This document shows, one piece after another, positions 1 through 64,000 of a DNA stretch of 64,000 nt (position 1 is its first letter; each line of letters begins with the position of its first letter). The position numbers and the translations under genes are program-made. The DNA comes from Microcoleus vaginatus WJT46-NPBG5. GTDB taxonomy: Bacteria > Cyanobacteriota > Cyanobacteriia > Cyanobacteriales > Oscillatoriaceae. The stretch covers positions 62,001 to 126,000 of the forward strand of contig JAHHHM010000003.1 of assembly GCA_019359355.1 (NCBI GenBank), given 5' to 3'. The notes below the pieces were generated by a model. The model was not told the DNA's origin and did no database searches. It saw nothing but the letters and a program-made list of their open reading frames with translations.

Positions 1-1
1 A

Positions 2-994
2 CTTGAGTACGATGAGGTGTCTGGTTTAGCCACGAAAGTAGAAGCTGATCGGGATGTCACCCAATCAACTTTTTGGGTGGCTGTCGGCATCATACTCGGC
101 CCCCTGACTGCTGTGCTTTTAGGAAGATATTTCAGTCAGAAAATTGCCAAACCGCTGGAAACTCAAGTACAGCAGTCAGGGATACAAGTTACTACGTCCG
201 CCACACAGATCGCGGCTTCTGGAAAACAATTAGAAGCGATGATCGTAGAACAAGTTGCCTCTACAAATGAAGTGGTAGCTACAGCTAAAGAAATTGCCGT
301 CACATCAGGACAGTTAGCGAAAACAATGGATGAAGTGACACTGCTATCAGAAACTACAGCTAAAGCAGCCGGGAATAGTCAACAAGACTTAGTAGTGATG
401 GAAGCAACCATGCGGCAACTAGCAGAAGCAACCGCAACTATTTCGTCAAAGTTAGGAACGATTTCAGCCAAAGCCAATAATATTAACAGCGTCGTTACAA
501 CAATCACAAAAGTAGCAGATCAGACAAATTTGCTGTCATTAAATGCCGCAATAGAAGCAGAGAAAGCCGGAGAATATGGGTTAGGATTTGCAGTCGTTGC
601 TAGAGAAATTCGTCGTCTGGCAGACCGCACAGCAGTGGCTACACTCGACATTGAACAAATGGTCAAAGAAATGCAATCGGCGGTAGCAACCGGCGTCATG
701 GAAATGGATAAATTTACCAAAGAAGTGGGACGGGGAGTGGAAGATGTGCGAAATATCAGCGTGCAACTGGCAGAAATCATTGGGCAAGTACAAGCGTTAA
801 ACCCTCGTTTTGAAGCGGTGAATCAAGGGATGGAAGCGCAGTCATTAGGTGCCGGCCAGATTAGTGAGGCGATGGTACAGCTAAGTGAATCCTCCACACA
901 AACGGCTGATTCCCTCCGAGAAATTAACAGTGCGCTTTCACAGTTGAATGAAGCAGCGCATGGCTTACGACGAGAAGTGCTTGCTTTAAAGTAG
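2..994 (+). CDS. Methyl-accepting chemotaxis protein, 5' end outside window (WspA-like position)
   Basis: C-terminal part of a chemoreceptor. The reading frame is open to the left edge, so the sensor domain lies outside the window; an internal GTG at 17 is not the likely start. A membrane helix ([18 protein letters not shown]) is followed by a short linker and a long helical signalling domain. The hairpin tip that contacts CheA/CheW is clear: [20 protein letters not shown] followed by [15 protein letters not shown]. Family knowledge: such receptors control an associated CheA kinase through a CheW adaptor. Here a WspD-like CheW and a CheA-receiver hybrid follow in the same direction, so this is read as the receptor of a Wsp-type cluster. 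Flanking glutamine/glutamate-rich segments could be methylated, but the methylesterase gene downstream is broken. Confidence 0.88.
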
Positions 995-1166
995 CTACTC
1001 GAAAAAAAGCAATTATTCAGGGATAGTGTTCTAAGTTTTTCCAAGAGACAAAAAAAGAAAAAGGAATTTTAAACAATGAAATCTTCGGTTATAACCATAA
1101 AAAATGCCAATTAGTTTATGACCTAAAAACTATCACAGATAACGAATGCTAGGGAGCAATTAGTCG

Positions 1167-1841
1167 ATGAATAACAATTGCTGGAATCAAATCGGAGTTC
1201 AAGGAGATCACTCTTGTTCAGAACTGAAAACCTATATACACTGCCGTAATTGTCCTGTTTATTCTACTGCCGGTCGTCATTTGCTGGAAAGAGAAACTGA
1301 TGCCGACTATGTCAGTGAGTGGACTCAAGTGCTGGCTCAAGAAAAAGTCGCGGTAACCCGTCAATTTACTGCTGCCGGCACCTTATCAGTGGCAATCTTT
1401 CGGCTGGGAAAAGAATGGCTGGCCCTGCCGGCTCAATTATTCAAAGAAGTTACACCCCCGTGTCCTATCCGTACATTGCCCCACCGCAGCAACAATACTC
1501 TCCTGGGATTGGTAAACATCCGAGGTGAAATTCAACTGTGCGTTTCTCTGGCTAATCTATTAGGTTTAGAAACTGCATCGGCAGCCCTTGCTCAAAATCT
1601 GAATCATGTCATTTATAAACGAATGGTTGTCGTAGAAAAAGAAGAAAACCGCTGGGTATTTGCAGTAGATGAAATTTATGGGGTGCATCGCGTCGGGCCA
1701 GAAGACTTGACCCATGTGCCGGCAACTGTCGCTAAAGCATCACAAACCTATACAAAACATCTAATAAAATGGCCAGATAGAAATGTTAATTATTTAGATG
1801 AGGAATTAATATTTTACACCCTTACTAAAAAAAACTTGTGA
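1167..1841 (+). CDS. CheW-like adaptor with Cys-rich N-terminal extension (WspD type)
   Basis: 224-residue coupling protein that should bridge the upstream receptor and the downstream CheA. Residues about 65-215 form a CheW domain (FRLGKEWLALPAQ ... LLGLVNIRGEIQLCVSL ... WVFAVDEIYGV). The first 45 residues carry an extension with CWNQIGVQGDHSC and HCRNCPVYS; from family memory, this Cys/His signature is typical of WspD adaptors rather than flagellar CheW. The ATG at 1167 lies after a GGGAG about ten bases upstream. It is co-directional with the receptor (172-base gap) and CheA (247-base gap). The cysteines could bind metal or form disulfides; that is inference. Confidence 0.9.
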   Translation: MNNNCWNQIGVQGDHSCSELKTYIHCRNCPVYSTAGRHLLERETDADYVSEWTQVLAQEKVAVTRQFTAAGTLSVAIFRLGKEWLALPAQLFKEVTPPCPIRTLPHRSNNTLLGLVNIRGEIQLCVSLANLLGLETASAALAQNLNHVIYKRMVVVEKEENRWVFAVDEIYGVHRVGPEDLTHVPATVAKASQTYTKHLIKWPDRNVNYLDEELIFYTLTKKNL

Positions 1842-2088
1842 AAAAGCTACCTTTTAGGGCTTGACAATTTTTAACGAATGCAGAATAAATAAAAAATTAA
1901 ATCCAAGCGAATCGTCTTATTCGAGGGGCGCACCTTAGCTCATAACTTTTATGCCGGCCTAAACAACAGAAATCTGTGAACTCTCTGAAAACTCAATTTT
2001 TCACCCCATTAAAATGCCCACTTTATCTGTGTGCATCTGTAATTATTAAAACAAAACATACTCGCCTTTACCAGCAGACAAGTGACAA

Positions 2089-4476
2089 ATGAAGTATGAG
2101 GATTTAAGCAACTTTTCCATGATGGATTTATTTCGCATGGAAGTAGAAAACCAGGCAGCCCTATTAAACAACAGCTTGTTAGCGCTGGAAACCAACCCAA
2201 ATACCGCCGCAGAATTAGAATCTTTAATGCGTGCTGCTCATTCAATTAAAGGTGCTGCCCGGATTGTTCAAGTTGAGGGGGCTGTCAAAATCGCTCACGT
2301 CATGGAAGACTGCTTTGTTGCAGCCCAAAAGGGAACCATTAGGATTGATTCAGCCGGCACAATTGACGTGCTGCTACACGGAGTTGATGAACTGATACGC
2401 CTTGCCCAACTTAGCGAAACCGATCTCCACAGTTGGCAAATTGAACATCAAGCCGAAATTGACGCATTAATAGAGGCAATTGCCGAAATCGCCTCACCGG
2501 CCCCAGAGGCGCATCCCTTGCCCCCTGTCTTAATTCAAGCTGAAATTCAGCCGCCCTCTGAAAATTTAGCGATCCAGCCAGCCGATAATCTCACCCCCTC
2601 AGATGCCCCTGCAATGCTGGTGCCGGCTACTCTCGATAGCACAGAACAGACGCTCAGTATTCAACCCTTAGCTACCCCACAAGAAGACGCACAATTCTCG
2701 ACTCAAAACTCAAAATCTAAATTTCAAAAGAACACAGAGCGAGTGGTGCGATTAAGCGCAGAAAATTTAAATCGGTTGATGGGTTTAGCCGGTGAATCTC
2801 TTGTAGAAGTAAATTGGCTACAACCTTTTGCAGATTCCTTACTCAGACTTAGAAAGCAACAGGGAGAACTATCAAATCTTCTAGAAAACTTACAAGAATC
2901 ATTTGAAAGTGAACACCTTAAAGTCGGCACCACAGATACCCTCAATTCTGCTCAAAAAAAAGCCAGCGAATGCCAGCAAACTTTAAATGAACGACTAAGC
3001 GAATTAGAACTTTTTTCCCGCCGCTTCGGTAATCTTTCAGACCGACTTTATCGTGAAGTGATCGCCAGTCATATGCGTCCTTTTGCAGATGGAGTACAGG
3101 GCTTTCCCCGCATGGTACGCGATCTCGCGAGACACATGGGCAAGCAAGTCAAATTTGAAATATTGGGCAAATCCACACAAGTTGATCGCGATATTTTAGA
3201 GAAATTAGAAGCGCCCCTCACTCATATCCTGCAAAACGCGATTGCCCACGGAATTGAGTTTCCAGAAGAACGATTAGCTGCGGGTAAGCCGGCAGACGGA
3301 ACCGTACGCCTCGAAGCTGCCCATCGTGCCGGTATGTTATCTATTACCATTTCAGATGATGGTCAAGGCGTCAACTTTGATCAATTGCGTGAAAAAATTG
3401 TCGAAAGAAACTTATCTACTTCACGTATCGCTGCTCAGCTAACAGAAACTGAGCTAATTGAATTCCTATTTTTGCCTGGATTTTCTACCACAAATACAGT
3501 TAGTCAAATTTCTGGTCGTGGCGTCGGTTTAGATGTTGCTCACAGCGTTGTGCGGGAACTCGGGGGTGTTCTACGAGCGGTTTCTATGCCGAAAAAAGGC
3601 ATTAATTTCCACTTACAATTGCCCTTAACCTTGTCAGTCATTCGCACTTTGCTCGTGGAAATTTCTGGAGAACCTTATGCTTTCCCGCTCACGCGAATTG
3701 AGCGAATTGTTCTAGTTGCCAAAGAGACAATCCCACTTGTTGAAAATCGTCAGTATTTTATGATAGACGATCAAACAATTGGGCTAGTCGCTGCTTATCA
3801 AGTTTTAGAATTAAACCCATTCACAATCAACTCAGAAGAGCTATCGGTGATTATTATCAGTGATCGCTCAAGCAAATACGGCTTAGTGGTTGATCGGTTT
3901 TTAGGCGAACGTGATTTAGTTGTCAGACCTTTAGATCCCCGACTGGGTAAAGTGCAGGATATTAGTGCAGCAGCTATTATGGAAGATGGTTCTCCTGTTT
4001 TGATTGTTGATGTTGAGGACATGGTACGCTCTATCGATAAGTTGCTGACAAACGGGCGGTTAAACCCGGTTAGTGGTGCCGGCGACAGCGCTCCATCGGC
4101 ACCCCGTAAACGAATTTTAGTGGTTGATGATTCAATTACTGTGCGTGAAGTTGAGCGAAAGTTACTACAAAATAGCGGATATGAAGTTGAAGTGGCTGTG
4201 GATGGAGTAGATGGTTGGAATGCGGTTCGTACCGGCCAATATAACTTGATTATCACGGACGTTGATATGCCCCGCATGAATGGAATTGAATTAGTGAATC
4301 AAATTAAAAATCATTCTAATTTTAAATTTTTGCCGGTCATGATAGTTTCTTATAAAGACCGGGAAGAAGACCGCCTTCGAGGGTTGGAAGCAGGAGCAAA
4401 TTACTATTTAACAAAAAGCAGTTTTCATGATGATACGCTATTAAATGCTGTCATCGATTTGATTGGCGAATCATGA
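2089..4476 (+). CDS. Hybrid CheA histidine kinase with C-terminal receiver (WspE-like)
   Basis: 795-residue chemotaxis-type kinase. Domains in order: HPt, residues about 1-115, with phospho-acceptor His51 in RAAHSIKGAARI; acidic/proline-rich linker about 135-210; dimerisation and HATPase about 215-510 with N box ILQNAIAHGIE, G1 SDDGQGV and G2 GRGVGLDVA; CheW-like regulatory domain about 515-650; receiver about 675-795 with VVDDS and phospho-acceptor Asp724 in ITDVDMP. All catalytic motifs look intact. The gene ends in an ATGA overlap with the next reading frame (CheB/WspF remnant), indicating translational coupling in the ancestral operon. Expected substrates are its own receiver, the methylesterase (now broken) and possibly the receiver-kinase encoded at 6111-7508. 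Confidence 0.93.
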   Translation: MKYEDLSNFSMMDLFRMEVENQAALLNNSLLALETNPNTAAELESLMRAAHSIKGAARIVQVEGAVKIAHVMEDCFVAAQKGTIRIDSAGTIDVLLHGVDELIRLAQLSETDLHSWQIEHQAEIDALIEAIAEIASPAPEAHPLPPVLIQAEIQPPSENLAIQPADNLTPSDAPAMLVPATLDSTEQTLSIQPLATPQEDAQFSTQNSKSKFQKNTERVVRLSAENLNRLMGLAGESLVEVNWLQPFADSLLRLRKQQGELSNLLENLQESFESEHLKVGTTDTLNSAQKKASECQQTLNERLSELELFSRRFGNLSDRLYREVIASHMRPFADGVQGFPRMVRDLARHMGKQVKFEILGKSTQVDRDILEKLEAPLTHILQNAIAHGIEFPEERLAAGKPADGTVRLEAAHRAGMLSITISDDGQGVNFDQLREKIVERNLSTSRIAAQLTETELIEFLFLPGFSTTNTVSQISGRGVGLDVAHSVVRELGGVLRAVSMPKKGINFHLQLPLTLSVIRTLLVEISGEPYAFPLTRIERIVLVAKETIPLVENRQYFMIDDQTIGLVAAYQVLELNPFTINSEELSVIIISDRSSKYGLVVDRFLGERDLVVRPLDPRLGKVQDISAAAIMEDGSPVLIVDVEDMVRSIDKLLTNGRLNPVSGAGDSAPSAPRKRILVVDDSITVREVERKLLQNSGYEVEVAVDGVDGWNAVRTGQYNLIITDVDMPRMNGIELVNQIKNHSNFKFLPVMIVSYKDREEDRLRGLEAGANYYLTKSSFHDDTLLNAVIDLIGES

Positions 4477-5498
4477 TACGAATTGCCATCGTTAATGACA
4501 CATTGAGTGCAGTCGAAGCGATACGGCGGGTCGTAGCAACTGTTGCAGGCTACCAAGTAGCTTAGGTTGCTTATAATGGCGCACAAGCAGTCAGGCAATG
4601 TGCCATAGATTGTCCCAATTTGATTTTGATGGATTTATTGATGCCGGTGATGGATGGTGTTGAAGCAACTCAGCAGATTATGACCCAATCTCCGTGCGCG
4701 ATTGTGGTGGTCACTGTTAGGGTCAATGCTCAAGTGTCAAAGGTTTTTGAAGCGATGGGTTATGGCGCGCTGAATGCGGTTAATCTCCCCATTTTAGGCA
4801 CTCGTGGACAGGCGATAATAGAGCCAAATTGTTAGCAAAAATTGCCATAAGGCAAATTGCTTGGCAAATCACCTCGCCGGCAAGAGCGACTGCAGCCGGC
4901 ACAAAAACGGCCTGTGCCATCCAAGCCGGTCTTACCTTTAGTTGTTATCGGCGCTTCCACCGGCGGCCCTCGCGCCTTAAAAGCAATTTTATCTAATATT
5001 ACCTAAAAACTTCTCGGTGGCTGTTGTGATCGTTCAGCATATCGATGCTCAGTTCGCGCCTGGGTTAGTTCAGTGGTTGAATGATTGTTCGCCGGTGAAA
5101 GTTGAGTTAGCCAGGGAGGGTGGCCGGTTTGAAGCCGGGAAAGTATTAGTGGCTGGAACAAATGACTACTTAATTTTGCGTTCGGATCTGACGCTTACCC
5201 ACACCAAAGAACCCCAAGATTGTTTTTACCGGCCATCGGTGGATGTGTTTTTTAGCAGTGTTGCCCAATACTGCCAGGAAGGGGCGTCGGGGTGCTGCTG
5301 ACGGGTATGGGTAAAGATGGCGCAAAAGGTCTCTATCAGTTATGCTGTGCCGGCTGGCAAACGATTGTTCAGGATCAAGCAAGTTGTGTGGTCTATGGAA
5401 TGCCTAAAGCTGCCGTAGAATTAGGAGCAGCAGCAAAGATTTTGTCAATCAATGCGATTTCTTCTGCCCTTTGTAATATTTTTGTGAATTATTTTTAA
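4473..5498 (+). pseudogene. Broken CheB/WspF-type protein-glutamate methylesterase
   Basis: Remnant of a two-domain CheB. It starts with ATG at 4473 overlapping the cheA stop and encodes a WspF-like receiver start (IRIAIVND). Lesions seen: an in-frame TAG at 4563-4565 (codon 31) where family members have Trp (VA-stop-VAYNGA); a frame change near 4800-4825, after which LLAKIA resumes in another frame; another near 5000, where the frame carrying GASTGGP reads into TAA while [15 protein letters not shown] continues in a different frame; and another near 5285, where [15 protein letters not shown] moves frame again. Pieces of the catalytic triad (Ser in GASTGG, His in VQHID, Asp in GMGKDGA) remain readable across frames. 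Several independent lesions argue for a pseudogene rather than a single sequencing error. Confidence 0.9.
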
Positions 5499-6110
5499 TT
5501 TTTATTTATTATTGCTTATTTTTCTCAACCGAGATTCTCCCGATTATTCATCAAAAAGTTGAATGACCCCTCATGGATAGTTTAGGTAAATTTTGCTAAA
5601 CTCTGATTAAGTCTCAATGGGGTTAAGTTAAGTTTAATATACCAACCTAATTGAACAATATCTAATTGACGGGTGGCCGAACTCTGCTATTGTCCCTTTG
5701 CTGATTACTAATAAGTTTCTTAAAGCTCTGTTGGCTACAGTATTCTTTGTTTTTTTTTCAGAGCTAGCTTATGCAACAGGTGGTAAAAAAAACTTACGTG
5801 AAATTACAGTCGCAATTAAAGACTTAATGATTTATAACAAAATATCTATGTATTCTTTATAATCCAGCCTAAATACTATGGCATTTTTTGGGAACTATAA
5901 TAAGGTAAGTTGCTCAAGTTAATATTGTACAAAGATCAAAATTTTTTCGTAAAAAGTATTACAGAATGAATAATTTTATTTCAAAGGAGTTAAATCACTA
6001 AATATCTGATACCATAAGATTTACAATTTTAATTTATTAATCATTTGGAGTCTTTGTAGTTTGAAGTTAGGGAAATAAAATTTTAACCTCTCACCAGAAA
6101 AACTCGAACT
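5499..6110. other. Intergenic region between cheB remnant and receiver-kinase gene
   Basis: About 610 bases of AT-rich DNA with no reading frame that I can support. It presumably carries the promoter for the receiver-kinase at 6111. No clear operator or terminator was recognised. An AGCTCTG/CAGAGCT pair around 5720-5765 is weak. Confidence 0.5.
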
Positions 6111-7508
6111 ATGGCCGCAAGCTTCTTCAAGGAAACAACTGTACAAGCACAGGATACTGCTTCCAGGACGGCGGCTTTATCTTTGTCAGAACACCCAATA
6201 ATAGTCTTGCTAGTTGACGATCAAGCAGTGATTGCTGAAGCCATACGCCGAATGTTGGCAACAGAAGAAGATATTACTTTTCATTATTGTAGTGAGCCGG
6301 CTCAAGCCATTAAAATGGCGACAGAAATAGGGCCAACGGTAATTTTACAAGATTTAGTCATGCCCGATATTGATGGGTTGTTGCTGTTGCGTTTTTTTCG
6401 GGCAAATTTAGCAACCCGCGACACTCCCATGATGGTTCTCTCAAATAAGGATGACCCAAATATTAAAGCTGAAGCTTTTGGGTTTGGGGCCAATGATTAT
6501 CTGGTAAAACTCCCCGATAAAATTGAGCTAGTTGCGCGTATTCGCTATCATTCCAAGGCATATATTAACCTGCTGCAACGGAATGAAGCTTATCAAGTCA
6601 TGCAGCAAACCCAAGCTCAATTGTTCCAAGCTGAAAAAATGTCTAGCTTGGCTCAATTAGTCGCCGGTGTTGCCCATGAAATTAATAACCCCGTTAACTT
6701 TATTTATGGCAATCTTGATCACGTCAGTGATTATGTTGAATCCCTGCTGAATCTTATTAATCTTTACCAGCAGAGCACTTCTACAAGCAATCCCGAAATT
6801 GAAGAATTAATTAAAGAGATTGATTTAGAATTTTTGATTGAAGATTTACCCAAAGTGCTGTCCTCAATGAAAATAGGTGCCAACCGTATTCGTCAAATTA
6901 TCTTAACGTTACGAAACTTCTCTCGGCTTGATGAAGCTGAGATGAAACCTGTGAATATTCACGAAGGAATTGAGAGTACGCTGCTGATTTTGCAACACCG
7001 GCTCAAAGCGAAACCTGACAGACCGGCCATTCAAATTATTAAAGAATATGGGGATTTACCTAAGGTTGAATGTTATGCCGGCCAAATGAATCAAGTGTTC
7101 ATGAATGTTCTGAGCAATGCCATTGATGCCTTGCAACGGCGTGAGCGCGAATGTTTGCCAGAAGAACTTCAAAGTAACCCCAGTACCATCACAATTCGCA
7201 CGCAAGTTCAAGATAACAAGCGCATGGCAATTTGTATTAAGGACAATGGGTTGGGGATGACATCAGCAGTTAAGGCGAGACTTTTCGATCCGTTCTTCAC
7301 CACCAAACCCGTAGGAGAAGGCACAGGACTAGGATTATCCCTCACCTATCAAATTGTCGTTAAGAAACATAATGGAGTGCTGCGGTGTGTATCGGAGCCG
7401 GCACAAGGCGCAGAGTTCTGGATCGAAATTCCCTGCTGCAAACAAGTTGCCAATGACGCATCCGATCATCAAAAAAAAAGGCTGTGTCTTGAAACCTCAG
7501 TTGCCTGA
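6111..7508 (+). CDS. WspR-type receiver fused to histidine kinase
   Basis: 465 residues. Residues about 28-155 are a receiver domain with VDDQ and phospho-acceptor Asp81 in LQDLVMPDIDG. The sequence through FGANDYLVKLPDKIELVARI and IRYHSKAYINLLQRNEAY closely follows, from memory, the receiver and linker of the diguanylate cyclase WspR. Instead of GGDEF, the protein continues into a HisKA-like helix pair with His189 (AGVAHEINNPVNF) and an HATPase with N box NVLSNAIDAL, G1 DNGLGM and lid GEGTGLGLSL. The kinase half is very similar to the one at 22978-24987 (shared HRLKA.PDRPAIQ.IKEYG and CYAGQ segments). Its position after the Wsp-like genes suggests it is their output, with phosphorelay replacing c-di-GMP synthesis; the partner regulator is unknown. 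Confidence 0.92.
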   Translation: MAASFFKETTVQAQDTASRTAALSLSEHPIIVLLVDDQAVIAEAIRRMLATEEDITFHYCSEPAQAIKMATEIGPTVILQDLVMPDIDGLLLLRFFRANLATRDTPMMVLSNKDDPNIKAEAFGFGANDYLVKLPDKIELVARIRYHSKAYINLLQRNEAYQVMQQTQAQLFQAEKMSSLAQLVAGVAHEINNPVNFIYGNLDHVSDYVESLLNLINLYQQSTSTSNPEIEELIKEIDLEFLIEDLPKVLSSMKIGANRIRQIILTLRNFSRLDEAEMKPVNIHEGIESTLLILQHRLKAKPDRPAIQIIKEYGDLPKVECYAGQMNQVFMNVLSNAIDALQRRERECLPEELQSNPSTITIRTQVQDNKRMAICIKDNGLGMTSAVKARLFDPFFTTKPVGEGTGLGLSLTYQIVVKKHNGVLRCVSEPAQGAEFWIEIPCCKQVANDASDHQKKRLCLETSVA

Positions 7509-7649
7509 GTTCATCGATTAAGAATGTCGGTAATCCTGATCTTTTAATGGTCTAGCAATTTGAAACAACTGTTTTAAAAGTTTTTATAAGTTTTCATTGC
7601 TCAACTGCACTCAATCAACACATATTTCTTTCTCCTTTCCAGTCATCAG

Positions 7650-7677
7650 AAAAAAAGGAGCCTCATAGAGACTCCTT
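7650..7677 (-). terminator. Rho-independent terminator of the rplJ-rplL operon
   Basis: Read on the minus strand, AAGGAGTCTC - TAT - GAGGCTCCTT forms a 10-pair stem (one G-T pair) with a 3-base loop, followed at once by a run of T. It lies about 150 bases beyond the rplL stop. The rest of the 7509-7824 gap holds nothing else I can support. Confidence 0.85.
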
Positions 7678-7824
7678 GATTTAAAACCCAACTGGGCAGT
7701 CATTTGCCACTTCAAATTATTTTCGTACTGTTCTTCAAGGAAAATAATAGATTTTCACTACATTTTCTCTTTCTTTCCCTAGTGAAAGGCAGCACGGGAA
7801 TTGTAAAGGGCAAAGCCGTTGAAA

Positions 7825-8220
7825 TTACTTGATGGATACTTTTGCGCCGGATTCTTCGAGCTGCTTCTTAGCGTCTTCAGCAGCATCCTTGGCAACGCCT
7901 TCCTTAACCGGCTTGGGTGTAGATTCCACCAAGTCTTTGGCTTCTTTCAAGCCTAAGCCGGTGAGTGTCCGCACAACCTTCAGAACAGAAATCTTCTTAT
8001 CGGCAGGGACTTCTTCGAGGATGACGTTAAACTCGGTTTGCTCTTCCACTTCTTCGGCAGGAGCTGCTGCTGCTGCTCCAGGTGCCATCATCATCATCCC
8101 ACCAGCCGGTGCGGCGGCGCTGACGCCGAACGCTTCTTCAATTTGCTTAACGAGTTCAGAGGCTTCCAGCAGAGTCAGAGATTTCAATCTCTCCAAAATT
8201 TCATCGGTTGTTGCAGACAT
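7825..8220 (-). CDS. rplL: 50S ribosomal protein L7/L12
   Basis: 131-residue acidic stalk protein, usual length for the family. N-terminal dimerisation domain ([20 protein letters not shown]), Ala/Gly/Met-rich hinge (residues about 35-60), and C-terminal factor-binding domain ([23 protein letters not shown]). It recruits translation GTPases to the ribosome as L12 dimers bound to L10. It follows rplJ with a 138-base gap and ends before a clear terminator, so it is the last gene of the operon. Confidence 0.98.
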
Positions 8221-8358
8221 TCCTTAACTCCTTTAGTTTTTGTAAGTCAGTGGTCATTTTTTATTTGCGATTCGCTAATGGTTGAGTGCTAATGGATTGC
8301 CTTAGTTCACCCAATTAACGAGTAGCAAAGCTTTAGACAGAAACCGGATAGCTGAAAA

Positions 8359-8907
8359 CTAAGCGGCTTCTTGGTTGTCTTCCTTGTTTTCCTTGTCGGA
8401 CACAGCTTGAAGCGCGCGGGCAAGGGAAGATGGAACTTCGTTGATCCCCACAGCAAGTTTCGTCGCCAAGCCATTGATAGCGCCGGCAATTTGGGCGATG
8501 AGCTGTTCTTTGGATGGCAGGTCTGAAATGGCTTTAAGATCGGCTTCACTCAGAAGCCGTCCATCCATGACGCCACCGCGAAGTTCAGTCTTCTTACTCG
8601 CTTTTTGGAAGTCTTGGTAAGCTTTAATCGCCCCGCTGACATCTTCTTTAACGAGTAGAAAAGCGGACGAACCCTTGAGCAATTCCTGCATCGCTTGCCA
8701 GTTGTCGTCACCGTCAACTGCAAGTCCCATCAACGTGTTTTTGGTGACTTTGCAAGTCGTGCCGCTGGGGCGAAGCCGTCTTCGCAAATCTGTGATCTCA
8801 GCTACAGAGAGTCCTTTGTAGTCAATCACAATTGCGATTTGAGACTGACTCAAATTTTCTTTGAGTTCAGCAATCGCCGCATTTTTTTCTGCGTATGTTC
8901 TACCCAC
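8359..8907 (-). CDS. rplJ: 50S ribosomal protein L10
   Basis: 182 residues; anchors the L12 dimers at the base of the ribosomal stalk. Typical start (MGRTYAEKNAAIAELKENLS), then VIDYKGLSVAEITDLRR and VTKNTLMGLAV, and a C-terminal L12-binding helix (KLAVGINEVPSSLARALQAV). It is preceded by an L10-leader-like sequence and a transcription attenuator, consistent with the known autoregulation by L10-L12. Confidence 0.98.
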   Translation of the reverse strand: MGRTYAEKNAAIAELKENLSQSQIAIVIDYKGLSVAEITDLRRRLRPSGTTCKVTKNTLMGLAVDGDDNWQAMQELLKGSSAFLLVKEDVSGAIKAYQDFQKASKKTELRGGVMDGRLLSEADLKAISDLPSKEQLIAQIAGAINGLATKLAVGINEVPSSLARALQAVSDKENKEDNQEAA

Positions 8908-8994
8908 TGTTCTTTCACCTCCTTAACTGGGTAACGTTGGCAGAAAGTCAAAAGTCAGAAGTTAAAATTCATTCTTCGTCTTTCAAACCAACCA

Positions 8995-9165
8995 ATCAAA
9001 AACCCCGGACATTCTGCCGGGGTTACCCACACTCCTGATTCCATGTTGGTAAAAGCCACAACATTGGCCATTCAGGGGTTTAGGGCGCAAACCTCGGCAG
9101 GAAATTAAGCCATTGGCTCCTGCTGTCTCTGGAGATCGCCTATTTAATTCGTGTTGAGTTGTCAA
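8995..9165 (-). promoter_or_regulatory. L10 leader with attenuator hairpin upstream of rplJ
   Basis: On the minus strand the rplA-rplJ gap contains AGACAGCAGGAGCC and, some 20 bases later, TTAATTTCCTGCCGAGGT, matching what I remember of the L10 leader RNA, where L10(L12) binds its own mRNA. Further 3', AACCCCGG (complement of 9017-9024) pairs with CCGGGGTT (complement of 9001-9008) and is followed by TTT, an intrinsic-terminator-like hairpin before the rplJ start. Together these suggest feedback control by premature termination. Confidence 0.8.
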
Positions 9166-9216
9166 TTTTGAATATTGAATTCATTCACAATTCAACACCC
9201 AAAATTTAAACTTTTC

Positions 9217-9933
9217 TTAGGCTGCGTCATTCATTTTTATATCGCGCAAGGTGCTGATATCGACTTGAATCGATGGACCCATTGTGGCGGATATATACAC
9301 AGTGCGCCAATACCGGCCTTTCGCACCTGTCGGGCGATTGCGGTCTATGCACTCTTGTACGGCCTTCAAGTTCAACAGCAGGTCTTCTGGGGTAAAAGAA
9401 GCCTTACCGAACAAGATGTGAACAATGCCGGTGCGGTCGGCACGAAACTCCAGTTTACCAGCTTTGAACTCTGCAATTGCGCCGGCAAGATCGAAAGTTA
9501 CCGTACCACCTTTTGGAGATGGCATCAAACCGCGTGGCCCTAATAGCTTACCGAGTTTTGCCACCTGCGGCATTACATCCGGGGTCGCAATCAGTTTATC
9601 AAAGTCCATCCGGCCTTTTTGGATTTCGTCAATCAGTTCCTCAGAACCAACCAGATCCGCGCCGGCGCTGGAGGCTTCCGTAACTTTTTCCCCCCGCGCA
9701 ATCACAGCCACCCGAACCGTTTGACCTGTTCCCTTGGGTAGCGCGACTGTTGTCCGTAGCTGTTGGTCTGTATACTTGGGGTCAATGCCTAACCGGATAT
9801 GAGCTTCCGCAGATTCAGAAAACTTGGCCGTAGCAGTTTCCTTCAACAGCCGGATTGCTTCTGACGGTTCATAAGGCCGATCTTCGACCTTCCTTGTGAG
9901 TTCTTGTAATCGACGCGATAGTTTTTTCGCCAT
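9217..9933 (-). CDS. rplA: 50S ribosomal protein L1
   Basis: 238 residues, normal length for bacterial L1, which binds 23S rRNA at the L1 stalk and often represses the rplKA mRNA. Hallmarks: [43 protein letters not shown], and [18 protein letters not shown]. It follows rplK on the minus strand with a gap of about 118 bases. Confidence 0.98.
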
Positions 9934-10051
9934 TTGTCTCTCCTGGGGTTAATCACGAGGTCTTGCCTCTCCCCCGATAGTGGGTAATTCGCGAAACAAT
10001 ACAAGGATGCGCTGGTGCGCCGATTGATTCGCTACCTAAATTGAAAATCGC

Positions 10052-10477
10052 CTAATCAGCAACCCCAACGCCCATATTGCGAGCGGTTCCTTCTACAATT
10101 TTCATTGCAGCTTCAACATCGTTGGCGTTGAGATCCGGCATTTTAGTTTCGGCGATTTCGCGGAGCTGTGCTCGCGTAATCGATCCAACTTTCTTGCGGT
10201 TCGGTTCGCCTGAACCGCGTTCGATGCCGGCTGCCTTACGAATGAGAACTGAAGCCGGTGGGGTCTTCAGTATAAAGGTGAAACTGCGGTCTTCATAGAC
10301 AGAAATTTCTACCGGCACGACCAGACCTGCTTGGTCAGATGTTCTGGCGTTATATTCTTTGCAGAACATCATAATGTTAACGCCGTGCTGACCCAGGGCT
10401 GGCCCAATCGGAGGAGCCGGATTGGCTTTCCCCGCCGTGATGGCCAACTTAATGACCGCAACAACTTTCTTTGCCAT
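10052..10477 (-). CDS. rplK: 50S ribosomal protein L11
   Basis: 141 residues, exact family length. It shows [20 protein letters not shown], the [15 protein letters not shown] segment and the C-terminal RNA-binding domain ([24 protein letters not shown]). L11 forms the GTPase-associated centre with 23S rRNA. Starts 7 bases after nusG ends, so it is co-transcribed with it. Confidence 0.98.
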
Positions 10478-10484
10478 CTATCTA

Positions 10485-11123
10485 TCAGCTCTGTTTCTGA
10501 ACCTGATTGAACTCCAATTCTACCGGCGTGTCGCGTCCAAAGATCGACAGCAGCACTTTGAGTTTGCTGCGTTCTGGACTCACTTCAATCACTTCACCTT
10601 CAAATTCTTTGAAGGGACCGGAAAGCACTACAACTTTGTCGCCCACTGCCATGTTGATTTTCACAACCGGCATTTGTTCTTCCGCTTGTTTAAAGATGCG
10701 TTGAACTTCCGAGAAGCTTAGCGGCATCGGTTTTACGTGCCCGCGTCCGCGCCCGTAGCGACGTTTTTGCTCTGCCCCGACAAAGTTAATCACATTTGGG
10801 GTGTTTTTGACAACCTGCCAGCTGTCATCATCCATCATCATCTTGACGAGCACATAGCCGGGGAAAACTTTTTCTTCTCCATCTGCTCGCGAACCATCCT
10901 TGCGGATTTTGATCGCTCGTGCCTGCGGGATTTCAATCTGAAAAATCCGGTCAGCAACATCCAGCGTTTGAATGCGCTGTTCCAGGTTAGCCTTCACCCG
11001 CTTTTCACAGCCAGATGCGACTTGAACCGCATACCAACGCGCCTCTGTTTCAGAAGGCGCAGCTGAATCTGTCGTTTCTTCCTGTTGTGTTGAATAACCC
11101 GATTCGTCTGATGCAAAACTCAT
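10485..11123 (-). CDS. nusG: Transcription termination/antitermination protein NusG
   Basis: 212 residues. An acidic/Ser-Thr-rich N-terminal extension (about 25 residues) precedes the NGN domain (RWYAVQVASGCEKRVKANLEQRI; FPGYVLVKM; NTPNVINFVG) and the C-terminal KOW domain (VGDKVVVLSGPFKEFEGEV). NusG binds RNA polymerase and couples it to Rho or the ribosome. The start ATG overlaps the secE stop (ATGA), showing translational coupling. Confidence 0.97.
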   Translation of the reverse strand: MSFASDESGYSTQQEETTDSAAPSETEARWYAVQVASGCEKRVKANLEQRIQTLDVADRIFQIEIPQARAIKIRKDGSRADGEEKVFPGYVLVKMMMDDDSWQVVKNTPNVINFVGAEQKRRYGRGRGHVKPMPLSFSEVQRIFKQAEEQMPVVKINMAVGDKVVVLSGPFKEFEGEVIEVSPERSKLKVLLSIFGRDTPVELEFNQVQKQS

Positions 11124-11347
11124 CTAAACACCTGTGTAGCTGCCCAATTAAACAAGTTATCCACCAGGTAGATGAAAGTTGCCGCAAGAGTTACCATCAA
11201 AAGAACGGCAAGCGATTCACTAATCAATTGCTGCCTGGAGGGCCAAACGACTTTTCCCAGTTCCTCTTTTGTTTCTTCAAAAAAGGTTCTGAGATTAAAC
11301 CCTGTGGGTGGATTTTGCTGTACTTCTGCTTCGTTTTTCTTGGCCAT
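11120..11347 (-). CDS. secE: Preprotein translocase subunit SecE
   Basis: 75 residues from the chosen ATG (MAKKNEAEVQQ), the usual form in cyanobacteria; an in-frame GTG at 11377 would add ten residues (MERRLHCRDE) that look non-native. A cytosolic amphipathic helix (TRTFFEETKEELGKVVWPSR-like region, with KVVWPSRQQL) precedes a single membrane helix (SLAVLLMVTLAATFIYLVDNLF). SecE clamps SecY in the translocon. First gene of the secE-nusG-rplK-rplA run, downstream of tRNA-Trp. Confidence 0.94.
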   Translation of the reverse strand: MAKKNEAEVQQNPPTGFNLRTFFEETKEELGKVVWPSRQQLISESLAVLLMVTLAATFIYLVDNLFNWAATQVFR

Positions 11348-11377
11348 CTCATCGCGGCAATGCAGCCTTCGTTCCAC

Positions 11378-11884
11378 CTATCCGGTTTGCACTCAGGGAA
11401 ATTGCCGCCCTCCGTTAATGGTTGATCGCTTGGTTTTTAACTGCCTTAAGGCCAGGAACCTAGAAACCTGTTTTTTTTGTAAAAGCTCGCCCCTGCCTAA
11501 GAAAAGTCTAGTTAACTTGACTCAGGTTTCGGTTTTTTACTTCACTGAGTACAAATGAGTTTTCTACAGTCCTTGTTTAACGCCGGCTAGCGCCAACTCT
11601 TGGATGCTAGTTTCTTATCACCTTGTACTCTGTGAGCCGGCAGGAGTTACTTTTTGAATTATATCGCAACGCCTGATCGCGACTATCTTCTCTTTGCTTG
11701 TATTGTCAGGTATGGCGACTGGCTGTTGATCCCAGTTTCACCCACCTGCGACCTTGAGAGACGGATGCCTTTCCTCTCGTTTGAACCACCCTCACAATAA
11801 GGCTACCCGAAAGCTTACTCTTCTGACGCTAACTTAACAGCTATCGAGACACTTTCGGGCAGAACTTTTATGAGAATCGTTCAG
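11378..11884. other. Gap between tRNA-Trp and secE
   Basis: About 500 bases with no credible gene on either strand. On the minus strand it must hold the promoter for secE-nusG-rplK-rplA or simply the leader of a transcript starting at the tRNA; I could not pick a definite promoter. Confidence 0.5.
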
Positions 11885-11957
11885 CGCGCCCTGGAGGACT
11901 TGAACCCCCGACATCAGGTTTTGGAGACCTGCGTTCTACCAACTGAACTAAGAGCGC
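11885..11957 (-). tRNA. tRNA-Trp (CCA anticodon)
   Basis: 73-base cloverleaf on the minus strand. The acceptor stem GCGCTCT/AGGGCGC pairs over 7 bases (one G-T) with discriminator G at 11885. The anticodon arm CAGGT-CTCCAAA-ACCTG places CCA in the loop, so it reads UGG. The T arm is GGGGG-TTCAAGT-CCTCC. CCA is not encoded. Its position between rplS and secE is conserved in cyanobacteria. Confidence 0.96.
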
Positions 11958-12044
11958 ACAGCTTGAGCTTGGCATTTACCCTTCGCGTTTTTTATATTAA
12001 CGCATTCCGGCATTAATTGCCAGACTGCCAAGCTTGAATTGAAA

Positions 12045-12407
12045 CTAAAAAGGCCGATCAAAGCGTTGCTTGAGTCTGGTGGCCTTACCAACGCGATCAC
12101 GAAGGTAATACAGTTTAGCACGACGTACCTTACCGCGACGCAAAATTTGTATGCTCTCAATTCTGGGGGAATGGAGGAGAAATACACGCTCAACGCCAAC
12201 ACCTTGGAAGACTTTCCGCACCGTAATGGTTTCGCTGATGCCTCCGTTACGTCTGGCAATCACGGTTCCTTCGTAGGGCTGAACCCTTTCTTTTCCGCCT
12301 TCTCGAATTTTCACGCCGACTTTGACGGTGTCGCCAACGTTAATGTTTGGCAGATTCGATTTTAAATGCTCTGATTCTATCGAGCGGATAATCGCTTCAG
12401 CGTTCAT
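12045..12407 (-). CDS. rplS: 50S ribosomal protein L19
   Basis: 120 residues from ATG ([20 protein letters not shown]); an upstream in-frame GTG at 12425 would add six residues. Family motifs: [32 protein letters not shown] (read as separate parts), [21 protein letters not shown], and the basic C-terminus [21 protein letters not shown]19 sits at the interface between the two ribosomal subunits. It lies just upstream of tRNA-Trp on the same strand. Confidence 0.97.
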
Positions 12408-12547
12408 ATCGCTTAAAAAACTCACAATTTCTTATATTACATCGAGCGCTGGCAAGAAGTCTAGAAGATTTCTGAAATATTTCAGAAGCGTTAATGGCCC
12501 GGTAGGACGCTCCAGACACAAGAGCTGGACAATTGGCCGGCCCAAGG

Positions 12548-12603
12548 GATTTGAGAAAGACCGATTAGATAGAATCCGAAGAATTAGAAGGATTTCTCAA
12601 ATC
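12548..12603. repeat. Inverted repeat between rplS and the phosphate transporter gene
   Basis: GATTTGAGAAA (12548-12558) and its exact reverse complement TTTCTCAAATC (12593-12603) are separated by 34 bases. The pair lies about 75 bases upstream of the transporter start at 12679, so it could be a regulatory site or mRNA leader hairpin. No Pho box (repeated CTTAACC-like words) was seen. Confidence 0.55.
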
Positions 12604-12678
12604 AAGGCCAACAAATGAAACCGTATCATATTTAGAGAGTTCATTCATTAATCCCCAATCTGAACCCCTAAAATCGAT

Positions 12679-13992
12679 ATGGCTGTTTTGCTACCACTGC
12701 TCGCCTTTTATGTCGCCTGGAACCTGGGGGCAAACGATGTAGCCAACTCGATGGGAACCTCTGTGGGGTCAAAAGCACTGACCCTGCGGCAAGCGCTCGT
12801 CGTTGCCGGCATCCTAGAATTCACCGGCGCTGTCTTATTTGGCCAAAGCGTCTCCAGCACCATCGCCACTCAAATCGTCGATCCTGCGGTATTTGCCGCC
12901 CAACCAACCGTCCTTCTCACCGGCATGGTTTCAGTTATGCTCGCCTGCGGGTTGTGGGTGCAAGTTGCAACCAGCCGGGGGTGGCCAGTTTCTTCCTCTC
13001 ATGCGGTAGTTGGCGCAATTGCCGGCTTCACTTGGGTAGCAGCCGGTGTGGGTGCGGTTAACTGGTCAGATATTCGCACAATTTCCCTTACCTGGATCGC
13101 AACACCCTTCGTGAGTGGCATTATTGCTGCCGGCTTCTACAGCGCCGTGAAACGATGGATTCTCGATGGCAGTGAGCCGATGCAACAGCTACGCGAGTGG
13201 ATTCCCTGGCTGAGTTCAGCACTGCTGGGTGTATTTGGGGTAATTGTACTGCCCACCCTGAGTGCGCCTGTGCACGCTTGGCTAGTCAACCGTTTCAATT
13301 TAAATATTCCCGCCCATGATTTGCCTTTGGCAATCGGTGCCGGTGCGGCAGTTTGCCTGACCTTAAATAGTTGGGCACAGCTAGAAAAGGCAAAAGCAAA
13401 AACCAGAGAAAGTTTAAACTCAACTCCGACGACTGAACCTCCCCTTGCCCTATCCAACTCAGCACTCACCGTTGAACGACAGTTGGCACGGTTTCAAATC
13501 TTGAGCGCTTGCTTTGTTGCCTTCGCTCACGGATCGAATGATGTGGGTAATGCTGTGGCACCCTTAGCGGCAATTGCTTACATTCGCAACACCGGCACAG
13601 TTCCCACAGCCGGGTTTACCGTCCCTTTGTGGATTTTAGTGCTGGGGGGAGCCGGCATCGTTGCTGGTTTAGCGGTTTTGGGGAAAAAAGTGATTACCAC
13701 AGTCGGGGAAGACATCATTGCACTACAGCCAAGTGGGGGTTTCTGCGCTGAATTAGCCACCGCCACGACAGTTTTAATCGCCTCCAAGTTAGGGATGCCG
13801 GTTTCGACTTCTCACGCTCTTGTCGGCGGGGTTATAGGAATTGGGCTTGTCCAAAGCTTGTTCAAAACCGGCTCTCAAACTCCCATTCGCTTTCAAACCA
13901 TTCAGGGAATTTTCTTAGCCTGGATAATTACCGTGCCAATTGCTGCCGGGTTGGGTGCCGGCATTTTTGCCATTGCGCGTCAGATCCTTTAG
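12679..13992 (+). CDS. Low-affinity inorganic phosphate transporter, PiT family
   Basis: 437-residue membrane protein with about ten helices. The two inverted PiT signature copies are present: GANDVANSMGTSVGSKAL near the N-terminus and FAHGSNDVGNAVAPLAAI near residue 280, each with the conserved Asn-Asp pair. GWPVSSSHAVVGAIAG and GMPVSTSHALVGGVIG are the matching repeated re-entrant segments. A hydrophilic loop (residues about 230-260) joins the two halves. These carriers move phosphate, or metal-phosphate, with protons or sodium. It stands alone, facing away from rplS. Confidence 0.93.
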   Translation: MAVLLPLLAFYVAWNLGANDVANSMGTSVGSKALTLRQALVVAGILEFTGAVLFGQSVSSTIATQIVDPAVFAAQPTVLLTGMVSVMLACGLWVQVATSRGWPVSSSHAVVGAIAGFTWVAAGVGAVNWSDIRTISLTWIATPFVSGIIAAGFYSAVKRWILDGSEPMQQLREWIPWLSSALLGVFGVIVLPTLSAPVHAWLVNRFNLNIPAHDLPLAIGAGAAVCLTLNSWAQLEKAKAKTRESLNSTPTTEPPLALSNSALTVERQLARFQILSACFVAFAHGSNDVGNAVAPLAAIAYIRNTGTVPTAGFTVPLWILVLGGAGIVAGLAVLGKKVITTVGEDIIALQPSGGFCAELATATTVLIASKLGMPVSTSHALVGGVIGIGLVQSLFKTGSQTPIRFQTIQGIFLAWIITVPIAAGLGAGIFAIARQIL

Positions 13993-14423
13993 ATAGCCAT
14001 TGCTCCAGAAAACCTAAACGGTGAAAGAATCACGCTTCAGCCTTAGTTGTCAACTGCAATCGGCACTTGCCTACACCTCAGCTTTAGGTGCGGGGCGAGT
14101 GCCGGTTAGGGTTAATCGTGCCAAGTGTTTTTGAAACCGGCACCTCATCCCAGCAAAAATTTATAAATTTTGAAGAAGTAGAAACCTTCCAAAACTGGTA
14201 CGGTAACACAATTGCCTTTCTTTGTATTCCATCTCTTACTAGGTTGGGCAAAATGATGCCAGCAAGCTGTAAAAATGAGGTCTGAGAGAGAAAAACACAT
14301 TTCTTTAAGGCGTACTGAGTCCAAACGAGGACTTGATTTGCCAAAATACATAGCAACATTGATAAAACTGATTCAGTTCCAACTTAAAACCTTTGACGGC
14401 AATAGACTAGAGGTTAAACACTG
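13993..14423. other. Intergenic region with a strong hairpin
   Basis: About 430 bases without a convincing gene. It holds a strong hairpin at 14061-14104: CGGCACTTGCC/GGGCGAGTGCCG (one G-T pair) with an inner CACCT/AGGTG stem and a short loop. There is no T run after it, so it is not a standard terminator. A run at 14140-14230 has no match that I recognise. Confidence 0.55.
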
Positions 14424-16271
14424 ATGGGGCCACTGGACAACCGACCGGAAAACTTTGCAGCAGGCGATCCTAGGGCAGTAGAAACCGCTCTGAGGGCAGT
14501 GACTCAGGAGCTGAAGCATCTACAGCAAGATTTAATTCTCCAGGTAGCGCAGGATATCACGCGGCTGCTGGGAGAAAAATCACGCCTGAATGAAGATATC
14601 GACAAGCTACGAATTCAACAGCAGCAATTGCGTTTGCAGCAAATTGAAGGCATATCCCAGCAAAACAACGCTCAGCAACAACAGCTGGCTCAGCAACTTG
14701 CCGAAATTGTAGCCAGCCAACTGCAAGAGCGCCTGACAACTCGGCTTGACCAGATGGCTGATACGCTTCGCCTCTCGTTGAGCGATGCCTCAATCAAAGC
14801 ACAGAGTTTGGACACGTCTGCTTCTCGTAATCAGCGCAAGGGTAGTGGAGTCTTGCTGGCATCGATGGACGGCACGCTGATGGAGAATTATCAGGCGGTA
14901 CAAGCGGAGATTGACAACAATCAAAGTGCCCTGAGCGAACAGCTCAACCGCTTGAATAACTTGCAGCAGCAAGGAGAGGTGATTTTGGAGGCACTGGTCA
15001 ATCGTTTGATTGAACAGCTCCAAAATGAAGCGAGTCCGCTGCACACAACGGCTCACCTCACGCAGGAAGAGATCCAGCGTCTTTTGCAAGGCGCGATGCC
15101 GGCTCAGTTGGGCCAACTGCAAGGTTCTAGCAGCACCGGCGTGCTGGATCGGCTAGGGGAAAAAACACCGCCCGTTGTACCAGTTCCGCCCGTGTCGGAG
15201 GCACCTGTCGCTCAACCGGCAGCCGCAACGACTCCGCCGGCAAAAGCCGCTTCTTTGGTGCAGGTGGGTTTGGTGTTAGCGCTGATCTCTTCGATGGTGC
15301 TGTCCTTATTTAATGTTTGCCTGAAGATTATTCTCAAGAGTCCGGCGTTTCCAAGTCGCAGAATCCTTGGGCTTTTCGATTTGGCAGGAGTGATCACGCC
15401 TGGATTTGGCAATTCCCTATTGATTCTGTTGCTGCGAACGATTGTCGTGATCGCTGTGATGCCTATTTTGGCAACGTTCCTCTATCCGCAGGTGTGGCAA
15501 GACATCAAACGTTTTGTTTCCTCTGGAGATAGTTCTCAGTGGGCAAAAGTTATCGGCAGTGGTTTCTTTTTGTTTCTCTCTCAAGTTCTGATTTATATTG
15601 CCATCGGAAATATTCCCACCGGCATTGCGATCACGATTTTCTTTATTTACCCAATTGTGACGGTATTCGCTTCTTGGGCGCTATTTGGTGATCGGCCTAC
15701 CATTATTCGCATTTTGGCTATGTTTGTGATTACGGGCGGAGGCGTCTTGGCGCTGCCTAGTTTTCAAAGCGGTGCCCAGGGAAATCTTCAGCTTGGTGTC
15801 GCTGCGGCAGCGGGTGCCGGTTTCACTTTTGCCGGCTACGTTTTAATGGCGCAGTTGGGGCAGAAAAAGCTGCACCCCATTCCTTTTACATTAGTAGGGT
15901 TCCTCTCGATTTTGATCTTTTGTACTGTCAGTTTGCTAGTGCCTTTACCAAGCAATTTGGCAGTGCGGGTTGATTCGGGCGTGTGGCCCCAGTTAGTGAT
16001 AAGTGGGGTTGTTTTAGGGTTGTTTACCCTGGCTAGTTATCTGTTAAATAATTTTGCGATTCGTTATGCCGGTGCGGCGTTGGCTTCAATTATTGGCACC
16101 AGCGGGCCGGCGTTGACGGCGTTGTTTGGCTTTTTGATTATTCAAGAGACTTTGCAAAGCAAACAAATTGGCGGCATGATTTTGGTAACGTTGGGCGTTG
16201 CTGCTATGAGTGTTGAGCGAATGCTGGGTCAGAAAAAGCCACCAGTTCAGCCGGCTGCCGCAACCAAATAA
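14424..16271 (+). CDS. Coiled-coil/EamA (DMT) transporter fusion protein
   Basis: 615 residues in two unlike halves. Residues 1-280 are hydrophilic, very Gln/Leu-rich and strongly coiled-coil (for example RIQQQQLRLQQIEG-like heptads and QQQQLAQQLAEIVASQLQERL in separate stretches), ending in a Pro/Ala-rich linker. Residues about 285-605 form about ten membrane helices with the EamA pattern: internal repeat, ITIFFIYPIVTVFASWALFGDRP and AALASIIGTSGPALTALFGFLIIQETL. EamA proteins export or import metabolites. The N-terminal part likely oligomerises the carrier or ties it to another protein. A clear terminator follows, so it is monocistronic. Substrate unknown. Confidence 0.85.
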   Translation: MGPLDNRPENFAAGDPRAVETALRAVTQELKHLQQDLILQVAQDITRLLGEKSRLNEDIDKLRIQQQQLRLQQIEGISQQNNAQQQQLAQQLAEIVASQLQERLTTRLDQMADTLRLSLSDASIKAQSLDTSASRNQRKGSGVLLASMDGTLMENYQAVQAEIDNNQSALSEQLNRLNNLQQQGEVILEALVNRLIEQLQNEASPLHTTAHLTQEEIQRLLQGAMPAQLGQLQGSSSTGVLDRLGEKTPPVVPVPPVSEAPVAQPAAATTPPAKAASLVQVGLVLALISSMVLSLFNVCLKIILKSPAFPSRRILGLFDLAGVITPGFGNSLLILLLRTIVVIAVMPILATFLYPQVWQDIKRFVSSGDSSQWAKVIGSGFFLFLSQVLIYIAIGNIPTGIAITIFFIYPIVTVFASWALFGDRPTIIRILAMFVITGGGVLALPSFQSGAQGNLQLGVAAAAGAGFTFAGYVLMAQLGQKKLHPIPFTLVGFLSILIFCTVSLLVPLPSNLAVRVDSGVWPQLVISGVVLGLFTLASYLLNNFAIRYAGAALASIIGTSGPALTALFGFLIIQETLQSKQIGGMILVTLGVAAMSVERMLGQKKPPVQPAAATK

Positions 16272-16293
16272 CAGACAAAGGATCGAGGTTTTG

Positions 16294-16341
16294 AAAAAGA
16301 AGGATGAAGTTATTTATTTTAAATTCATCCTTCTTTTTTTT
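16294..16341 (+). terminator. Rho-independent terminator after the EamA fusion gene
   Basis: GAAGGATGAA (16299-16308) pairs with TTCATCCTTC (16324-16333), extended by A5/T5, with a 15-base AT-rich loop and a tail of eight or nine T. It begins some 20 bases past the stop codon. The outer A/T pairs could let it work in both directions. Confidence 0.9.
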
Positions 16342-16439
16342 AGCAAAGTGAGGGTTATTAAAGTTTCTGCCAAGGTTGATTTTTTTTACCGCAGATAAAC
16401 GCAGGTGAAGTTAACAGTTGGAGGCGATTAAAAACGAAA

Positions 16440-17957
16440 TTAAGGCAACCAGCGAGGCCGCAAGCCGGCAAAAGGTAGTTGTTCGGGTTGTATTTTGGTG
16501 CCTGCATCTTCTGACACAGGCAGCACCGGCAGCAACCACAGATTACTGGTTGTAATGGTTTCACCGGCATCTGTACGGGGGGCTACTCCTAGGGTCTGGT
16601 TTTGCCGGTCAATGACGATTTGATCGAACAAAATTGCCAATCCATCTGTTGCTACGCTTATTTGCACATCCCGCTGTTTGGGTAGCAATACTAGCGGTGT
16701 CTGCTTCCCGGTTTTCAGCTCAACTGCTGCAATATAAGGTTCTTCTCGGTATTCCTTAGTGTTCGTTACCAACTGCGTCAGCAGACAGTAAAGTGTTTGC
16801 TTCATCGGATCGAATTGAGCGCTGATAATTGAGCCGGTTGTTCGTAGCAGTTCTTTCTGAACACCTTGGTTTGTTACCAAGAATAGCGAGCGGGTGTAAT
16901 CCTGATTAAATTGCACCATTGCCGCTGCAGAACCATCCTGAGAAAAGCTAAGTAATCTGCCAAATTTAGGCAAAAAATCTAGCGGTTTTATCTGAGATTT
17001 GCCTTCCGGTTGCAGTGGTAGAATGGCGATCCCTTGTCCTTGGGCAATTGCCAAAGAATTACCATCTGGATGAATCAAAAACTCGCCGCCGGGTTGGCTT
17101 TCCAGCCGCCTTGCTTCTGTCGGCGGTTGAATAACCCACAGCCCAAAATCACTGCCTGGATTTCGCCGGCTCACGCGCTGAACTACTATGGTTTTGCCAT
17201 CGGGCGACAGATCAAATTTAAGATTTTGGTAATCTTTGCTACCTAAAACTCGATCAATTTTTCCAGGTGCTTCGGAACTTGAAGAAGATTCTCCAGGTGA
17301 GTTTGAATTAATGCCGGTTGTGACGGTGTAAAGCTGGGCATCAAACGCGTTTTGCTGAGTTTTTGAGCGTTCTTGAGCAGAAAATAAAATGCGATCACCG
17401 GCTGGATAGGGCTTAAAGTCCATCACCACTAAATCAGGCGGGGTGAGGGCAATTGCTTGCTGCTGCTGGGAAAGATTGACTAATATTAATTTGCCGGCTT
17501 CTGTGCCAGTCACCCCGAGATAGACAAACGCCCGATCTCGGCTGCGGAACTTACCCGTAAACGGCTGAATTTGCGCTCCTTTGCCGGTATTACCGCTGTA
17601 GCGTTCCTGCGCACCCTGTAGCAGCAGTTCATAGGAATTACCATAGGGAGCCGGTCTTTCCAGCGTATAGGCCATTCTCCTTCCAGCCCAACTAATTTTA
17701 CCCTCCAACGGTGGCTCAATTCGCAGGTTCTTTTCCACGCTAGCGCGATCCATCGGGCGGGTGAAAGTCAGGATAAAAGATTTCTCTTGCGCCCCTACTT
17801 GTTTTTCCTGCCAACTAAAATCCCGCACGCGAGGCACCGTCCGATCACCCTGCCACAACAACAGCCCGATGAGCACACTCAGCACTAGCATCAGGAGAAT
17901 AGCTACCCGGTCAATCGGTTGGAGAAATGATTTAGACTTTACATCTGAGCTTGACAT
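16440..17957 (-). CDS. Membrane-anchored Ig-like/beta-propeller protein of unknown function
   Basis: 505 residues. One membrane helix near the N-terminus (residues about 18-36, VAILLMLVLSVLIGLLLW) anchors a large exported part. Residues about 45-140 look like an SbsA-type Ig-like domain (FILTFTRPMDRASVEKNLRI ... YTLERPAPYGNSYELLL), a family often placed beside propellers. The rest is rich in WD40/TolB-like repeats (FDLSPDGKTIVVQRV, LIHPDGNSLAIAQG, LSFSQDGSAAAMVQF). No enzyme motif is visible. It could scaffold an envelope complex or bind peptides or glycans; that is inference. No operon partners: neighbours on both sides are on the other strand. Confidence 0.75.
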   Translation of the reverse strand: MSSSDVKSKSFLQPIDRVAILLMLVLSVLIGLLLWQGDRTVPRVRDFSWQEKQVGAQEKSFILTFTRPMDRASVEKNLRIEPPLEGKISWAGRRMAYTLERPAPYGNSYELLLQGAQERYSGNTGKGAQIQPFTGKFRSRDRAFVYLGVTGTEAGKLILVNLSQQQQAIALTPPDLVVMDFKPYPAGDRILFSAQERSKTQQNAFDAQLYTVTTGINSNSPGESSSSSEAPGKIDRVLGSKDYQNLKFDLSPDGKTIVVQRVSRRNPGSDFGLWVIQPPTEARRLESQPGGEFLIHPDGNSLAIAQGQGIAILPLQPEGKSQIKPLDFLPKFGRLLSFSQDGSAAAMVQFNQDYTRSLFLVTNQGVQKELLRTTGSIISAQFDPMKQTLYCLLTQLVTNTKEYREEPYIAAVELKTGKQTPLVLLPKQRDVQISVATDGLAILFDQIVIDRQNQTLGVAPRTDAGETITTSNLWLLPVLPVSEDAGTKIQPEQLPFAGLRPRWLP

Positions 17958-18248
17958 CTGCTTAAGGGCTTATCACTTTTTAGATTGAGCGGATCGGAGT
18001 CAGGCAGCTTTTTGATTGGGCACAATTTGGGCGTTGTGATTAATTTTAAGATTTTCTAACCGGCCGTTGAGTTCGGTTCAGGATTGAGTCATTTACTTTC
18101 TTTACTCTTGTCAATTTTACCACTCACTCCTTACTCTAAAATATCAAGTGAATTATTCATTGAGTTGCCAATTGCTTAACGGCTATCTTATTATAGATTT
18201 TACAATCAATTCTCTCCTTGAAAGTTATAATTTTTGATTTTAAATCCA

Positions 18249-18833
18249 ATGGCCGCTCCATCTTTAACAGAATTAGGTGCTGAAATTTTTATCGTCGAGG
18301 GATTGCTCGATCCATCCCTGTGCGCTCATCTGATTCAGGTTGCAGAATTAGCTCAATTTAGCCCAGCGGGGATTGAACTGGAAACAGTTGATCCGCAAAT
18401 TCGCAGTAATGACTTGTTGAGGCTCGAAGACAACTCACTTTTGGACTCTACAAATTGGCTGTTACTGGATCAGGTTGCTGTGATTCAAAAATTGCTGTTT
18501 CACCACTATGGTATCCAATTCCCCGATGCAGAAACTTGTTCGATTCTTCGTTATCAAGAAGGACAATTTTACAAACGCCATGTGGATAATTTGCTATTAA
18601 GCAGCCGGCTAGAGGAAGCCGGCAAGGGAATTCCGATTAGGGATATTAGCGTAATTGGCTATTTGAATGAGGATTTTGAAGGCGGGGAGACATTTTTTGA
18701 CCGGCAAAACATTAAAGTGAAGCCTCAGCTCGGAAGTGTTCTAGTTTTTCCAGCTTATTACACCCACCCTCATCAATCGCTGCCGGTGTTGAAAGGACAA
18801 AAATATTCTTTTACCACCTGGCTATTTCATTAA
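18249..18833 (+). CDS. 2OG-Fe(II) oxygenase, prolyl 4-hydroxylase-like
   Basis: 194 residues from ATG at 18249 (a TTG at 18234 is possible). The C-terminal half has the iron-binding triad: HVD in FYKRHVDN and the distal His in YYTHPHQSLPV, followed by Lys in KGQKYSFTTW for the 2-oxoglutarate carboxylate. CSILRYQEGQFYKRH and YLNEDFEGGETFF are typical of P4Hc-fold enzymes, which hydroxylate peptides or small molecules using O2 and 2-oxoglutarate. The N-terminal part (IVEGLLDPSLCAHLIQVAE) fits the same fold. Substrate not evident; stands alone. Confidence 0.85.
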   Translation: MAAPSLTELGAEIFIVEGLLDPSLCAHLIQVAELAQFSPAGIELETVDPQIRSNDLLRLEDNSLLDSTNWLLLDQVAVIQKLLFHHYGIQFPDAETCSILRYQEGQFYKRHVDNLLLSSRLEEAGKGIPIRDISVIGYLNEDFEGGETFFDRQNIKVKPQLGSVLVFPAYYTHPHQSLPVLKGQKYSFTTWLFH

Positions 18834-18891
18834 AGAATTATTATTTGTCATTTGCTCTTGAATTACACAATTGACAAATAATAGATGAAAG

Positions 18892-19698
18892 CTAATAGTC
18901 GTAGGGATTTTTGGGTTTAGGGATCTTTTTCAGCGCTGTTGCTTCAATAGTAAGCTGGCGCTTATCTTCAAGATTTTCAGTAATCATCTGACCTTCAATT
19001 TCTAGCCAAGTATCAGGCGGATAAGCAGTCCGGCTTTGAGGCAACTTCACCGGCAACCCTACGGGATAAGCATCCGCAGCGCAGCAGGTGAGGATAAAAC
19101 GCGCGATCGTGAAATATTGATCGGGCAAGTTTGGGGAATGAATGACAAATCCTTGAACTTTAACTTTTTGGCCCGTATAAGCATCCGGTTCTGGATAAAC
19201 ATTCAATGTCCGCACCCAGTCTATCAGTGTTCTATCTTCCGGGTTACTAGCAGAACTAAATGATTGAGGTTGCGCTCTGGTTGTTGTTAAAGTCTCTGTC
19301 ATGCCGCGATCCAGTGCTGTTTGACTGGAAAATACTTGCGGGGTAATGAGTAAACCTAATATTGCCGACAGCAGTAACAATCCACTGCCTAAACCGGGGG
19401 GAAACAAACTGAGATGAGCGACACTGGGTAACTGAGGCGCGGCAGTTTTTTTACGTTTAAATAATTGCCCGATTAGTTCTACTGCCTTGAAACCACTGAT
19501 TCCTAAAAACGCAAATCCTGCAACAATTACGAGCCAAAAATAATCTGGGTGAATCAGCAAGTAGAGCTTGTCGGTTCTCCAATATTTCAGCATCATGACG
19601 CCCCAAGCTGCAATTGCCAAAATATCCAGCCAAGGCAGGAATATATTTTGAATTTTGTTGAACGCTGAATCGCGTTTTAACTTTTCAGTTGCACTCAT
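18892..19698 (-). CDS. TIGR03943/DUF1980 family membrane protein (YcgQ-like)
   Basis: 268 residues with three or more N-terminal membrane helices and a C-terminal OB-like soluble part. Diagnostic segments are VKVQGFVIHSPNLPDQYFTIARFILTCCAADA (given here as parts of one region, residues about 178-215) and WLEIEGQM. The CCAAD cysteine pair is the family hallmark. Family knowledge: partner subunit of the DUF318 permease, which is encoded 40 bases upstream here, so the two form an operon and probably one complex. Substrate is not firmly known; metal-ion or thiol links have been suggested for the family. Confidence 0.88.
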   Translation of the reverse strand: MSATEKLKRDSAFNKIQNIFLPWLDILAIAAWGVMMLKYWRTDKLYLLIHPDYFWLVIVAGFAFLGISGFKAVELIGQLFKRKKTAAPQLPSVAHLSLFPPGLGSGLLLLSAILGLLITPQVFSSQTALDRGMTETLTTTRAQPQSFSSASNPEDRTLIDWVRTLNVYPEPDAYTGQKVKVQGFVIHSPNLPDQYFTIARFILTCCAADAYPVGLPVKLPQSRTAYPPDTWLEIEGQMITENLEDKRQLTIEATALKKIPKPKNPYDY

Positions 19699-19738
19699 AA
19701 TTCTCAGTTTTTCTCAACTCATCGTCACTCGTTTACGG

Positions 19739-20776
19739 CTAACTAAAATGTAAATTTACAAGCAAGGTCAGCAGAAAAGTTAATTGAGCGGCGAGAACGA
19801 ATAAGTAAATGACAGCTTTTTTCTTGAAAAGCAACAACATCAGACCGATGCCTTTCAAATCGATCATTGGCCCAAATACTAAGAAAGCCAGCAACGATCC
19901 ACTGGTAAAGGTTGTGGCAAAAGAAAGGGCAAAAAATGAGTCTACTGTTGAGCAAATTGACACGACAGTGGCAAGCACTAGCATGGCCAGAATCGAAGTA
20001 ACCGGCCCTTGCCCTAAACTGAGGATGAGATCGCGAGGCGCGGCGACTTGAATGATTGCGGCGATGGCACTTCCGATGACTAACACCGCACCTAATTCCC
20101 GCAGTTCTTGCACTGTATTTTCTAACAGCAGTCGCAGTTGGTATAGGAGGGGTTTCTTTGCGGTTGCGCTGGCAGCTAAGGAGGCTTGCAAAACTACGGG
20201 GTCCATCCGCACCGGCATTCCGGGATCACCGAGCAAAAATGTCCCAGACTGCAACAAAGGCGATGTTAATTCAGATCCCCCTTGGGGTGAGGGTTGCGCT
20301 TTGGGTGAGTTATAGCGAGGCATGGCGCGGGCAAGTGCCGGCTGCAGCAGCGGACGTAAGTCAGCTTGGGCGCTGAATACACAGCCAATTGTGGTGGCAA
20401 TGAGTAGGCTAAACAGTACGCGCAGCACGACAATTTCCGGCTGATCTCGAAAGGCGATCCAAGTTGACCACAGGACGATGGGGTTAACGGTGGGTGCTGC
20501 GAGTAAAAACCCAACCGCTACAGGTGCCGGCACACCTTGCATCAGTAGCCGCCGCGCCACCGGCACGTTGCCGCACTCGCACACGGGAAACAAAAAGCCG
20601 ATTGAACTGCCGACTAAAGCCCCCAGCAGTGGGTTACGAGGCATGGCTTTAATCAGTTTGCCTTCATCGATAAATAGCAGCAGCAAGCCTGAGAACAAAA
20701 CCCCCAGCAGCAGGAAGGGCATTGCCTCTACTAACAAACTTAAGAACAGGGTAAACGCCTGATTGAGTTGATTCAT
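19739..20776 (-). CDS. Permease, DUF318/UPF0718 family (YcgR/ArsP-like)
   Basis: 345 residues, about eight membrane helices in two halves joined by a cytosolic loop (residues about 150-215). The signature FPVCECGNVPVARRLLMQG followed by FLLAAPTVNPIVLWST contains the conserved Cys pair; the second half repeats it as STVDSFFALSFA and FLVFGPMIDLKG. Relatives export trivalent methylarsenicals (ArsP) or pair with DUF1980 proteins, as here. First gene of a two-gene operon with the DUF1980 protein. Substrate cannot be read from sequence. Confidence 0.88.
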   Translation of the reverse strand: MNQLNQAFTLFLSLLVEAMPFLLLGVLFSGLLLLFIDEGKLIKAMPRNPLLGALVGSSIGFLFPVCECGNVPVARRLLMQGVPAPVAVGFLLAAPTVNPIVLWSTWIAFRDQPEIVVLRVLFSLLIATTIGCVFSAQADLRPLLQPALARAMPRYNSPKAQPSPQGGSELTSPLLQSGTFLLGDPGMPVRMDPVVLQASLAASATAKKPLLYQLRLLLENTVQELRELGAVLVIGSAIAAIIQVAAPRDLILSLGQGPVTSILAMLVLATVVSICSTVDSFFALSFATTFTSGSLLAFLVFGPMIDLKGIGLMLLLFKKKAVIYLFVLAAQLTFLLTLLVNLHFS

Positions 20777-21189
20777 GCAGGTTGGAGTGAGGAGCGTTAC
20801 GTTTTCTATGCTGTGCTAAGCCATTTCATCATTAAAGCTTGCTTACAGCAAATCCGCTACAGCGCCCAATTCCTTAAAAATGCTGTGGGCAGCACAGAGG
20901 GGCGCAGCTTTGAATTTTGCAAAGCTGTTTTAATGCGAGTGAATCGCTGAGTTGGAATGGTTCACGCACTTGGGGGCAAACCAACAATAGATGAACTGCT
21001 GTGTCGGGTGAAACTTACCTAACACGGCGCATTAATCTGATACTGGCTGCCCGACTCACACCACCTGGGATTTCCAAAGCATAAATCATCCTATCAGGAC
21101 AATCGGCACGGGTCACACTTTTTTTTAATCATGACCGGCAATTGAGTGGTATCTATCAGTTGTGTGGGGGCTAGGGTTTGAGGCGCTAT
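20777..21189. other. Intergenic region between EAL gene and permease operon
   Basis: About 410 bases. It holds the upstream region of the permease operon (minus strand) and the 3' side of the EAL gene. No convincing gene; a 60-codon frame at 20768-20950 has no recognisable features. No Zur- or ArsR-type operator identified. Confidence 0.45.
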
Positions 21190-22311
21190 TTATGCCGGCA
21201 GTGATATCGGTTCCCTGTTTAAATAAGGTGTGGTTGTTAGGGACGGGGATGCCGGTTTGGCAATGAGATAACCCTGAACAAAGGTTGCCCCCCGTTCTTG
21301 CACCCAATTCAATTCCTCTAAAGTTTCAATGCCTTCAGCAATCGTTCTAATCTCTAGATGCTGGGCAATTTCCAGTAATTTTTCCGTAATCAGTGCTTTG
21401 TAAGGATCTTGATGCACATTGCGAATCAACTGCATATCCAACTTAATAAAGTCTGGACGTAACTGGTGAATTAAATTTAAGTTGGAATACCCGCTGCCAA
21501 AATCATCGAGTGCCACCAGAAACCCAGCTTCTTGGTAAAACTTTAAAATTTTGACAAGGTGATGAATATCTGGGGGTTGCTCTGATTCCGCAACTTCAAA
21601 TACAACATTATTATGAGGAATCCCTGCTTCATCAATTGCCCGCACGGTCATGCGTAAACAGGTCATGGGATCATAAACTGAAGTCGGCGAAAAATTGATA
21701 AATACTAGCTCTTTAATACCTTGCCGGCTGGCTTCACGAATGGCACTCGTTCTGGCTAAAGCATCGAGTTGAAATAAAAGGCCGGCTTTCTCTGCCTGGG
21801 CAAAAATGCGACCTGGAGCAATTAAGTTTCCCCCCTCACCCAAACCTCGCAGCAATGCCTCGTGCGCGAAAATTCGGGAAGTATTGTCGGTATAAACGAT
21901 CGGCTGAAAATAACTGGTAATCCGCTCGTTTCCTAGCAAATCCAGTAACCATTCTGATTCGCTGAGGCTGTTAAAGTTATCCAGGGAAATCATCCGGGAG
22001 AAATCCCCTAACTTTGGTTCTTGAAGCCCTGGCATCCAAAGAACTTGCGTCTCTTTCAACTCTTTACTTGTGAGCTTGGTTGTTAGTATTTTTGCGTAGC
22101 AGTTTCTATTATTGTTGTCAAGATTAATATTTAAATATTTGCCGTCTTCTAAAACCTGATAAGCGAGTTCAGCCTTATCTAAAGCTGAAGTTACCTTTTT
22201 ATGTGTGTGCCCTATGGGAAACCAGAGATATAGTCTTCCACTGCCTTCAATTTTTTCCGGTAACGTTTCGCACCGATTGCAGCGTCCTACACCTAGACTA
22301 CTTGGATTCAT
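21190..22311 (-). CDS. EAL-domain cyclic-di-GMP phosphodiesterase
   Basis: 373 residues. Residues about 1-120 are a small N-terminal domain beginning with a CNRC motif (GVGRCNRCETLPE) and GRLYLWFPIGHTHKKV, not assigned to a known sensor. The EAL domain (about 125-365) has HEALLRG for the EAL motif, Asn in FINFSPTSV, Glu in VFEVAES, DDFGSGYSN, KLD, EGIE and QGYLIAKP, so all metal-binding and catalytic positions look intact. It should hydrolyse c-di-GMP to pGpG. Transcribed alone, opposite to the kinase genes downstream. The CxxC could bind metal or sense redox (inference). Confidence 0.92.
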   Translation of the reverse strand: MNPSSLGVGRCNRCETLPEKIEGSGRLYLWFPIGHTHKKVTSALDKAELAYQVLEDGKYLNINLDNNNRNCYAKILTTKLTSKELKETQVLWMPGLQEPKLGDFSRMISLDNFNSLSESEWLLDLLGNERITSYFQPIVYTDNTSRIFAHEALLRGLGEGGNLIAPGRIFAQAEKAGLLFQLDALARTSAIREASRQGIKELVFINFSPTSVYDPMTCLRMTVRAIDEAGIPHNNVVFEVAESEQPPDIHHLVKILKFYQEAGFLVALDDFGSGYSNLNLIHQLRPDFIKLDMQLIRNVHQDPYKALITEKLLEIAQHLEIRTIAEGIETLEELNWVQERGATFVQGYLIAKPASPSLTTTPYLNREPISLPA

Positions 22312-22977
22312 AAATATTGTCCCATTCCCGTTTGACGTGGTTATAATAGCCTTGAGCGCCCTAAATTCTGAAGCTTGGGTAATAAGTAGGGCTTGAGCGA
22401 CTAATAATTTATCAAATTATAAATTTGCTCGACTGACTTAAAGTCAGCTTACAATTATTATAGTGCACCTGTTTGGCTAAGTCACTGAGCCTTAGCTGGA
22501 TCTTTTTATACAGGTATTAGGGAGCTTAACCGGCTAAAACTTAAAATAAAAAATCTGCCGGAATGCGTATTGCGGGTTCCAGCAGGCAACTGAACAATTT
22601 ATGTGCCGTTGTGACGGGCGATACAAAGAGACAATAAACCTCTAGATAGATTTACGCTTAGTGGCATCTGGATAGATTTAAAAAAGTGCTGACCCGTTTA
22701 AATACCCCTTTAATTTTCCATTAAAACCTAGGAATTTAGGTCTGTGGCAAGTTAGACTGTAAAATAAATTAACGAGCCTCGTGTGATTGGAGTTGCTTGT
22801 CAAAGCAAATTCTCCAGAGAGTTTTTAATAAATTGCCTTTTAACTTGATCAAGCGTTGTACTGCGCGACATCCATTGAGATGAACCTATAGTGTGGCTTT
22901 GAGCCACTGCGTAAGTTCTAAGACAATCTATTGTTCAACAAAGTACAGCCTTCTCTGTTAGGGAACAAAGCAACTCC
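22312..22977. other. Intergenic region between divergent EAL and kinase genes
   Basis: About 665 bases between two divergent genes, so it must hold both promoters and possibly long leaders. No gene or clear hairpin-terminator supported; no known riboswitch pattern recognised. Confidence 0.45.
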
Positions 22978-24987
22978 ATGACTCGTGAAAGACTCAGCAA
23001 TCACGGCCTTTCGTCTGCTCAAACATCTCCGGAACGGAAAGAAACCGAATGCTGTCGCCCCGAAAAAACCATGTGGCGGCGTGAGCAAAAATCTCCGGAT
23101 CTGTTCGTAAGTGTGCCGGGACTAATTTATCAATTTTTGCAGCGTCAAGATGGTTCTCTCAGTTTCCTTTTCTTAAGTGCTAGCGTTCAGGACTTTTTTG
23201 AGGTAAACGGCAGCGAAATGGAGTCGGATACTGAAGTCCTGACTTCCATGATTCATCCAGATGATCGGCCAGAATTCTATGACTCAATTTCCAATGCCGG
23301 CGAGTGTCTGGAAGTGTGGCGGTGGGTTGGGCGGTTTATCTTACCTTCCGGGCAAATGAAATGGATTCAGTGGGACGCGCAGCCTTCGTTGCAGGCGAAC
23401 GGGAATATTTTTTGGAACGGGTTGCTGGTCGATGTCACCAGTCAGCAACAGTTGCAAGCTGAAGTTGAGCGGCTGTCTTTTTTGTTAAGTTTGACTGAAT
23501 TATTGCAAAGCTCAAGCAATTTAAATGAAATTGCTGAGTTTGCCCTAGAATACCTTGCTCAAGCAACGAATTCCGCCTCCGGAAACGTGCAGGTGATTGA
23601 GGGTGGGGAAGACTGTCAAGCTTGCCCACTGAGCAATTTGATCGCTGCTGAATTTGTAGCCAGCAATCGTGAAACTGCCGGCATAACACAGCCGGTACAA
23701 CATCAGGGCATCCCCAAAAGTCAGGCGCTGTTTTGGCAAGTGGTAGAAACTGCTCAGCCAACCTTCATCAAGGACTGCCCCCCTCATCTGAATGCTGTCG
23801 CACAATTTCATCAAGCGCCAACAGGTCAGATTGGGATTTTTCCAATTCCTGCTACAGATGGTACGGTGATCGGGGTTATCGCTCTAGAATCCCCTGATTT
23901 TCAGCGCATTCAAGATGCCTCTCAACAAGACTTAGTTCAAGCCGCTTGCCGCATTCTAGGTGCTCGCATCGAACGCGCCAAGGCTCAAGAGCGGCTTTAT
24001 CAGACGAATGCACAATTGCAGTGCACATCCCAACAGTTGAGACAGCAGGCGCAACATTTAGAGCAAACTTTGCATGAATTGCAACAGGCTCAAACTCAAC
24101 TGGTTCACAGTGAAAAAATGTCGAGTTTGGGGCATCTTGTTGCCGGCATTGCCCATGAAATTAAGAATCCCGTTAATTTTATCCAAGGCAACTTACCTCA
24201 CGCCCGCCGGTATTTCCAAGATATGTTGTATTTGCTGGAACTTTACCGGCAACATTATCCTCAGCCGGCGTCAGACATTCAATTAACGATCGAGCAAATT
24301 GATCTAGATTTCTTGATTCAAGATTTGCCAAAGCTGTTATCTTCGATGCAAGCCGGTGCAGAGCGCATTCACAGTATTGTTCGCAGTTTGCGTAACTTCT
24401 CGCGTCTGGATGAATCTGAGAAAAAGGTTGCAGACATCCACGAAGGCATTGATGGCACTCTCATGATTTTGGAACATCGGCTCAAGGCACAGCCAGATCG
24501 TCCAGCGATTCAAGTAATTAAAGAGTATGGCAACCTCCCGCCTCTGGAGTGCTACGCAGGACAGCTCAATCAAGTATTTTTGAACATTCTTAGCAATGCC
24601 ATTGATGCTTTAGACGAGTCCTTCGCACGGGGTTATCTGTCTAAAGCAAAAAATAAAGCATCCATGACAAAAAACACAGGACAAATTAAAATCTGTACGC
24701 AATTGCTAGAAGATTCGCGCATTATTATTAGAATTGCTGATAGTGGAATCGGTATTCCCGCTTCAGTGCAAACACAGTTATTCGACCCTTTCTTTACAAC
24801 GAAGCCTGCGGGCAAAGGAACCGGCTTAGGACTATCGATTAGTTCTCAAATTATTACTGAAAAACATGGGGGTCAATTAAGGTGTGTTTCCACTCCCCTG
24901 CAAGGAACAGAGTTTTTAATTGAAATTCCCATCCTGCCGGTAAAGCTTTCAACCAGAGGATGTGAACACTCCAATATTTCTTTTTAA
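22978..24987 (+). CDS. PAS-GAF histidine kinase
   Basis: 669 residues, soluble. A Cys/charged N-terminus (residues 1-45) is followed by a PAS domain (about 45-160: LIYQFLQRQDGSLSFLFLS ... MIHPDDRPEF ... WNGLLVDVTSQQQLQ), a GAF domain (about 165-335: LSLTELLQSSSNLNEI ... IGVIALESPDF), a coiled coil (about 340-375), HisKA with AGIAHEIKNPVNF, and HATPase with NILSNAIDAL, DSGIGIP and GKGTGLGLSI. No receiver; the response regulator is not adjacent. The kinase core closely matches that of the receiver-kinase at 6111-7508, suggesting duplication with exchange of sensor domains. Confidence 0.93.
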   Translation: MTRERLSNHGLSSAQTSPERKETECCRPEKTMWRREQKSPDLFVSVPGLIYQFLQRQDGSLSFLFLSASVQDFFEVNGSEMESDTEVLTSMIHPDDRPEFYDSISNAGECLEVWRWVGRFILPSGQMKWIQWDAQPSLQANGNIFWNGLLVDVTSQQQLQAEVERLSFLLSLTELLQSSSNLNEIAEFALEYLAQATNSASGNVQVIEGGEDCQACPLSNLIAAEFVASNRETAGITQPVQHQGIPKSQALFWQVVETAQPTFIKDCPPHLNAVAQFHQAPTGQIGIFPIPATDGTVIGVIALESPDFQRIQDASQQDLVQAACRILGARIERAKAQERLYQTNAQLQCTSQQLRQQAQHLEQTLHELQQAQTQLVHSEKMSSLGHLVAGIAHEIKNPVNFIQGNLPHARRYFQDMLYLLELYRQHYPQPASDIQLTIEQIDLDFLIQDLPKLLSSMQAGAERIHSIVRSLRNFSRLDESEKKVADIHEGIDGTLMILEHRLKAQPDRPAIQVIKEYGNLPPLECYAGQLNQVFLNILSNAIDALDESFARGYLSKAKNKASMTKNTGQIKICTQLLEDSRIIIRIADSGIGIPASVQTQLFDPFFTTKPAGKGTGLGLSISSQIITEKHGGQLRCVSTPLQGTEFLIEIPILPVKLSTRGCEHSNISF

Positions 24988-25648
24988 TAACGGCTTCTTT
25001 TGATTAATTTCTTGACCATCAGGTCTAGGGGTAGGGAATTTATTTCCAGAAACTACTCTTGGAAAAATGAGCCGATTGCCGTATCAGGGTTTAAGGGGCT
25101 ACAACTTAAAAACATGGCAGGTAAAGCAGAGTCAGCTCAAATTTAAAAGCAATCCTCTGCTGTCAGATTACCTGCCAAAAGCCCCTCAACAATGCCTCAA
25201 GTAAGAGAGAGGCAGAAAGATAGCTTTCTGCACTCCCAGTTATCAAAAACTTAGACTAGCTGATGAAAAATTAAAAATAAATAAGTTTGCTATATTTGTG
25301 ATGACAAACTCGATGATAGGTCTCTGAAAGGAGAACGCTTCTTGCAGGATGGCTTTAAAATAGTTAGCATAGCTCATTACCCGTAAGGCTAGCTCATGGA
25401 TTAATTTAAGAAAATATTAAGCTAGTCCCAAGATAAAATTAAATGTTAAATAAAAATAAAGTATGGTTTGAAAATTTTTTAATTTAAAAGCAAAGATTAA
25501 GCTAAATCTTTAAGAAGCTTCTGCCTGTTTTGTAAGCTTTTATGATAAATTTTAATAGAGTTAAACTTTTTTCTAGTTAATAACACCTAGTCAAATATCC
25601 ATTGAAACTGAGCCGATATAGCAAAAGTTTAAGCTAGACTTCGTAATT
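24988..25648. other. Intergenic region upstream of the GGDEF gene
   Basis: About 660 bases of AT-rich DNA. It contains the nested palindromic element at 25094-25186 (listed separately). Otherwise no gene is supported. The last 200 bases likely carry the promoter for the GGDEF gene. Confidence 0.5.
25094..25186. repeat. Nested inverted-repeat element
   Basis: Three nested arms can be paired in order: AGGGGCT (25094-25100) with AGCCCCT (25180-25186); GGCAGGTAA (25116-25124) with TTACCTGCC (25168-25176); and GCAGAG with CTCTGC inside. The whole can fold into one long interrupted hairpin. It resembles a small palindromic mobile repeat or a structured RNA; there is no T tail. Confidence 0.65.
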
Positions 25649-26722
25649 ATGTTAAGTGGGTTCCGATCCGATTTCTCGACTGCCCCAATATGGGTCGGGT
25701 CTCCTGACGCTCTCCATTTAGAGTCAACCCTCGAAAATCTATCGCTTTGGGAGTGCCAGGTCGAGTCTAATCATTTAGGTAAGGAAGCCGTTCGCAGGTT
25801 TCAAGAAAATCCGTTGCTGCCTGGAGTAATTATGACAGAGCAGGGGAAGTTTGTTGGGATGATTTCCCGCCGGCGCTTTTTGGAACATCTGAGCCGGCCT
25901 TACGGATTAGAATTATTTGGCAATCGCGCACTCACTTCTTTATATCGCTTCGCTCAAACGGATAATTTAATTTTCCCAATCAAGACAAATATTGTCGAGG
26001 CGGCAAAGCAATCATTGCAGCGGCCTGCTGAGTTACTGAATGAACCCATTGTGGTTGAAGTAACACCCCATGATTATCGATTATTAGATGTGCATCAATT
26101 ATTGGTCGCGCAATCACAAATTCATGAAAAAACCACGCAACTGCTATATCAAACCTATCAGCAACTAGAGATAGTGAACCTGGAGTTCAAGCGCCTAGCC
26201 AGTTTGGATGGTTTGACTCAACTGGCCAACCGGCGCAGATTTGATGAGTATCTGGACGCAGAATGGCAACGGTCAATTTGTGATCGCGCACCTTTATCAC
26301 TAATTCTTTGTGACATTGACTTTTTCAAAAATTATAATGACGCCTGCGGACATTTAGCCGGCGACCAATGCTTGCGGGAGGTGGCGGTTGCCTTAAAGGA
26401 GACGGTAAAGCAACCGACTGATTTGGTTGCGCGCTACGGCGGCGAAGAATTTGCGATAATTTTGCCGAATACCGACGCTGCTGGTGGAGCATTGGTTGCC
26501 GAGTCTATAGTCGCCAGCGTTCGAGAATTGCACCTGGTTCATCCCAACTCACGAGTTTCCCCCTTTGTCACCCTCAGTTGTGGCGTAGCTGGCACAGTAG
26601 CCAGTTATGAGCTGATGCCGGCCCAGCTGATTGCAGCGGCTGACAAAGCCCTTTATCAAGCCAAAGCTGCCGGTCGTGATCGGGTTGTAGTTCAAACCTG
26701 TGACGGCGGATCACGAGCCTGA
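25649..26722 (+). CDS. Diguanylate cyclase with CBS-like N-terminal module
   Basis: 357 residues. Residues about 20-160 form a module shared with the proteins at 31523 and 33053: LESTLENL, NPLLPGVIMTEQGKFVGMIS, RRRFLEHLSRPYGLELF and YRLLDVHQLLVAQSQIHE. It looks like a degenerate CBS pair (inference). A short coiled coil leads to a GGDEF domain (about 185-350) with DGLTQLANRR, LCDIDFFKNYND and the active site GGEEF at residues 264-268, so c-di-GMP synthesis is expected. The usual RxxD inhibitory site five residues upstream reads QPTD, so product inhibition may be lost. Stands alone. Confidence 0.92.
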   Translation: MLSGFRSDFSTAPIWVGSPDALHLESTLENLSLWECQVESNHLGKEAVRRFQENPLLPGVIMTEQGKFVGMISRRRFLEHLSRPYGLELFGNRALTSLYRFAQTDNLIFPIKTNIVEAAKQSLQRPAELLNEPIVVEVTPHDYRLLDVHQLLVAQSQIHEKTTQLLYQTYQQLEIVNLEFKRLASLDGLTQLANRRRFDEYLDAEWQRSICDRAPLSLILCDIDFFKNYNDACGHLAGDQCLREVAVALKETVKQPTDLVARYGGEEFAIILPNTDAAGGALVAESIVASVRELHLVHPNSRVSPFVTLSCGVAGTVASYELMPAQLIAAADKALYQAKAAGRDRVVVQTCDGGSRA

Positions 26723-27206
26723 AGCCGATATCCAAAAGTTACCCCACAAAAAAAGTTGCCGGTTTCTTCTAGATGTTTCTAATTTTTTACATTTAACACA
26801 GTAATTGCGTTTGCCGGTTATAAACGATCTAAATAGGATAGCCGTGAAAATGTAACTGTAGGTATTATCTATTCAAGACAACAGATTCCTAGCGATCTCA
26901 TCGTCCTCTCATGCCGATCTGCATCTGCAAACGCCTCTGAGATTGAGGGATTTCTCTTTTCCTGCGTCGTGAGTTATTATTAAATATAATCAAACCCAGT
27001 GATAGAATTAATAATTCTCAGTATATTTACTGTTGACAATTTTCTATGGTTTGTTAAGAAAGACAAACAATATTTCTTCTAACGACAACGTTTGTAAACT
27101 CTGGCCATTCGGTGCATTGCCTAACAACTCACTAACAGCTCAGCATTTTAAACTAAAAACATTTAAGGCCATTCTGGTGAGCATTTTCACCCACGAAGAA
27201 AAGCAA
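26723..27206. other. Intergenic region downstream of the GGDEF gene
   Basis: About 480 bases. No strong terminator, repeat or gene recognised. A TTG at 27033 could extend the small frame at 27207 upstream but without support. Confidence 0.4.
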
Positions 27207-27425
27207 ATGGCCGTGCCGGCATCCAATGCCGATAGCATTTTAAACTTTAAACCTCAAATTAAATTAAATTTTCAACAGGATGCTGCCAGAGCAACAATCT
27301 TTCAAACGATAGCACTTCGTGAAGTTTGGGCAAAATCATACTCCAAACCAATATCCCCCAACTCACTCACCACGAAGATGATAGGACTCATTAAACTTAT
27401 CAAGCGCAGGAGGCAGACAACATGA
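27207..27425 (+). CDS. Possible small protein coupled to the large PAS/GAF kinase gene
   Basis: 72 codons from ATG at 27207 (preceded by GAAGAAAAG); the same frame could start at TTG 27033, giving 130 residues. The stop overlaps the start of the following kinase gene (ATGA), which is the usual sign of coupled translation. The product is basic at its C-terminus (IKLIKRRRQTT) and not recognised. It may simply be a leader frame. Confidence 0.3.
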   Translation: MAVPASNADSILNFKPQIKLNFQQDAARATIFQTIALREVWAKSYSKPISPNSLTTKMIGLIKLIKRRRQTT

Positions 27426-30400
27426 TGCCCGATCCTTCAGGGGTTAGGCAAGAAAATTCTCAGGGTGAAGCGGCTTCGGAACGAGCGCGGCAAAAAAACT
27501 CCTATGTACAACAGAAACATCTGGAGATAACTTTGCACCAAACTAAAGCCGAAAAGACGCAAGTAAAAACAGCTCTACTCCGCCGATCTATCCACTTTAT
27601 CTTAACTGCCACCGGCTTCATTCGTTCAGTCAACCAGCGGGGTGCTGCCTGTCTCGGTTACACAGTCCCGGAATTAAGGAATAAACCGATTTTTAGCATT
27701 TTTCATCCAGATGATCGAGAAAGGATGCAAGCGCTCGGAACTGCCTTTTTATACTCATCCGCACCAGCCGCCCAGGGAGAATGCCGGCTGGTTTGCAAAG
27801 ATGGATCGTCGCTTTGGGTTAAAGCAATTACCCTGCAAAAAAAACACAGGCATTACAAACGCACTGGACTGATAGCTGAAATGAATACCAACACAGATCC
27901 ACTCATGCTAATTCTTTGCGAAGAACTCATGAATTGCAAACAAAATGAGCGGCATTTCCGCGCCACATTTGAATGCGCCAGTATCGGTATTGCTCACATC
28001 GCACTTAATGGCCGGTTGGAATTGGTTAATCAATGGCTGTGCGATATTGTAGACTATACAGCCGCAGAACTTCAATCCTTAACATTTGAAGACATCACCC
28101 ACCCAGATGATCGAGATACAGATCGTGAAGAAATTCGAGCGCTGTTAGCTGGAGAAATTCAAGCTTACTCGCAACAAAAACGTTTAATTTGTAAAGATAG
28201 CTTAGCAACTTCGATTAAGCTCACTGTCTCATTGGCACGCGAAAATAATGACAATTTTCCAATCTTAAATTCTGACTTTATTCAAAATTCATCTTTTAAA
28301 ATTCAAACAGCTTTAGGGAAACCAAAATATTTTATTGCACTTATTGAAGATATTACCGCTCGCAAACAGGCAGAAACAGAACTTCAAGAAAGTGCAAGCG
28401 CGTGGCTAACTGTTATCGAAACAGTTGGAGAAGGATTGACGGTGAGTGATGGTGAAGGACGATTTGAAGTGTTTAATTCTAAAATGGAGGAAATTACAGG
28501 ATATACCAAAGAAGAAGCTAACCATTATCCTGATTTCATTTCGCTTCTGTATCCCGATCTCCCAGCTCGCTCTTGTGCCCTTGCCGGCATTCAAGAACTC
28601 TCACAGCAAGGCGGATTTCGTGAGATTGAAACTAGGATTCAAACCAAAGATGGGGTGAAAAAAACTTTATTAGTTTCCACCTCGGTTGTGCGATATAAAA
28701 ATAATAAGCTTTTTTTGAGCGCTTATCGCGATATTACCGAACGTAAGCAAATGGAAGAAGCAATCTGCATTGCCAAAGAAAAATATCGTAGCATTTTTGA
28801 GAACGCCATAGAAGGTATTTTTCAGACAACAGCGGAGGGCCAAATTATTAGTGCCAATCCCGCTTTTGCACGGCTCTGCGGTTACGAAAGTCCGGAAGAA
28901 TTGCTCGCAAAAGTGACAGACATCAAGCATCAAATTTACGTTCAACCCACTCGAAGAGACGAGTTTATTGCGACTATGCAGGCGCAGAATTCGGTATCAA
29001 ACTTTGAGTCTCAAATTTATCGCGCCGATGGCAGCATCATTTGGATTTCTGAGAATGCGCGTGCCGTAAAAAATTCGGCGGGTGAGTTTCTATATTATGA
29101 AGGCACCATCGAAGACATCACGGCACGCCGGCAGGCACACGAGGCACTGCGGCTGCAAACTGAGCGAGAGCGACTGATCGCAGCAATGAGCCAGCGGATT
29201 CGCCAGTCCCTGAACCTTCGGCACATTCTCAGTACCACAGTCGAGGAAGTACGGCAATTTCTGGCAACGGATCGAGTGCTAATTTACCGCTTCAACCGCG
29301 ATAATAGTGGCGTTGTGGAGGTGGAATCCCGTGATGCCAATTGGCTGGCGATGCAGGGCGTGTTAATTGAAGCGCCGTGCTTTCCTCAAAAATGCGTTGA
29401 GCTTTACAAACAAGGGCACATTGGAGCGATGGAAAACATCGAGACTGCCAATCTGACCCAATGCCACATTGATTTACTGCTTCAGTTTCAGGTGAGAGCG
29501 AATTTGGTGGTGCCGATCTTGCTCAATGACGAAATCAGAATGAACAATCCAGACAAAGTTCTGAATTCTCAACCCTCAAGTTCTAATTGCCGGCTGTGGG
29601 GACTGCTGATTGCACATCACTGCCGCGAACCCCGCCGCTGGATTCCTGAAGAAAGTGAGTTGCTTAAACAACTGGCGACGCAAGTAGGAATTGCGATTCA
29701 GCAATCAGAATTGCATCAGCAATTGCGCCTAGTTAATGTGGAATTAGAGCGCCAAGTCCGGGAACGCACCGGCTTGCTACGACAAGCGCTCGATTTTGAA
29801 GCGATGCTGAAGCGGATCACCGACAAAGTGCGCGATAGTCTCGATGAAAGCCAAATTTTAAAAACTGTTGTGCGGGAGTTAGTTCTGGTTTTGGGCGTTG
29901 AGTGCTGCGATACAGCTTTGTACAGTGCCGATCAGACAACGGCTACAGTTTGCTATGAATATGGCACCTCAATGCCGGCACCCACAGAGAAAGTGGTGCC
30001 AATGGCGAATTTTCCTGGGGTGTACAAGCAACTATTGGCAGGCGAGCATTTTCAATTTTGTGCCTTAGGGAAGTTTGTCAAAACCATTGTTCCTGATTCG
30101 GTACGCTATAAATCCATTTTGGCTTGTCCTATTGTGGACGATCAAGGCGTGCTGGGGGATCTGTGGTTATTTAACCAGCAAGATTATGTGTTTAATGATT
30201 TAGAGATTCGCTTAGTGCAGCAGGTGGCTAATCAGTGTGCGATTGGGATTCGCCAAGCCAGACTTTACGAAGAATCGAGAGCGCAAGTTGAAGAATTACA
30301 AAAACTAAGCTGGTTGAAAGATGAATTTCTCAGCACGGTTTCTCATGAATTGCGAACGCCTTTATCGAATATGAAAATGGCGATTCAAATGCTGGCAATT

Positions 30401-31039
30401 GCTTTGAATCAAAAGCATGGTTTTTTGGCAGAATTGGCGAAGCCTGAGCCAGAAAGAGGTAAAGCAGCTCGCTATTTCCAAATATTGCAGACAGAGTGTG
30501 AGCGGGAAATTAGCCTAATCAACGATTTGCTGGATTTGCAGCGATTGGAGGCAACTGCTCAACCTTGCGTTATGGAAACAATCGAGTTAAAAGATTGGCT
30601 GCCGGCATTAGTCAAACCTTTTTATGGACGGGTGAAGGAACACGAGCAAATTTTGCAAGTTGACATTTGTGATCAACTGCCGGCTCTGACATCAGATCCT
30701 GCTAGTTTGGGGCGAATTGTAACGGAGTTGCTGAACAATGCTTGCAAGTACACCCCGCCGGGAGAGCGAATCATTGTCAAAGCCGGTGTTGTCGCCGAAG
30801 CAATTTATCTGAGTGTGAATAATACCGGCGTAGAAATTCCCGCCGATGAAGTCCCCCGTATTTTTGACAAGTTTTACCGGGTGCCAAAAACTGATCGCTG
30901 GCAGCAAGGAGGAACTGGGTTAGGCTTAACGCTTGTGAAGAAGTTGGTGAATCATCTCGGTGGATCGATTCAGGTAGAAAGTGCTGCCGGCCAAACGATT
31001 TTTACCGTGGCATTGCCCCTGAGCAACTCCTCTTCCTAA
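27422..31039 (+). CDS. Multi-PAS/GAF hybrid sensor histidine kinase with cyanobacteriochrome-like GAF
   Basis: 1205 residues, no membrane helix. Domains in order: PAS about 55-150, PAS about 180-315 (HPDDRDTDREE; IEDITARKQ), PAS about 325-445 (YRDITERKQ), PAS about 450-570 (IEDITARRQ), a phytochrome-type GAF about 590-765, a second GAF about 790-955, HisKA about 970-1055 (VSHELRTPLSN), HATPase about 1085-1200 (LLNNACKYTPPGE; GGTGLGLTLVKKL). In the first GAF, Cys681-His682 sits in LTQCHIDLL, the chromophore-binding place of cyanobacteriochromes, and Cys653 in EAPCF matches the second Cys of DXCF types but with Asp replaced by Ala. AGGAGG stands 11 bases before the start. Likely a light-regulated kinase. 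Confidence 0.92.
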   Translation: MMPDPSGVRQENSQGEAASERARQKNSYVQQKHLEITLHQTKAEKTQVKTALLRRSIHFILTATGFIRSVNQRGAACLGYTVPELRNKPIFSIFHPDDRERMQALGTAFLYSSAPAAQGECRLVCKDGSSLWVKAITLQKKHRHYKRTGLIAEMNTNTDPLMLILCEELMNCKQNERHFRATFECASIGIAHIALNGRLELVNQWLCDIVDYTAAELQSLTFEDITHPDDRDTDREEIRALLAGEIQAYSQQKRLICKDSLATSIKLTVSLARENNDNFPILNSDFIQNSSFKIQTALGKPKYFIALIEDITARKQAETELQESASAWLTVIETVGEGLTVSDGEGRFEVFNSKMEEITGYTKEEANHYPDFISLLYPDLPARSCALAGIQELSQQGGFREIETRIQTKDGVKKTLLVSTSVVRYKNNKLFLSAYRDITERKQMEEAICIAKEKYRSIFENAIEGIFQTTAEGQIISANPAFARLCGYESPEELLAKVTDIKHQIYVQPTRRDEFIATMQAQNSVSNFESQIYRADGSIIWISENARAVKNSAGEFLYYEGTIEDITARRQAHEALRLQTERERLIAAMSQRIRQSLNLRHILSTTVEEVRQFLATDRVLIYRFNRDNSGVVEVESRDANWLAMQGVLIEAPCFPQKCVELYKQGHIGAMENIETANLTQCHIDLLLQFQVRANLVVPILLNDEIRMNNPDKVLNSQPSSSNCRLWGLLIAHHCREPRRWIPEESELLKQLATQVGIAIQQSELHQQLRLVNVELERQVRERTGLLRQALDFEAMLKRITDKVRDSLDESQILKTVVRELVLVLGVECCDTALYSADQTTATVCYEYGTSMPAPTEKVVPMANFPGVYKQLLAGEHFQFCALGKFVKTIVPDSVRYKSILACPIVDDQGVLGDLWLFNQQDYVFNDLEIRLVQQVANQCAIGIRQARLYEESRAQVEELQKLSWLKDEFLSTVSHELRTPLSNMKMAIQMLAIALNQKHGFLAELAKPEPERGKAARYFQILQTECEREISLINDLLDLQRLEATAQPCVMETIELKDWLPALVKPFYGRVKEHEQILQVDICDQLPALTSDPASLGRIVTELLNNACKYTPPGERIIVKAGVVAEAIYLSVNNTGVEIPADEVPRIFDKFYRVPKTDRWQQGGTGLGLTLVKKLVNHLGGSIQVESAAGQTIFTVALPLSNSSS

Positions 31040-31519
31040 CCGCTGATTTTAGTGAATAAAGGGAGTAAATTTATAATTTAAAATTTTAGCTTAAAAATTA
31101 AAAAGTTGCAGCCGATTTTATAGGAATCTTTTCTTAATCTGTTTTCTGATAGACGAAAATAGAGCTTAATTTTAGCTAGTTCATTGCGTAGACAATTCTT
31201 TTATTAAAATTCTCATTTTTAACAACATTTATTTTATTCCTAGAAATTTTGCGCGATAAAACTTTTGCAACCAGTCTATTTTTGCAAAACATCTTTTACT
31301 TATTGCTAAAAACTTATAAACTCTTACAATTTAAAATTTCAAGATATTGAATTATAATTATAGTGCTGATTTCGGTTAATATTTGATTAAGCTTAGGTTA
31401 GTAAGCTATTAAATATTTATTATTTAGCTTAATTAAATATTTTGATTTTTTAAAGATTTTATAATTCTCAAATAAATAAAGTAGCATTTTGCTAGGATAA
31501 AATTAGAGGAGTTATTTAA
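31040..31519. other. AT-rich intergenic region between kinase genes
   Basis: About 480 bases, strikingly A+T rich, without a supportable gene. It ends with GAGGAG before the next start. Probably promoter and leader of the gene at 31523. Confidence 0.5.
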
Positions 31520-31522
31520 GTG

Positions 31523-32932
31523 ATGTTGGCCAAACAGGAATTCCCTTGCGAGTTATCAGTGCGAGAAATGTCTGAAGTTTCTATGCCGGCGCTGCGTTTA
31601 GAGTCAACACTGCAAGAACTCACACTTCACGATCTTCAAATTGAATCAGACCAGTTGGGAAAAGAATTGATTAAAGCTTTTACCGACAACCCCCTGCTCC
31701 CCGGAGCGATTTTGGTAGAGGGGGGTCAGCTAATCGGGATGATATCGCGACAGCGTTTTTTAGAACACTTAAGCCGGCCCTACGGATTAGAACTTTTTTC
31801 GCCTCGTCCGGTGAAAACGTTATATCGCTTTGCGGAAACAGACGTTTTAGTGATGCCGGCGCATACATTAATTGTTATGGCTGCTCGTAGGTCTTTGCAG
31901 CGCACACCCAGGTCACTTTATGAACCGATCGTCGTAGAACTTGAACCGCAAGTTTACAGGCTTCTAGATGTGCACCAATTGCTCGTTGCTCAGTCCCACA
32001 TTCACGAATTGACTTCACGCCTACTCAACGAGCAAACCAAAGCTCAAATGATGCAAACAGAGAAAATGGCCAGCTTAGGCCGGCTCGTGGCGGAAGTGGC
32101 GCACGAAATTAGAAATCCAGTCAACTGTATAGGCGGCAACATGGGATTTTTGTCAAACTATTCTGAAGATCTCATTGAACTCGTCTCAGCTTACGAATCA
32201 CAAGTCAACTCGACCCCGCCCCTAATTAGAGAAATTAAAGAAGAGATTGAGCTAGATTTCTTGCTCAGTGATTTACCCAAAGTTGTGGAAAGCATTAAAG
32301 TATCCGCTGAGCGATTAACCAAAATTGTTAGCGGACTGCAAAACTTTTCTCACATGGATGAAGCGAAGCGCAAACCGGCAGATTTACATGAATGTATCGA
32401 CAGTACACTGCTAATTTTGCACAACCGGCTTAAATACAACATAGAAGTGGTAAAAAATTATAGCGAACTGCCGGCGGTGCCGTGCTACTCTGGCCAACTC
32501 AGCCAAGTATTTATGAACTTGATTAGTAATGCGATAGACGCCTTAATGGATCAAGTTGAAGTCCAAGGCACCCACTCGACTTGGAAACCCAGAATCGAGA
32601 TTACCACCGGCATTCAAGAAACCGAAAACTCAAACTGGGCATTTGTGCGGATTGCCGATAATGGGCCAGGAATTCCCCCCGAAATTCAAGGGCGAATTTT
32701 TGACAGCTTTTTCACCACCAAGCCGATGGGGAAAGGAACCGGCTTGGGTTTAGCCATCAGCCATCAAATTGTCACAGAAAAACATCAAGGCAAGTTGAAT
32801 CTGTGCTCCAGAACCCTAGAACAGTGCGAAGACGACATCTCAAACACAGATAGCCGCACTGTTACAGAAGATTTCCAATCCAACACTGGCACCGAATTTG
32901 AAATCCTATTGCCCCTAGGTTTAATCGCATAA
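31523..32932 (+). CDS. Histidine kinase with CBS-like N-terminal module
   Basis: 469 residues from ATG at 31523 (a GTG at 31520 is also possible); GAGGAG lies at about 31505-31510. Residues about 20-170 are the same module as in the diguanylate cyclase at 25649 (NPLLPGAILVEGGQLIGMIS; FLEHLSRPYGLELF; YRLLDVHQLLVAQSHIHE). A kinase core follows: HisKA with His near 194 (AEVAHEIRNPVNC), N box NLISNAIDAL, G1 DNGPGIP and lid GKGTGLGLAI, all intact. Output partner unknown. Next gene downstream (33053) is a paralogue, 120 bases away. Confidence 0.92.
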   Translation: MLAKQEFPCELSVREMSEVSMPALRLESTLQELTLHDLQIESDQLGKELIKAFTDNPLLPGAILVEGGQLIGMISRQRFLEHLSRPYGLELFSPRPVKTLYRFAETDVLVMPAHTLIVMAARRSLQRTPRSLYEPIVVELEPQVYRLLDVHQLLVAQSHIHELTSRLLNEQTKAQMMQTEKMASLGRLVAEVAHEIRNPVNCIGGNMGFLSNYSEDLIELVSAYESQVNSTPPLIREIKEEIELDFLLSDLPKVVESIKVSAERLTKIVSGLQNFSHMDEAKRKPADLHECIDSTLLILHNRLKYNIEVVKNYSELPAVPCYSGQLSQVFMNLISNAIDALMDQVEVQGTHSTWKPRIEITTGIQETENSNWAFVRIADNGPGIPPEIQGRIFDSFFTTKPMGKGTGLGLAISHQIVTEKHQGKLNLCSRTLEQCEDDISNTDSRTVTEDFQSNTGTEFEILLPLGLIA

Positions 32933-33052
32933 GTCACCCTCCAGGCAGCAGCTACCACCAAATGAAATGATAGGCTAAGGGTTAGAGCTTCTTGTAGCTT
33001 CTGGTCTGATAACGTCTATGCGTCCGGATGCTCCGGCGAACAGTTCTGCCTT

Positions 33053-34507
33053 GTGCCTAAAGAATCTGGTTTTGAATTCTCAATGCCATTCTTATCGGAG
33101 GGAAGCTATCAAGACCTCCGTTTAGAGTCAATCCTGCGAGAACTACCGCTGTATGACTTTCAGGTTGAGTTAAGCTGTCCGGGAATTGCCCTGGCTGAAA
33201 TTTTTGAAAAGTACCCCCTATTACCGGGCGCTATTTTAGTCGATCAGGGGCAGTTTGTTGGGATGATCTCGCGGCAGAGGCTGCTGGAATATTTGCTGCG
33301 CCCCCATGGAATAGAGCTATTTTTAAACGAACCCCTCTCAGTTCTTCACAGCTATGCCCGTACCGAAGTTTTAGTGCTTCCCGAAACCCTGCCGGTTGTG
33401 GCAGCGGCGCGGCAAGCGCTGAGGCGATCTCCTGAATTATTGGGTGAACCCATCGTCATCAAAAAAGAACCGCTTGCTTATCAATTGTTAAACGTGCATG
33501 AATTAAACATCGCGTATTGGCAAATTCGAGGCATTGAAACTCAGGTGCGTTTTGAACACATCCAAGCCCAGATGATTCAAAGTGAGAAAATGGCTAGCTT
33601 AGGGCGGTTGGTGGATGGAGTCGCCCACGAAATTTTAGACCCAGTTGGTTTTATTTGGGGCAACTTAACTTATGTCGCCTCATACAGTCAGGAATTGCTA
33701 GAGTTGCTGTCAGCTTACGAGAAACACCTGCCGACGCTGCCGATGGAAATTTCTGAACTTAAAGAAGAAATTGAATTTGATTTTCTACAGCAAGATTTGC
33801 CGCGAGCAATCTCCAGTATCAAAACCGGCGCGGGTCGGTTAAAAACATTAGTGACTAGCCTGCAAAACTTCTGTCACATTGATGAAGTTTATCCCAAGCC
33901 GGCAGATTTACACGCTTGCATTGATAGCGTTTTGTTACTGCTGAAAAGTCGCCTCAGTGGGGAAATTGAGGTGGTAAAAAATTATGGACATTTGCCGCCG
34001 GTTCCTTGCTATGCCGGCCAGTTGAGCCAAGTTTTTATGAATATCCTCAGCAATGCAATTGATGCTTTAATCAATCAGTCGCTGAATCAAAAGTTTGCCA
34101 TAGAGTTTAGAGGTTCAGGCTTAACCGCACCCCCTAACGATACCCAAAAACCTCGCATTGAAATTACCACTCAAGTTTGTTCTCTAGGTTCGCTCGACCC
34201 AAACGCCCCTGAATCTCGCGGAATTTCAATTCGGATTGCTGATAATGGCCCCGGCATATCTCCCCAGAAACAGCGGACAATTTTGGAGTCTTTTTCAACA
34301 GAAAAACGAGCAGAAAAAGAAACAAGTTTAGGGGTGAGTTACAGGATTATCACTGCCAAGCATGGGGGAAAGTTTTATTTGCATTCGCCTGCCGGTAGGG
34401 TGCCAACAGATTTGTCACAAAATGTTTCTGCCGGCAATCGCGTCAACGAAGAAGATGGGGCAACTGATGCCGGCACAGAATTTGAAATTGTGTTGCCTTT
34501 AATTTGA
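33053..34507 (+). CDS. Degenerate paralogous histidine kinase with CBS-like module
   Basis: 484 residues from GTG at 33053 (ATG at 33083 possible). N-terminal module as in 25649 and 31523 (YPLLPGAILVDQGQFVGMIS; LLEYLLRPHGIELF; YQLLNVHELNIAYWQI), more diverged. The kinase core keeps His192 (DGVAHEILDPVGF), the N box NILSNAIDAL and G1 DNGPGIS, but the ATP lid is altered: family FFTTKP becomes SFSTEKR and GTGLGL becomes ETSLGV. ATP binding and autophosphorylation may be lost or weak. It could act as a dimer partner of the intact paralogue 120 bases upstream. Confidence 0.88.
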   Translation: MPKESGFEFSMPFLSEGSYQDLRLESILRELPLYDFQVELSCPGIALAEIFEKYPLLPGAILVDQGQFVGMISRQRLLEYLLRPHGIELFLNEPLSVLHSYARTEVLVLPETLPVVAAARQALRRSPELLGEPIVIKKEPLAYQLLNVHELNIAYWQIRGIETQVRFEHIQAQMIQSEKMASLGRLVDGVAHEILDPVGFIWGNLTYVASYSQELLELLSAYEKHLPTLPMEISELKEEIEFDFLQQDLPRAISSIKTGAGRLKTLVTSLQNFCHIDEVYPKPADLHACIDSVLLLLKSRLSGEIEVVKNYGHLPPVPCYAGQLSQVFMNILSNAIDALINQSLNQKFAIEFRGSGLTAPPNDTQKPRIEITTQVCSLGSLDPNAPESRGISIRIADNGPGISPQKQRTILESFSTEKRAEKETSLGVSYRIITAKHGGKFYLHSPAGRVPTDLSQNVSAGNRVNEEDGATDAGTEFEIVLPLI

Positions 34508-34753
34508 TAAGCGTCGTTCAGGGCCGGTTATTTCTTTGCTGATACCGCCGATAAAAGCGCATTGAACGGATGCTCTATCCCTTAAACATCAACTTTCACT
34601 AAACAAGCGGCCTCTAGCGCTGTAAAATTGGCTGCCAGATGGGACATTGTGAAATCTGCATAAAGCTAGCTTTGTCAAGCGTAAAGATATGGTAAAAATC
34701 CTATATAAAGATTGACTTAACTTATCACACAGATTTAATCTACTAATGTCTAC

Positions 34754-35329
34754 GTGTTTTTACTGAAGCAGGATGAGGCAGTGTCCTTTCTTGAGTCTCC
34801 ACCTCTTTCGCCAAGCCAAGCAAAAGATTCGTCTGAGTTGACGAAGAATTTTAATTTACCGACTAGCAATCGGCAAACGATCTCAACGCCGGCAGAATTT
34901 ATCCAACTAGATTTTGAGAGTCTGACAGCTTGTAAAGGGCTGAGCAATCAGTACAGTTGCTTGGGTGTGTGGTTTAGCGGTGCAATTGCTCTACAGCCTT
35001 CTAACCCAGCAGTGGCAAGACATTCAAGATCACAGGTACTTATGCCGGTGGCGAGTTTAACCGGCATTACTGTTCAATTTCCCTGTGCAATCAACATAGC
35101 CGGTGCTTTTGTCATGGGTAGCAAGCCGGTGGTTATCACTGCTTTTGACGCCAACAACGATTCAATCGAGAAGATTAGCACTGCAGTCACCTACAGCATT
35201 CCACCTTCAGCAGAGCAACTTCTGCCGCAACCCCATCATCGCCTAGAAGTACAAGGCTCGAACATCGTCAAGCTTGTATTCTTCTCCGCTGCGCCTTTTA
35301 TTTTGGGCGATCTTTTCTTCTACCAATAA
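34754..35329 (+). CDS. Hypothetical protein, possible beta-sandwich fold
   Basis: 191 residues from GTG at 34754; no better start is visible. The first 55 residues are polar; the rest reads like a beta-sandwich (VQFPCAINIAGAFVMGSKPVVITAFDANND, in parts; LEVQGSNIVKLVFFSAAPFILGDLFFY). The last segment resembles ends of jelly-roll domains that often occur in cyanobacterial surface proteins, but there is no signal peptide or sorting tail. Function unknown. Stands alone between the kinase pair and the HEAT-NACHT gene. Confidence 0.65.
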   Translation: MFLLKQDEAVSFLESPPLSPSQAKDSSELTKNFNLPTSNRQTISTPAEFIQLDFESLTACKGLSNQYSCLGVWFSGAIALQPSNPAVARHSRSQVLMPVASLTGITVQFPCAINIAGAFVMGSKPVVITAFDANNDSIEKISTAVTYSIPPSAEQLLPQPHHRLEVQGSNIVKLVFFSAAPFILGDLFFYQ

Positions 35330-35897
35330 GGCTGGTTGTGAGAAAACCCGGTGTTGATGGCTAATTGCTAATTATTATTGCATTCGGCACCAACTTATAG
35401 TAAAATCGCAAAACTTAATTTAAAAGGAAATTCCGTTTGCCGCGTATGTCTAACCATCTTGACGAAATGCCGGCGGATGCGGTGCAGGTAAAAGGTTGAG
35501 TATTTCCCTCTAATTGACAAGAATTTGTGTATTATAGTTAGGAAATTTAGAAATTCGAGATCGTCACAAGCAGCCAAGACTGAAGCGAATTTCTAAAAAT
35601 AGCCGCTGGTGCGAAGGCAAAAAGCAGCAATTGGGAATCATGTCATATAGTATTAAGCAGCAGACGTTTTCTTAGGGTGTTGGTCAAAGTCTGCAGAGGA
35701 TGAAAGGCTCATGTAACCAGTAATTTATACCAAAATCATCATATAAATTACTTTTGATTGAGCCGGCAATAAGTAAGCCAATCTTTTAGGATAAGTCAAG
35801 AGTGAAACGGGAACAAACTAACCGCCTTCACTCATCTTGAACGTACAAATTATAAATTTAAAACTTTTGTAGGTCTGCTGCTACAAATTACAGCTTC
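35330..35897. other. Intergenic region upstream of HEAT-NACHT gene
   Basis: About 570 bases. A perfect 11-pair AT-rich hairpin is present: AGTAATTTATA (35719-35729) with TATAAATTACT (35742-35752). It could be an operator or leader structure for the gene at 35898. No gene supported. Confidence 0.5.
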
Positions 35898-38800
35898 ATG
35901 GTTAAGCAATCTCAACATAAACTATTCAAAGCCGCAAAAGTAGCCATTCTGTGTGTTACATTGCCCCTGCTCGCGCTCAGCAATATCTGGGCACAAGAAC
36001 TCAACGAGCTAGACAACGAGCTAGACATTGATGCCCAACTTCAACAGCTCAAAGACGAGGACGAAACCAACGACCAACCAGCCATCGACACTCTGGTGAA
36101 AATTGGCCCAGAAGCAGTTCCCGACTTGAGCGCAACCCTCAAAAATTCATCAGAAGCGAGAGTACGTGCCGGCGCGGCGAAAGCATTAGGCAGAATTGCT
36201 TCAGAAACTAACGTTGAAATCACCACCATCATTCCCCCACTGGTAGAAGCGCTGAAAGACTCAGAACCAGACATTCGCCGCGTCGCTGCTGAAGCGCTGG
36301 GCAGAATGGGTGAGCCGGCAGTGCCAGAGCTAATTGCCGCGTTAAAAGGGGACAGTTCATCGGTTCGGCTGGTAGCGGCTGAAGCCCTCGGACAAATTGG
36401 GCCAGATGCCCGCTTAGCAGTGCCGGCGCTGATTGATAGGTTAGAGGACGGAGATTGGCGAGTCCGATCTGGAGCAGCCAGAGCTTTAGGCAAAATAGGC
36501 ACCGAAGCCAAATTAGAAGCAACAGCCATTGTTCCCCCCCTGATTGAAGCCTTAAAAGACTCAGATCCCGACGTGCGGCGCTCAGCAGCAGAGGCATTAG
36601 GCAGAATCGGGTCGCCGGTGGTTCCCGACCTCAGCAGAGCCTTGCAGGATGAGAATGTTGCCGTTCGCACCGCTGCCGCCGAAGCCTTGGGACAAATCGG
36701 TGCCGATGCCAAAGAAGCAGTACCCAATCTCATCGAGAAATTGCAGGATGCAGATTGGCGCGTGCGTTCCAGCGTGGCCCGTTCCTTGGGAAGAATTGGC
36801 TCGGAGGCCAAATTAGAAGCCCAATCAATCCTTCCCCCACTGATTGCAACACTCAAGGACAAAGATCCGGAGGTGCGGAGGGCGGCGGCTGAAGTGTTAG
36901 TCAAAATTGGCCCAGAAGCGGTTCCGGGCTTAATTACAGCTTTAACTGACGAGCAGCCGGCTGTGCGAACCGGCGTTGCTTGGGCACTGGGACAAATGGG
37001 TTCAGATGCCGAGCGAGCGGTGCCGGCTTTAATTTCCAGCTTGAACGATAAAAATGAAGCAGTGCGCTCAGCCGCCGCAGAAGCCTTGGGACGAATTGGT
37101 GCGGACGCCCAAACCGCAATTTCACCCCTAACAGAGGCATTACAAGACCCCAATAAGTTAGTGCGCGGTTCTGCGGCTGAGGCAACCAGACGCATCGCCG
37201 GCAGCCTTCAGGATCGCGCTGACGATCTCCACCTGCAACAGCTCAAATCCGCTTTATCTGACTTAACTCAAGCCCGCTCAGCTTTGGAAGACCGCAGGCT
37301 GGAGCTTTTGAATGATCCCCTCTTGTTTAAGTTCACCAAAGAAGAAATTGTTGTCGCCATCAGCCGATCTATTAAAGCGCTAGAAACTGAAAAAGAAACT
37401 CGCTTTTTTGCTCTGAGTGCTGCTTGGATTCTCCAAAGAAAATGGATTTTATTGCCGGCAATTTATGCAATCACACTGCCTCTGATCTGGCTGTTAATCT
37501 TGTGGTTACGCCCTCTATGGTTATTGGGTGTCAATGAAGCTTTGAAACCCTATAAACTGACCTTGTCAAAGCAGAAAGGGGTAACCATATCGGCTCGTCA
37601 TCTGCTGTTTTTGGCATTGTTCGATTATCATCCCAGAGTGCTTGATGCTTGGGTGGCGGCTCACATTCAGTCTGCACGCGGGCGATTTGCTCAGTTGGCG
37701 ACGGTGAGCGATCGCCAAGTTCACATTCCAGTTCCGGTGATTTTAGATGGCAACACCATTGCTAACCTCACCGGCAAGGAATTGCGACCTGTATTTGCTC
37801 AAAAGCAAGTTAGGTTGCTAATTTGGGGAGAAGCCGGTGCCGGTAAAACCAGTCTCGCTTGTCAGTTGGCGAAATGGGCGATGTCTGATAATCCTGATGA
37901 ACGTCTGTGCGAGCATTTACAGATGCCGGTTTTAATTGAGCAAGAACTGGACAGTATTGCAGAAAATAGCCAGTTTTCAAACATTATTAATTGGCGGCTG
38001 CAATCTGTGATCGGCACGCGAGAGCTAATTTCTGAAGAACTGGTCAAACGTCTGGCTCAAAAGAAACGCCTGCTAGTAATTGTCGATCACTTTTCTGAAA
38101 TGAGCGACGCGACAAGAGCGGAAATTCGACCGGCTCATCCTGACTTTCTGCCAAATGCTTTGATCGTCACTTCACGAATTGAAGAAACCCTTGATGGGGT
38201 GTTTAAAACAACGATTAAACCGTTGCGGGTTGAAGGCAACCGGCTTTCATCATTTATGGAAGCTTATCTGACTCAGCGAGGTGCCCGTGATCGCTTAAGT
38301 GATTTAGAGTTTTTTGATGCTTGTAGTTTGCTTTCCCTAATCGTCGGTCAGCGTAATATTACAGTTCTACTGGCTAAGCTTTATGCCGAGCAGTTAATTA
38401 CTTATAAAGAAGGCACTAGCACTGCCGGTTTAGCTGACAACATTCCCGATCTGATGATCTCTTACTTAAACGAACTGAATCGCGGCGTAACACAAAATCG
38501 GTTTGATGATAGCCTGGTTCATCACGATGCCAAAATTGTGGCTTGGGAGTGCCTCAAACAAACGTTTAAACCGGCAGCAGTCAGCCGTCATGCGGCGCTT
38601 GCGGCTTTGGGGGGCAAACAAGCGGAAACCCGCATCGATTATTTAGAAAAACGGATGCGTCTGATCCAAACGATTGATGCCGGTCAAGATAAAATCCGTT
38701 TTTCTCTCGATCCGCTTGCCGAGTATCTTGCCGGTTTGCATTTGGTGGATCTTTACGGCAATAACACACAACATTGGCGAGCATTCTTCAAGCAAGTCGA

Positions 38801-38930
38801 TACCATGCCCGGTTCCCCACAGGGTTGCCAAGGCTTTTTATTAGCAGTCCGTGATTGCTGTCTTGCTAAGAGTAAAGAAGAGGAGATTCCCAGTTTTGTA
38901 GTCGAAGAAATTGGCAAACGAGCTGGATGA
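35898..38930 (+). CDS. Transmembrane HEAT-repeat/NACHT-like NTPase protein
   Basis: 1010 residues. Residues 1-33 look like a signal peptide (VAILCVTLPLLALSNIWAQ). Residues about 45-435 are roughly a dozen HEAT/PBS-lyase-type repeats of about 31-38 residues (VRRAAAEVLVKIGPEAVPGL type). A membrane helix at about 516-540 (WILLPAIYAITLPLIWLLILW) is followed by a cytosolic part with a P-loop, GEAGAGKTSL (Lys650), a Walker B LLVIVDHFSE (Asp730), TSRIEETL as sensor 1, and a C-terminal helical region ending in an EYLAGLHLVDLYG segment typical of NACHT proteins. The predicted layout is periplasmic HEAT, cytosolic STAND NTPase, so it may sense envelope signals and oligomerise. No effector domain is seen. 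Function unknown. Confidence 0.88.
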   Translation: MVKQSQHKLFKAAKVAILCVTLPLLALSNIWAQELNELDNELDIDAQLQQLKDEDETNDQPAIDTLVKIGPEAVPDLSATLKNSSEARVRAGAAKALGRIASETNVEITTIIPPLVEALKDSEPDIRRVAAEALGRMGEPAVPELIAALKGDSSSVRLVAAEALGQIGPDARLAVPALIDRLEDGDWRVRSGAARALGKIGTEAKLEATAIVPPLIEALKDSDPDVRRSAAEALGRIGSPVVPDLSRALQDENVAVRTAAAEALGQIGADAKEAVPNLIEKLQDADWRVRSSVARSLGRIGSEAKLEAQSILPPLIATLKDKDPEVRRAAAEVLVKIGPEAVPGLITALTDEQPAVRTGVAWALGQMGSDAERAVPALISSLNDKNEAVRSAAAEALGRIGADAQTAISPLTEALQDPNKLVRGSAAEATRRIAGSLQDRADDLHLQQLKSALSDLTQARSALEDRRLELLNDPLLFKFTKEEIVVAISRSIKALETEKETRFFALSAAWILQRKWILLPAIYAITLPLIWLLILWLRPLWLLGVNEALKPYKLTLSKQKGVTISARHLLFLALFDYHPRVLDAWVAAHIQSARGRFAQLATVSDRQVHIPVPVILDGNTIANLTGKELRPVFAQKQVRLLIWGEAGAGKTSLACQLAKWAMSDNPDERLCEHLQMPVLIEQELDSIAENSQFSNIINWRLQSVIGTRELISEELVKRLAQKKRLLVIVDHFSEMSDATRAEIRPAHPDFLPNALIVTSRIEETLDGVFKTTIKPLRVEGNRLSSFMEAYLTQRGARDRLSDLEFFDACSLLSLIVGQRNITVLLAKLYAEQLITYKEGTSTAGLADNIPDLMISYLNELNRGVTQNRFDDSLVHHDAKIVAWECLKQTFKPAAVSRHAALAALGGKQAETRIDYLEKRMRLIQTIDAGQDKIRFSLDPLAEYLAGLHLVDLYGNNTQHWRAFFKQVDTMPGSPQGCQGFLLAVRDCCLAKSKEEEIPSFVVEEIGKRAG

Positions 38931-39021
38931 AAGATAGAGAAGAGGGACTAGAAACTAGATCGCCACTTGATTATTTGTTATTGACAAAAGCAGCATTAGG
39001 TGAAAGTAAAGCGAATTCCTC

Positions 39022-39088
39022 AGGGCAAAGCATTCGGATAGGAAAATTGCCGGCCATCATGATCCCTTATCGCCGAATGCTTTGCCCT
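39022..39088. repeat. Palindromic intergenic repeat
   Basis: AGGGCAAAGCATTCGG (39022-39037) and its exact reverse complement CCGAATGCTTTGCCCT (39073-39088) flank a 35-base centre. The 16-base arms resemble GGGCAAAGCATTCGG-type dispersed palindromes that I remember from other filamentous cyanobacteria. It sits between the converging HEAT-NACHT and rimM genes and may also act as a bidirectional terminator. Confidence 0.8.
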
Positions 39089-39141
39089 ACAGTATTTACA
39101 TTCGTTCTAGCTGGCTAAATAGACCACGAAAGTACAATTTG

Positions 39142-39795
39142 TTAGGGAGATTCTATTTCCAGCAACCCTGGAGGTGGCATCACTTCAAGGCGATGGGCTG
39201 GAAGATCCACAACCGGCACTATCTCTTTGACAAAAGGAATGAGAACCGTTTTTGATGCCGAGGGTTTGGGCTGGCGTTTGCGTTTTCTGCCGCCCCTTCT
39301 GGCAGAAGGATGAATCGCCTCAACCGTGGCAACATCGAGTTCATCGTCTGGGGATGTCGGTGCCGACGATTGATTCAGCTGCACCTGTAGCAAAGCGTTG
39401 CCAGCTGCGATCACGTCCACCACTGTCCCCAACATTTCACCATTGGCTTGGTTGAATACATCCAAACCAATTAAGTCCAGAACATGAAATTCATCTTCCT
39501 CTAAAGCGGGGCGATCACTCATTTCCACCAACAGGTGACTTCCCCGCAGCGTCTCCGCCGCCTCCCGATCTTCTATGCCGGCAATTTCTACCGCATAGAT
39601 CCCCTTCCCTGGAATAAACCGCCCTCCCAACAATTCGATGGGTTCGGGTTCCTCTGTGCCGATGCGCCGCAACCACCGGCGTCCCGGTTCTAAAAACCGC
39701 TCTGGAAAATCAGAATTAGGGTAAACCCGCACCGCACCACTCACACCTTGAGGGGCAACGATCGTACCAATTTCTAGCCATTTGTCATCTGTCAT
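39142..39795 (-). CDS. rimM: Ribosome maturation factor RimM
   Basis: 217 residues; longer than many bacterial RimM because of a low-complexity basic insert ([15 protein letters not shown], residues about 168-182). N-terminal domain begins [21 protein letters not shown] and ends near [10 protein letters not shown]; the C-terminal PRC-barrel has [23 protein letters not shown] and [14 protein letters not shown]. RimM helps mature the 30S head by binding S19. The ATG lies in a 14-base direct repeat. Gene is monocistronic here, not next to rpsP or trmD. Confidence 0.95.
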
Positions 39796-39808
39796 TTGTC
39801 ATCTGTCA
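39781..39808. repeat. Tandem 14-base repeat over the rimM start
   Basis: TTTGTCATCTGTCA occurs twice in a row (39781-39794, 39795-39808) and a third copy begins (TTTG). On the minus strand it reads TGACAGATGACAAA, so it duplicates an ATG-containing 5' end of rimM; the upstream copy is out of frame with the gene. It fits the heptamer short tandem repeats known in cyanobacteria. Confidence 0.85.
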
Positions 39809-40857
39809 TTTGCGAATAATGCGATGTGGGGCTTTCTGGGTGATTTTCCGCTTCCAGCAATTGACCCTTCACATAATGATGGTAACAATATCGAGTCACG
39901 GATAAAGCTCAGCTGAACAGGTTAGCCAAAATTGCAGCAAAACTTTAGTCTTCTAGGGATGCCGGCTAAAAGATCTGTGATTCTGCGATTCTGGATTAAC
40001 TTACAGCCCAGCTTGGGTAATTATTTAGTGCATAAGATTCACCGGCATTGCACCGACATTGAGAATTTTACGTCAACTTGGCCACTTTTACCCCTACTTG
40101 CCCACTGCTACCCTCCTTAGCCAGCCGGCGAAATTTCTTTTTTGGCCTCCAGTCAGTGACCAGTTTTTCACTAAATTAATGTATAGTTTCAGATAAAACT
40201 CGTGAATTTTTTGAAAAATTTAAAATCCTAAGGCTTGTCCCACAAATTAAGCTGAACATGAAGCACTCATTTTTTGGCATATTGCTGCTCAGCTCCTTTT
40301 TCTGTAGCTCTCTCAACCTCAAGCGTTGGGGCGGGTGTGTGAGTTTTTAGAGAAAGACCATCCTTAGGTTTATCTTCAAGTCATCTCAGTGATGGCAGCA
40401 TAGGGAAACCAAAGCAGTTGTGAATTAAACCCCCTAGACAGCCCTATAACAAGGAAGGAACTGAAGAAAACGAAGAGGATTGGACAAACGGCTGCTGGGC
40501 GAAAGGTAAAATACAGGCTTCCGTTTACAGGTTAATTAAAGTGAGCCGAGGCTGCAATAGATATAGGCTGCGAAAGCACTTCGCGCTTTTTGTCAAAGAA
40601 ATTACTGACGCTTTTCTAGATTTAATGTTGGCAATATCCGAGAAAATACTGAGAGTTTTCCAGAAAGAATCACGCTTAATTGTGAGGTAAATCACTGCCC
40701 AAACCCAAGATTTTTTTTATATTAAGAACAACAAAAGAAACGCGGTTCCAAAGGTCAACTAAATAAAGATTCGATAAAGTTTATCCCAAACGGGAAAATT
40801 TAAAAGAGAATCAGGGAATCATCTAAATAAGCCTAAAACAGTCAAGGAGAATCTACC
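39809..40857. other. Long intergenic region upstream of the PEP-CTERM gene
   Basis: About 1050 bases with no gene I can support; a 62-codon frame at 39932-40120 has no features. The last 100 bases contain the leader of the PEP-CTERM gene with AAGGAG about 9 bases before its ATG. It may hold promoters for both rimM (minus) and the PEP-CTERM gene (plus), or a non-coding RNA, but no proof is visible. Confidence 0.5.
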
Positions 40858-41541
40858 ATGAAGTCCAAATTATTCTTCACCGCAACAGCCGCCGCAACAG
40901 CCACTGCACTCTTAAGTTTTTCCGCTCCAGCTCAAGCCAGCTACTCATTTGGTACAAGCGGCATCAAGTTTGCACAAAACACTACAGTCAACTTTTCTTT
41001 TATCCAATCTAAAGGCGCTAACATATCAAGGTTGGGGATTTATGATGCCAACAAAAGCCTCCTGACAAGCCTGTTTCAGGAAAAGGGTCGCTCGGATGCC
41101 GGTGCTGGAACTGCGGGCAAAAACAGCGAATGGTTAGGAACTGCTGCTAACATAGCCGGCTCTACCAAAGCATCATTCACATTTTTGGCGAATACAGTTT
41201 ACTCCTTAGGTTTGTATAACCAAGGATGGGTCGGTAACTGGACAGTATTCTCTACCTCAAGCTTGAATGCCGGCGGTAACCAGCAAACTGTGTTTGGCTC
41301 CGCTGGTGGAAATGAAGGTAGCGCATTGAGCGGCGTTTCAGGTGTCAAGACTAGCAATCCTTTTGTTAAGGGTGGCACATTAATTTCTTTCGAGGATACC
41401 AAAGGCGGTGGAGACCGTGACTTCAACGACTTCACCGTGACTGCTGAAGCCGTTCCCGAACCCTTCACCATGAGCGGCTTAGGCTTAGGATTAGGCGGTT
41501 TGGCTCTGGCTCGTCGCCGCCGCAACCAAAAAACTGCTTAA
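40858..41541 (+). CDS. PEP-CTERM exported protein with DUF4114-like domain
   Basis: 227 residues. Signal peptide (residues 1-27, ending PAQA), an extracellular domain of low complexity rich in Gly/Ser/Asn, then GGGDRDFNDFTVT, a motif of DUF4114 proteins. The C-terminus is a PEP-CTERM sorting signal: VPEPFTMSGLGLGLGGLALARRRR. Such proteins are cleaved and anchored or released by an exosortase, here encoded 237 bases downstream, so it is a likely dedicated substrate. A terminator follows directly. Probably part of the sheath or extracellular matrix. Confidence 0.92.
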   Translation: MKSKLFFTATAAATATALLSFSAPAQASYSFGTSGIKFAQNTTVNFSFIQSKGANISRLGIYDANKSLLTSLFQEKGRSDAGAGTAGKNSEWLGTAANIAGSTKASFTFLANTVYSLGLYNQGWVGNWTVFSTSSLNAGGNQQTVFGSAGGNEGSALSGVSGVKTSNPFVKGGTLISFEDTKGGGDRDFNDFTVTAEAVPEPFTMSGLGLGLGGLALARRRRNQKTA

Positions 41542-41590
41542 GCCACTGAGTTAGGCGGTTGCTAAAGTCGATTGTCAGTCAGCAACAAAG

Positions 41591-41621
41591 CAGTTGGTTC
41601 ACATGGCCAACTGTTTTTTTT
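41591..41621 (+). terminator. Terminator after the PEP-CTERM gene
   Basis: CAGTTGG (41591-41597) pairs with CCAACTG (41607-41613), with a 9-base loop, followed by eight T. It separates the PEP-CTERM gene from the exosortase gene, so they are distinct transcripts or read-through is partial. Confidence 0.88.
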
Positions 41622-41778
41622 ATGAATAAAAGTGTAATTGCAGCCGGCCAATCAATATCTACTGAGCCGGCAGAGTAAAATAAAGAGGGTGCCGGCATGA
41701 AACTTTATTCATGCTTCAAACTAGCAAAGTCTGAGTATTTTATTAACTTAAATGTGAAGAGGGGGCAGCTAAAACCTA

Positions 41779-42618
41779 ATGAATTTGCCCAAACTTGTAC
41801 AAGAACCTAAATTCTGGCTAGTCGCTGTTGCCGGCGTTTTAATGGCCTTACAGTTGACGCTGAGTGATCGATTCCAGCAGGTCGAGCTATTTGGCACCAG
41901 TCTACTCGCATGGGGGGCGGTGTCATTCCTAATTTGGGAAAAACATAGTGATTTAAACCTAAAAAGCAGTGTATTTGCTAAGTTTTTTGGAGCCACGCTG
42001 GTTGCGTTAGTCTTTGTAAAAACTGTATTTCTCTCAAGTTACGATCCCCTCCTGCGCTTTTTTCCGCTCATTTCAGGGCTAGGTTTAGGGTTGGTGGCAT
42101 CCGATCTCAAAGGATTAAAGCAATACTGGCAAGAATTGATTATCCTTGCTTTTCCAATCGTCGCGCCGGCACCGGCATTCTTGGTCAAGATTATTGATAT
42201 CTCCCCCATTACAGCTAAAGTTGCGGCGATGATGCTTTGGTATAGCGGGTTTAACGTCAGGCGTGAAGGATTATTTTTACATCTTCCCACCGGCAGCGTA
42301 GAAGTTGGCAGCGGATGTTCTGGCTTAAGTGTCATTCTCCAGCTTTTAGGGCTGGCGGTCCTTGTCTTGTTTATGTTCCCCACCACCTTACGGCAAAAAA
42401 TCATTGTGCCGGTGGTAGCGGTGCTTGTAGGATTTGTCGTCAATAGTGGCCGAGTCGCCCTTATGGCTGTTTTGGCAGCGTCTTCCAATCCCAAATCCTT
42501 TGAATACTGGCACTTTGGGCAAGGATCTCTGATATTTTCGATGATTGCCGTATTGATTTTCGGTTTAATCACTTGGTTAGCGATCCTGCGAGAACAACCA
42601 GAAAATCAGGATGCTTAA
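41779..42618 (+). CDS. Cyanobacterial exosortase
   Basis: 279 residues, about eight membrane helices. The exosortase active site is present: Cys180 in EVGSGCSGL, Arg225 in VNSGRVALM and His245 in YWHFGQGS. Family knowledge: these transpeptidase-like enzymes cut PEP-CTERM tails. The upstream PEP-CTERM protein (40858) is the likely substrate. The small system-associated protein often found directly after cyanobacterial exosortases is not seen; about 570 bases of non-coding DNA follow. Subfamily (A, B or other) cannot be settled by eye. Confidence 0.92.
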   Translation: MNLPKLVQEPKFWLVAVAGVLMALQLTLSDRFQQVELFGTSLLAWGAVSFLIWEKHSDLNLKSSVFAKFFGATLVALVFVKTVFLSSYDPLLRFFPLISGLGLGLVASDLKGLKQYWQELIILAFPIVAPAPAFLVKIIDISPITAKVAAMMLWYSGFNVRREGLFLHLPTGSVEVGSGCSGLSVILQLLGLAVLVLFMFPTTLRQKIIVPVVAVLVGFVVNSGRVALMAVLAASSNPKSFEYWHFGQGSLIFSMIAVLIFGLITWLAILREQPENQDA

Positions 42619-43186
42619 TTAAGTGTAGATTCACAAAAGTGCAGAAATTTAGGCAGCGCTACTAAAGATTTTTAGGGAAAGTGGTGAGTCGCAGTTGCTT
42701 GAGAAAACTGGGGAGAATAGCGGAGTCTTCAAACTTTTGAGCCGGCATCGAGTGTCAAGATTCGCACAACCCCTCATTTTTTCTATGCAGAGACGCAACT
42801 TGATTGACAGCAAGCCCTAGTCCATATCCCTAAACCGAAAATACACTGAGAGCAAGACATCTCCTGGTAAACTAGCATTACGTCAGCACTGAGGAGTGGG
42901 CTTTTGCTTGAGCACGGGCAAACGAACTTGAGTAACTGTATCAATCGAACCCGACATTAGTAGGCTACTTGCAACTTTTCTGGATAGCCTTTTTCAATCG
43001 GGCTATCAGGAAAATTGTAAAAAGTCTAGCCGGCTGTCTTTGCCGGTAGCAAATGCTTTCTCCAAAGACACTGACCCCAATATAAAAACCACGTGGTTTT
43101 CTTGGTATCAGCGGTGGCAGCCACACTTCCCGCCACCTTGAGGAACCGAGCAAAATTGACTCATTTACGTGCATGGTGCCAATCTT
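42619..43186. other. Intergenic region with perfect palindrome before hpsJ-like gene
   Basis: About 570 bases without a supportable gene. It contains the perfect 16-base palindrome AAAACCACGTGGTTTT (43085-43100), about 85-100 bases upstream of the HpsJ-like start, a candidate operator. Confidence 0.55.
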
Positions 43187-43867
43187 ATGACTCGATCAGA
43201 AGGCGATGAAGGGCGGTCTATTTACAGGCTGCGTTGGGTGGGTTACGGTTTATTGTTGTTAGCGTTATTTAACACCGTTGAAATTTTTATTCCACCCGAT
43301 TTTATGAATCCTGGTTGGGAATTGCAAACAATTGGTGCGCTGGTTGAGCAAGTCCCCATTCCATTAATGGCACTGGTTCTGATCTTTTTTGGAGAGTCCT
43401 ATGATCGGACACGACTGGAAAAGCCCTTATTAAAGTTGTTATCGTGGTTGTGTCTATTGCTGGCGCTCTTATTTCTGTTGCTCATTCCCTTAGCCCTCGT
43501 TAATACTTTGCGGGTTGATGACCAAGTTAACCAGCGAATTAACGCCCAAGCACAACAGCAAATTTCCCAACTGCAACAAGTTGAAGATCAACTGACGAAA
43601 GGAACGCCCGAAGATATCAGAACACTAGCGACTCAGCTTAATAGCTTAGGCATTGCAATTGATAGCCAAAATCCTGAAGAAATTAAAAGTCAAATCCTTG
43701 CCAGAATTCCGCCGGCTAAAGCTCAGTTGCAACAGCAAGCCCAAACCGAACGCTCAAATCAGCGCCTCGGCTTAGTGAAAAGTTCGGTTAAATGGAATTT
43801 AGGTGCCTTGATTTCTAGTGTTTTACTGTTCATCATTTGGCGGGGCACCGGCTGGGCACGGCGATAG
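43187..43867 (+). CDS. HpsJ-like membrane protein
   Basis: 226 residues from ATG at 43187 (GTG at 43169 possible). Two or three N-terminal membrane helices (YGLLLLALFNTVEIFI; PLMALVLIFFGE; LLSWLCLLLALLFLLLIPLAL), a long coiled-coil middle (RINAQAQQQISQLQQVEDQL), and a final membrane helix (LGALISSVLLFIIW). This layout and WELQTIGALVEQVPIPL match HpsJ-family proteins linked to hormogonium polysaccharide secretion and motility in filamentous cyanobacteria. Near the PEP-CTERM/exosortase genes, which also serve the cell surface. Terminator follows. Confidence 0.8.
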   Translation: MTRSEGDEGRSIYRLRWVGYGLLLLALFNTVEIFIPPDFMNPGWELQTIGALVEQVPIPLMALVLIFFGESYDRTRLEKPLLKLLSWLCLLLALLFLLLIPLALVNTLRVDDQVNQRINAQAQQQISQLQQVEDQLTKGTPEDIRTLATQLNSLGIAIDSQNPEEIKSQILARIPPAKAQLQQQAQTERSNQRLGLVKSSVKWNLGALISSVLLFIIWRGTGWARR

Positions 43868-43893
43868 CGTACAACTGAAAACATAATATCGAT

Positions 43894-43920
43894 AAAGCCG
43901 GCACCTGTCGGCTTTATTTT
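43894..43920 (+). terminator. Terminator after hpsJ-like gene
   Basis: AAAGCCG (43894-43900) pairs with CGGCTTT (43909-43915) around an 8-base loop, followed by ATTTTTGG. It ends transcription of the HpsJ-like gene. Confidence 0.78.
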
Positions 43921-43946
43921 TGGAGAACTAGAGTCAAGCGCTTGTC

Positions 43947-44050
43947 ATACCAAATCCTTTTTGGTATAACTCCTTTTACCCAAGCCAAAACCTTTGCTCC
44001 AAGAGGATTTGGTCAAGCTGTAGGGTGTCTCTCATAACCGGATTTGGTAT
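43947..44050. repeat. ATACCAAATCC-type inverted-repeat element
   Basis: ATACCAAATCC (43947-43957) and its exact reverse complement GGATTTGGTAT (44040-44050) bound a 104-base element. Inside, ATACCAAA/TTTGGTAT (43947-43954/43960-43967) makes a small hairpin, and GGATTTGG occurs again at 44005-44012. The layout suggests a small non-autonomous mobile repeat between converging hpsJ-like and mnmE genes. Confidence 0.7.
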
Positions 44051-44162
44051 CACTCTATCGAATTGCTAATCGGGCTTAAACAAAAGCGGTGATTTCTAAA
44101 TTTTTCTGACAGATCAAAACCGGCAAATTAGAGCCTACAAACACAATTATCAATATTTTAAA

Positions 44163-45560
44163 TTACTTTCCTATGCAAAACCGGCTGAAAATTCTATCTA
44201 AAACTGATTCAGTGACTTCTTCGCCGGTGATTTCTCCTAAGGCTTGAATTGCCCCGCGCAAGTCAATTGTCCAGAAATCAAGCGGAAAGCGATTTCCAAT
44301 TGTCGCGCTGACTTGTTCTAAAGCAGCCTTGGCGCGAGTCAATGCCGCAGCTTGCCGCTGATTGATTGCTAAATCCAGATTAGCAGCTTGCAAGTTGCCG
44401 GCATTAACCGCTTCTAAAATCGCTTTTTCTAAGTCTTCAATGCCTTGATTTTGGGAAGCAGATGTAAAAATTTTAGAGTCTGGGTTCTGAATTTTTGACT
44501 GAAATTCTGTCTTTTCTACGGCTTCTAACAAATCGGTTTTATTGATAACCAAAATTACCGGGCGATGCTTGACTTGTTCGTAAATCTCCTGATCTTCGGG
44601 TGTCCAACCGGCACCGGCATCTATCGTTAACAGCACCAAATCAGCTGCCTGAGCGACCGAGCGCGATCTTTCTACCCCTATTTTTTCCACAACATCAACC
44701 GTGTCTCGAATGCCGGCAGTATCGAGTACCTGCACCGGCACCCCCCCAACCACCAACTGAGACTCCACCACATCACGAGTCGTACCAGGGAGATCCGTAA
44801 CAATTGCCCGATCACTGCGACTCCAAGCATTCAGCAAACTTGACTTCCCCACATTCGGACGCCCAACAATTGCTACCTTTAAGCCGGTTCGCAACAATTC
44901 TCCCCGGTCTGCCGTTGCGAGAATATTTGACAGTTTATCTAAAATATGATTAATCTCTGCAATAATTTCTGGCTCATTTAAGGGCGGCAAATCTTCCTCA
45001 AAATCAATCCGCGCTTCAATTTCTGCCAAAACATCCAAGCAAGCTGTCCGTAATTGGCGAATGGGAGTGGCTAATTTGCCCTGCAAGCCGGCCAGAGCAG
45101 CTTGAGCGGCTGCCGGTGATTGCGCCCCGACTAAATCTGAAATACTTTCCGCCTGAGTCAAATCGAGCCGGCCATTCAAAAACGCCCGCAGGGTAAACTC
45201 TCCAGGTTGCGCCAGCTTTGCCCCCAACTCCAAACACAACTGCAACACCTGCTGCACCGGCATAATTCCGCCGTGACAGTGAAACTCCACCACATCCTCA
45301 CAGGTGTAAGAACGGGGCGCTTTCATAATCAGCAACAGCGCTTCATCCACAACCTGATGAGTTTGGGGATGGCGGATGTACCCATAAAGAATTCGGTGAC
45401 TTTCCCAAATTTGCCGGTTTCCTGGCGCGTGAAACAAAGTTTTGGCAATTTCCAGCGCTTGCTCGCCCGATAGCCGCACAATCCCGATGCTGCCCTGTTG
45501 CGGCGCAATTGCCGTGGCGATGGCTGCGATCGTTGCCCCTTGTGTAAATGTCTCTGACAT
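44163..45560 (-). CDS. mnmE: tRNA modification GTPase MnmE
   Basis: 465 residues. N-terminal THF-binding domain ([23 protein letters not shown]), helical domain, and a G domain with [28 protein letters not shown] and NKTD. The C-terminal FCIGK motif carries the catalytic Cys. MnmE with MnmG adds the carboxymethylaminomethyl group to U34 of certain tRNAs. Gene stands alone; a repeat element lies beyond its 3' end. Confidence 0.98.
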
Positions 45561-45767
45561 TGTTTCCCCTGCTTCTATAAAATTAAATGTTCAGTTCGCT
45601 TCAATCACACGCGCCCTTTTCTAAAAATAAAGATAAACACCCGCCGAGATAAGCCCCTACTAGAAACTTAGGGAAAAATAGAAATTGTGGACAGGAGGCG
45701 AAGCGGCAAAAACCGGCATTTCACTCTCCTGTCAGACCATTGACCCATATCAGGCACGGGGGCAGTT

Positions 45768-47924
45768 GTGATTGGCAAACTATTAGATGGACGTTACCGG
45801 ATTACTGAAGTTTTAGGATCAGGTGCCTTTGGACAAACTTATCTGGCAGAAGACACTCGCCGGCCTGGAAATCCTCAATGTGTGGTCAAGCAACTGTGCC
45901 CAACCAATAACGGCTCAAAATCCCTGCAAGCCGCTCACCGGCTGTTTAAACGAGAGGCAGAAACCCTAGAAAAACTGGGAAGACACAACAAAATCCCGCA
46001 ACTTTTAGCTTATTTTGCGGAAAATCAGCGATTTTATCTCGTTAAAGAGTTTACGCCCGGACATCCCCTCACCCAAGAAATTGTAGCCGGTGTCCCTCTC
46101 TCTGAAGAACAAGTCGCCAGGATCTTGGTAGAGGTGCTAGAAATTTTAGTCTTTGTCCACGGCAATCGCGTCATTCACCGCGACATTAAACCGGCAAACT
46201 TAATTCGGCGGGCTTCTGACAACCGATTAGTGTTAATTGACTTTGGATCGGTTAAAGAAATTACCGCTCAAATCGCCCAGGGACAAGGCCCGTGGACAAT
46301 AGCTGCCGGCACGCCTGCCTATATGCCGGTGGAACAATTTCAAGGCAACCCTCAATATAACAGCGATATCTACGCCCTCGGCATGATCGCCGTGCAAGCA
46401 CTCACCGGCTTACCTGCCATCGACTTACCCAAACTTCAAGACCCCAACACCGGCAAAATTACCTGGCGGCATCGCGCGATCGTCAGCTCACAACTGGCAG
46501 ACATTATCGACAAAATGGTACACCACCACTATGGTCAGCGCTACTCGTCAGCCGCCGCCGTCCTTGCCCCTTTAAACAAGCTGCCGGCCCTCTCACAACT
46601 GCCACCGCCGCCAGAAACAATTGTTACTCAGAACGACCCACCGCTGAGGAAATTGCCTATAAACCGCTCGATTTTGGCAGCAATCGTGGCATTTGTGGTC
46701 TTGTCGGGACTGTTTCTGCTGTCTCTGCGTCCCGACACCACCAAGTCCCAAGGATTTTATACCCGTGGGTTAAAACGGGCGGAAAGCGGCGATCAGCAAG
46801 GGGCAATTGAGGAATACACCCGCGCCATTCAACTGAATCGCAAGAACGTTGAGGCTTATTACAAACGGGGAAATGCTTACTACGATTTGGGGGAATTAGA
46901 GAAAGCGATTGATGATTACAACGAAGCCATTGAGCGAAATCCCAACTACGCCGATGCTTACTACAACCGGGGACTCGCTCAATATGATCGCGGCAACCAG
47001 CGCGGTGCCATTGAGGATTTCAACGCGGTGATTCGCCTTCACCCCCAAGATAGCGGGGCTTACTATAAAAGGGGAGTCGCTTACTTTGACCTCAAAGACT
47101 ACAGCACCGCGATTCAGGATTACACCGAGGCAATTCGGCTTAACCCCGATGATGCGAAAGCTTACCAGGCAAGGGGAATCGCTCGTTTGGCTACGGATAA
47201 TAAGCAGCCGGCGTTAGAAGATCACACGAAAGCGATTTTGCTTGCCCCTGATGATGCGGATGCTTACTACAGCCGGGGCAGAGCACGCTTTTTTCTGGCA
47301 GATTATCAGGGGGCGGTAGAGGATTATACCAAGGCAATTGAGCGAAATCCTAAGTACGTTCAAGCTTATAGCAATCGGTGCGGTGCTTATTTAAATTTGG
47401 GCGCACATAGCAAAGCGGTTGCAGATTGTACGGAGGCAATCAAGCTGAATCCTAATGATGAGGTGGCTTATGATAATCGTTGTATTGCTCAGCACAATGC
47501 CGGTCAGTATAAACAAGCAATTGAGGACTGTAGCCAAGCAATTCGGATTAATGCCGGCAATCCTAAAGCCTATAGTAATCGCGGGTTGGCGAAGGCGGCT
47601 GCCGGCGATAGTGCCGGTGCAATTGAAGACTACACCCAGGCAATTCGCCTCAATCCCAGTGATTCCGTCGCCTACAGTAATCGCGCGGTTGCCCAGTCTA
47701 AGCGGGGAAATTATGCCGGTGCAATTGCTGATTACGCCCAAGCACTGAGGCTGAGTCCCACGTTTGCCGGCGCTTATTTGGGGCGAGGACTTGCCCGTGA
47801 TCTGATGGGAGATCGAGCCGGTGCGATTGAAGACGTACAAAAAGCCGCTACGCTTTATTTAGAGCAAGGCAGGCCGAGTGGGTACAAGGAAGCTCAGCAG
47901 CAGCTCAACAAGCTGCGGCAATAG
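45768..47924 (+). CDS. Ser/Thr protein kinase with TM helix and TPR repeats
   Basis: 718 residues from GTG at 45768. Kinase domain about 1-275: Gly loop GSGAFGQTYLA, VVKQL Lys, HRDIKPANLI with Asp139, DFGSVKE, and GTPAYMPVEQ; all motifs intact. A membrane helix at about 303-325 (ILAAIVAFVVLSGLFLLSL) is followed by about ten TPR units (residues about 335-700) of the AYYNRGLAQYDRGNQRGAIEDF type, presumably outside the membrane. It matches cyanobacterial Pkn-type TPR kinases. First of three TPR genes in a row; the next encodes its pseudokinase paralogue. Substrate unknown. Confidence 0.93.
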   Translation: MIGKLLDGRYRITEVLGSGAFGQTYLAEDTRRPGNPQCVVKQLCPTNNGSKSLQAAHRLFKREAETLEKLGRHNKIPQLLAYFAENQRFYLVKEFTPGHPLTQEIVAGVPLSEEQVARILVEVLEILVFVHGNRVIHRDIKPANLIRRASDNRLVLIDFGSVKEITAQIAQGQGPWTIAAGTPAYMPVEQFQGNPQYNSDIYALGMIAVQALTGLPAIDLPKLQDPNTGKITWRHRAIVSSQLADIIDKMVHHHYGQRYSSAAAVLAPLNKLPALSQLPPPPETIVTQNDPPLRKLPINRSILAAIVAFVVLSGLFLLSLRPDTTKSQGFYTRGLKRAESGDQQGAIEEYTRAIQLNRKNVEAYYKRGNAYYDLGELEKAIDDYNEAIERNPNYADAYYNRGLAQYDRGNQRGAIEDFNAVIRLHPQDSGAYYKRGVAYFDLKDYSTAIQDYTEAIRLNPDDAKAYQARGIARLATDNKQPALEDHTKAILLAPDDADAYYSRGRARFFLADYQGAVEDYTKAIERNPKYVQAYSNRCGAYLNLGAHSKAVADCTEAIKLNPNDEVAYDNRCIAQHNAGQYKQAIEDCSQAIRINAGNPKAYSNRGLAKAAAGDSAGAIEDYTQAIRLNPSDSVAYSNRAVAQSKRGNYAGAIADYAQALRLSPTFAGAYLGRGLARDLMGDRAGAIEDVQKAATLYLEQGRPSGYKEAQQQLNKLRQ

Positions 47925-48109
47925 CGAGGTAGGAGGGGGAAGCATCAACGGATAAATATTTACCTCAACGCAGAGATTTTGTGCGCGGATGTTTTGCCCC
48001 TACGAGATATTTTTCTCCCGCTCTTCCTCTCTCCCTCTTCTATCCCTTTGCCGCCGTTAGCCCATACAATTTTTTGCCAGAATCTACGAAAAATGGCTAG
48101 GGTGTTGTG

Positions 48110-50305
48110 ATGATTGGCCAACTTTTAGATCGACGTTACCGGCTTATTAAACTCTTAGGATCAAATACATTTCGACACACCTATCTGGCTGCGGATACAC
48201 ACCGGCCCGGTTATCCTCAATGTGTGGTTAAGCAATTGCGCCCACCCAATAGCCACCCCAGAACGTTTAATATCATTCAACTTTTATTTAAAAAAAAGGC
48301 AGAAATTCTAGAAAAGCTAGGAAAGCATGATCAAATTCCTCAACTCTTAGCTTTTTTTGAAGAAAACAAAGACTTTTATATTGTTGAAGAATTTATTGCC
48401 GGCCAATCTTTATCCGAGGAAATTGTCGTCGGTGTGCCTTTGTCTGAAGACCAAGTGTTTCGCCTACTGCAAGAAGTTTTAGGAATTTTAGTTTTTGTCC
48501 ATCATCAAGGCGTAATTCACCGAGATATTCATCCAAAAAATATCATTCGACGCCAATTAGATGGCCGGTTGGTTTTAATTAACTTTGAAGCAATTCAAGA
48601 AAGCACCTCTAAAGCTTCTAATTCCCAAATTGGACAGTTGGCAGCTCCACTGGGTGATTCGGCTTACAAATCGATTGAACAACTCCAAGGCAATCCCTTG
48701 TATAACAGCGATATTTATGCTTTGGGGATTATTAGCATTCAAGCATTAACCGGCTTGCCGGCAGAAGATTTAACTAAACTGCAAAATTCTGATTCCTCTC
48801 ATGCCGGTGAATTGCTCTGGCGACACCGAACACAAGTCAGTCAAGAACTAGCAGATATTCTCGATAAGATGATTGTATCTGACTTTAGAGATCGCTATCA
48901 AACTGCACTGGATGTTCTCACTGATTTAAACAACATTGGAAACAACTCTGGAGATAACCAACCACTGCAAATGCTGGTAACACTTGAGCAAAACGACAGC
49001 AAACGCCAGCCTCGTTTATGGGAAACCCGCTTTAGGCAAAAACTTTTGCTGATCGGGGCAGGTTTAGCTGCCTTGATTGCGATTGCCGGTTTAGGCTTAG
49101 GATTTCATCGGCAAGCACAGCAAAAGGCAAGCAATTTAAAAATTAGTGAGTTAGAAAACGCCACCGATAGCGATCACCTAGGGGCAATTCAGAGCTATAA
49201 CCAAGCAATCCAACTCAATCCTAATAACGCAGAAGTTTACTACAAACGCGGAAATTCTAACTATGATTTGGGCAACTTGGAGGATGCAAAGGCAGATTAC
49301 ACCCAGGCAATTCGCCTTGATTCCAAGCACGCCAAAGCCTACCAGAATCGAGGGCTTATTTATTCTGACTTAACAGACTATCGGGCAGCAATTGATGATT
49401 ATAATCAGGCAATTCTTTTGCAGCCTAATGATGCAGCAGCTTACGAAAAACGAGGTCAGGCTTATTTTAATTTAAACGACTATAAAGCAGCAATTGAGGA
49501 CTACACTCAGGTAATTCGATTTAATAATCAGGATGCGGTTGCTTATATCAATCGTGGATTAGCCCGTTCTGCTGCCGGCGATAGACAGGGAGCATTAGCA
49601 GATTATACTCAAGCAATTCGCATCGATCCCAACAGCGGCGATGCTTTCTATAGCAGAGGCAGAGTCCGTTTTTATTTAGCTGATTATCAGGGCGCGATGG
49701 AAGATTATACGGACGCTATTCGAGTTAATCCTAAATTTACAGATGCCTACATTAATCGATGCAGTGCCCTATTAAATTTGGGGCAATATCAGAAAGCGGT
49801 TGCAGATTGCTCGCAAGCGCTTAAACTCAGTCCGAATGATGCGATTGCTTATGGAAATCGCTGTATTGCCTACTTTAATATACGCGATTATCAGAAAGCA
49901 ATTGAGGACTGCACTCAGGCAATCGGGCTAGATTCTAATAATTCTAAAGCCTACAGTAACCGAGGTCTAGCTCGCGCTGCCGCCAAGGATAAACCAGGGG
50001 CAATTGATGATTTTACGAAGGCAATTCGTACTGATCCCAGTGATGCCGTTGCTTACAGCAATCGCGCAGAGGTTCACTCAGATTTAGGAAATTATAGTAG
50101 TGCAATTGAAGATTACACCCAAGCAATTCGACTTAAAAAAGATCATAATGGAGCTTATTATGGCAGAGGTTTAATTCGCGCTCGCCTGGGTGATAAACCG
50201 GGTGCGATTGAGGATTTTCAAAAATCTGCGAAATTGTGTATTGATCAAGGCAATACGGGGTGTTATAACGATGCCCAGTATCAAATCAAAAAGTTGCAGT
50301 CCTAA
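48110..50305 (+). CDS. TPR-repeat pseudokinase, tandem paralogue of the kinase upstream
   Basis: 731 residues from ATG at 48110 (GTG at 48107 possible). Same layout as the previous protein: kinase fold about 1-280, membrane helix near 312-332 (LLLIGAGLAALIAIAGLGLGF) and about ten TPRs. Key residues differ: the Gly loop is GSNTFRHTYLA, the HRDxKxxN motif reads HRDIHPKN, DFG has become NFE (near residue 158), and the APE segment is SIE. The VVKQL Lys remains. It is probably catalytically dead and may bind or regulate the active paralogue 185 bases upstream. Arose by tandem duplication. Confidence 0.9.
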   Translation: MIGQLLDRRYRLIKLLGSNTFRHTYLAADTHRPGYPQCVVKQLRPPNSHPRTFNIIQLLFKKKAEILEKLGKHDQIPQLLAFFEENKDFYIVEEFIAGQSLSEEIVVGVPLSEDQVFRLLQEVLGILVFVHHQGVIHRDIHPKNIIRRQLDGRLVLINFEAIQESTSKASNSQIGQLAAPLGDSAYKSIEQLQGNPLYNSDIYALGIISIQALTGLPAEDLTKLQNSDSSHAGELLWRHRTQVSQELADILDKMIVSDFRDRYQTALDVLTDLNNIGNNSGDNQPLQMLVTLEQNDSKRQPRLWETRFRQKLLLIGAGLAALIAIAGLGLGFHRQAQQKASNLKISELENATDSDHLGAIQSYNQAIQLNPNNAEVYYKRGNSNYDLGNLEDAKADYTQAIRLDSKHAKAYQNRGLIYSDLTDYRAAIDDYNQAILLQPNDAAAYEKRGQAYFNLNDYKAAIEDYTQVIRFNNQDAVAYINRGLARSAAGDRQGALADYTQAIRIDPNSGDAFYSRGRVRFYLADYQGAMEDYTDAIRVNPKFTDAYINRCSALLNLGQYQKAVADCSQALKLSPNDAIAYGNRCIAYFNIRDYQKAIEDCTQAIGLDSNNSKAYSNRGLARAAAKDKPGAIDDFTKAIRTDPSDAVAYSNRAEVHSDLGNYSSAIEDYTQAIRLKKDHNGAYYGRGLIRARLGDKPGAIEDFQKSAKLCIDQGNTGCYNDAQYQIKKLQS

Positions 50306-50425
50306 TCAGACGCGTCAGATATTGTAGCCCTAGGCTATAGTGATGTTGATGGGTTAAAAATACTTCTCTATTGCAAAAAGTCTAAAATAATATCAGTTGC
50401 CGGCTTAGCAAAGTAGAAATAAACA

Positions 50426-51688
50426 ATGGATCGGGAATTCTATAATCGAGGATTAGAAAAAGCGCGTCAAGGAGATCACCTAGGCGCAATTCAGGAATTT
50501 AACCGTGCCTTGCGAATTAATCCTGACTTTGCGGAAGCTTACTACAAGCGAGGGTTGGCACGCTTTGACTGTGGAGACGCGAGGGAAGCAATTGCGGATT
50601 ATACGCAAGCTTTGTCTCTACAGCCGGCAAGTCTTGACGTTTACTTCAGCCGGGGAATCGCTCATTTGGCGCTGGCAGAAGCACCGGCAGCCATTGAAGA
50701 TGCATTGCAAGCTTTACGCATTGATGCCAATTATGCGCCGGCTTATCGGCTTCAAGGTAGCGCTTACCGCCGGCAGGGAGAGATCCAAGCAGCGATAACA
50801 AGTTTTAAACGAGCGGCAGAATTATATCTTGAGCAAAAGGATGCTGTAAATTGCCGTAAATGTCTGGATACTGTCAAACAACTTCAGCCGGCACCTTTAG
50901 TTAAGGAAAAGACTCAAACTCGGCTTCCCCTTGGGGAACATAAGGAATTTTTTAATCAAATATTACAACGCTTTGAGAAAGGAGATAAACGGGGCGTTCT
51001 TGAAGATTTAAATTGGGCGTTAAAAGTCGATCCTCAAGATGCTCAAGCTTACCGTTGTCGAGGAATTGTTCGTTACAAGCAAGAAGATTATCGCGGCGCA
51101 ATTTCTGATTTAAACCAGGCTTTGCGATTAAATTCCCAGGATGCTGTCGCCTATCATTACCGGGGAATGGTGCGGTGTCAGATGGGAGATCATCACGGTG
51201 CAATTGCTGATCTAAACCAAGCCTTGCAAATTCTCCCGGAAGCTGGGAAGGTTTATGTTGCTAGAGGCAATGCTTATCGGGCAGTTGCTAATTATCAGGG
51301 AGCAATTAAAGATTATACGCAAGCACTGCAAATTAATCCTGATGAGGCTGAAGCTTATTATAATCGCGGGATTGCTCAATCTTGTTTAGAAGAAATGAAG
51401 GCAGCGATTGCAGATTATCAAAATGCTGCTAAATTGTTTTGCGATAAGGAAGACTGGGTTAATTATCAAAAAGCGCTGGATAGCCTGAAATTAATTCAAG
51501 CTTCTGTGCCGAAACAAACGGCTGCCGGTGCGGTAAACCCCTTAAGACAAAAACTTTTGCGGATGGTTGGGGGTTATTGGGAAATTGCTGAGCGATTAAT
51601 TGAGCAGGAGAGGGAAAATTTTCCCGATATGCCTGAAGAGTGGTATTGGGAAAAGGTGATTTATGATCTGGAGCGGGATCGGGAGTGA
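50426..51688 (+). CDS. TPR protein
   Basis: 420 residues. About ten TPR units in two blocks (residues about 1-140 and 170-345), e.g. AYYKRGLARFDCGDAREAI and AYYNRGIAQSCLEEMKAAI, with a charged linker between and a C-terminal region (about 355-420) ending in EERPDMPEEWYWEKV-like acidic-aromatic sequence (PDMPEEWYWEKVIYDLERD). No signal peptide or kinase domain. Likely a protein-interaction scaffold. Repeats resemble those of the two kinases upstream, so it may be a third product of the same expansion. Confidence 0.88.
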   Translation: MDREFYNRGLEKARQGDHLGAIQEFNRALRINPDFAEAYYKRGLARFDCGDAREAIADYTQALSLQPASLDVYFSRGIAHLALAEAPAAIEDALQALRIDANYAPAYRLQGSAYRRQGEIQAAITSFKRAAELYLEQKDAVNCRKCLDTVKQLQPAPLVKEKTQTRLPLGEHKEFFNQILQRFEKGDKRGVLEDLNWALKVDPQDAQAYRCRGIVRYKQEDYRGAISDLNQALRLNSQDAVAYHYRGMVRCQMGDHHGAIADLNQALQILPEAGKVYVARGNAYRAVANYQGAIKDYTQALQINPDEAEAYYNRGIAQSCLEEMKAAIADYQNAAKLFCDKEDWVNYQKALDSLKLIQASVPKQTAAGAVNPLRQKLLRMVGGYWEIAERLIEQERENFPDMPEEWYWEKVIYDLERDRE

Positions 51689-51756
51689 TGGGCTAGTTAG
51701 TGGATTTTAGGTAAGAGTTTTAAAATAATCTTTAAAAATATTGAGGAATACCGGCT

Positions 51757-52938
51757 ATGTCAGAAAAAGATTACTCTTTAGATGAAGTGCTAGGAAGAAT
51801 TGGCAATGCTTACCAAGAAGCAGAAAGCCATTTAGGGCAGTGTAATGTTTTGGTAATCGGGAAAACCGGCGTTGGCAAAAGCACTTTAATTAATGCGGTT
51901 TTCAAAGAACGTCTGGCAGAAACCGGCATCGGCAAACCGATTACCCAAGGAATCCGGCAATATACGAAACCAGGATGCCCGATTACTGTTTATGATACGC
52001 CGGGATTAGAACTGAATACCGAACAAATTGAACGGGTGCGGCTAGAAGTTGCTAACCTTATTGAAGATCAAAGAATGCAGGATGCCAAACAACACATTCA
52101 TGTTGTGTGGTATTGCATCAGTCATGAGGCACGTCGGTTTGAGGAAATTGAGGAAAATTGGATTAAAGCGCTGGAATTGAAAGATGTGCCGGTGATTTTA
52201 GTTCTGACTCAGACAACGACTCAAAAGCCCAGCGAATTTTTCACTTATTTGGAAGGAAAAAATTTACCTGTTAGTCAAATTGTGCCGGTGATGGCGCTAC
52301 CCAAAAAAGTTCACGATGACTTTCCGCCAGTGGAAATCCACGGTTTAACACGGTTAGTGGAAGCAACTTTAGAGCTTTTGCCGCAAATCGCAAAAAAGGC
52401 ATTTGTTAGAGAACAAATCGCCAGTATTGAGATGAAGGCTAAAGAAGCATTGAAGTATGTTAATGCTTATGTCGCCGGCTCATCTATTATTGGGGCTTCT
52501 CCCATTCCCTTCTCGGATGCGCCGCTATTAATGACGATGCAAACGGCAATGCTGGCAAATATTACGGTAATTTTTGGTTTGCCATTTGATCGGGCTTTTA
52601 TGAGTACGGTGGTGTCGGCAATTGTGGGTGCCGGCGGGATGGCAGCCGTGGGCAGAGCATTTGTAGGAAACTTATTGAAAATGATACCGGGAGCCGGCAC
52701 GCTGATGGGTGGGATGATTGCCGGCTCAACGGCAGCCGCCCTGACAATGGGGCTGGGTTTATCTTATATAGAAGTTTTGAAAATTTATCTAAGAGCCAAA
52801 ATCAAGGGGGAAGAAATTTCTCGCCCAGACCTGACAAAGATGGTAGTAGACTTTTACAAAGATTATATGTCTTCAGGCGGGCAAACTTTGAAGGATGATG
52901 ACCCATCACCCCCGCCCCGCGAAATTGACATTCAGTAA
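51757..52938 (+). CDS. P-loop GTPase with DUF697-like membrane-associated domain
   Basis: 393 residues. G domain about 28-200: VIGKTGVGKSTLINAVF (P-loop), a Thr-rich switch I (GKPITQGIRQYT), and DTPGLE (G3). The G4 site reads VLTQTT instead of NKxD, as in several bacterial septin/dynamin-like and YcjX/Era-like families. The C-terminal part (about 225-350) holds hydrophobic helices with SSIIGASPIPFSDAPLL, a DUF697-like signature, and a Gly/Ala-rich MIPGAGTLMGGMIAG. A GAGGAAT element precedes the start. May act at membranes. Close behind the TPR gene (68 bases), so perhaps one operon. Confidence 0.85.
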   Translation: MSEKDYSLDEVLGRIGNAYQEAESHLGQCNVLVIGKTGVGKSTLINAVFKERLAETGIGKPITQGIRQYTKPGCPITVYDTPGLELNTEQIERVRLEVANLIEDQRMQDAKQHIHVVWYCISHEARRFEEIEENWIKALELKDVPVILVLTQTTTQKPSEFFTYLEGKNLPVSQIVPVMALPKKVHDDFPPVEIHGLTRLVEATLELLPQIAKKAFVREQIASIEMKAKEALKYVNAYVAGSSIIGASPIPFSDAPLLMTMQTAMLANITVIFGLPFDRAFMSTVVSAIVGAGGMAAVGRAFVGNLLKMIPGAGTLMGGMIAGSTAAALTMGLGLSYIEVLKIYLRAKIKGEEISRPDLTKMVVDFYKDYMSSGGQTLKDDDPSPPPREIDIQ

Positions 52939-53020
52939 GCTCCCGAACACGGTAAAATAAGCCAGCCACAGGTTGGTTTCCATTCAGCAGATTTGCATTT
53001 TCAAGCTTCAGATTTACACA

Positions 53021-53344
53021 ATGTCCAAGATTTATAGCGTTGAATTTCACCATCAAGGCAAAACCCACACAATTGAAGTCCCGGAAGATCAAACGATTCT
53101 TCGGGCGGCTTATGCAGCGGGAATAGATTTACCGAGTTCCTGCAATGCCGGCGTCTGTACCACCTGTGCTGCCAAAATTTTAAACGGGGGGAAGGTGGAA
53201 CAAAGCGATGGCATGGGCGTGGGAACAGAACTCCAGGCAGAAGGCTATGCGCTGCTGTGTGTCGCCTATCCGCGATCCGATCTCAAGATTGAAACGGAGA
53301 AGGAAGACGAGGTTTACGACCGGCAATTTGGTCAGCCCTCCTAA
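53021..53344 (+). CDS. Plant-type [2Fe-2S] ferredoxin
   Basis: 107 residues from ATG at 53021. Typical chloroplast-type fold with the four cluster ligands: CNAGVCTTC (Cys-x4-Cys-x2-Cys) and Cys in LLCVAYP. The C-terminal tail (IETEKEDEVYDRQFGQPS) is longer and more acidic than in photosynthetic PetF, so it is probably a specialised electron carrier. Followed 36 bases later by a small gene and then a DUF3326 gene, co-directional, suggesting a conserved operon of related function. Confidence 0.93.
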   Translation: MSKIYSVEFHHQGKTHTIEVPEDQTILRAAYAAGIDLPSSCNAGVCTTCAAKILNGGKVEQSDGMGVGTELQAEGYALLCVAYPRSDLKIETEKEDEVYDRQFGQPS

Positions 53345-53380
53345 ACACTTCTTATTACACTTTATTAGAGGAACACGACG

Positions 53381-53569
53381 ATGACGACGCACTTTATCAC
53401 TGCCGAAATTGACTTGCAAGAGTCGCCGATGCAAATGCAACAAGCCATTGAGGCGGAACTGCAAAAACGCGGCGAACCGCTGCGCTGGGCTGTTACCAGC
53501 GTAGATACAGCTTCACAAACAGCCCAAGTTGAAGCTGTAGTGACTGTGGCTGCTGAAGCTAAACCCTAA
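53381..53569 (+). CDS. Small hypothetical protein between ferredoxin and DUF3326 genes
   Basis: 62 residues; AGAGGAA precedes the ATG with good spacing. The sequence is acidic-to-neutral and regular (EIDLQESPMQMQQAIEAELQKRGEPLRWAVTSVD), looks like an alpha/beta fold, no membrane helix. Gene spacing of 36 and 9 bases to its neighbours indicates an operon. Not recognised as a named family. Confidence 0.75.
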   Translation: MTTHFITAEIDLQESPMQMQQAIEAELQKRGEPLRWAVTSVDTASQTAQVEAVVTVAAEAKP

Positions 53570-53578
53570 AATCTTAAG

Positions 53579-54658
53579 TTGAACAAGCGTCCTTACACGG
53601 TTGTATTGATTGTGCCCACCGGCATTGGGGCGGCAATTGGCGGGTATGCCGGCGATGCGTTGCCGGTAGCCAGAGCAATGTCGCAAATTTGTGATCGCTT
53701 GATCACTCATCCCAACGTGCTTAACGGCGCTCAATTGTACTGGCCTTGTGAGAACGCTTTTTATGTAGAAGGCTACGGACTTGACAAATTTGCCGCAGGA
53801 TGCTGGGGTTTACGACCCGTCCATCAAAACCGGGTGGGTTTAATTCTCGATCAAGGCATTGAACCAGAGTTGCGGTTGCGACATTTGCAAGCGGCAGACG
53901 CCACCAGAGCGACTTTGGGGCTGAATTTAACCGATTATGTGGTGACGGATGCCCCTTTAGAAGTGGAATTGCGAACTTCGGCTGCCGGTGCGAGTTGGGG
54001 CACGATTGGCAATCCAGGCAGTTTGTTACGGGCGGCTGAGGTGCTGATTTCCCAAGCCAGGGCTGATGCAATTGCCGTGGTGGCAAGGTTTCCCGATGAT
54101 CCAGAAAGTGAAGCTTTACAACAATACCGTCATGGTGCCGGCGTTGATCCCCTTGCCGGCGCGGAAGCGGTGATCAGTCATCTCGTGGTGCGAACCTTTC
54201 AAATTCCCTGCGCCCACGCGCCGGCACTCTCCCCCCTGCCCCTCGATCAGCACCTATCCCCCCGTTCTGCTGCGGAGGAGTTGGGTTATACATTCCTTCC
54301 CTGCGTTTTGGTTGGCCTGAGTCGCGCTCCTCAATTTGTCACTACAAAGTTAGGTCATTGTCTAGCAACAGATATTTGGGCGGATGAAGTTGATGCTGTA
54401 GTGATCCCGGCAACGGCTGCCGGTGGCAGTGCGGTGATGAGTTTAAGTCGGCTTCCCAAGACACAAATTATTGCGGTTAGCGAAAATACTACGACGATGC
54501 AAGTTTCTCCAGAACAGTTGGGAATGAAAGCAGTGCGGGTTAATTCTTATTTAGAAGCGCTGGGTGTCATCGTTGCCGATCGTGCCGGTGTGAGTACGGC
54601 AGCACTCAGCCCAACAATCTCACCGTTAAATTGCCTAGAATGCAGAGACAGGGGTTAG
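53579..54658 (+). CDS. DUF3326 family protein
   Basis: 359 residues starting with TTG at 53579, 9 bases after the small gene. The sequence VLIVPTGIGAAIGGYAGDA and NAFYVEGYGLDKFAAG, plus RVGLILDQGIEPELRLRHLQ, match the DUF3326 family common in cyanobacteria and plants; biochemical role is unknown. It has Gly-rich loops (GASWGTIGNPGSLLRAAE; ATAAGGSAVMSL) that could bind a nucleotide or cofactor. Position after a ferredoxin hints at redox metabolism (inference). Confidence 0.85.
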   Translation: MNKRPYTVVLIVPTGIGAAIGGYAGDALPVARAMSQICDRLITHPNVLNGAQLYWPCENAFYVEGYGLDKFAAGCWGLRPVHQNRVGLILDQGIEPELRLRHLQAADATRATLGLNLTDYVVTDAPLEVELRTSAAGASWGTIGNPGSLLRAAEVLISQARADAIAVVARFPDDPESEALQQYRHGAGVDPLAGAEAVISHLVVRTFQIPCAHAPALSPLPLDQHLSPRSAAEELGYTFLPCVLVGLSRAPQFVTTKLGHCLATDIWADEVDAVVIPATAAGGSAVMSLSRLPKTQIIAVSENTTTMQVSPEQLGMKAVRVNSYLEALGVIVADRAGVSTAALSPTISPLNCLECRDRG

Positions 54659-54745
54659 TGGGAACGTGTGAAAGCAAAGGTCAAAGAAAAAATTTCCCTT
54701 TCTCGCTTCGCCCTAACGATACTCTTCACCTTTTATCTGTAACCT

Positions 54746-55342
54746 GTGACTGAACCACTTCCCAAGCAGCCAGACATTGAACCCCTCTCACGTATCGAAA
54801 TTTTAGGTTACATGGGGGTAACAGCCGTTCTATTACTGGTGCTCGCTAAGCTTTGGCAGCATTTTCGAGGCATTTCCCTGCTTCCTCTCAGTTGGGCCGG
54901 CATGGCGTTACCTTGGGGATTGGCGGTTGGTGTGGGGATTTCTGTTACGAGTTCCATCATTTATCGCCTTTGGCCGGCATATCGGCAAAGTGCAAATTAT
55001 TACTTAGCTTTAATCCTCAAACCTTTGCAGTGGCCAGATTTGATTTGGCTGGGACTGTTGCCGGCTTTAAGTGAAGAACTTTTATTTCGCGGCGTGATGT
55101 TATCGGATTTGGGATTAAATACCGTTGGGCTAGTGGTTTCTAGCGTATTTTTCGGCATTTTGCATTTCAGTGGCCCTCAGCATTGGCCTTATGTTGTTTG
55201 GGCAACCGTTGTCGGGCTGATACTCGGATATAGCGCTTTAGCCACCGGCAATTTGTTGGTGCCTATTGTGGCTCATGTCTTTACAAATTTAGCATCCGGT
55301 TGCCTTTGGAAATTAGGCCGGTTCAGTGGGGACAGCCGCTGA
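54746..55342 (+). CDS. CPBP-family intramembrane metalloprotease
   Basis: 198 residues from GTG at 54746. About six membrane helices. The CPBP/CaaX motif 1 is LSEELLFRGVML (Glu-Glu and Arg); motif 2 is FGILHFSG (His); motif 3 is PIVAHVFTNLASG (His, Asn). These residues coordinate zinc and act in proteolysis of membrane or prenylated proteins. The gene follows DUF3326 by about 87 bases. Target unknown. Confidence 0.9.
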   Translation: MTEPLPKQPDIEPLSRIEILGYMGVTAVLLLVLAKLWQHFRGISLLPLSWAGMALPWGLAVGVGISVTSSIIYRLWPAYRQSANYYLALILKPLQWPDLIWLGLLPALSEELLFRGVMLSDLGLNTVGLVVSSVFFGILHFSGPQHWPYVVWATVVGLILGYSALATGNLLVPIVAHVFTNLASGCLWKLGRFSGDSR

Positions 55343-56569
55343 TAAGTTCTTAACGTTCAACACTGTGCGAAGTCGGACTGCGTTTGTTTAGCCCCGATGT
55401 CCAATCGTCAGGGCTTACTCTTCTGTAAATTTGCCTTAACAAACCTACGGATACTAATAATTCTACACACCTTATAAAAGTAAAAACTGTAACGTACAAA
55501 ACACTTAATTCATATTTAAAGTTTCTGTAAAGAAATTCGGATAATACATAAAGTTTTTGTAAATCTTCAAAAAAACAATAGTCTTGCTGCTAGCAACCGT
55601 GCTATCTATGTAACAACTTAAAGAACTTTGTTCAGAGAAAGGATTTCATTTTTTTCAGTTAGTTTGCTTGAGGTTTACAGAAGACTAAAACTTAAGCAAT
55701 TTTTAAGGAGAATCAAATAACTAGCTTTTCATGATTCACTCAACAGAAGTAGCAATCACTCTTTCTAAAGCTAGGATTCATTGGTTTCAGGCACGATAAA
55801 ATTTGAGACATCAAGGCAAAAAGTTCCTAGCTATTAAGCAGCGCTATTTGAACGTTCAGCAATAGCAGTTTCACCAGCAGCAGAGGGTTTCAAGACTTTT
55901 TGGGATGAGCCTTTCGCTGTAGATTTTGATTGCCAAGTCTACTGGTAATCGTCGCATTGCTGTAGCGCTGAATAAAATATGTTGGCATTCCCCGCCGGCA
56001 AAGTTTATCTCCCATCAGGGCACTACATTGCGATGGCGCAGATCTGAAACAATTACCATATTTAATTAAGTCTAGTCAAGATCAATTTAGGATCACAGGC
56101 AAATTGATCTTGCGCTAGCTAGGTAGATTCCAGCAAAATGCGATAGAAGTTGTCTAGCTAAATAAGTTTTTTAAGCTAGATAAATTCTTCACAGAAGCTT
56201 TTAATGAAACCTTACCCAATAACCATGTAATACCCAAAGAATCTCATCAGAATATCAAAGCCCACAGCAAGCCTATACAATTTAGAGAAAGCATTGACCA
56301 TGAATACTTCCTTCCATCTTTTGTTTACTGATAAAGTGCGTTTGCTACTTAAGCAACAATATCCAAAAAGCCGTTCGCCTAAAACAGATGCAACATTGGC
56401 ATCAGGGCTATTTCACAATTCATCATTTAAAACTTTTCAATTTAGAATCAAAAAAGCTGGGATAAGTTAAATCAAAACTTGCTAAGTAGCTCAAATCAGG
56501 AAAAAATTAGAAATTTGCTGACACGCGGCAACAAGCTCCCGTGGAGATAAATTGAGAAACATTGAAATT
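55343..56569. other. 1.2 kb intergenic region, no supported gene
   Basis: Largest gap of the window. It is AT-rich; a possible short frame starts at about 56300 (MNTSFHLLFTDKV..., about 56 codons to TAA near 56470) but lacks a convincing ribosome site, and a 22-codon frame starts near 55731. No terminator, repeat or RNA was identified. The end probably carries the promoter for the SMR-UbiA-HAD-GT39 operon. Confidence 0.45.
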
Positions 56570-56938
56570 ATGAAGGGATTTGCAGTGAATTCAACTTGGG
56601 TTGCATGGGCTTTGGTGTTAGCTGCCGGCGTTAACACTTGTATTGCTAATTTATTGCTCAAGCGCTCAAGAATTGAGGCGATTGATTCTAGTTTCTTCTC
56701 GTTGATTCTATCCCCTTGGATGATTAGTGCTTTGGTATTTTTCGGGGTCAACGTGGTGTTATTTACCAAAGCCTTAGACAAGTTACCTGTTTCAGCTGCA
56801 TATCCTGTATTAGCCGGCTTGGGATTTAGTTTACTTGCAATTACCAGCAACTGGTTTTTTGGAGAACGCTTAGGCTTAAACCAATGGATAGGCATCGGAC
56901 TGATTTTAAGTGGACTTATTATTATGTCACGCTCATGA
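56570..56938 (+). CDS. SMR-type small multidrug-resistance-like transporter/flippase
   Basis: 122 residues from ATG at 56570 (TTG at 56552 with GGAG six bases upstream also possible). Four membrane helices: WALVLAAGVNTCIANLLLK, ISALVFFGVNVVLFTKAL, YPVLAGLGFSLLAITSNWFF and WIGIGLILSGLIIM. Compared with EmrE, the membrane Glu needed for drug/proton exchange is replaced (LAAGVNT in place of LAEVIGT), as in ArnE/ArnF-type lipid flippases. Its stop overlaps the next gene (ATGA). Likely flips a polyprenyl-phosphate sugar (inference from context). Confidence 0.82.
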   Translation: MKGFAVNSTWVAWALVLAAGVNTCIANLLLKRSRIEAIDSSFFSLILSPWMISALVFFGVNVVLFTKALDKLPVSAAYPVLAGLGFSLLAITSNWFFGERLGLNQWIGIGLILSGLIIMSRS

Positions 56939-57912
56939 TCAAACACCTTTTCAAACTACTGCGCCCACATCAATGGACGAAGAACCTCTTCTGTCTAGCC
57001 GGCTTATTTTTTAGCGGTAAATTCTTAGAACCGGCAGCTATTGCTGAAGCTTTCTTGGCAGTTGCCATGTTTTCTTTCATGGCTTCAGTCGTGTACATTT
57101 TTAACGATATTCAGGATGTAGAACGTGATCGTGAACATCCAAAAAAGCGATATCGCCCGATTGCCAGTGGCAAAATCAGTGTAAAGGCAGCTACTGCGAT
57201 TGCCCTGTTTCTAATTGTTGTTGCCTTGCTAATTGCTTATAGCTTGGGAATGCCGGTGTTGGTGTGTCTTGTACTTTATGCCGGTATTAACATTTCCTAT
57301 TCGCTAAAACTAAAGCATTTGGCTTTATTTGATGTCAATTGCATAGCTTTAGGTTTTGTATTGCGACTTTTAGCCGGCGTTTATGCAATTGAGGTGATTC
57401 CCACAGGATGGATTACCCTTTGCACATTTTTCTTGGCGCTATTTCTAGGGTTTGCCAAAAGACGTTCTGAACTTTTAGGACTTCTCAGTAATAAAATGAC
57501 TCAGGATTTTTTGGATCGTCAGGAATCTGAAAGTATTGAGATAGCCAAACCTGTGTCTGAACTGTTTTACTTACAGCTATTCTATCAGCGAGGTCAAGCC
57601 AATCCTCAACGTCCGGTTTTGTCACAGTACACCCTACCCTTTCTTGATTCTTTGCTTAACAGCACTGCAACGATGACAGTCATGTGCTACGCCCTGTTTA
57701 CTGCAATTTCTGGCAAAAATCCTTCCCTGGTAATTACAGTGCCCATCGTGCATTATGCTGTCATGCACTACAAACATCTTGTCATGGTACGAGAAGGCGG
57801 CGAAGAACCGGATCGAATTTTGATTAAAGATGCCCGAATCAAATTAAGCATTTTAATTTGGTTGATTTCCTACTTCCTAATCATCTACAGTAACGTTAAT
57901 TTATTTGCATAG
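56935..57912 (+). CDS. UbiA-type 5-phosphoribosyl-1-polyprenyl-phosphate synthase
   Basis: 325 residues from ATG at 56935. About nine membrane helices of the UbiA fold. The first Asp-rich site is NDIQDVERDREHPKKRYRP, very close (from memory) to the mycobacterial decaprenyl-phosphate phosphoribosyltransferase motif NDVxDxExDRxHPxKRxRPIA. The second site lies around FAKRRSELLGLL, and the C-terminal EEPDRILIKDARI matches the family tail. It would join phosphoribose from PRPP to polyprenyl phosphate. ATGA overlap with the SMR gene, and a 9-base gap to the HAD gene, show an operon. Confidence 0.85.
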   Translation: MIKHLFKLLRPHQWTKNLFCLAGLFFSGKFLEPAAIAEAFLAVAMFSFMASVVYIFNDIQDVERDREHPKKRYRPIASGKISVKAATAIALFLIVVALLIAYSLGMPVLVCLVLYAGINISYSLKLKHLALFDVNCIALGFVLRLLAGVYAIEVIPTGWITLCTFFLALFLGFAKRRSELLGLLSNKMTQDFLDRQESESIEIAKPVSELFYLQLFYQRGQANPQRPVLSQYTLPFLDSLLNSTATMTVMCYALFTAISGKNPSLVITVPIVHYAVMHYKHLVMVREGGEEPDRILIKDARIKLSILIWLISYFLIIYSNVNLFA

Positions 57913-57921
57913 TAGATTGAA

Positions 57922-58569
57922 ATGGAAGTCGCAGACATTTCTTTGCCAACACAAAACCGCCCGATTGTCGCCGTGTTTGATTTTGACGGCACGCTGACCA
58001 AAAAAGATTCTTTCCTGCCATTTCTGTGCGGGGCAGTCGGTCAATTTCGATATTTGCTAGGGTTGTTAGTTTTGTTACCTTGGTTGATGGGATTAGCTCT
58101 AAAAATTATTCCCAATGGCAGAGTTAAAGAAGCTTTCTTGACTCACTTTCTAGGCGGCTGGTCTGAAGAAAAATTGCAGCGAGTGGCAGAACGATTTGCT
58201 GTTCAAAAGATTCCAAAAATGCTGCGTCCTGAAGCCCTACGCCGGCTGGAATGGCATCAAGCACAAGGACATAAGCTAGTTGTACTTAGTGCTTCCCCAG
58301 AAGCTTATTTAGTGCCTTGGGCGCAAACAATTAGTGTTGATATGGTGATTGCCTCTCGCCTGGAAGTTCAAACCGGCCTGTTAACGGGACGCCTTTTAGG
58401 CAAAAATTGCTATGGCCAAGAAAAAGTTGAGCGACTGAAAGCAGGACTTGGAAATTTAAGCGATTACTGTCTCTACGCTTACGGTGATAGTGCCGGAGAT
58501 CTGCAACTTTTAGCAATCGCAGACTATCCCTACTACCGGAATTTTGGAGATACAAAAATAGCGCGATAA
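57922..58569 (+). CDS. HAD-IB phosphatase (phosphoribosyl-polyprenyl-phosphate phosphatase candidate)
   Basis: 215 residues. HAD motif I FDFDGTLTKKDS, motif II SASPE, motif III Lys in GQEKVERL, motif IV GDSAGDLQLL. It resembles phosphoserine-phosphatase/CicA-type proteins with a small helical cap. By context (directly after the UbiA gene, like the mycobacterial pair Rv3806c-Rv3807c) it probably removes the 5-phosphate from polyprenyl phosphoribose. Alternatively it is a general HAD phosphatase. One hydrophobic stretch near residue 40-55 (LLVLLPWLMGLALKII) may be membrane-associated. Confidence 0.85.
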   Translation: MEVADISLPTQNRPIVAVFDFDGTLTKKDSFLPFLCGAVGQFRYLLGLLVLLPWLMGLALKIIPNGRVKEAFLTHFLGGWSEEKLQRVAERFAVQKIPKMLRPEALRRLEWHQAQGHKLVVLSASPEAYLVPWAQTISVDMVIASRLEVQTGLLTGRLLGKNCYGQEKVERLKAGLGNLSDYCLYAYGDSAGDLQLLAIADYPYYRNFGDTKIAR

Positions 58570-58706
58570 AATTTCCTGCCGGCGTTCAAAGCCTCGCAAT
58601 TTTTAACGATTGCCGTCTGAAATTTTCATCACATTTCTAAACTCTTAACTGTTTCATAACCTTTTGAGAAAAACTCAAACCAACCAACCCTCTTACGGTG
58701 AATGCC

Positions 58707-59978
58707 ATGCACTTTTCTAATAAAAGCCAGATAGCTAACCAAGAAATCTCTCAAAAATTTACACGTTTAAGCCCTGAGCTTTGGATCATACTTATTGCAG
58801 GATTAGTGCGTATACTATGGGCAATCGCCGTACCCGTAGTTCCCGTTTCAGATAGCTACGCTTATGATACCTTTGCCCAAAACCTTGCAACTGGACAGGG
58901 ATATGGATGGAATAGCACATCCCTCACTGCTTATTGGCCGGTGGGTACCTCATTTATTTACTCTGTATTTTACCGAATTTTTGGTCACACTTACGCCCCC
59001 ATCATTGTTTTTAATGGGCTACTAGCAGCCGTAATAATTGCAATTTCAATGCGCTTAGCAAAAATTTGGTTTAATCGCCGTATCGCCTTAATAACAGGTT
59101 TATTAATCGCTATATGGCCAAGCCAAGTTCAGTTTACAACGGTGCTGAATAGCGAATTAATTTTTACAGCTTTAGTATTAATTGCACTCATCATTTGGCT
59201 AAATGAGCCTACCAACTTATGGGTAAGAAGTGTATTAGTTGGAGTCGTGCTAGCCGCAGCTTGTTATGTGCGACCCACTGCCTTATTAATTCCTATCTTA
59301 CTTTTATTCTTTCGATGGGTAAAAACACGACAGCTATTTAAAAGCTTGAAGGCTATTCTGATTGTATTTGTCTTAATGGCTGTGCTGATTGCACCTTGGT
59401 CAATTCGTAATACGCGAGTCTTTGGACAATTTGTTACAATTTCGACAAATGGAGGCGCTAATTTTTGGATGGGAAATAATCCCAAATCTACAGGGGGCTA
59501 TATGCCGTTACCTCCTGAAACAAAAGAGATGAATGAAGCGCAGCGAGATAAATATTTAAAATCAATAGCAACCACTCATGTCAAAGAACAACCTCTGCTA
59601 TTTCTTCGTCGCACCATAACTCGGCTAATTGATACCCATAGCCGTGAAAGTATCGGAATTGGCTGGAATGAAAAAGGCTTAACTGCTCGTTATGGAAGCA
59701 GCATTTTATTGCCTCTAAAGATTATCAATCAAATCTATTGGTTGCTAGTTTTGGGGCTAGCCTTAACAGGAATCGTACTTTTATATCAACAGCATGGATG
59801 GATAGTGGTGGCTCATCCCGTCGTCGTTATCTGGGGGTATTTTGCAGCCATTCATGCCGTCATAGTTGCTCAGGATCGTTACCATTTTCCGAGTATCCCA
59901 ATGATTGGAATCTTGGCTGCATTTACACTGGCATATTGGTTTGATAGGAAACAAAAGTTGAAAAATAGCGAAAAATGA
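58707..59978 (+). CDS. GT39-type (PMT/ArnT-like) glycosyltransferase
   Basis: 423 residues from ATG at 58707 (GTG at 58698 possible). Many membrane helices (about ten to twelve) with an acidic first periplasmic loop (PVSDSYAYDTFAQNLA), the place of the catalytic Asp in GT-C enzymes, and TGQGYGWNSTSLTAYWPVG. These enzymes transfer a sugar from a polyprenyl phosphate to proteins, lipids or glycans outside the membrane. It is 137 bases after the HAD gene, in the same direction. In this operon, it would use a polyprenyl-phosphate pentose; inference. Confidence 0.85.
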   Translation: MHFSNKSQIANQEISQKFTRLSPELWIILIAGLVRILWAIAVPVVPVSDSYAYDTFAQNLATGQGYGWNSTSLTAYWPVGTSFIYSVFYRIFGHTYAPIIVFNGLLAAVIIAISMRLAKIWFNRRIALITGLLIAIWPSQVQFTTVLNSELIFTALVLIALIIWLNEPTNLWVRSVLVGVVLAAACYVRPTALLIPILLLFFRWVKTRQLFKSLKAILIVFVLMAVLIAPWSIRNTRVFGQFVTISTNGGANFWMGNNPKSTGGYMPLPPETKEMNEAQRDKYLKSIATTHVKEQPLLFLRRTITRLIDTHSRESIGIGWNEKGLTARYGSSILLPLKIINQIYWLLVLGLALTGIVLLYQQHGWIVVAHPVVVIWGYFAAIHAVIVAQDRYHFPSIPMIGILAAFTLAYWFDRKQKLKNSEK

Positions 59979-59994
59979 AAATTAAGTAGCGTTA

Positions 59995-60075
59995 CAGCGA
60001 ACAGTAAGGCTCCTAGCGATCACAGCTCCTCCCTTGGCTCTGCTTTAGAAAACTGGCTGTGACGCCTGTTCGCTG
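59995..60075. repeat. Nested inverted repeat between convergent GT39 and purN genes
   Basis: CAGCGAACAG (59995-60004) pairs with CTGTTCGCTG (60066-60075). Inside, GCGATCACAGC (near 60016) pairs with GCTGTGACGC (60056-60065) with one unpaired base. The fold is a long interrupted hairpin between convergent genes, fitting a bidirectional terminator or a palindromic mobile repeat. T run absent. Confidence 0.68.
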
Positions 60076-60101
60076 CAATTTTCTTAAACTAATGTTGAGC
60101 T

Positions 60102-60806
60102 TTAAAAATTCACTTCTCCTGCTCGTTGCGCGGCAGCGAGTGCAATAGCTTGGGGCAAAATTTTGTGTTCTTGAACTTGAATCCGCGCGTGCAAGGTTTC
60201 AGATGTATCATTTGGCAAAATCGGCACCACAGCTTGCATAATAATTGGCCCACTGTCTACCTCTAACCGCACAAAATGAACGGTACATCCTGCTATTTTC
60301 ACGCCGGCTTCAATTGCCTGTTCTACTCCTCGGATACCCGGAAAACTAGGCAATAAACTGGGGTGAATATTAATCATTCGGTCTGGAAAAGCATCCACTA
60401 AAACTTGAGTGACGACTCGCATCCAGCCGGCCATAATCACCCAATCCACATCATATTGCTGCAACGTCTCAACAATTTTGCTATCTAAATCTTCCCGTTG
60501 TTTATAATCCCGATGATTGAGGAGAATTGCGGGAATGCCAAACTTTTCGGCTCTTGCAATCACTTTAGCGCCGGGATTATTGTAAATCAAAACTTGAATT
60601 TTAGCGTTCAGTTTGCCATCAGCAATTGCTTGAGCAACAACTTCAAAATTTGTGCCACTCCCTGATGCCATCACTCCCAATTTTAACGGAGAGCCGGTGG
60701 GAGGATATTCTGCCATAAGATTAGGCGGAATAGCAGGAGAAATAAAGCTAGGAGTTGATTGTGCCTGATCGGTAGTCATGGGGAACGTGGCTGAAATTTC
60801 ATGCAA
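60102..60806 (-). CDS. purN: Phosphoribosylglycinamide formyltransferase
   Basis: 234 residues. The first 40 residues are a non-conserved extension; a later start at M10 or M22 is possible. Core: LGVMASGSGTNFEVV, IYNNPGAKV, DWVIMAGWMRV and NIHPSLLPSFPG (His and Asn for catalysis), CTVHFV and DSGPII. PurN moves a formyl group from 10-formyl-THF to GAR in purine synthesis. Stands alone; divergent from the gene at 60890. Confidence 0.97.
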   Translation of the reverse strand: MHEISATFPMTTDQAQSTPSFISPAIPPNLMAEYPPTGSPLKLGVMASGSGTNFEVVAQAIADGKLNAKIQVLIYNNPGAKVIARAEKFGIPAILLNHRDYKQREDLDSKIVETLQQYDVDWVIMAGWMRVVTQVLVDAFPDRMINIHPSLLPSFPGIRGVEQAIEAGVKIAGCTVHFVRLEVDSGPIIMQAVVPILPNDTSETLHARIQVQEHKILPQAIALAAAQRAGEVNF

Positions 60807-60889
60807 ATTAGATATTACCAGGGAGCGCTCAATAAAAGCGTGAGATAATCAAGAAAAATAACGCAATCTCAGATCAGGAAGTTGAGAGA

Positions 60890-61303
60890 ATGGGCGCAGT
60901 TCGGATTCAGGTGAAGCTAACAAATGCAATCGATGAAGCATTGGTAAGTCGGGGTTTGCTTGCGCCCGATCTACTGCGTGAGTGTGAAACACCTGCACTC
61001 GTGGATACAGGTGCATTATCTCTTGTAATTCCCGCCAAGATGGTGGAGCGGTTGGGCTTGCGAATTCGCGGGCAACGCATGGTACAGTACGCTGATGGAC
61101 GTGAGGAAATTGTGGGAGCCACAGAACCTATCATCATTGATTGTCAGGGGCGTCAGACTGTAGGGGAGGCACTGATAACAGGTGATGAGGTATTAATTGG
61201 GCAGGTTGTTTTAGAGCAATTAGATTTCTTAGTTGATTGTAAAAATCAGCGATTAATTCCAAACCCGGCAAATCCAAATTATCCAGTCGCGATGATTAAA
61301 TAA
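60890..61303 (+). CDS. Clan AA (retropepsin-like) aspartic protease
   Basis: 137 residues. The active-site DTGA (ALVDTGALSLVIP) and the following KMVERLGLR, plus GEALITGDEVLIGQVVLEQLDFLVD, fit the single-domain retropepsin-like proteins common in bacteria, including many cyanobacteria. These act as dimers. Only one Asp motif is seen, as expected. Starts about 83 bases from the divergent purN. Substrate unknown. A hairpin at 61339-61366 follows. Confidence 0.82.
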   Translation: MGAVRIQVKLTNAIDEALVSRGLLAPDLLRECETPALVDTGALSLVIPAKMVERLGLRIRGQRMVQYADGREEIVGATEPIIIDCQGRQTVGEALITGDEVLIGQVVLEQLDFLVDCKNQRLIPNPANPNYPVAMIK

Positions 61304-61338
61304 TAATATATTATTATTTAAAATTGATATACGTGTAA

Positions 61339-61366
61339 AAACTCCAGCCTTATTAAGCAGGAGTTT
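61339..61366. terminator. Hairpin between convergent genes (possible bidirectional terminator)
   Basis: AAACTCC (61339-61345) pairs with GGAGTTT (61360-61366), with an inner CTT/AAG and a three-base loop. Both sides are A/T rich, so it could end transcription of the protease gene (plus) and of the small gene at 61433-61651 (minus). Confidence 0.6.
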
Positions 61367-61432
61367 ATATTATTAACAATTTAAATTTTGCAGTCTTTAA
61401 AATACATTCAACAGACTTTTCTCTGCTAAAGT

Positions 61433-61651
61433 TTAACGCTTTTCAGTTCCTTGATTGCCACCACCTTCTACCAAAGGATCACTACTTCCTGATTCTTGTA
61501 CCGCAGTAGACTTTGCGTCAGTTTGACCTCCTGAACCTGTCTTACGCCGGCTTGCTTCAATGGGGGTTTGTTCGTCATCAGAAGCAGCCGATGTTTGTGC
61601 ATTCGATTGTTGTTCTTCTTCAGGAGACATTTGATTGTGCTGCTCAGACAT
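61433..61651 (-). CDS. Small hydrophilic low-complexity protein
   Basis: 72 residues, rich in Glu, Gln, Ser, Thr and Gly (SPEEEQQSNAQTSAASDDEQTP), with no hydrophobic core; probably disordered. A GGAG lies about 9 bases before the ATG. Frame choice rests on this ribosome site and on amino-acid bias; another frame (61468-61665) gives an implausible product. No family recognised. Confidence 0.55.
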   Translation of the reverse strand: MSEQHNQMSPEEEQQSNAQTSAASDDEQTPIEASRRKTGSGGQTDAKSTAVQESGSSDPLVEGGGNQGTEKR

Positions 61652-61850
61652 AAACCACGCTCCAATTATTATTTTGCCTTGGTATTATTCTAAGAAGCTG
61701 GGGAGCAGAAGTCGTCTTTCTAGAGGAAGTTATGCAATCCCTATTTCTCTATCTAAAGGATGATGAATTCGAGGCAAAAGCTAAAGTGTTTCTTGAGCTT
61801 AAGATTTAATTTTGCAATAAATCCTGATAAAAATTGCCTCGACACCTATC

Positions 61851-62363
61851 TTAAACTCCCTCATTTTGTACTTCTATGACACCGCGAAACATATTCATGC
61901 CACAAGTAAAGGCGTAATTTCCGGGTTGTTTCGGTGTAAATTCCACAGAAGTTACCCGATCAAGGGCTAAATCTTGAGCGATGTGGAAATCAGGTAACAC
62001 GACTTTTTCCAAACAACTACTGCGATCACGGCGCATAAAATTGAGCCGGACAAGTTTGCCGGCACTGACAATCACGCGAGCCGGTTCATAACCACCATCT
62101 ACAATAATTGTTAATTCCTGAACTCCTTGATTAGATTCAGCTTGCCGGCTTTTACTTTTACTGAAAACAAACCACCATAACTCCAAACCAATTAATCCTA
62201 AACCCCCCAACGTTACACCGGCTTTTGCGGCTAAAGGTTGCTCGATTTGTTGAAATTGAGCTGTTTGTTTGGGGTGCATTTCAGCAGCTTTAACTCCAGA
62301 TGCGACCGACAGTAAAAATCCAATGCCGGCAACACTACCCCAACTTATTTTTTGATTGAACAT
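61851..62363 (-). CDS. Membrane-anchored cupredoxin-domain protein
   Basis: 170 residues. Signal/anchor helix at the N-terminus (WGSVAGIGFLLSVASGVKA) and a second hydrophobic segment (VTLGGLGLIGLELWWFVF), then a cupredoxin domain (about 85-168): YEPARVIVSAGKLVRLNFMRRD and a Cu-ligand-like FTCGMNMFRGVIEV with Cys and Met residues. Starts just 18 bases after the end of the P-type ATPase gene (same strand), so both form a copper-handling operon. It could pass Cu(I) to or from the ATPase; inference. Confidence 0.88.
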   Translation of the reverse strand: MFNQKISWGSVAGIGFLLSVASGVKAAEMHPKQTAQFQQIEQPLAAKAGVTLGGLGLIGLELWWFVFSKSKSRQAESNQGVQELTIIVDGGYEPARVIVSAGKLVRLNFMRRDRSSCLEKVVLPDFHIAQDLALDRVTSVEFTPKQPGNYAFTCGMNMFRGVIEVQNEGV

Positions 62364-62381
62364 TCTCCAAACTCCTGCCGA

Positions 62382-64000
62382 TTACAAAGTGAATTTTGGT
62401 TTAAAATTGCGTAAGCGTAAAGCATTTGTAACTACCGAGACTGAGCTAAATGCCATTGCTGCTCCTGCAATCATGGGATTGAGTAGCCATCCAAAAACTG
62501 GGAATAAAACTCCAGCCGCAATGGGAATCCCGGCGACATTGTAAATAAAAGCAAAAAACAAATTTTGGCGAATATTTTGAATCGTGGCGCGGCTAAGTTC
62601 AATGGCTGTGACAATGCCTTGCAAATCTCCTGAGATGAGTGTAATATCACTGGCAGCGATTGCTACATCTGTCCCGGTTCCAATCGCAATTCCCACATCC
62701 GCTTGCGCTAAAGCCGGCGCATCATTAATCCCATCTCCCACCATCGCCACAACTTTTCCTTCTCTTTGAAGTGCTTGGATTTTAGCTGCTTTTTGATCAG
62801 GTCTAACCTGTGCAAATACGCGTTTAATTCCCACTTCACCGGCAATTGCTTCTGCTGTCTGCCAGTTATCTCCGGTTAGCATTACAACTTCTAACCCTAA
62901 CCTTTGTAACGCTCTCACAACGCCGGGTGATGAAGGCTTTAGTGCGTCGGCAATTGCCATTAGTCCTTCAATTTGTTGCTCTACCGCAATCCAAATCACT
63001 GTGGTTCCGCTGGCTTCCCAAATTACTTGGTGTTGTTCAAGAGATTTCGTCTCAATTCCTAATTCCTCCATCCATCGCTGAGTGCCAATTTGCACAAGCC
63101 GGCCTGATATAATTCCTTGAACCCCACTGCCGGCAATTGCTTCAAAATTTTCTACATCGGTTAACTGAACTTCTTGAGATTTGGCATATCGAACTACGGC
63201 TTCAGCAATCGGATGTTCTGAGTTTCGTTCTACCGAAGCAGCCAATCGCAATAGTTTTAACTCATTTTGATTGGCCGTTCCATTAACCGTAACAAAATCG
63301 GTTACTGTTGGTTTACCTTGAGTCAGTGTGCCGGTTTTATCTAATACAATTGTTTGGATGGTGTGCGCTAATTCTAAACTTGCAGCATCTTTAATTAAAA
63401 TGCCATTTTCTGCACCTTTGCCGGTTCCTACCATTACAGATGTGGGTGTTGCCAAACCCAAAGCGCAAGGACAAGCAATAATTAACACTCCCACCGTTGC
63501 GATAGTGGCAAGTGTTATATTGCCCATTACATTAAACCAGATAATAAACGTTGCGATAGCAACTGCAATGACTGCCGGCACAAACCATCGCGTTACTTGA
63601 TCCGCTAAGCGTTGAATGGGTGCTTTAGAACCTTGCGCTTGCTGCACTAATTTAACAACTTGAGCCAAAACCGTATCTTTTCCAACGCGTGTAGCACGAA
63701 ACTTAAAGCTGCCGGTTTTGTTAATTGTAGATCCAATGACTTCATCTGAGGGTTGCTTTTTAACCGGCACACTTTCTCCCGTCACCATTGCTTCATCAAT
63801 TGTGGAATAGCCTTCAATAATTTTCCCATCTACCGGAATTTTTTCACCGGGACGGACCAGAACAACATCCCCAATTTTGACTTCTTCAATGGGAACATCA
63901 AATTCTTGATGATCTCGAGTTAAACGCGCTGTTTTTGCTTGTAAGCCAATCAGTTGACGAATCGCCTCAGAAGTTTGACCCCTAGCGCGATTTTCTAGAT
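62382..64000 (-). CDS. Cu(I)-type P-type ATPase, 5' end outside window
   Basis: Frame is open to the window end (codons ENRARGQTSEAIRQLIGLQA at 63950-64000 on the minus strand), so the N-terminal metal-binding domains and first helices lie beyond it. Visible: TGES (actuator), the intramembrane ACPCALGLATP with the CPC metal site, DKTGTLT phosphorylation site, SEHPIAEAV, GDGINDAPALAQADVGIA, and the C-terminal helices ending AMAFSSVSVVTNALRLR. The NALRLR/SSVSVVTNA tail and YN in the sixth-to-seventh helix indicate a Cu(I) exporter (CopA/PacS/CtaA group). The cupredoxin gene follows by 18 bases. Which of the copper pumps it is cannot be told without the N-terminus. Confidence 0.95.
   Translation of the reverse strand, partial: LENRARGQTSEAIRQLIGLQAKTARLTRDHQEFDVPIEEVKIGDVVLVRPGEKIPVDGKIIEGYSTIDEAMVTGESVPVKKQPSDEVIGSTINKTGSFKFRATRVGKDTVLAQVVKLVQQAQGSKAPIQRLADQVTRWFVPAVIAVAIATFIIWFNVMGNITLATIATVGVLIIACPCALGLATPTSVMVGTGKGAENGILIKDAASLELAHTIQTIVLDKTGTLTQGKPTVTDFVTVNGTANQNELKLLRLAASVERNSEHPIAEAVVRYAKSQEVQLTDVENFEAIAGSGVQGIISGRLVQIGTQRWMEELGIETKSLEQHQVIWEASGTTVIWIAVEQQIEGLMAIADALKPSSPGVVRALQRLGLEVVMLTGDNWQTAEAIAGEVGIKRVFAQVRPDQKAAKIQALQREGKVVAMVGDGINDAPALAQADVGIAIGTGTDVAIAASDITLISGDLQGIVTAIELSRATIQNIRQNLFFAFIYNVAGIPIAAGVLFPVFGWLLNPMIAGAAMAFSSVSVVTNALRLRNFKPKFTL

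Follow-up and report, generated by a model that had tools for sequence, protein, structure and literature searches.

Does a filamentous cyanobacterium build a pentose on a membrane lipid for use at its surface? The locus that raises this question lies in a 64,000-nucleotide stretch of the Microcoleus vaginatus WJT46-NPBG5 genome, called the window here. It comprises four plus-strand genes, encoding an SMR, a UbiA, a HAD and a PMT_2/GT-C protein in the order given by a first-pass annotation; the genes are real and all four ORFs are intact (Table 1). We consider it fairly likely that they form a three-component pentofuranose system lacking an epimerase, in which ribose would be built on a membrane lipid, flipped outward and attached to a surface molecule.

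Layout of the locus and proposed route

The UbiA start overlaps the SMR end (ATGA), the HAD gene starts 9 nt after UbiA, and 128 nt separate the HAD and GT-C genes. Pfam assigns all four proteins (Multi_Drug_Res, E = 9.5e-12, for SMR; UbiA, 4.5e-24; HAD, 4.1e-38; PMT_2, 2.1e-9). GC content is 0.39-0.44 in the operon and 0.40-0.53 in its surroundings. Promoter-like patterns are fewer than in shuffled sequence (5 versus 11.4) and terminator-like patterns more numerous (8 versus 4.4), counts to which we give little weight. No signs of mobile elements were found around the operon, where repeats are only short and chance-like; a phage search returned 1 unannotated record and a plasmid search 102 records, with 4 regions opened.

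Table 1 Features of the pentose locus and its surroundings (window coordinates)
Feature	Coordinates	Strand	Evidence
Left flanking gene, site marker	54746..55342	+	Orthologues at same site
4.8-kb stretch, missing at this site in two congeners	55337..60117		Flanking-DNA collinearity
4-TM protein of the SMR family (ArnE/EamA-like), probably a flippase subunit for lipid-linked pentose	56570..56938	+	Pfam, NCBIfam, hydropathy, neighbourhood
UbiA-family polyprenyl-phosphate phosphoribosyltransferase (DPPRS/PPPRS), very probable	56935..57912	+	NCBIfam, PDB, fold, active site
HAD-IB phosphatase, probably removes 5'-phosphate (PRP role)	57922..58569	+	TIGR01490, L051/L118 homologues
GT-C membrane glycosyltransferase (PMT_2/GT39-like), probable pentose transferase	58698..59978	+	Pfam, hydropathy
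Right flanking gene (presumably purN by its sequence)	60102..60806	-	Orthologues at same site

In the proposed route, UbiA would move ribose-5-phosphate from PRPP onto polyprenyl phosphate at the cytoplasmic face, a step well supported by homology. The HAD protein would then strip the 5'-phosphate to leave polyprenyl-P-ribofuranose, as gene context supports; the SMR protein may help to flip this lipid across the membrane, and the GT-C enzyme may hand the pentose to an envelope glycan or glycoprotein.

The UbiA protein resembles phosphoribosyltransferases

Its sequence and a predicted model make the UbiA protein a very probable polyprenyl-phosphate phosphoribosyltransferase. It passes two NCBIfam DPPRS models, NF008977 (240.4 bits, cut-off 234) and NF008978 (211.4 bits, cut-off 207), by narrow margins that count against the identity, and lies below a third (NF008976, 142 bits, cut-off 474). 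The best PDB sequence match is the mycobacterial DPPRS 8j8j (E = 1.2e-31), and the AF2 model (pLDDT 89, pTM 0.85) retrieves the same structure first in Foldseek (8j8j_A, TM 0.75/0.83, E = 1.3e-10).

An NDxxDxxxDRxHPxKRxRP-type motif spans residues 57-75 (NDIQDVERDREHPKKRYRP). Its N57, D58, D61 and D65 are invariant in all 31 rows of an alignment (A1) joining the window protein to 30 of the 40 UbiA loci from genome contigs, and are spaced like N247, D248, D251 and D255 of Citrobacter ORF15; the R176/E179 pair (loop IV R and E) shares the spacing of R366/E369. These six ORF15 residues belong to the active site (PMC11127046). The initial call of a DPPR-synthase-type UbiA, made on the motif, is borne out by family scores, the 8j8j match and these active-site residues.

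A HAD phosphatase beside UbiA

The HAD protein reaches 157.7 bits against TIGR01490 (cut-off 98.3), and the PPPRS and phosphatase pair of a three-component system is present as adjacent genes with family scores. A phosphatase next to UbiA, as first annotated, stands; its parallel with mycobacteria does not, because Rv3807c is unrelated to HAD phosphatases (PMC11127046, section 7) and the DPPRS neighbour in Tsukamurella is annotated PAP2. The HAD class of partner is known from Citrobacter.

Homologues occur at 8 of the 40 UbiA loci from genome contigs, among them L051, whose gene row reads PMT_2, DprE1-like, DprE2-like, HAD, UbiA. The window protein matches the HAD of that row at 48% and the HAD domain in the L118 UbiA/DprE1-like/DprE2-like cluster at 53%. 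Within the stretches examined, HAD-IB homologues are found at 5/46 UbiA places of the phylum, all 5 with a DprE1-like gene as well. This company of UbiA and DprE1/DprE2-like genes elsewhere argues that the HAD protein probably belongs to the lipid-linked pentose pathway; encoded next to the PPPRS, it would act on the lipid.

Seven of the eight phylum genomes with a HAD homologue (E<=1e-20) also carry the DPPRS-type UbiA (hypergeometric 2.6e-6, a value that ignores kinship and uses an E threshold set after the list was seen). One genome (G278) has the HAD homologue without this UbiA, and in another (G286) the two lie far apart. Partnership with HAD is thus not obligatory in this UbiA clade: a homologue occurs in one of 14 close relatives (L048, in the stretch examined) and in none of three Planktothrix-type genomes at 1e-5.

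Candidates for export and transfer

The SMR protein has four TM-like segments, and its best NCBIfam model is ArnE (41.8 bits, under the cut-off of 92). EmrE carries a glutamate in its first hydrophobic segment; that of the window protein has no acidic residue, in agreement with the first reading of the sequence. A homologue adjoins UbiA in 12 of the 14 close relatives among the genome contigs, and family and neighbourhood together make it a putative flippase for the lipid-linked pentose.

The GT-C protein has seven TM-like segments by hydropathy, and a single-sequence AF2 model is unusable (pTM 0.28). Of its original description as an ArnT-like GT-C enzyme, membership of the PMT_2/GT-C superfamily holds and specific sequence similarity to ArnT does not, with no PDB match at E<=1. 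Such proteins are rare: matches at 1e-10 occur in 6/386 phylum genomes, its own genome counted. From family and neighbourhood we regard it as a putative pentose transferase. We think it doubtful, if possible, that the pentose lipid made and exported by UbiA, SMR and HAD is used by a transferase encoded elsewhere, the GT-C enzyme being an unrelated neighbour with a different donor. Such a split would fit the weak promoter-like pattern (58545-58572, 9/12) at the start of the 128-nt gap, the lack of a GT-C homologue at the 40 UbiA loci from genome contigs and at 46 phylum UbiA loci, and the nearest homologue (L156, ~30%), which has no UbiA match within the 13.5 kb taken. Yet the gene lies on the same strand inside the same 4.8-kb stretch, and other PMT_2 or GT87 proteins adjoin such UbiA genes at L049, L051 and L118.

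Ribofuranose is the favoured sugar

The window had been noted to contain no DprE, and the whole genome proved equally devoid of matches to the DprE1 domain (at 0.001) and to DprE1-like (1e-5) and DprE2-like (1e-20) queries from G118, which in the same searches gave strong matches in G116 and G286. No GMC oxidase (1e-10) and no homologue of the SDR adjoining SMR-UbiA in relatives (1e-20) was found in the genome either. Our best guess for the sugar is unepimerised ribofuranose, because no known epimerase of the route was found in the genome.

The same lipid-linked route could instead deliver an epimerised sugar (arabinofuranose, xylofuranose or another) through an unlinked enzyme. We hold this to be unlikely, given the searches above and the epimerases of PMC11127046, which sit with their systems. 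In its favour, a lone SDR is enough in Citrobacter O2 (PMC11127046), a first look gave 21 loose SDR candidates in the DprE2-like search and 28 in that with the relatives' SDR, and the genome search covered one of the relatives' two cluster SDRs, the second being L040:1916-2983.

Separation from aromatic prenyltransferases

An aromatic prenyltransferase role for the UbiA protein (quinone, chlorophyll or other), as its common Pfam superfamily would allow, is highly improbable. Its closest fold is 8j8j, and the genome's five other UbiA paralogues, each passing its own cut-off, already account for the heme, quinone, tocopherol and chlorophyll enzymes (CtaB, 4-hydroxybenzoate, homogentisate, ChlG and MenA). 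Among the best 25 of 27 family models matched by the window protein, no model of those enzymes reaches its cut-off. The scores of the window protein are 34.2 (cut-off 313) for ChlG, 33.5 (226) for homogentisate and 31.4 (275) for 4-hydroxybenzoate. Clustering with quinone or chlorophyll enzymes, named at the outset as the result that would speak against a phosphoribosyltransferase, did not occur when assessed by family scores. A UbiA tree of 71 rows (leaving out L073, L008-L010, L072, L076, L070 and L056) served for the close clade and was kept out of this family question: its bootstrap is unsettled, very long branches lead to the five paralogues, and MenA sits within an unresolved fork. In part of its text at least, PMC9235831 treats aromatic UbiA prenyltransferases, and cyanobacteria appear there solely for the ebo cluster.

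A chromosomal site with variable content

The genes occupy an intergenic site that is empty in two congeners and holds a different SMR-UbiA-GMC-SDR cassette in Oscillatoria-type relatives, an observation that is new. In the congeners (L098 and L099) the flanking DNA is collinear, at 90-93% identity, as far as about 55336 and again from 60118. Both flanking genes have same-site orthologues in all six family genomes inspected, the left one at identities of 94 and 96% (G388, G389), 73-74% (G391, G390) and 67-71% (G386, G387).

Besides SMR and UbiA, the cassette of the Oscillatoria-type relatives comprises an FAD oxidoreductase of the GMC family and two extended SDRs; Planktothrix, Arthrospira and Spirulina carry similar sets in other surroundings. 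A tblastn search with the neighbouring proteins of seven relatives gave no GMC or SDR remnants in the 1.2-kb gap that precedes the window SMR. The GMC oxidase and two SDRs are a candidate alternative route of epimerisation. More tentatively, the site between the two flanking genes might be a surface-pentose exchange locus, at which the window version would add plain ribofuranose and the GMC enzyme (of a non-DprE1 family) with PF01370 SDRs (DprE2 being PF00106) would epimerise polyprenyl-P-ribose. Like this site, accessory surface-antigen loci vary in content between related genomes.

Relation to known systems

On our reading, the window set is a DprE-less variant of the three-component pentofuranose systems of Citrobacter youngae O1/O2, in which the general pathway has been shown by experiment (Kelly et al. 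2024, PMC11127046). Shared are a UbiA-family PPPRS with the same catalytic residues, a HAD phosphatase and, as candidates in the window, a flippase and a GT-C enzyme for the transfer, and O1 makes ribofuranose without an epimerase, as proposed here. In Citrobacter, however, HAD and UbiA are fused, flipping falls to a MATE protein and transfer to a GT136 enzyme, whereas the window has a separate HAD and candidates of the SMR and PMT_2-like types.

With the mycobacterial DPPRS-Rv3807c-DprE1/DprE2-Rv3789 pathway the window shares a DPPRS homologue (8j8j) and a small membrane protein proposed to do the flipping (PMC11127046); the mycobacterial phosphatase is not a HAD (PMC11127046), and DprE1/DprE2, neither found in the window genome, turn ribose into arabinose. 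In Pseudomonas aeruginosa PA7, according to PMC11127046, a PPPRS homologue likewise feeds a transfer to pilin outside the cytoplasm, but the product is arabinofuranose and the phosphatase is not HAD-PRP.

Chemistry of this kind had been thought unexpected in cyanobacteria. The distribution says otherwise: a UbiA of DPPRS type occurs in 49/386 sampled genomes of the phylum, and of the 46 UbiA places that do not belong to the window's close type, 14 have a DprE1-like gene no more than about 6 kb away. Other cyanobacteria carry UbiA-HAD(PGP-like)-SMR sets (L122, L128, L129, L131 and six more), which have the same three functions by family, but differ in gene order, in UbiA tree branch and, in the one checked (L128), in HAD subfamily. 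Cyanobacteria are absent from the main text of PMC11127046, in whose supplement further candidate systems stand, and the literature searched, with subscription papers and supplements outside its scope, gave no account of lipid-linked pentofuranose glycosylation in cyanobacteria.

Implications

The reading of the four genes as an epimerase-free pentofuranose system would extend to cyanobacteria a lipid-linked glycosylation known from mycobacteria and enterobacteria. The GMC/SDR version hints that epimerised pentofuranoses might be reached by a second chemical route. One site with differing versions, or none, makes strain-level surface variation testable, for example for a role against phages or grazers.

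A four-gene set around a phosphoribosyltransferase-type UbiA protein

The window belongs to a 6.46-Mb cyanobacterial genome that is 99.6% complete. Pfam upholds the row of SMR, UbiA, HAD and GT39-like genes proposed by the first-pass annotation. SMR and UbiA overlap by four bases, followed by gaps of 9 nt (UbiA–HAD) and 128 nt (HAD–GT-C). Elsewhere in the window (45768–51688) lie three neighbouring plus-strand ORFs (718, 732 and 420 aa) whose orthologues match one another at ~31–54% identity.

Genes of the four-gene set (window coordinates).
Gene	Position	Strand	Assignment
SMR	56570–56938	+	Pfam family confirmed
UbiA	56935–57912	+	Pfam family confirmed
HAD	57922–58569	+	Pfam family confirmed
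PMT_2 GT-C protein	58698–59978	+	Pfam family confirmed

Two decaprenyl-phosphate phosphoribosyltransferase models score the UbiA protein narrowly above their cut-offs (NF008977, 240.4 against 234; NF008978, 211.4 against 207), and a third scores it below (NF008976, 142 against 474). Mycobacterial-type structures 8j8j and 8j8k top a PDB search, and the structure predicted from 31 sequences (pLDDT 89, pTM 0.85) finds its best fold match in 8j8j (TM 0.75/0.83). Residues N57, D58, D61 and D65 are invariant in the alignment of 31 proteins, the window's included, with the spacing of the residues mutated in Citrobacter ORF15 by Kelly et al. 2024 (PMC11127046). The motif ND..D...D[RKL].H recurs in 44 of 46 further UbiA proteins from the phylum. 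Together, the two cut-offs, the 8j8j match and the invariant residues make the proposed enzyme type very probable. The genome's five other UbiA genes each exceed their own cut-off, as heme O synthase, 4-hydroxybenzoate polyprenyltransferase, homogentisate phytyltransferase, ChlG and MenA. A loop insertion of ~35 residues (near 185–220) is shared with loci L037, L039, L043 and L050, and is absent from the aligned proteins of L044, L047, L048 and L049.

The HAD protein and its associations

The HAD protein is of the HAD-IB type (TIGR01490, 157.7 against a cut-off of 98.3), and its alignment shows the HAD motifs DFDGT, SAS, K and GDSxxD. Homologues occur at 8 of 40 genome_contigs UbiA loci. One of these loci, L051, runs PMT_2, DprE1-like, DprE2-like, HAD, UbiA and an LPG-synthase-TM flippase-like gene; its DprE1-like protein has DprE1 as best model (442 bits, under the cut-off of 500), and its DprE2-like protein (189 bits, under the DprE2 cut-off of 250) is topped by the general SDR model NF005489. 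The cyanobacterial locus L118 holds UbiA, DprE1-like, DprE2-like and GT87 genes and a HAD domain (53% identity to the window's) fused to an LPG-synthase-TM domain, the DprE names here being given by similarity to the L051 proteins and by Pfam domains. Such flippase-like HAD-IB fusions lie at L118:5645-7240 and L140:6857-8398, with UbiA, DprE1-like and DprE2-like genes in the same stretches.

Across the phylum, HAD-IB homologues fall within 5 of 46 UbiA stretches, all 5 with a DprE1-like gene. Matches at 1e-5 occur in 14 of 386 genomes, 8 of which carry UbiA (1e-15). At 1e-20, a limit chosen after seeing the list, UbiA accompanies 7 of 8 (hypergeometric 2.6e-6, rising to 1.8e-5 when the window's genome is left out; four of the eight genomes belong to one family). 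HAD and UbiA are far apart in genome G286. An orphan HAD gene with one internal stop (L154:4202-4840; 58% identity to the window's) sits in G278, a genome without a UbiA match. Whole-genome searches of the three Planktothrix-type genomes gave no HAD match at 1e-5. The parallel drawn with mycobacteria does not hold for this protein: their phosphatase is not a HAD protein (PMC11127046).

Flipping, transfer and known systems

Of the 14 close relatives identified by name (L037–L050), 12 have an SMR homologue next to UbiA; none was found in L043 or L049. We infer flipping by the SMR protein and transfer by the GT-C protein, and no more, because the best curated match of the former (no acidic residue in its first helix) is ArnE, under cut-off, and the latter (PMT_2 match, seven hydrophobic segments in a simple scan) has no relative found in the PDB, few homologues (6 of 386 phylum genomes), none in the 40 genome_contigs or 46 phylum UbiA loci, and an unusable predicted model.

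Kelly et al. 2024 (PMC11127046) worked out a pathway of a PPPRS with a HAD domain, a MATE flippase and GT136, in which an epimerase is optional. The set in the window would operate along the same lines, as a variant with a separate HAD protein, an SMR protein in the place of the MATE flippase, and a PMT_2-like GT-C protein as transferase candidate.

Occurrence in cyanobacteria

UbiA relatives (1e-15) occur at 50 places in 49 of 386 sampled genomes and 35 of 143 genera, so such a system is not, as had been supposed, unexpected in cyanobacteria; a search of a limited set of open-access papers found no account of it there. The four-gene finding is sound at its core, its surprise overstated. Four places belong to the close type: the window's own and those in three Planktothrix-type genomes. 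The other 46, surveyed for ~6 kb on each side where the contig allows, have a DprE1-like gene at 14, UbiA with PGP-like HAD and SMR at 10, and neither at 22. The 10 places with UbiA, PGP-phosphatase-like HAD and SMR, a second cyanobacterial set, are L122, L128, L129, L131–L133, L135, L137, L139 and L143. On a haloarchaeal plasmid (L107:1691-8609), a DPPRS-annotated UbiA lies together with an epimerase, a PHP-domain protein and an LPG-synthase-TM protein; a GT39 gene and one for a DolP-mannose mannosyltransferase are close by.

A variable site with a GMC/SDR version in relatives

UbiA is missing from both other genomes of the genus and present in 3 of 7 other family genomes. The two congeners have nothing between the flanking genes, and their DNA is 90–93% identical to the window's up to ~55336 and from 60118; the site is likewise empty in G386 and G387. 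At this site the Oscillatoria-type genomes G390 and G391 have genes for a multi-TM and a small protein, a GMC oxidoreductase, two SDRs, SMR and UbiA; downstream lies another large multi-TM protein. The Oscillatoria cluster is flanked by two large multi-TM proteins (L101:5804-7627 and L044:7021-9606), candidate GT-C enzymes that are partly alike in sequence (~31%) and match no Pfam or NCBIfam family. In the UbiA tree, whose bootstrap is not fully settled, the window's protein and those of Oscillatoria, Planktothrix, Arthrospira and Lyngbya form a clade of 13 rows (98/95), nested in one of 15 rows that adds Spirulina and a Verrucomicrobiales MAG (100/100).

Of the 14 close loci, 9 have GMC and SDR genes near UbiA (L037, L038, L040, L041, L043, L044, L047, L048 and L049), and 12 have an SDR adjoining SMR–UbiA. 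Among the five without GMC, L042 and L046 end early at a contig end, the L045 genome has a GMC gene just outside the stretch, and L039 and L050 have neither GMC nor SDR in 6 kb upstream. Three Acidobacteria loci (L057, L064 and L070) also have related SDRs next to UbiA. Both SDRs of the GMC/SDR clusters contain TGxxGxxG and YxxxK, motifs that Kelly et al. name for the Citrobacter O2 epimerase (PMC11127046). The three Planktothrix-type genomes gave no DprE1-like match at 1e-5; matches in G390 and G391 are weak (28% across the FAD domain, with E values from 7e-9 to 4e-7) and look like other FAD oxidases. DprE2-like matches were absent at 1e-20 from G255, G390 and G391. With these searches and the epimerase motifs, the GMC/SDR genes may form an alternative oxidase/reductase epimerization route. 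That the site is an exchange locus, with a DprE1-independent epimerase in relatives, is a tentative reading that we rather doubt, our confidence being tempered by the two close loci without GMC/SDR genes.

The sugar

The annotation's remark that the window lacks DprE extends to the whole genome: the DprE1 C-terminal domain (PF04030) is without a match in it, and so are the DprE1-like (1e-5) and DprE2-like (1e-20) proteins of L118, both of which gave strong matches in G116 and G286. Also without match are the relatives' GMC oxidase (1e-10) and one of the two SDRs of their clusters, the one adjoining SMR–UbiA (1e-20). Epimerization by an unlinked enzyme of another kind is the less likely alternative. 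We consider the set probably a three-component pentofuranose system without an epimerase, a confidence tempered by the rarity of the HAD gene among close relatives. Plain ribofuranose, as in Citrobacter O1, would then be the simplest expectation for the sugar.
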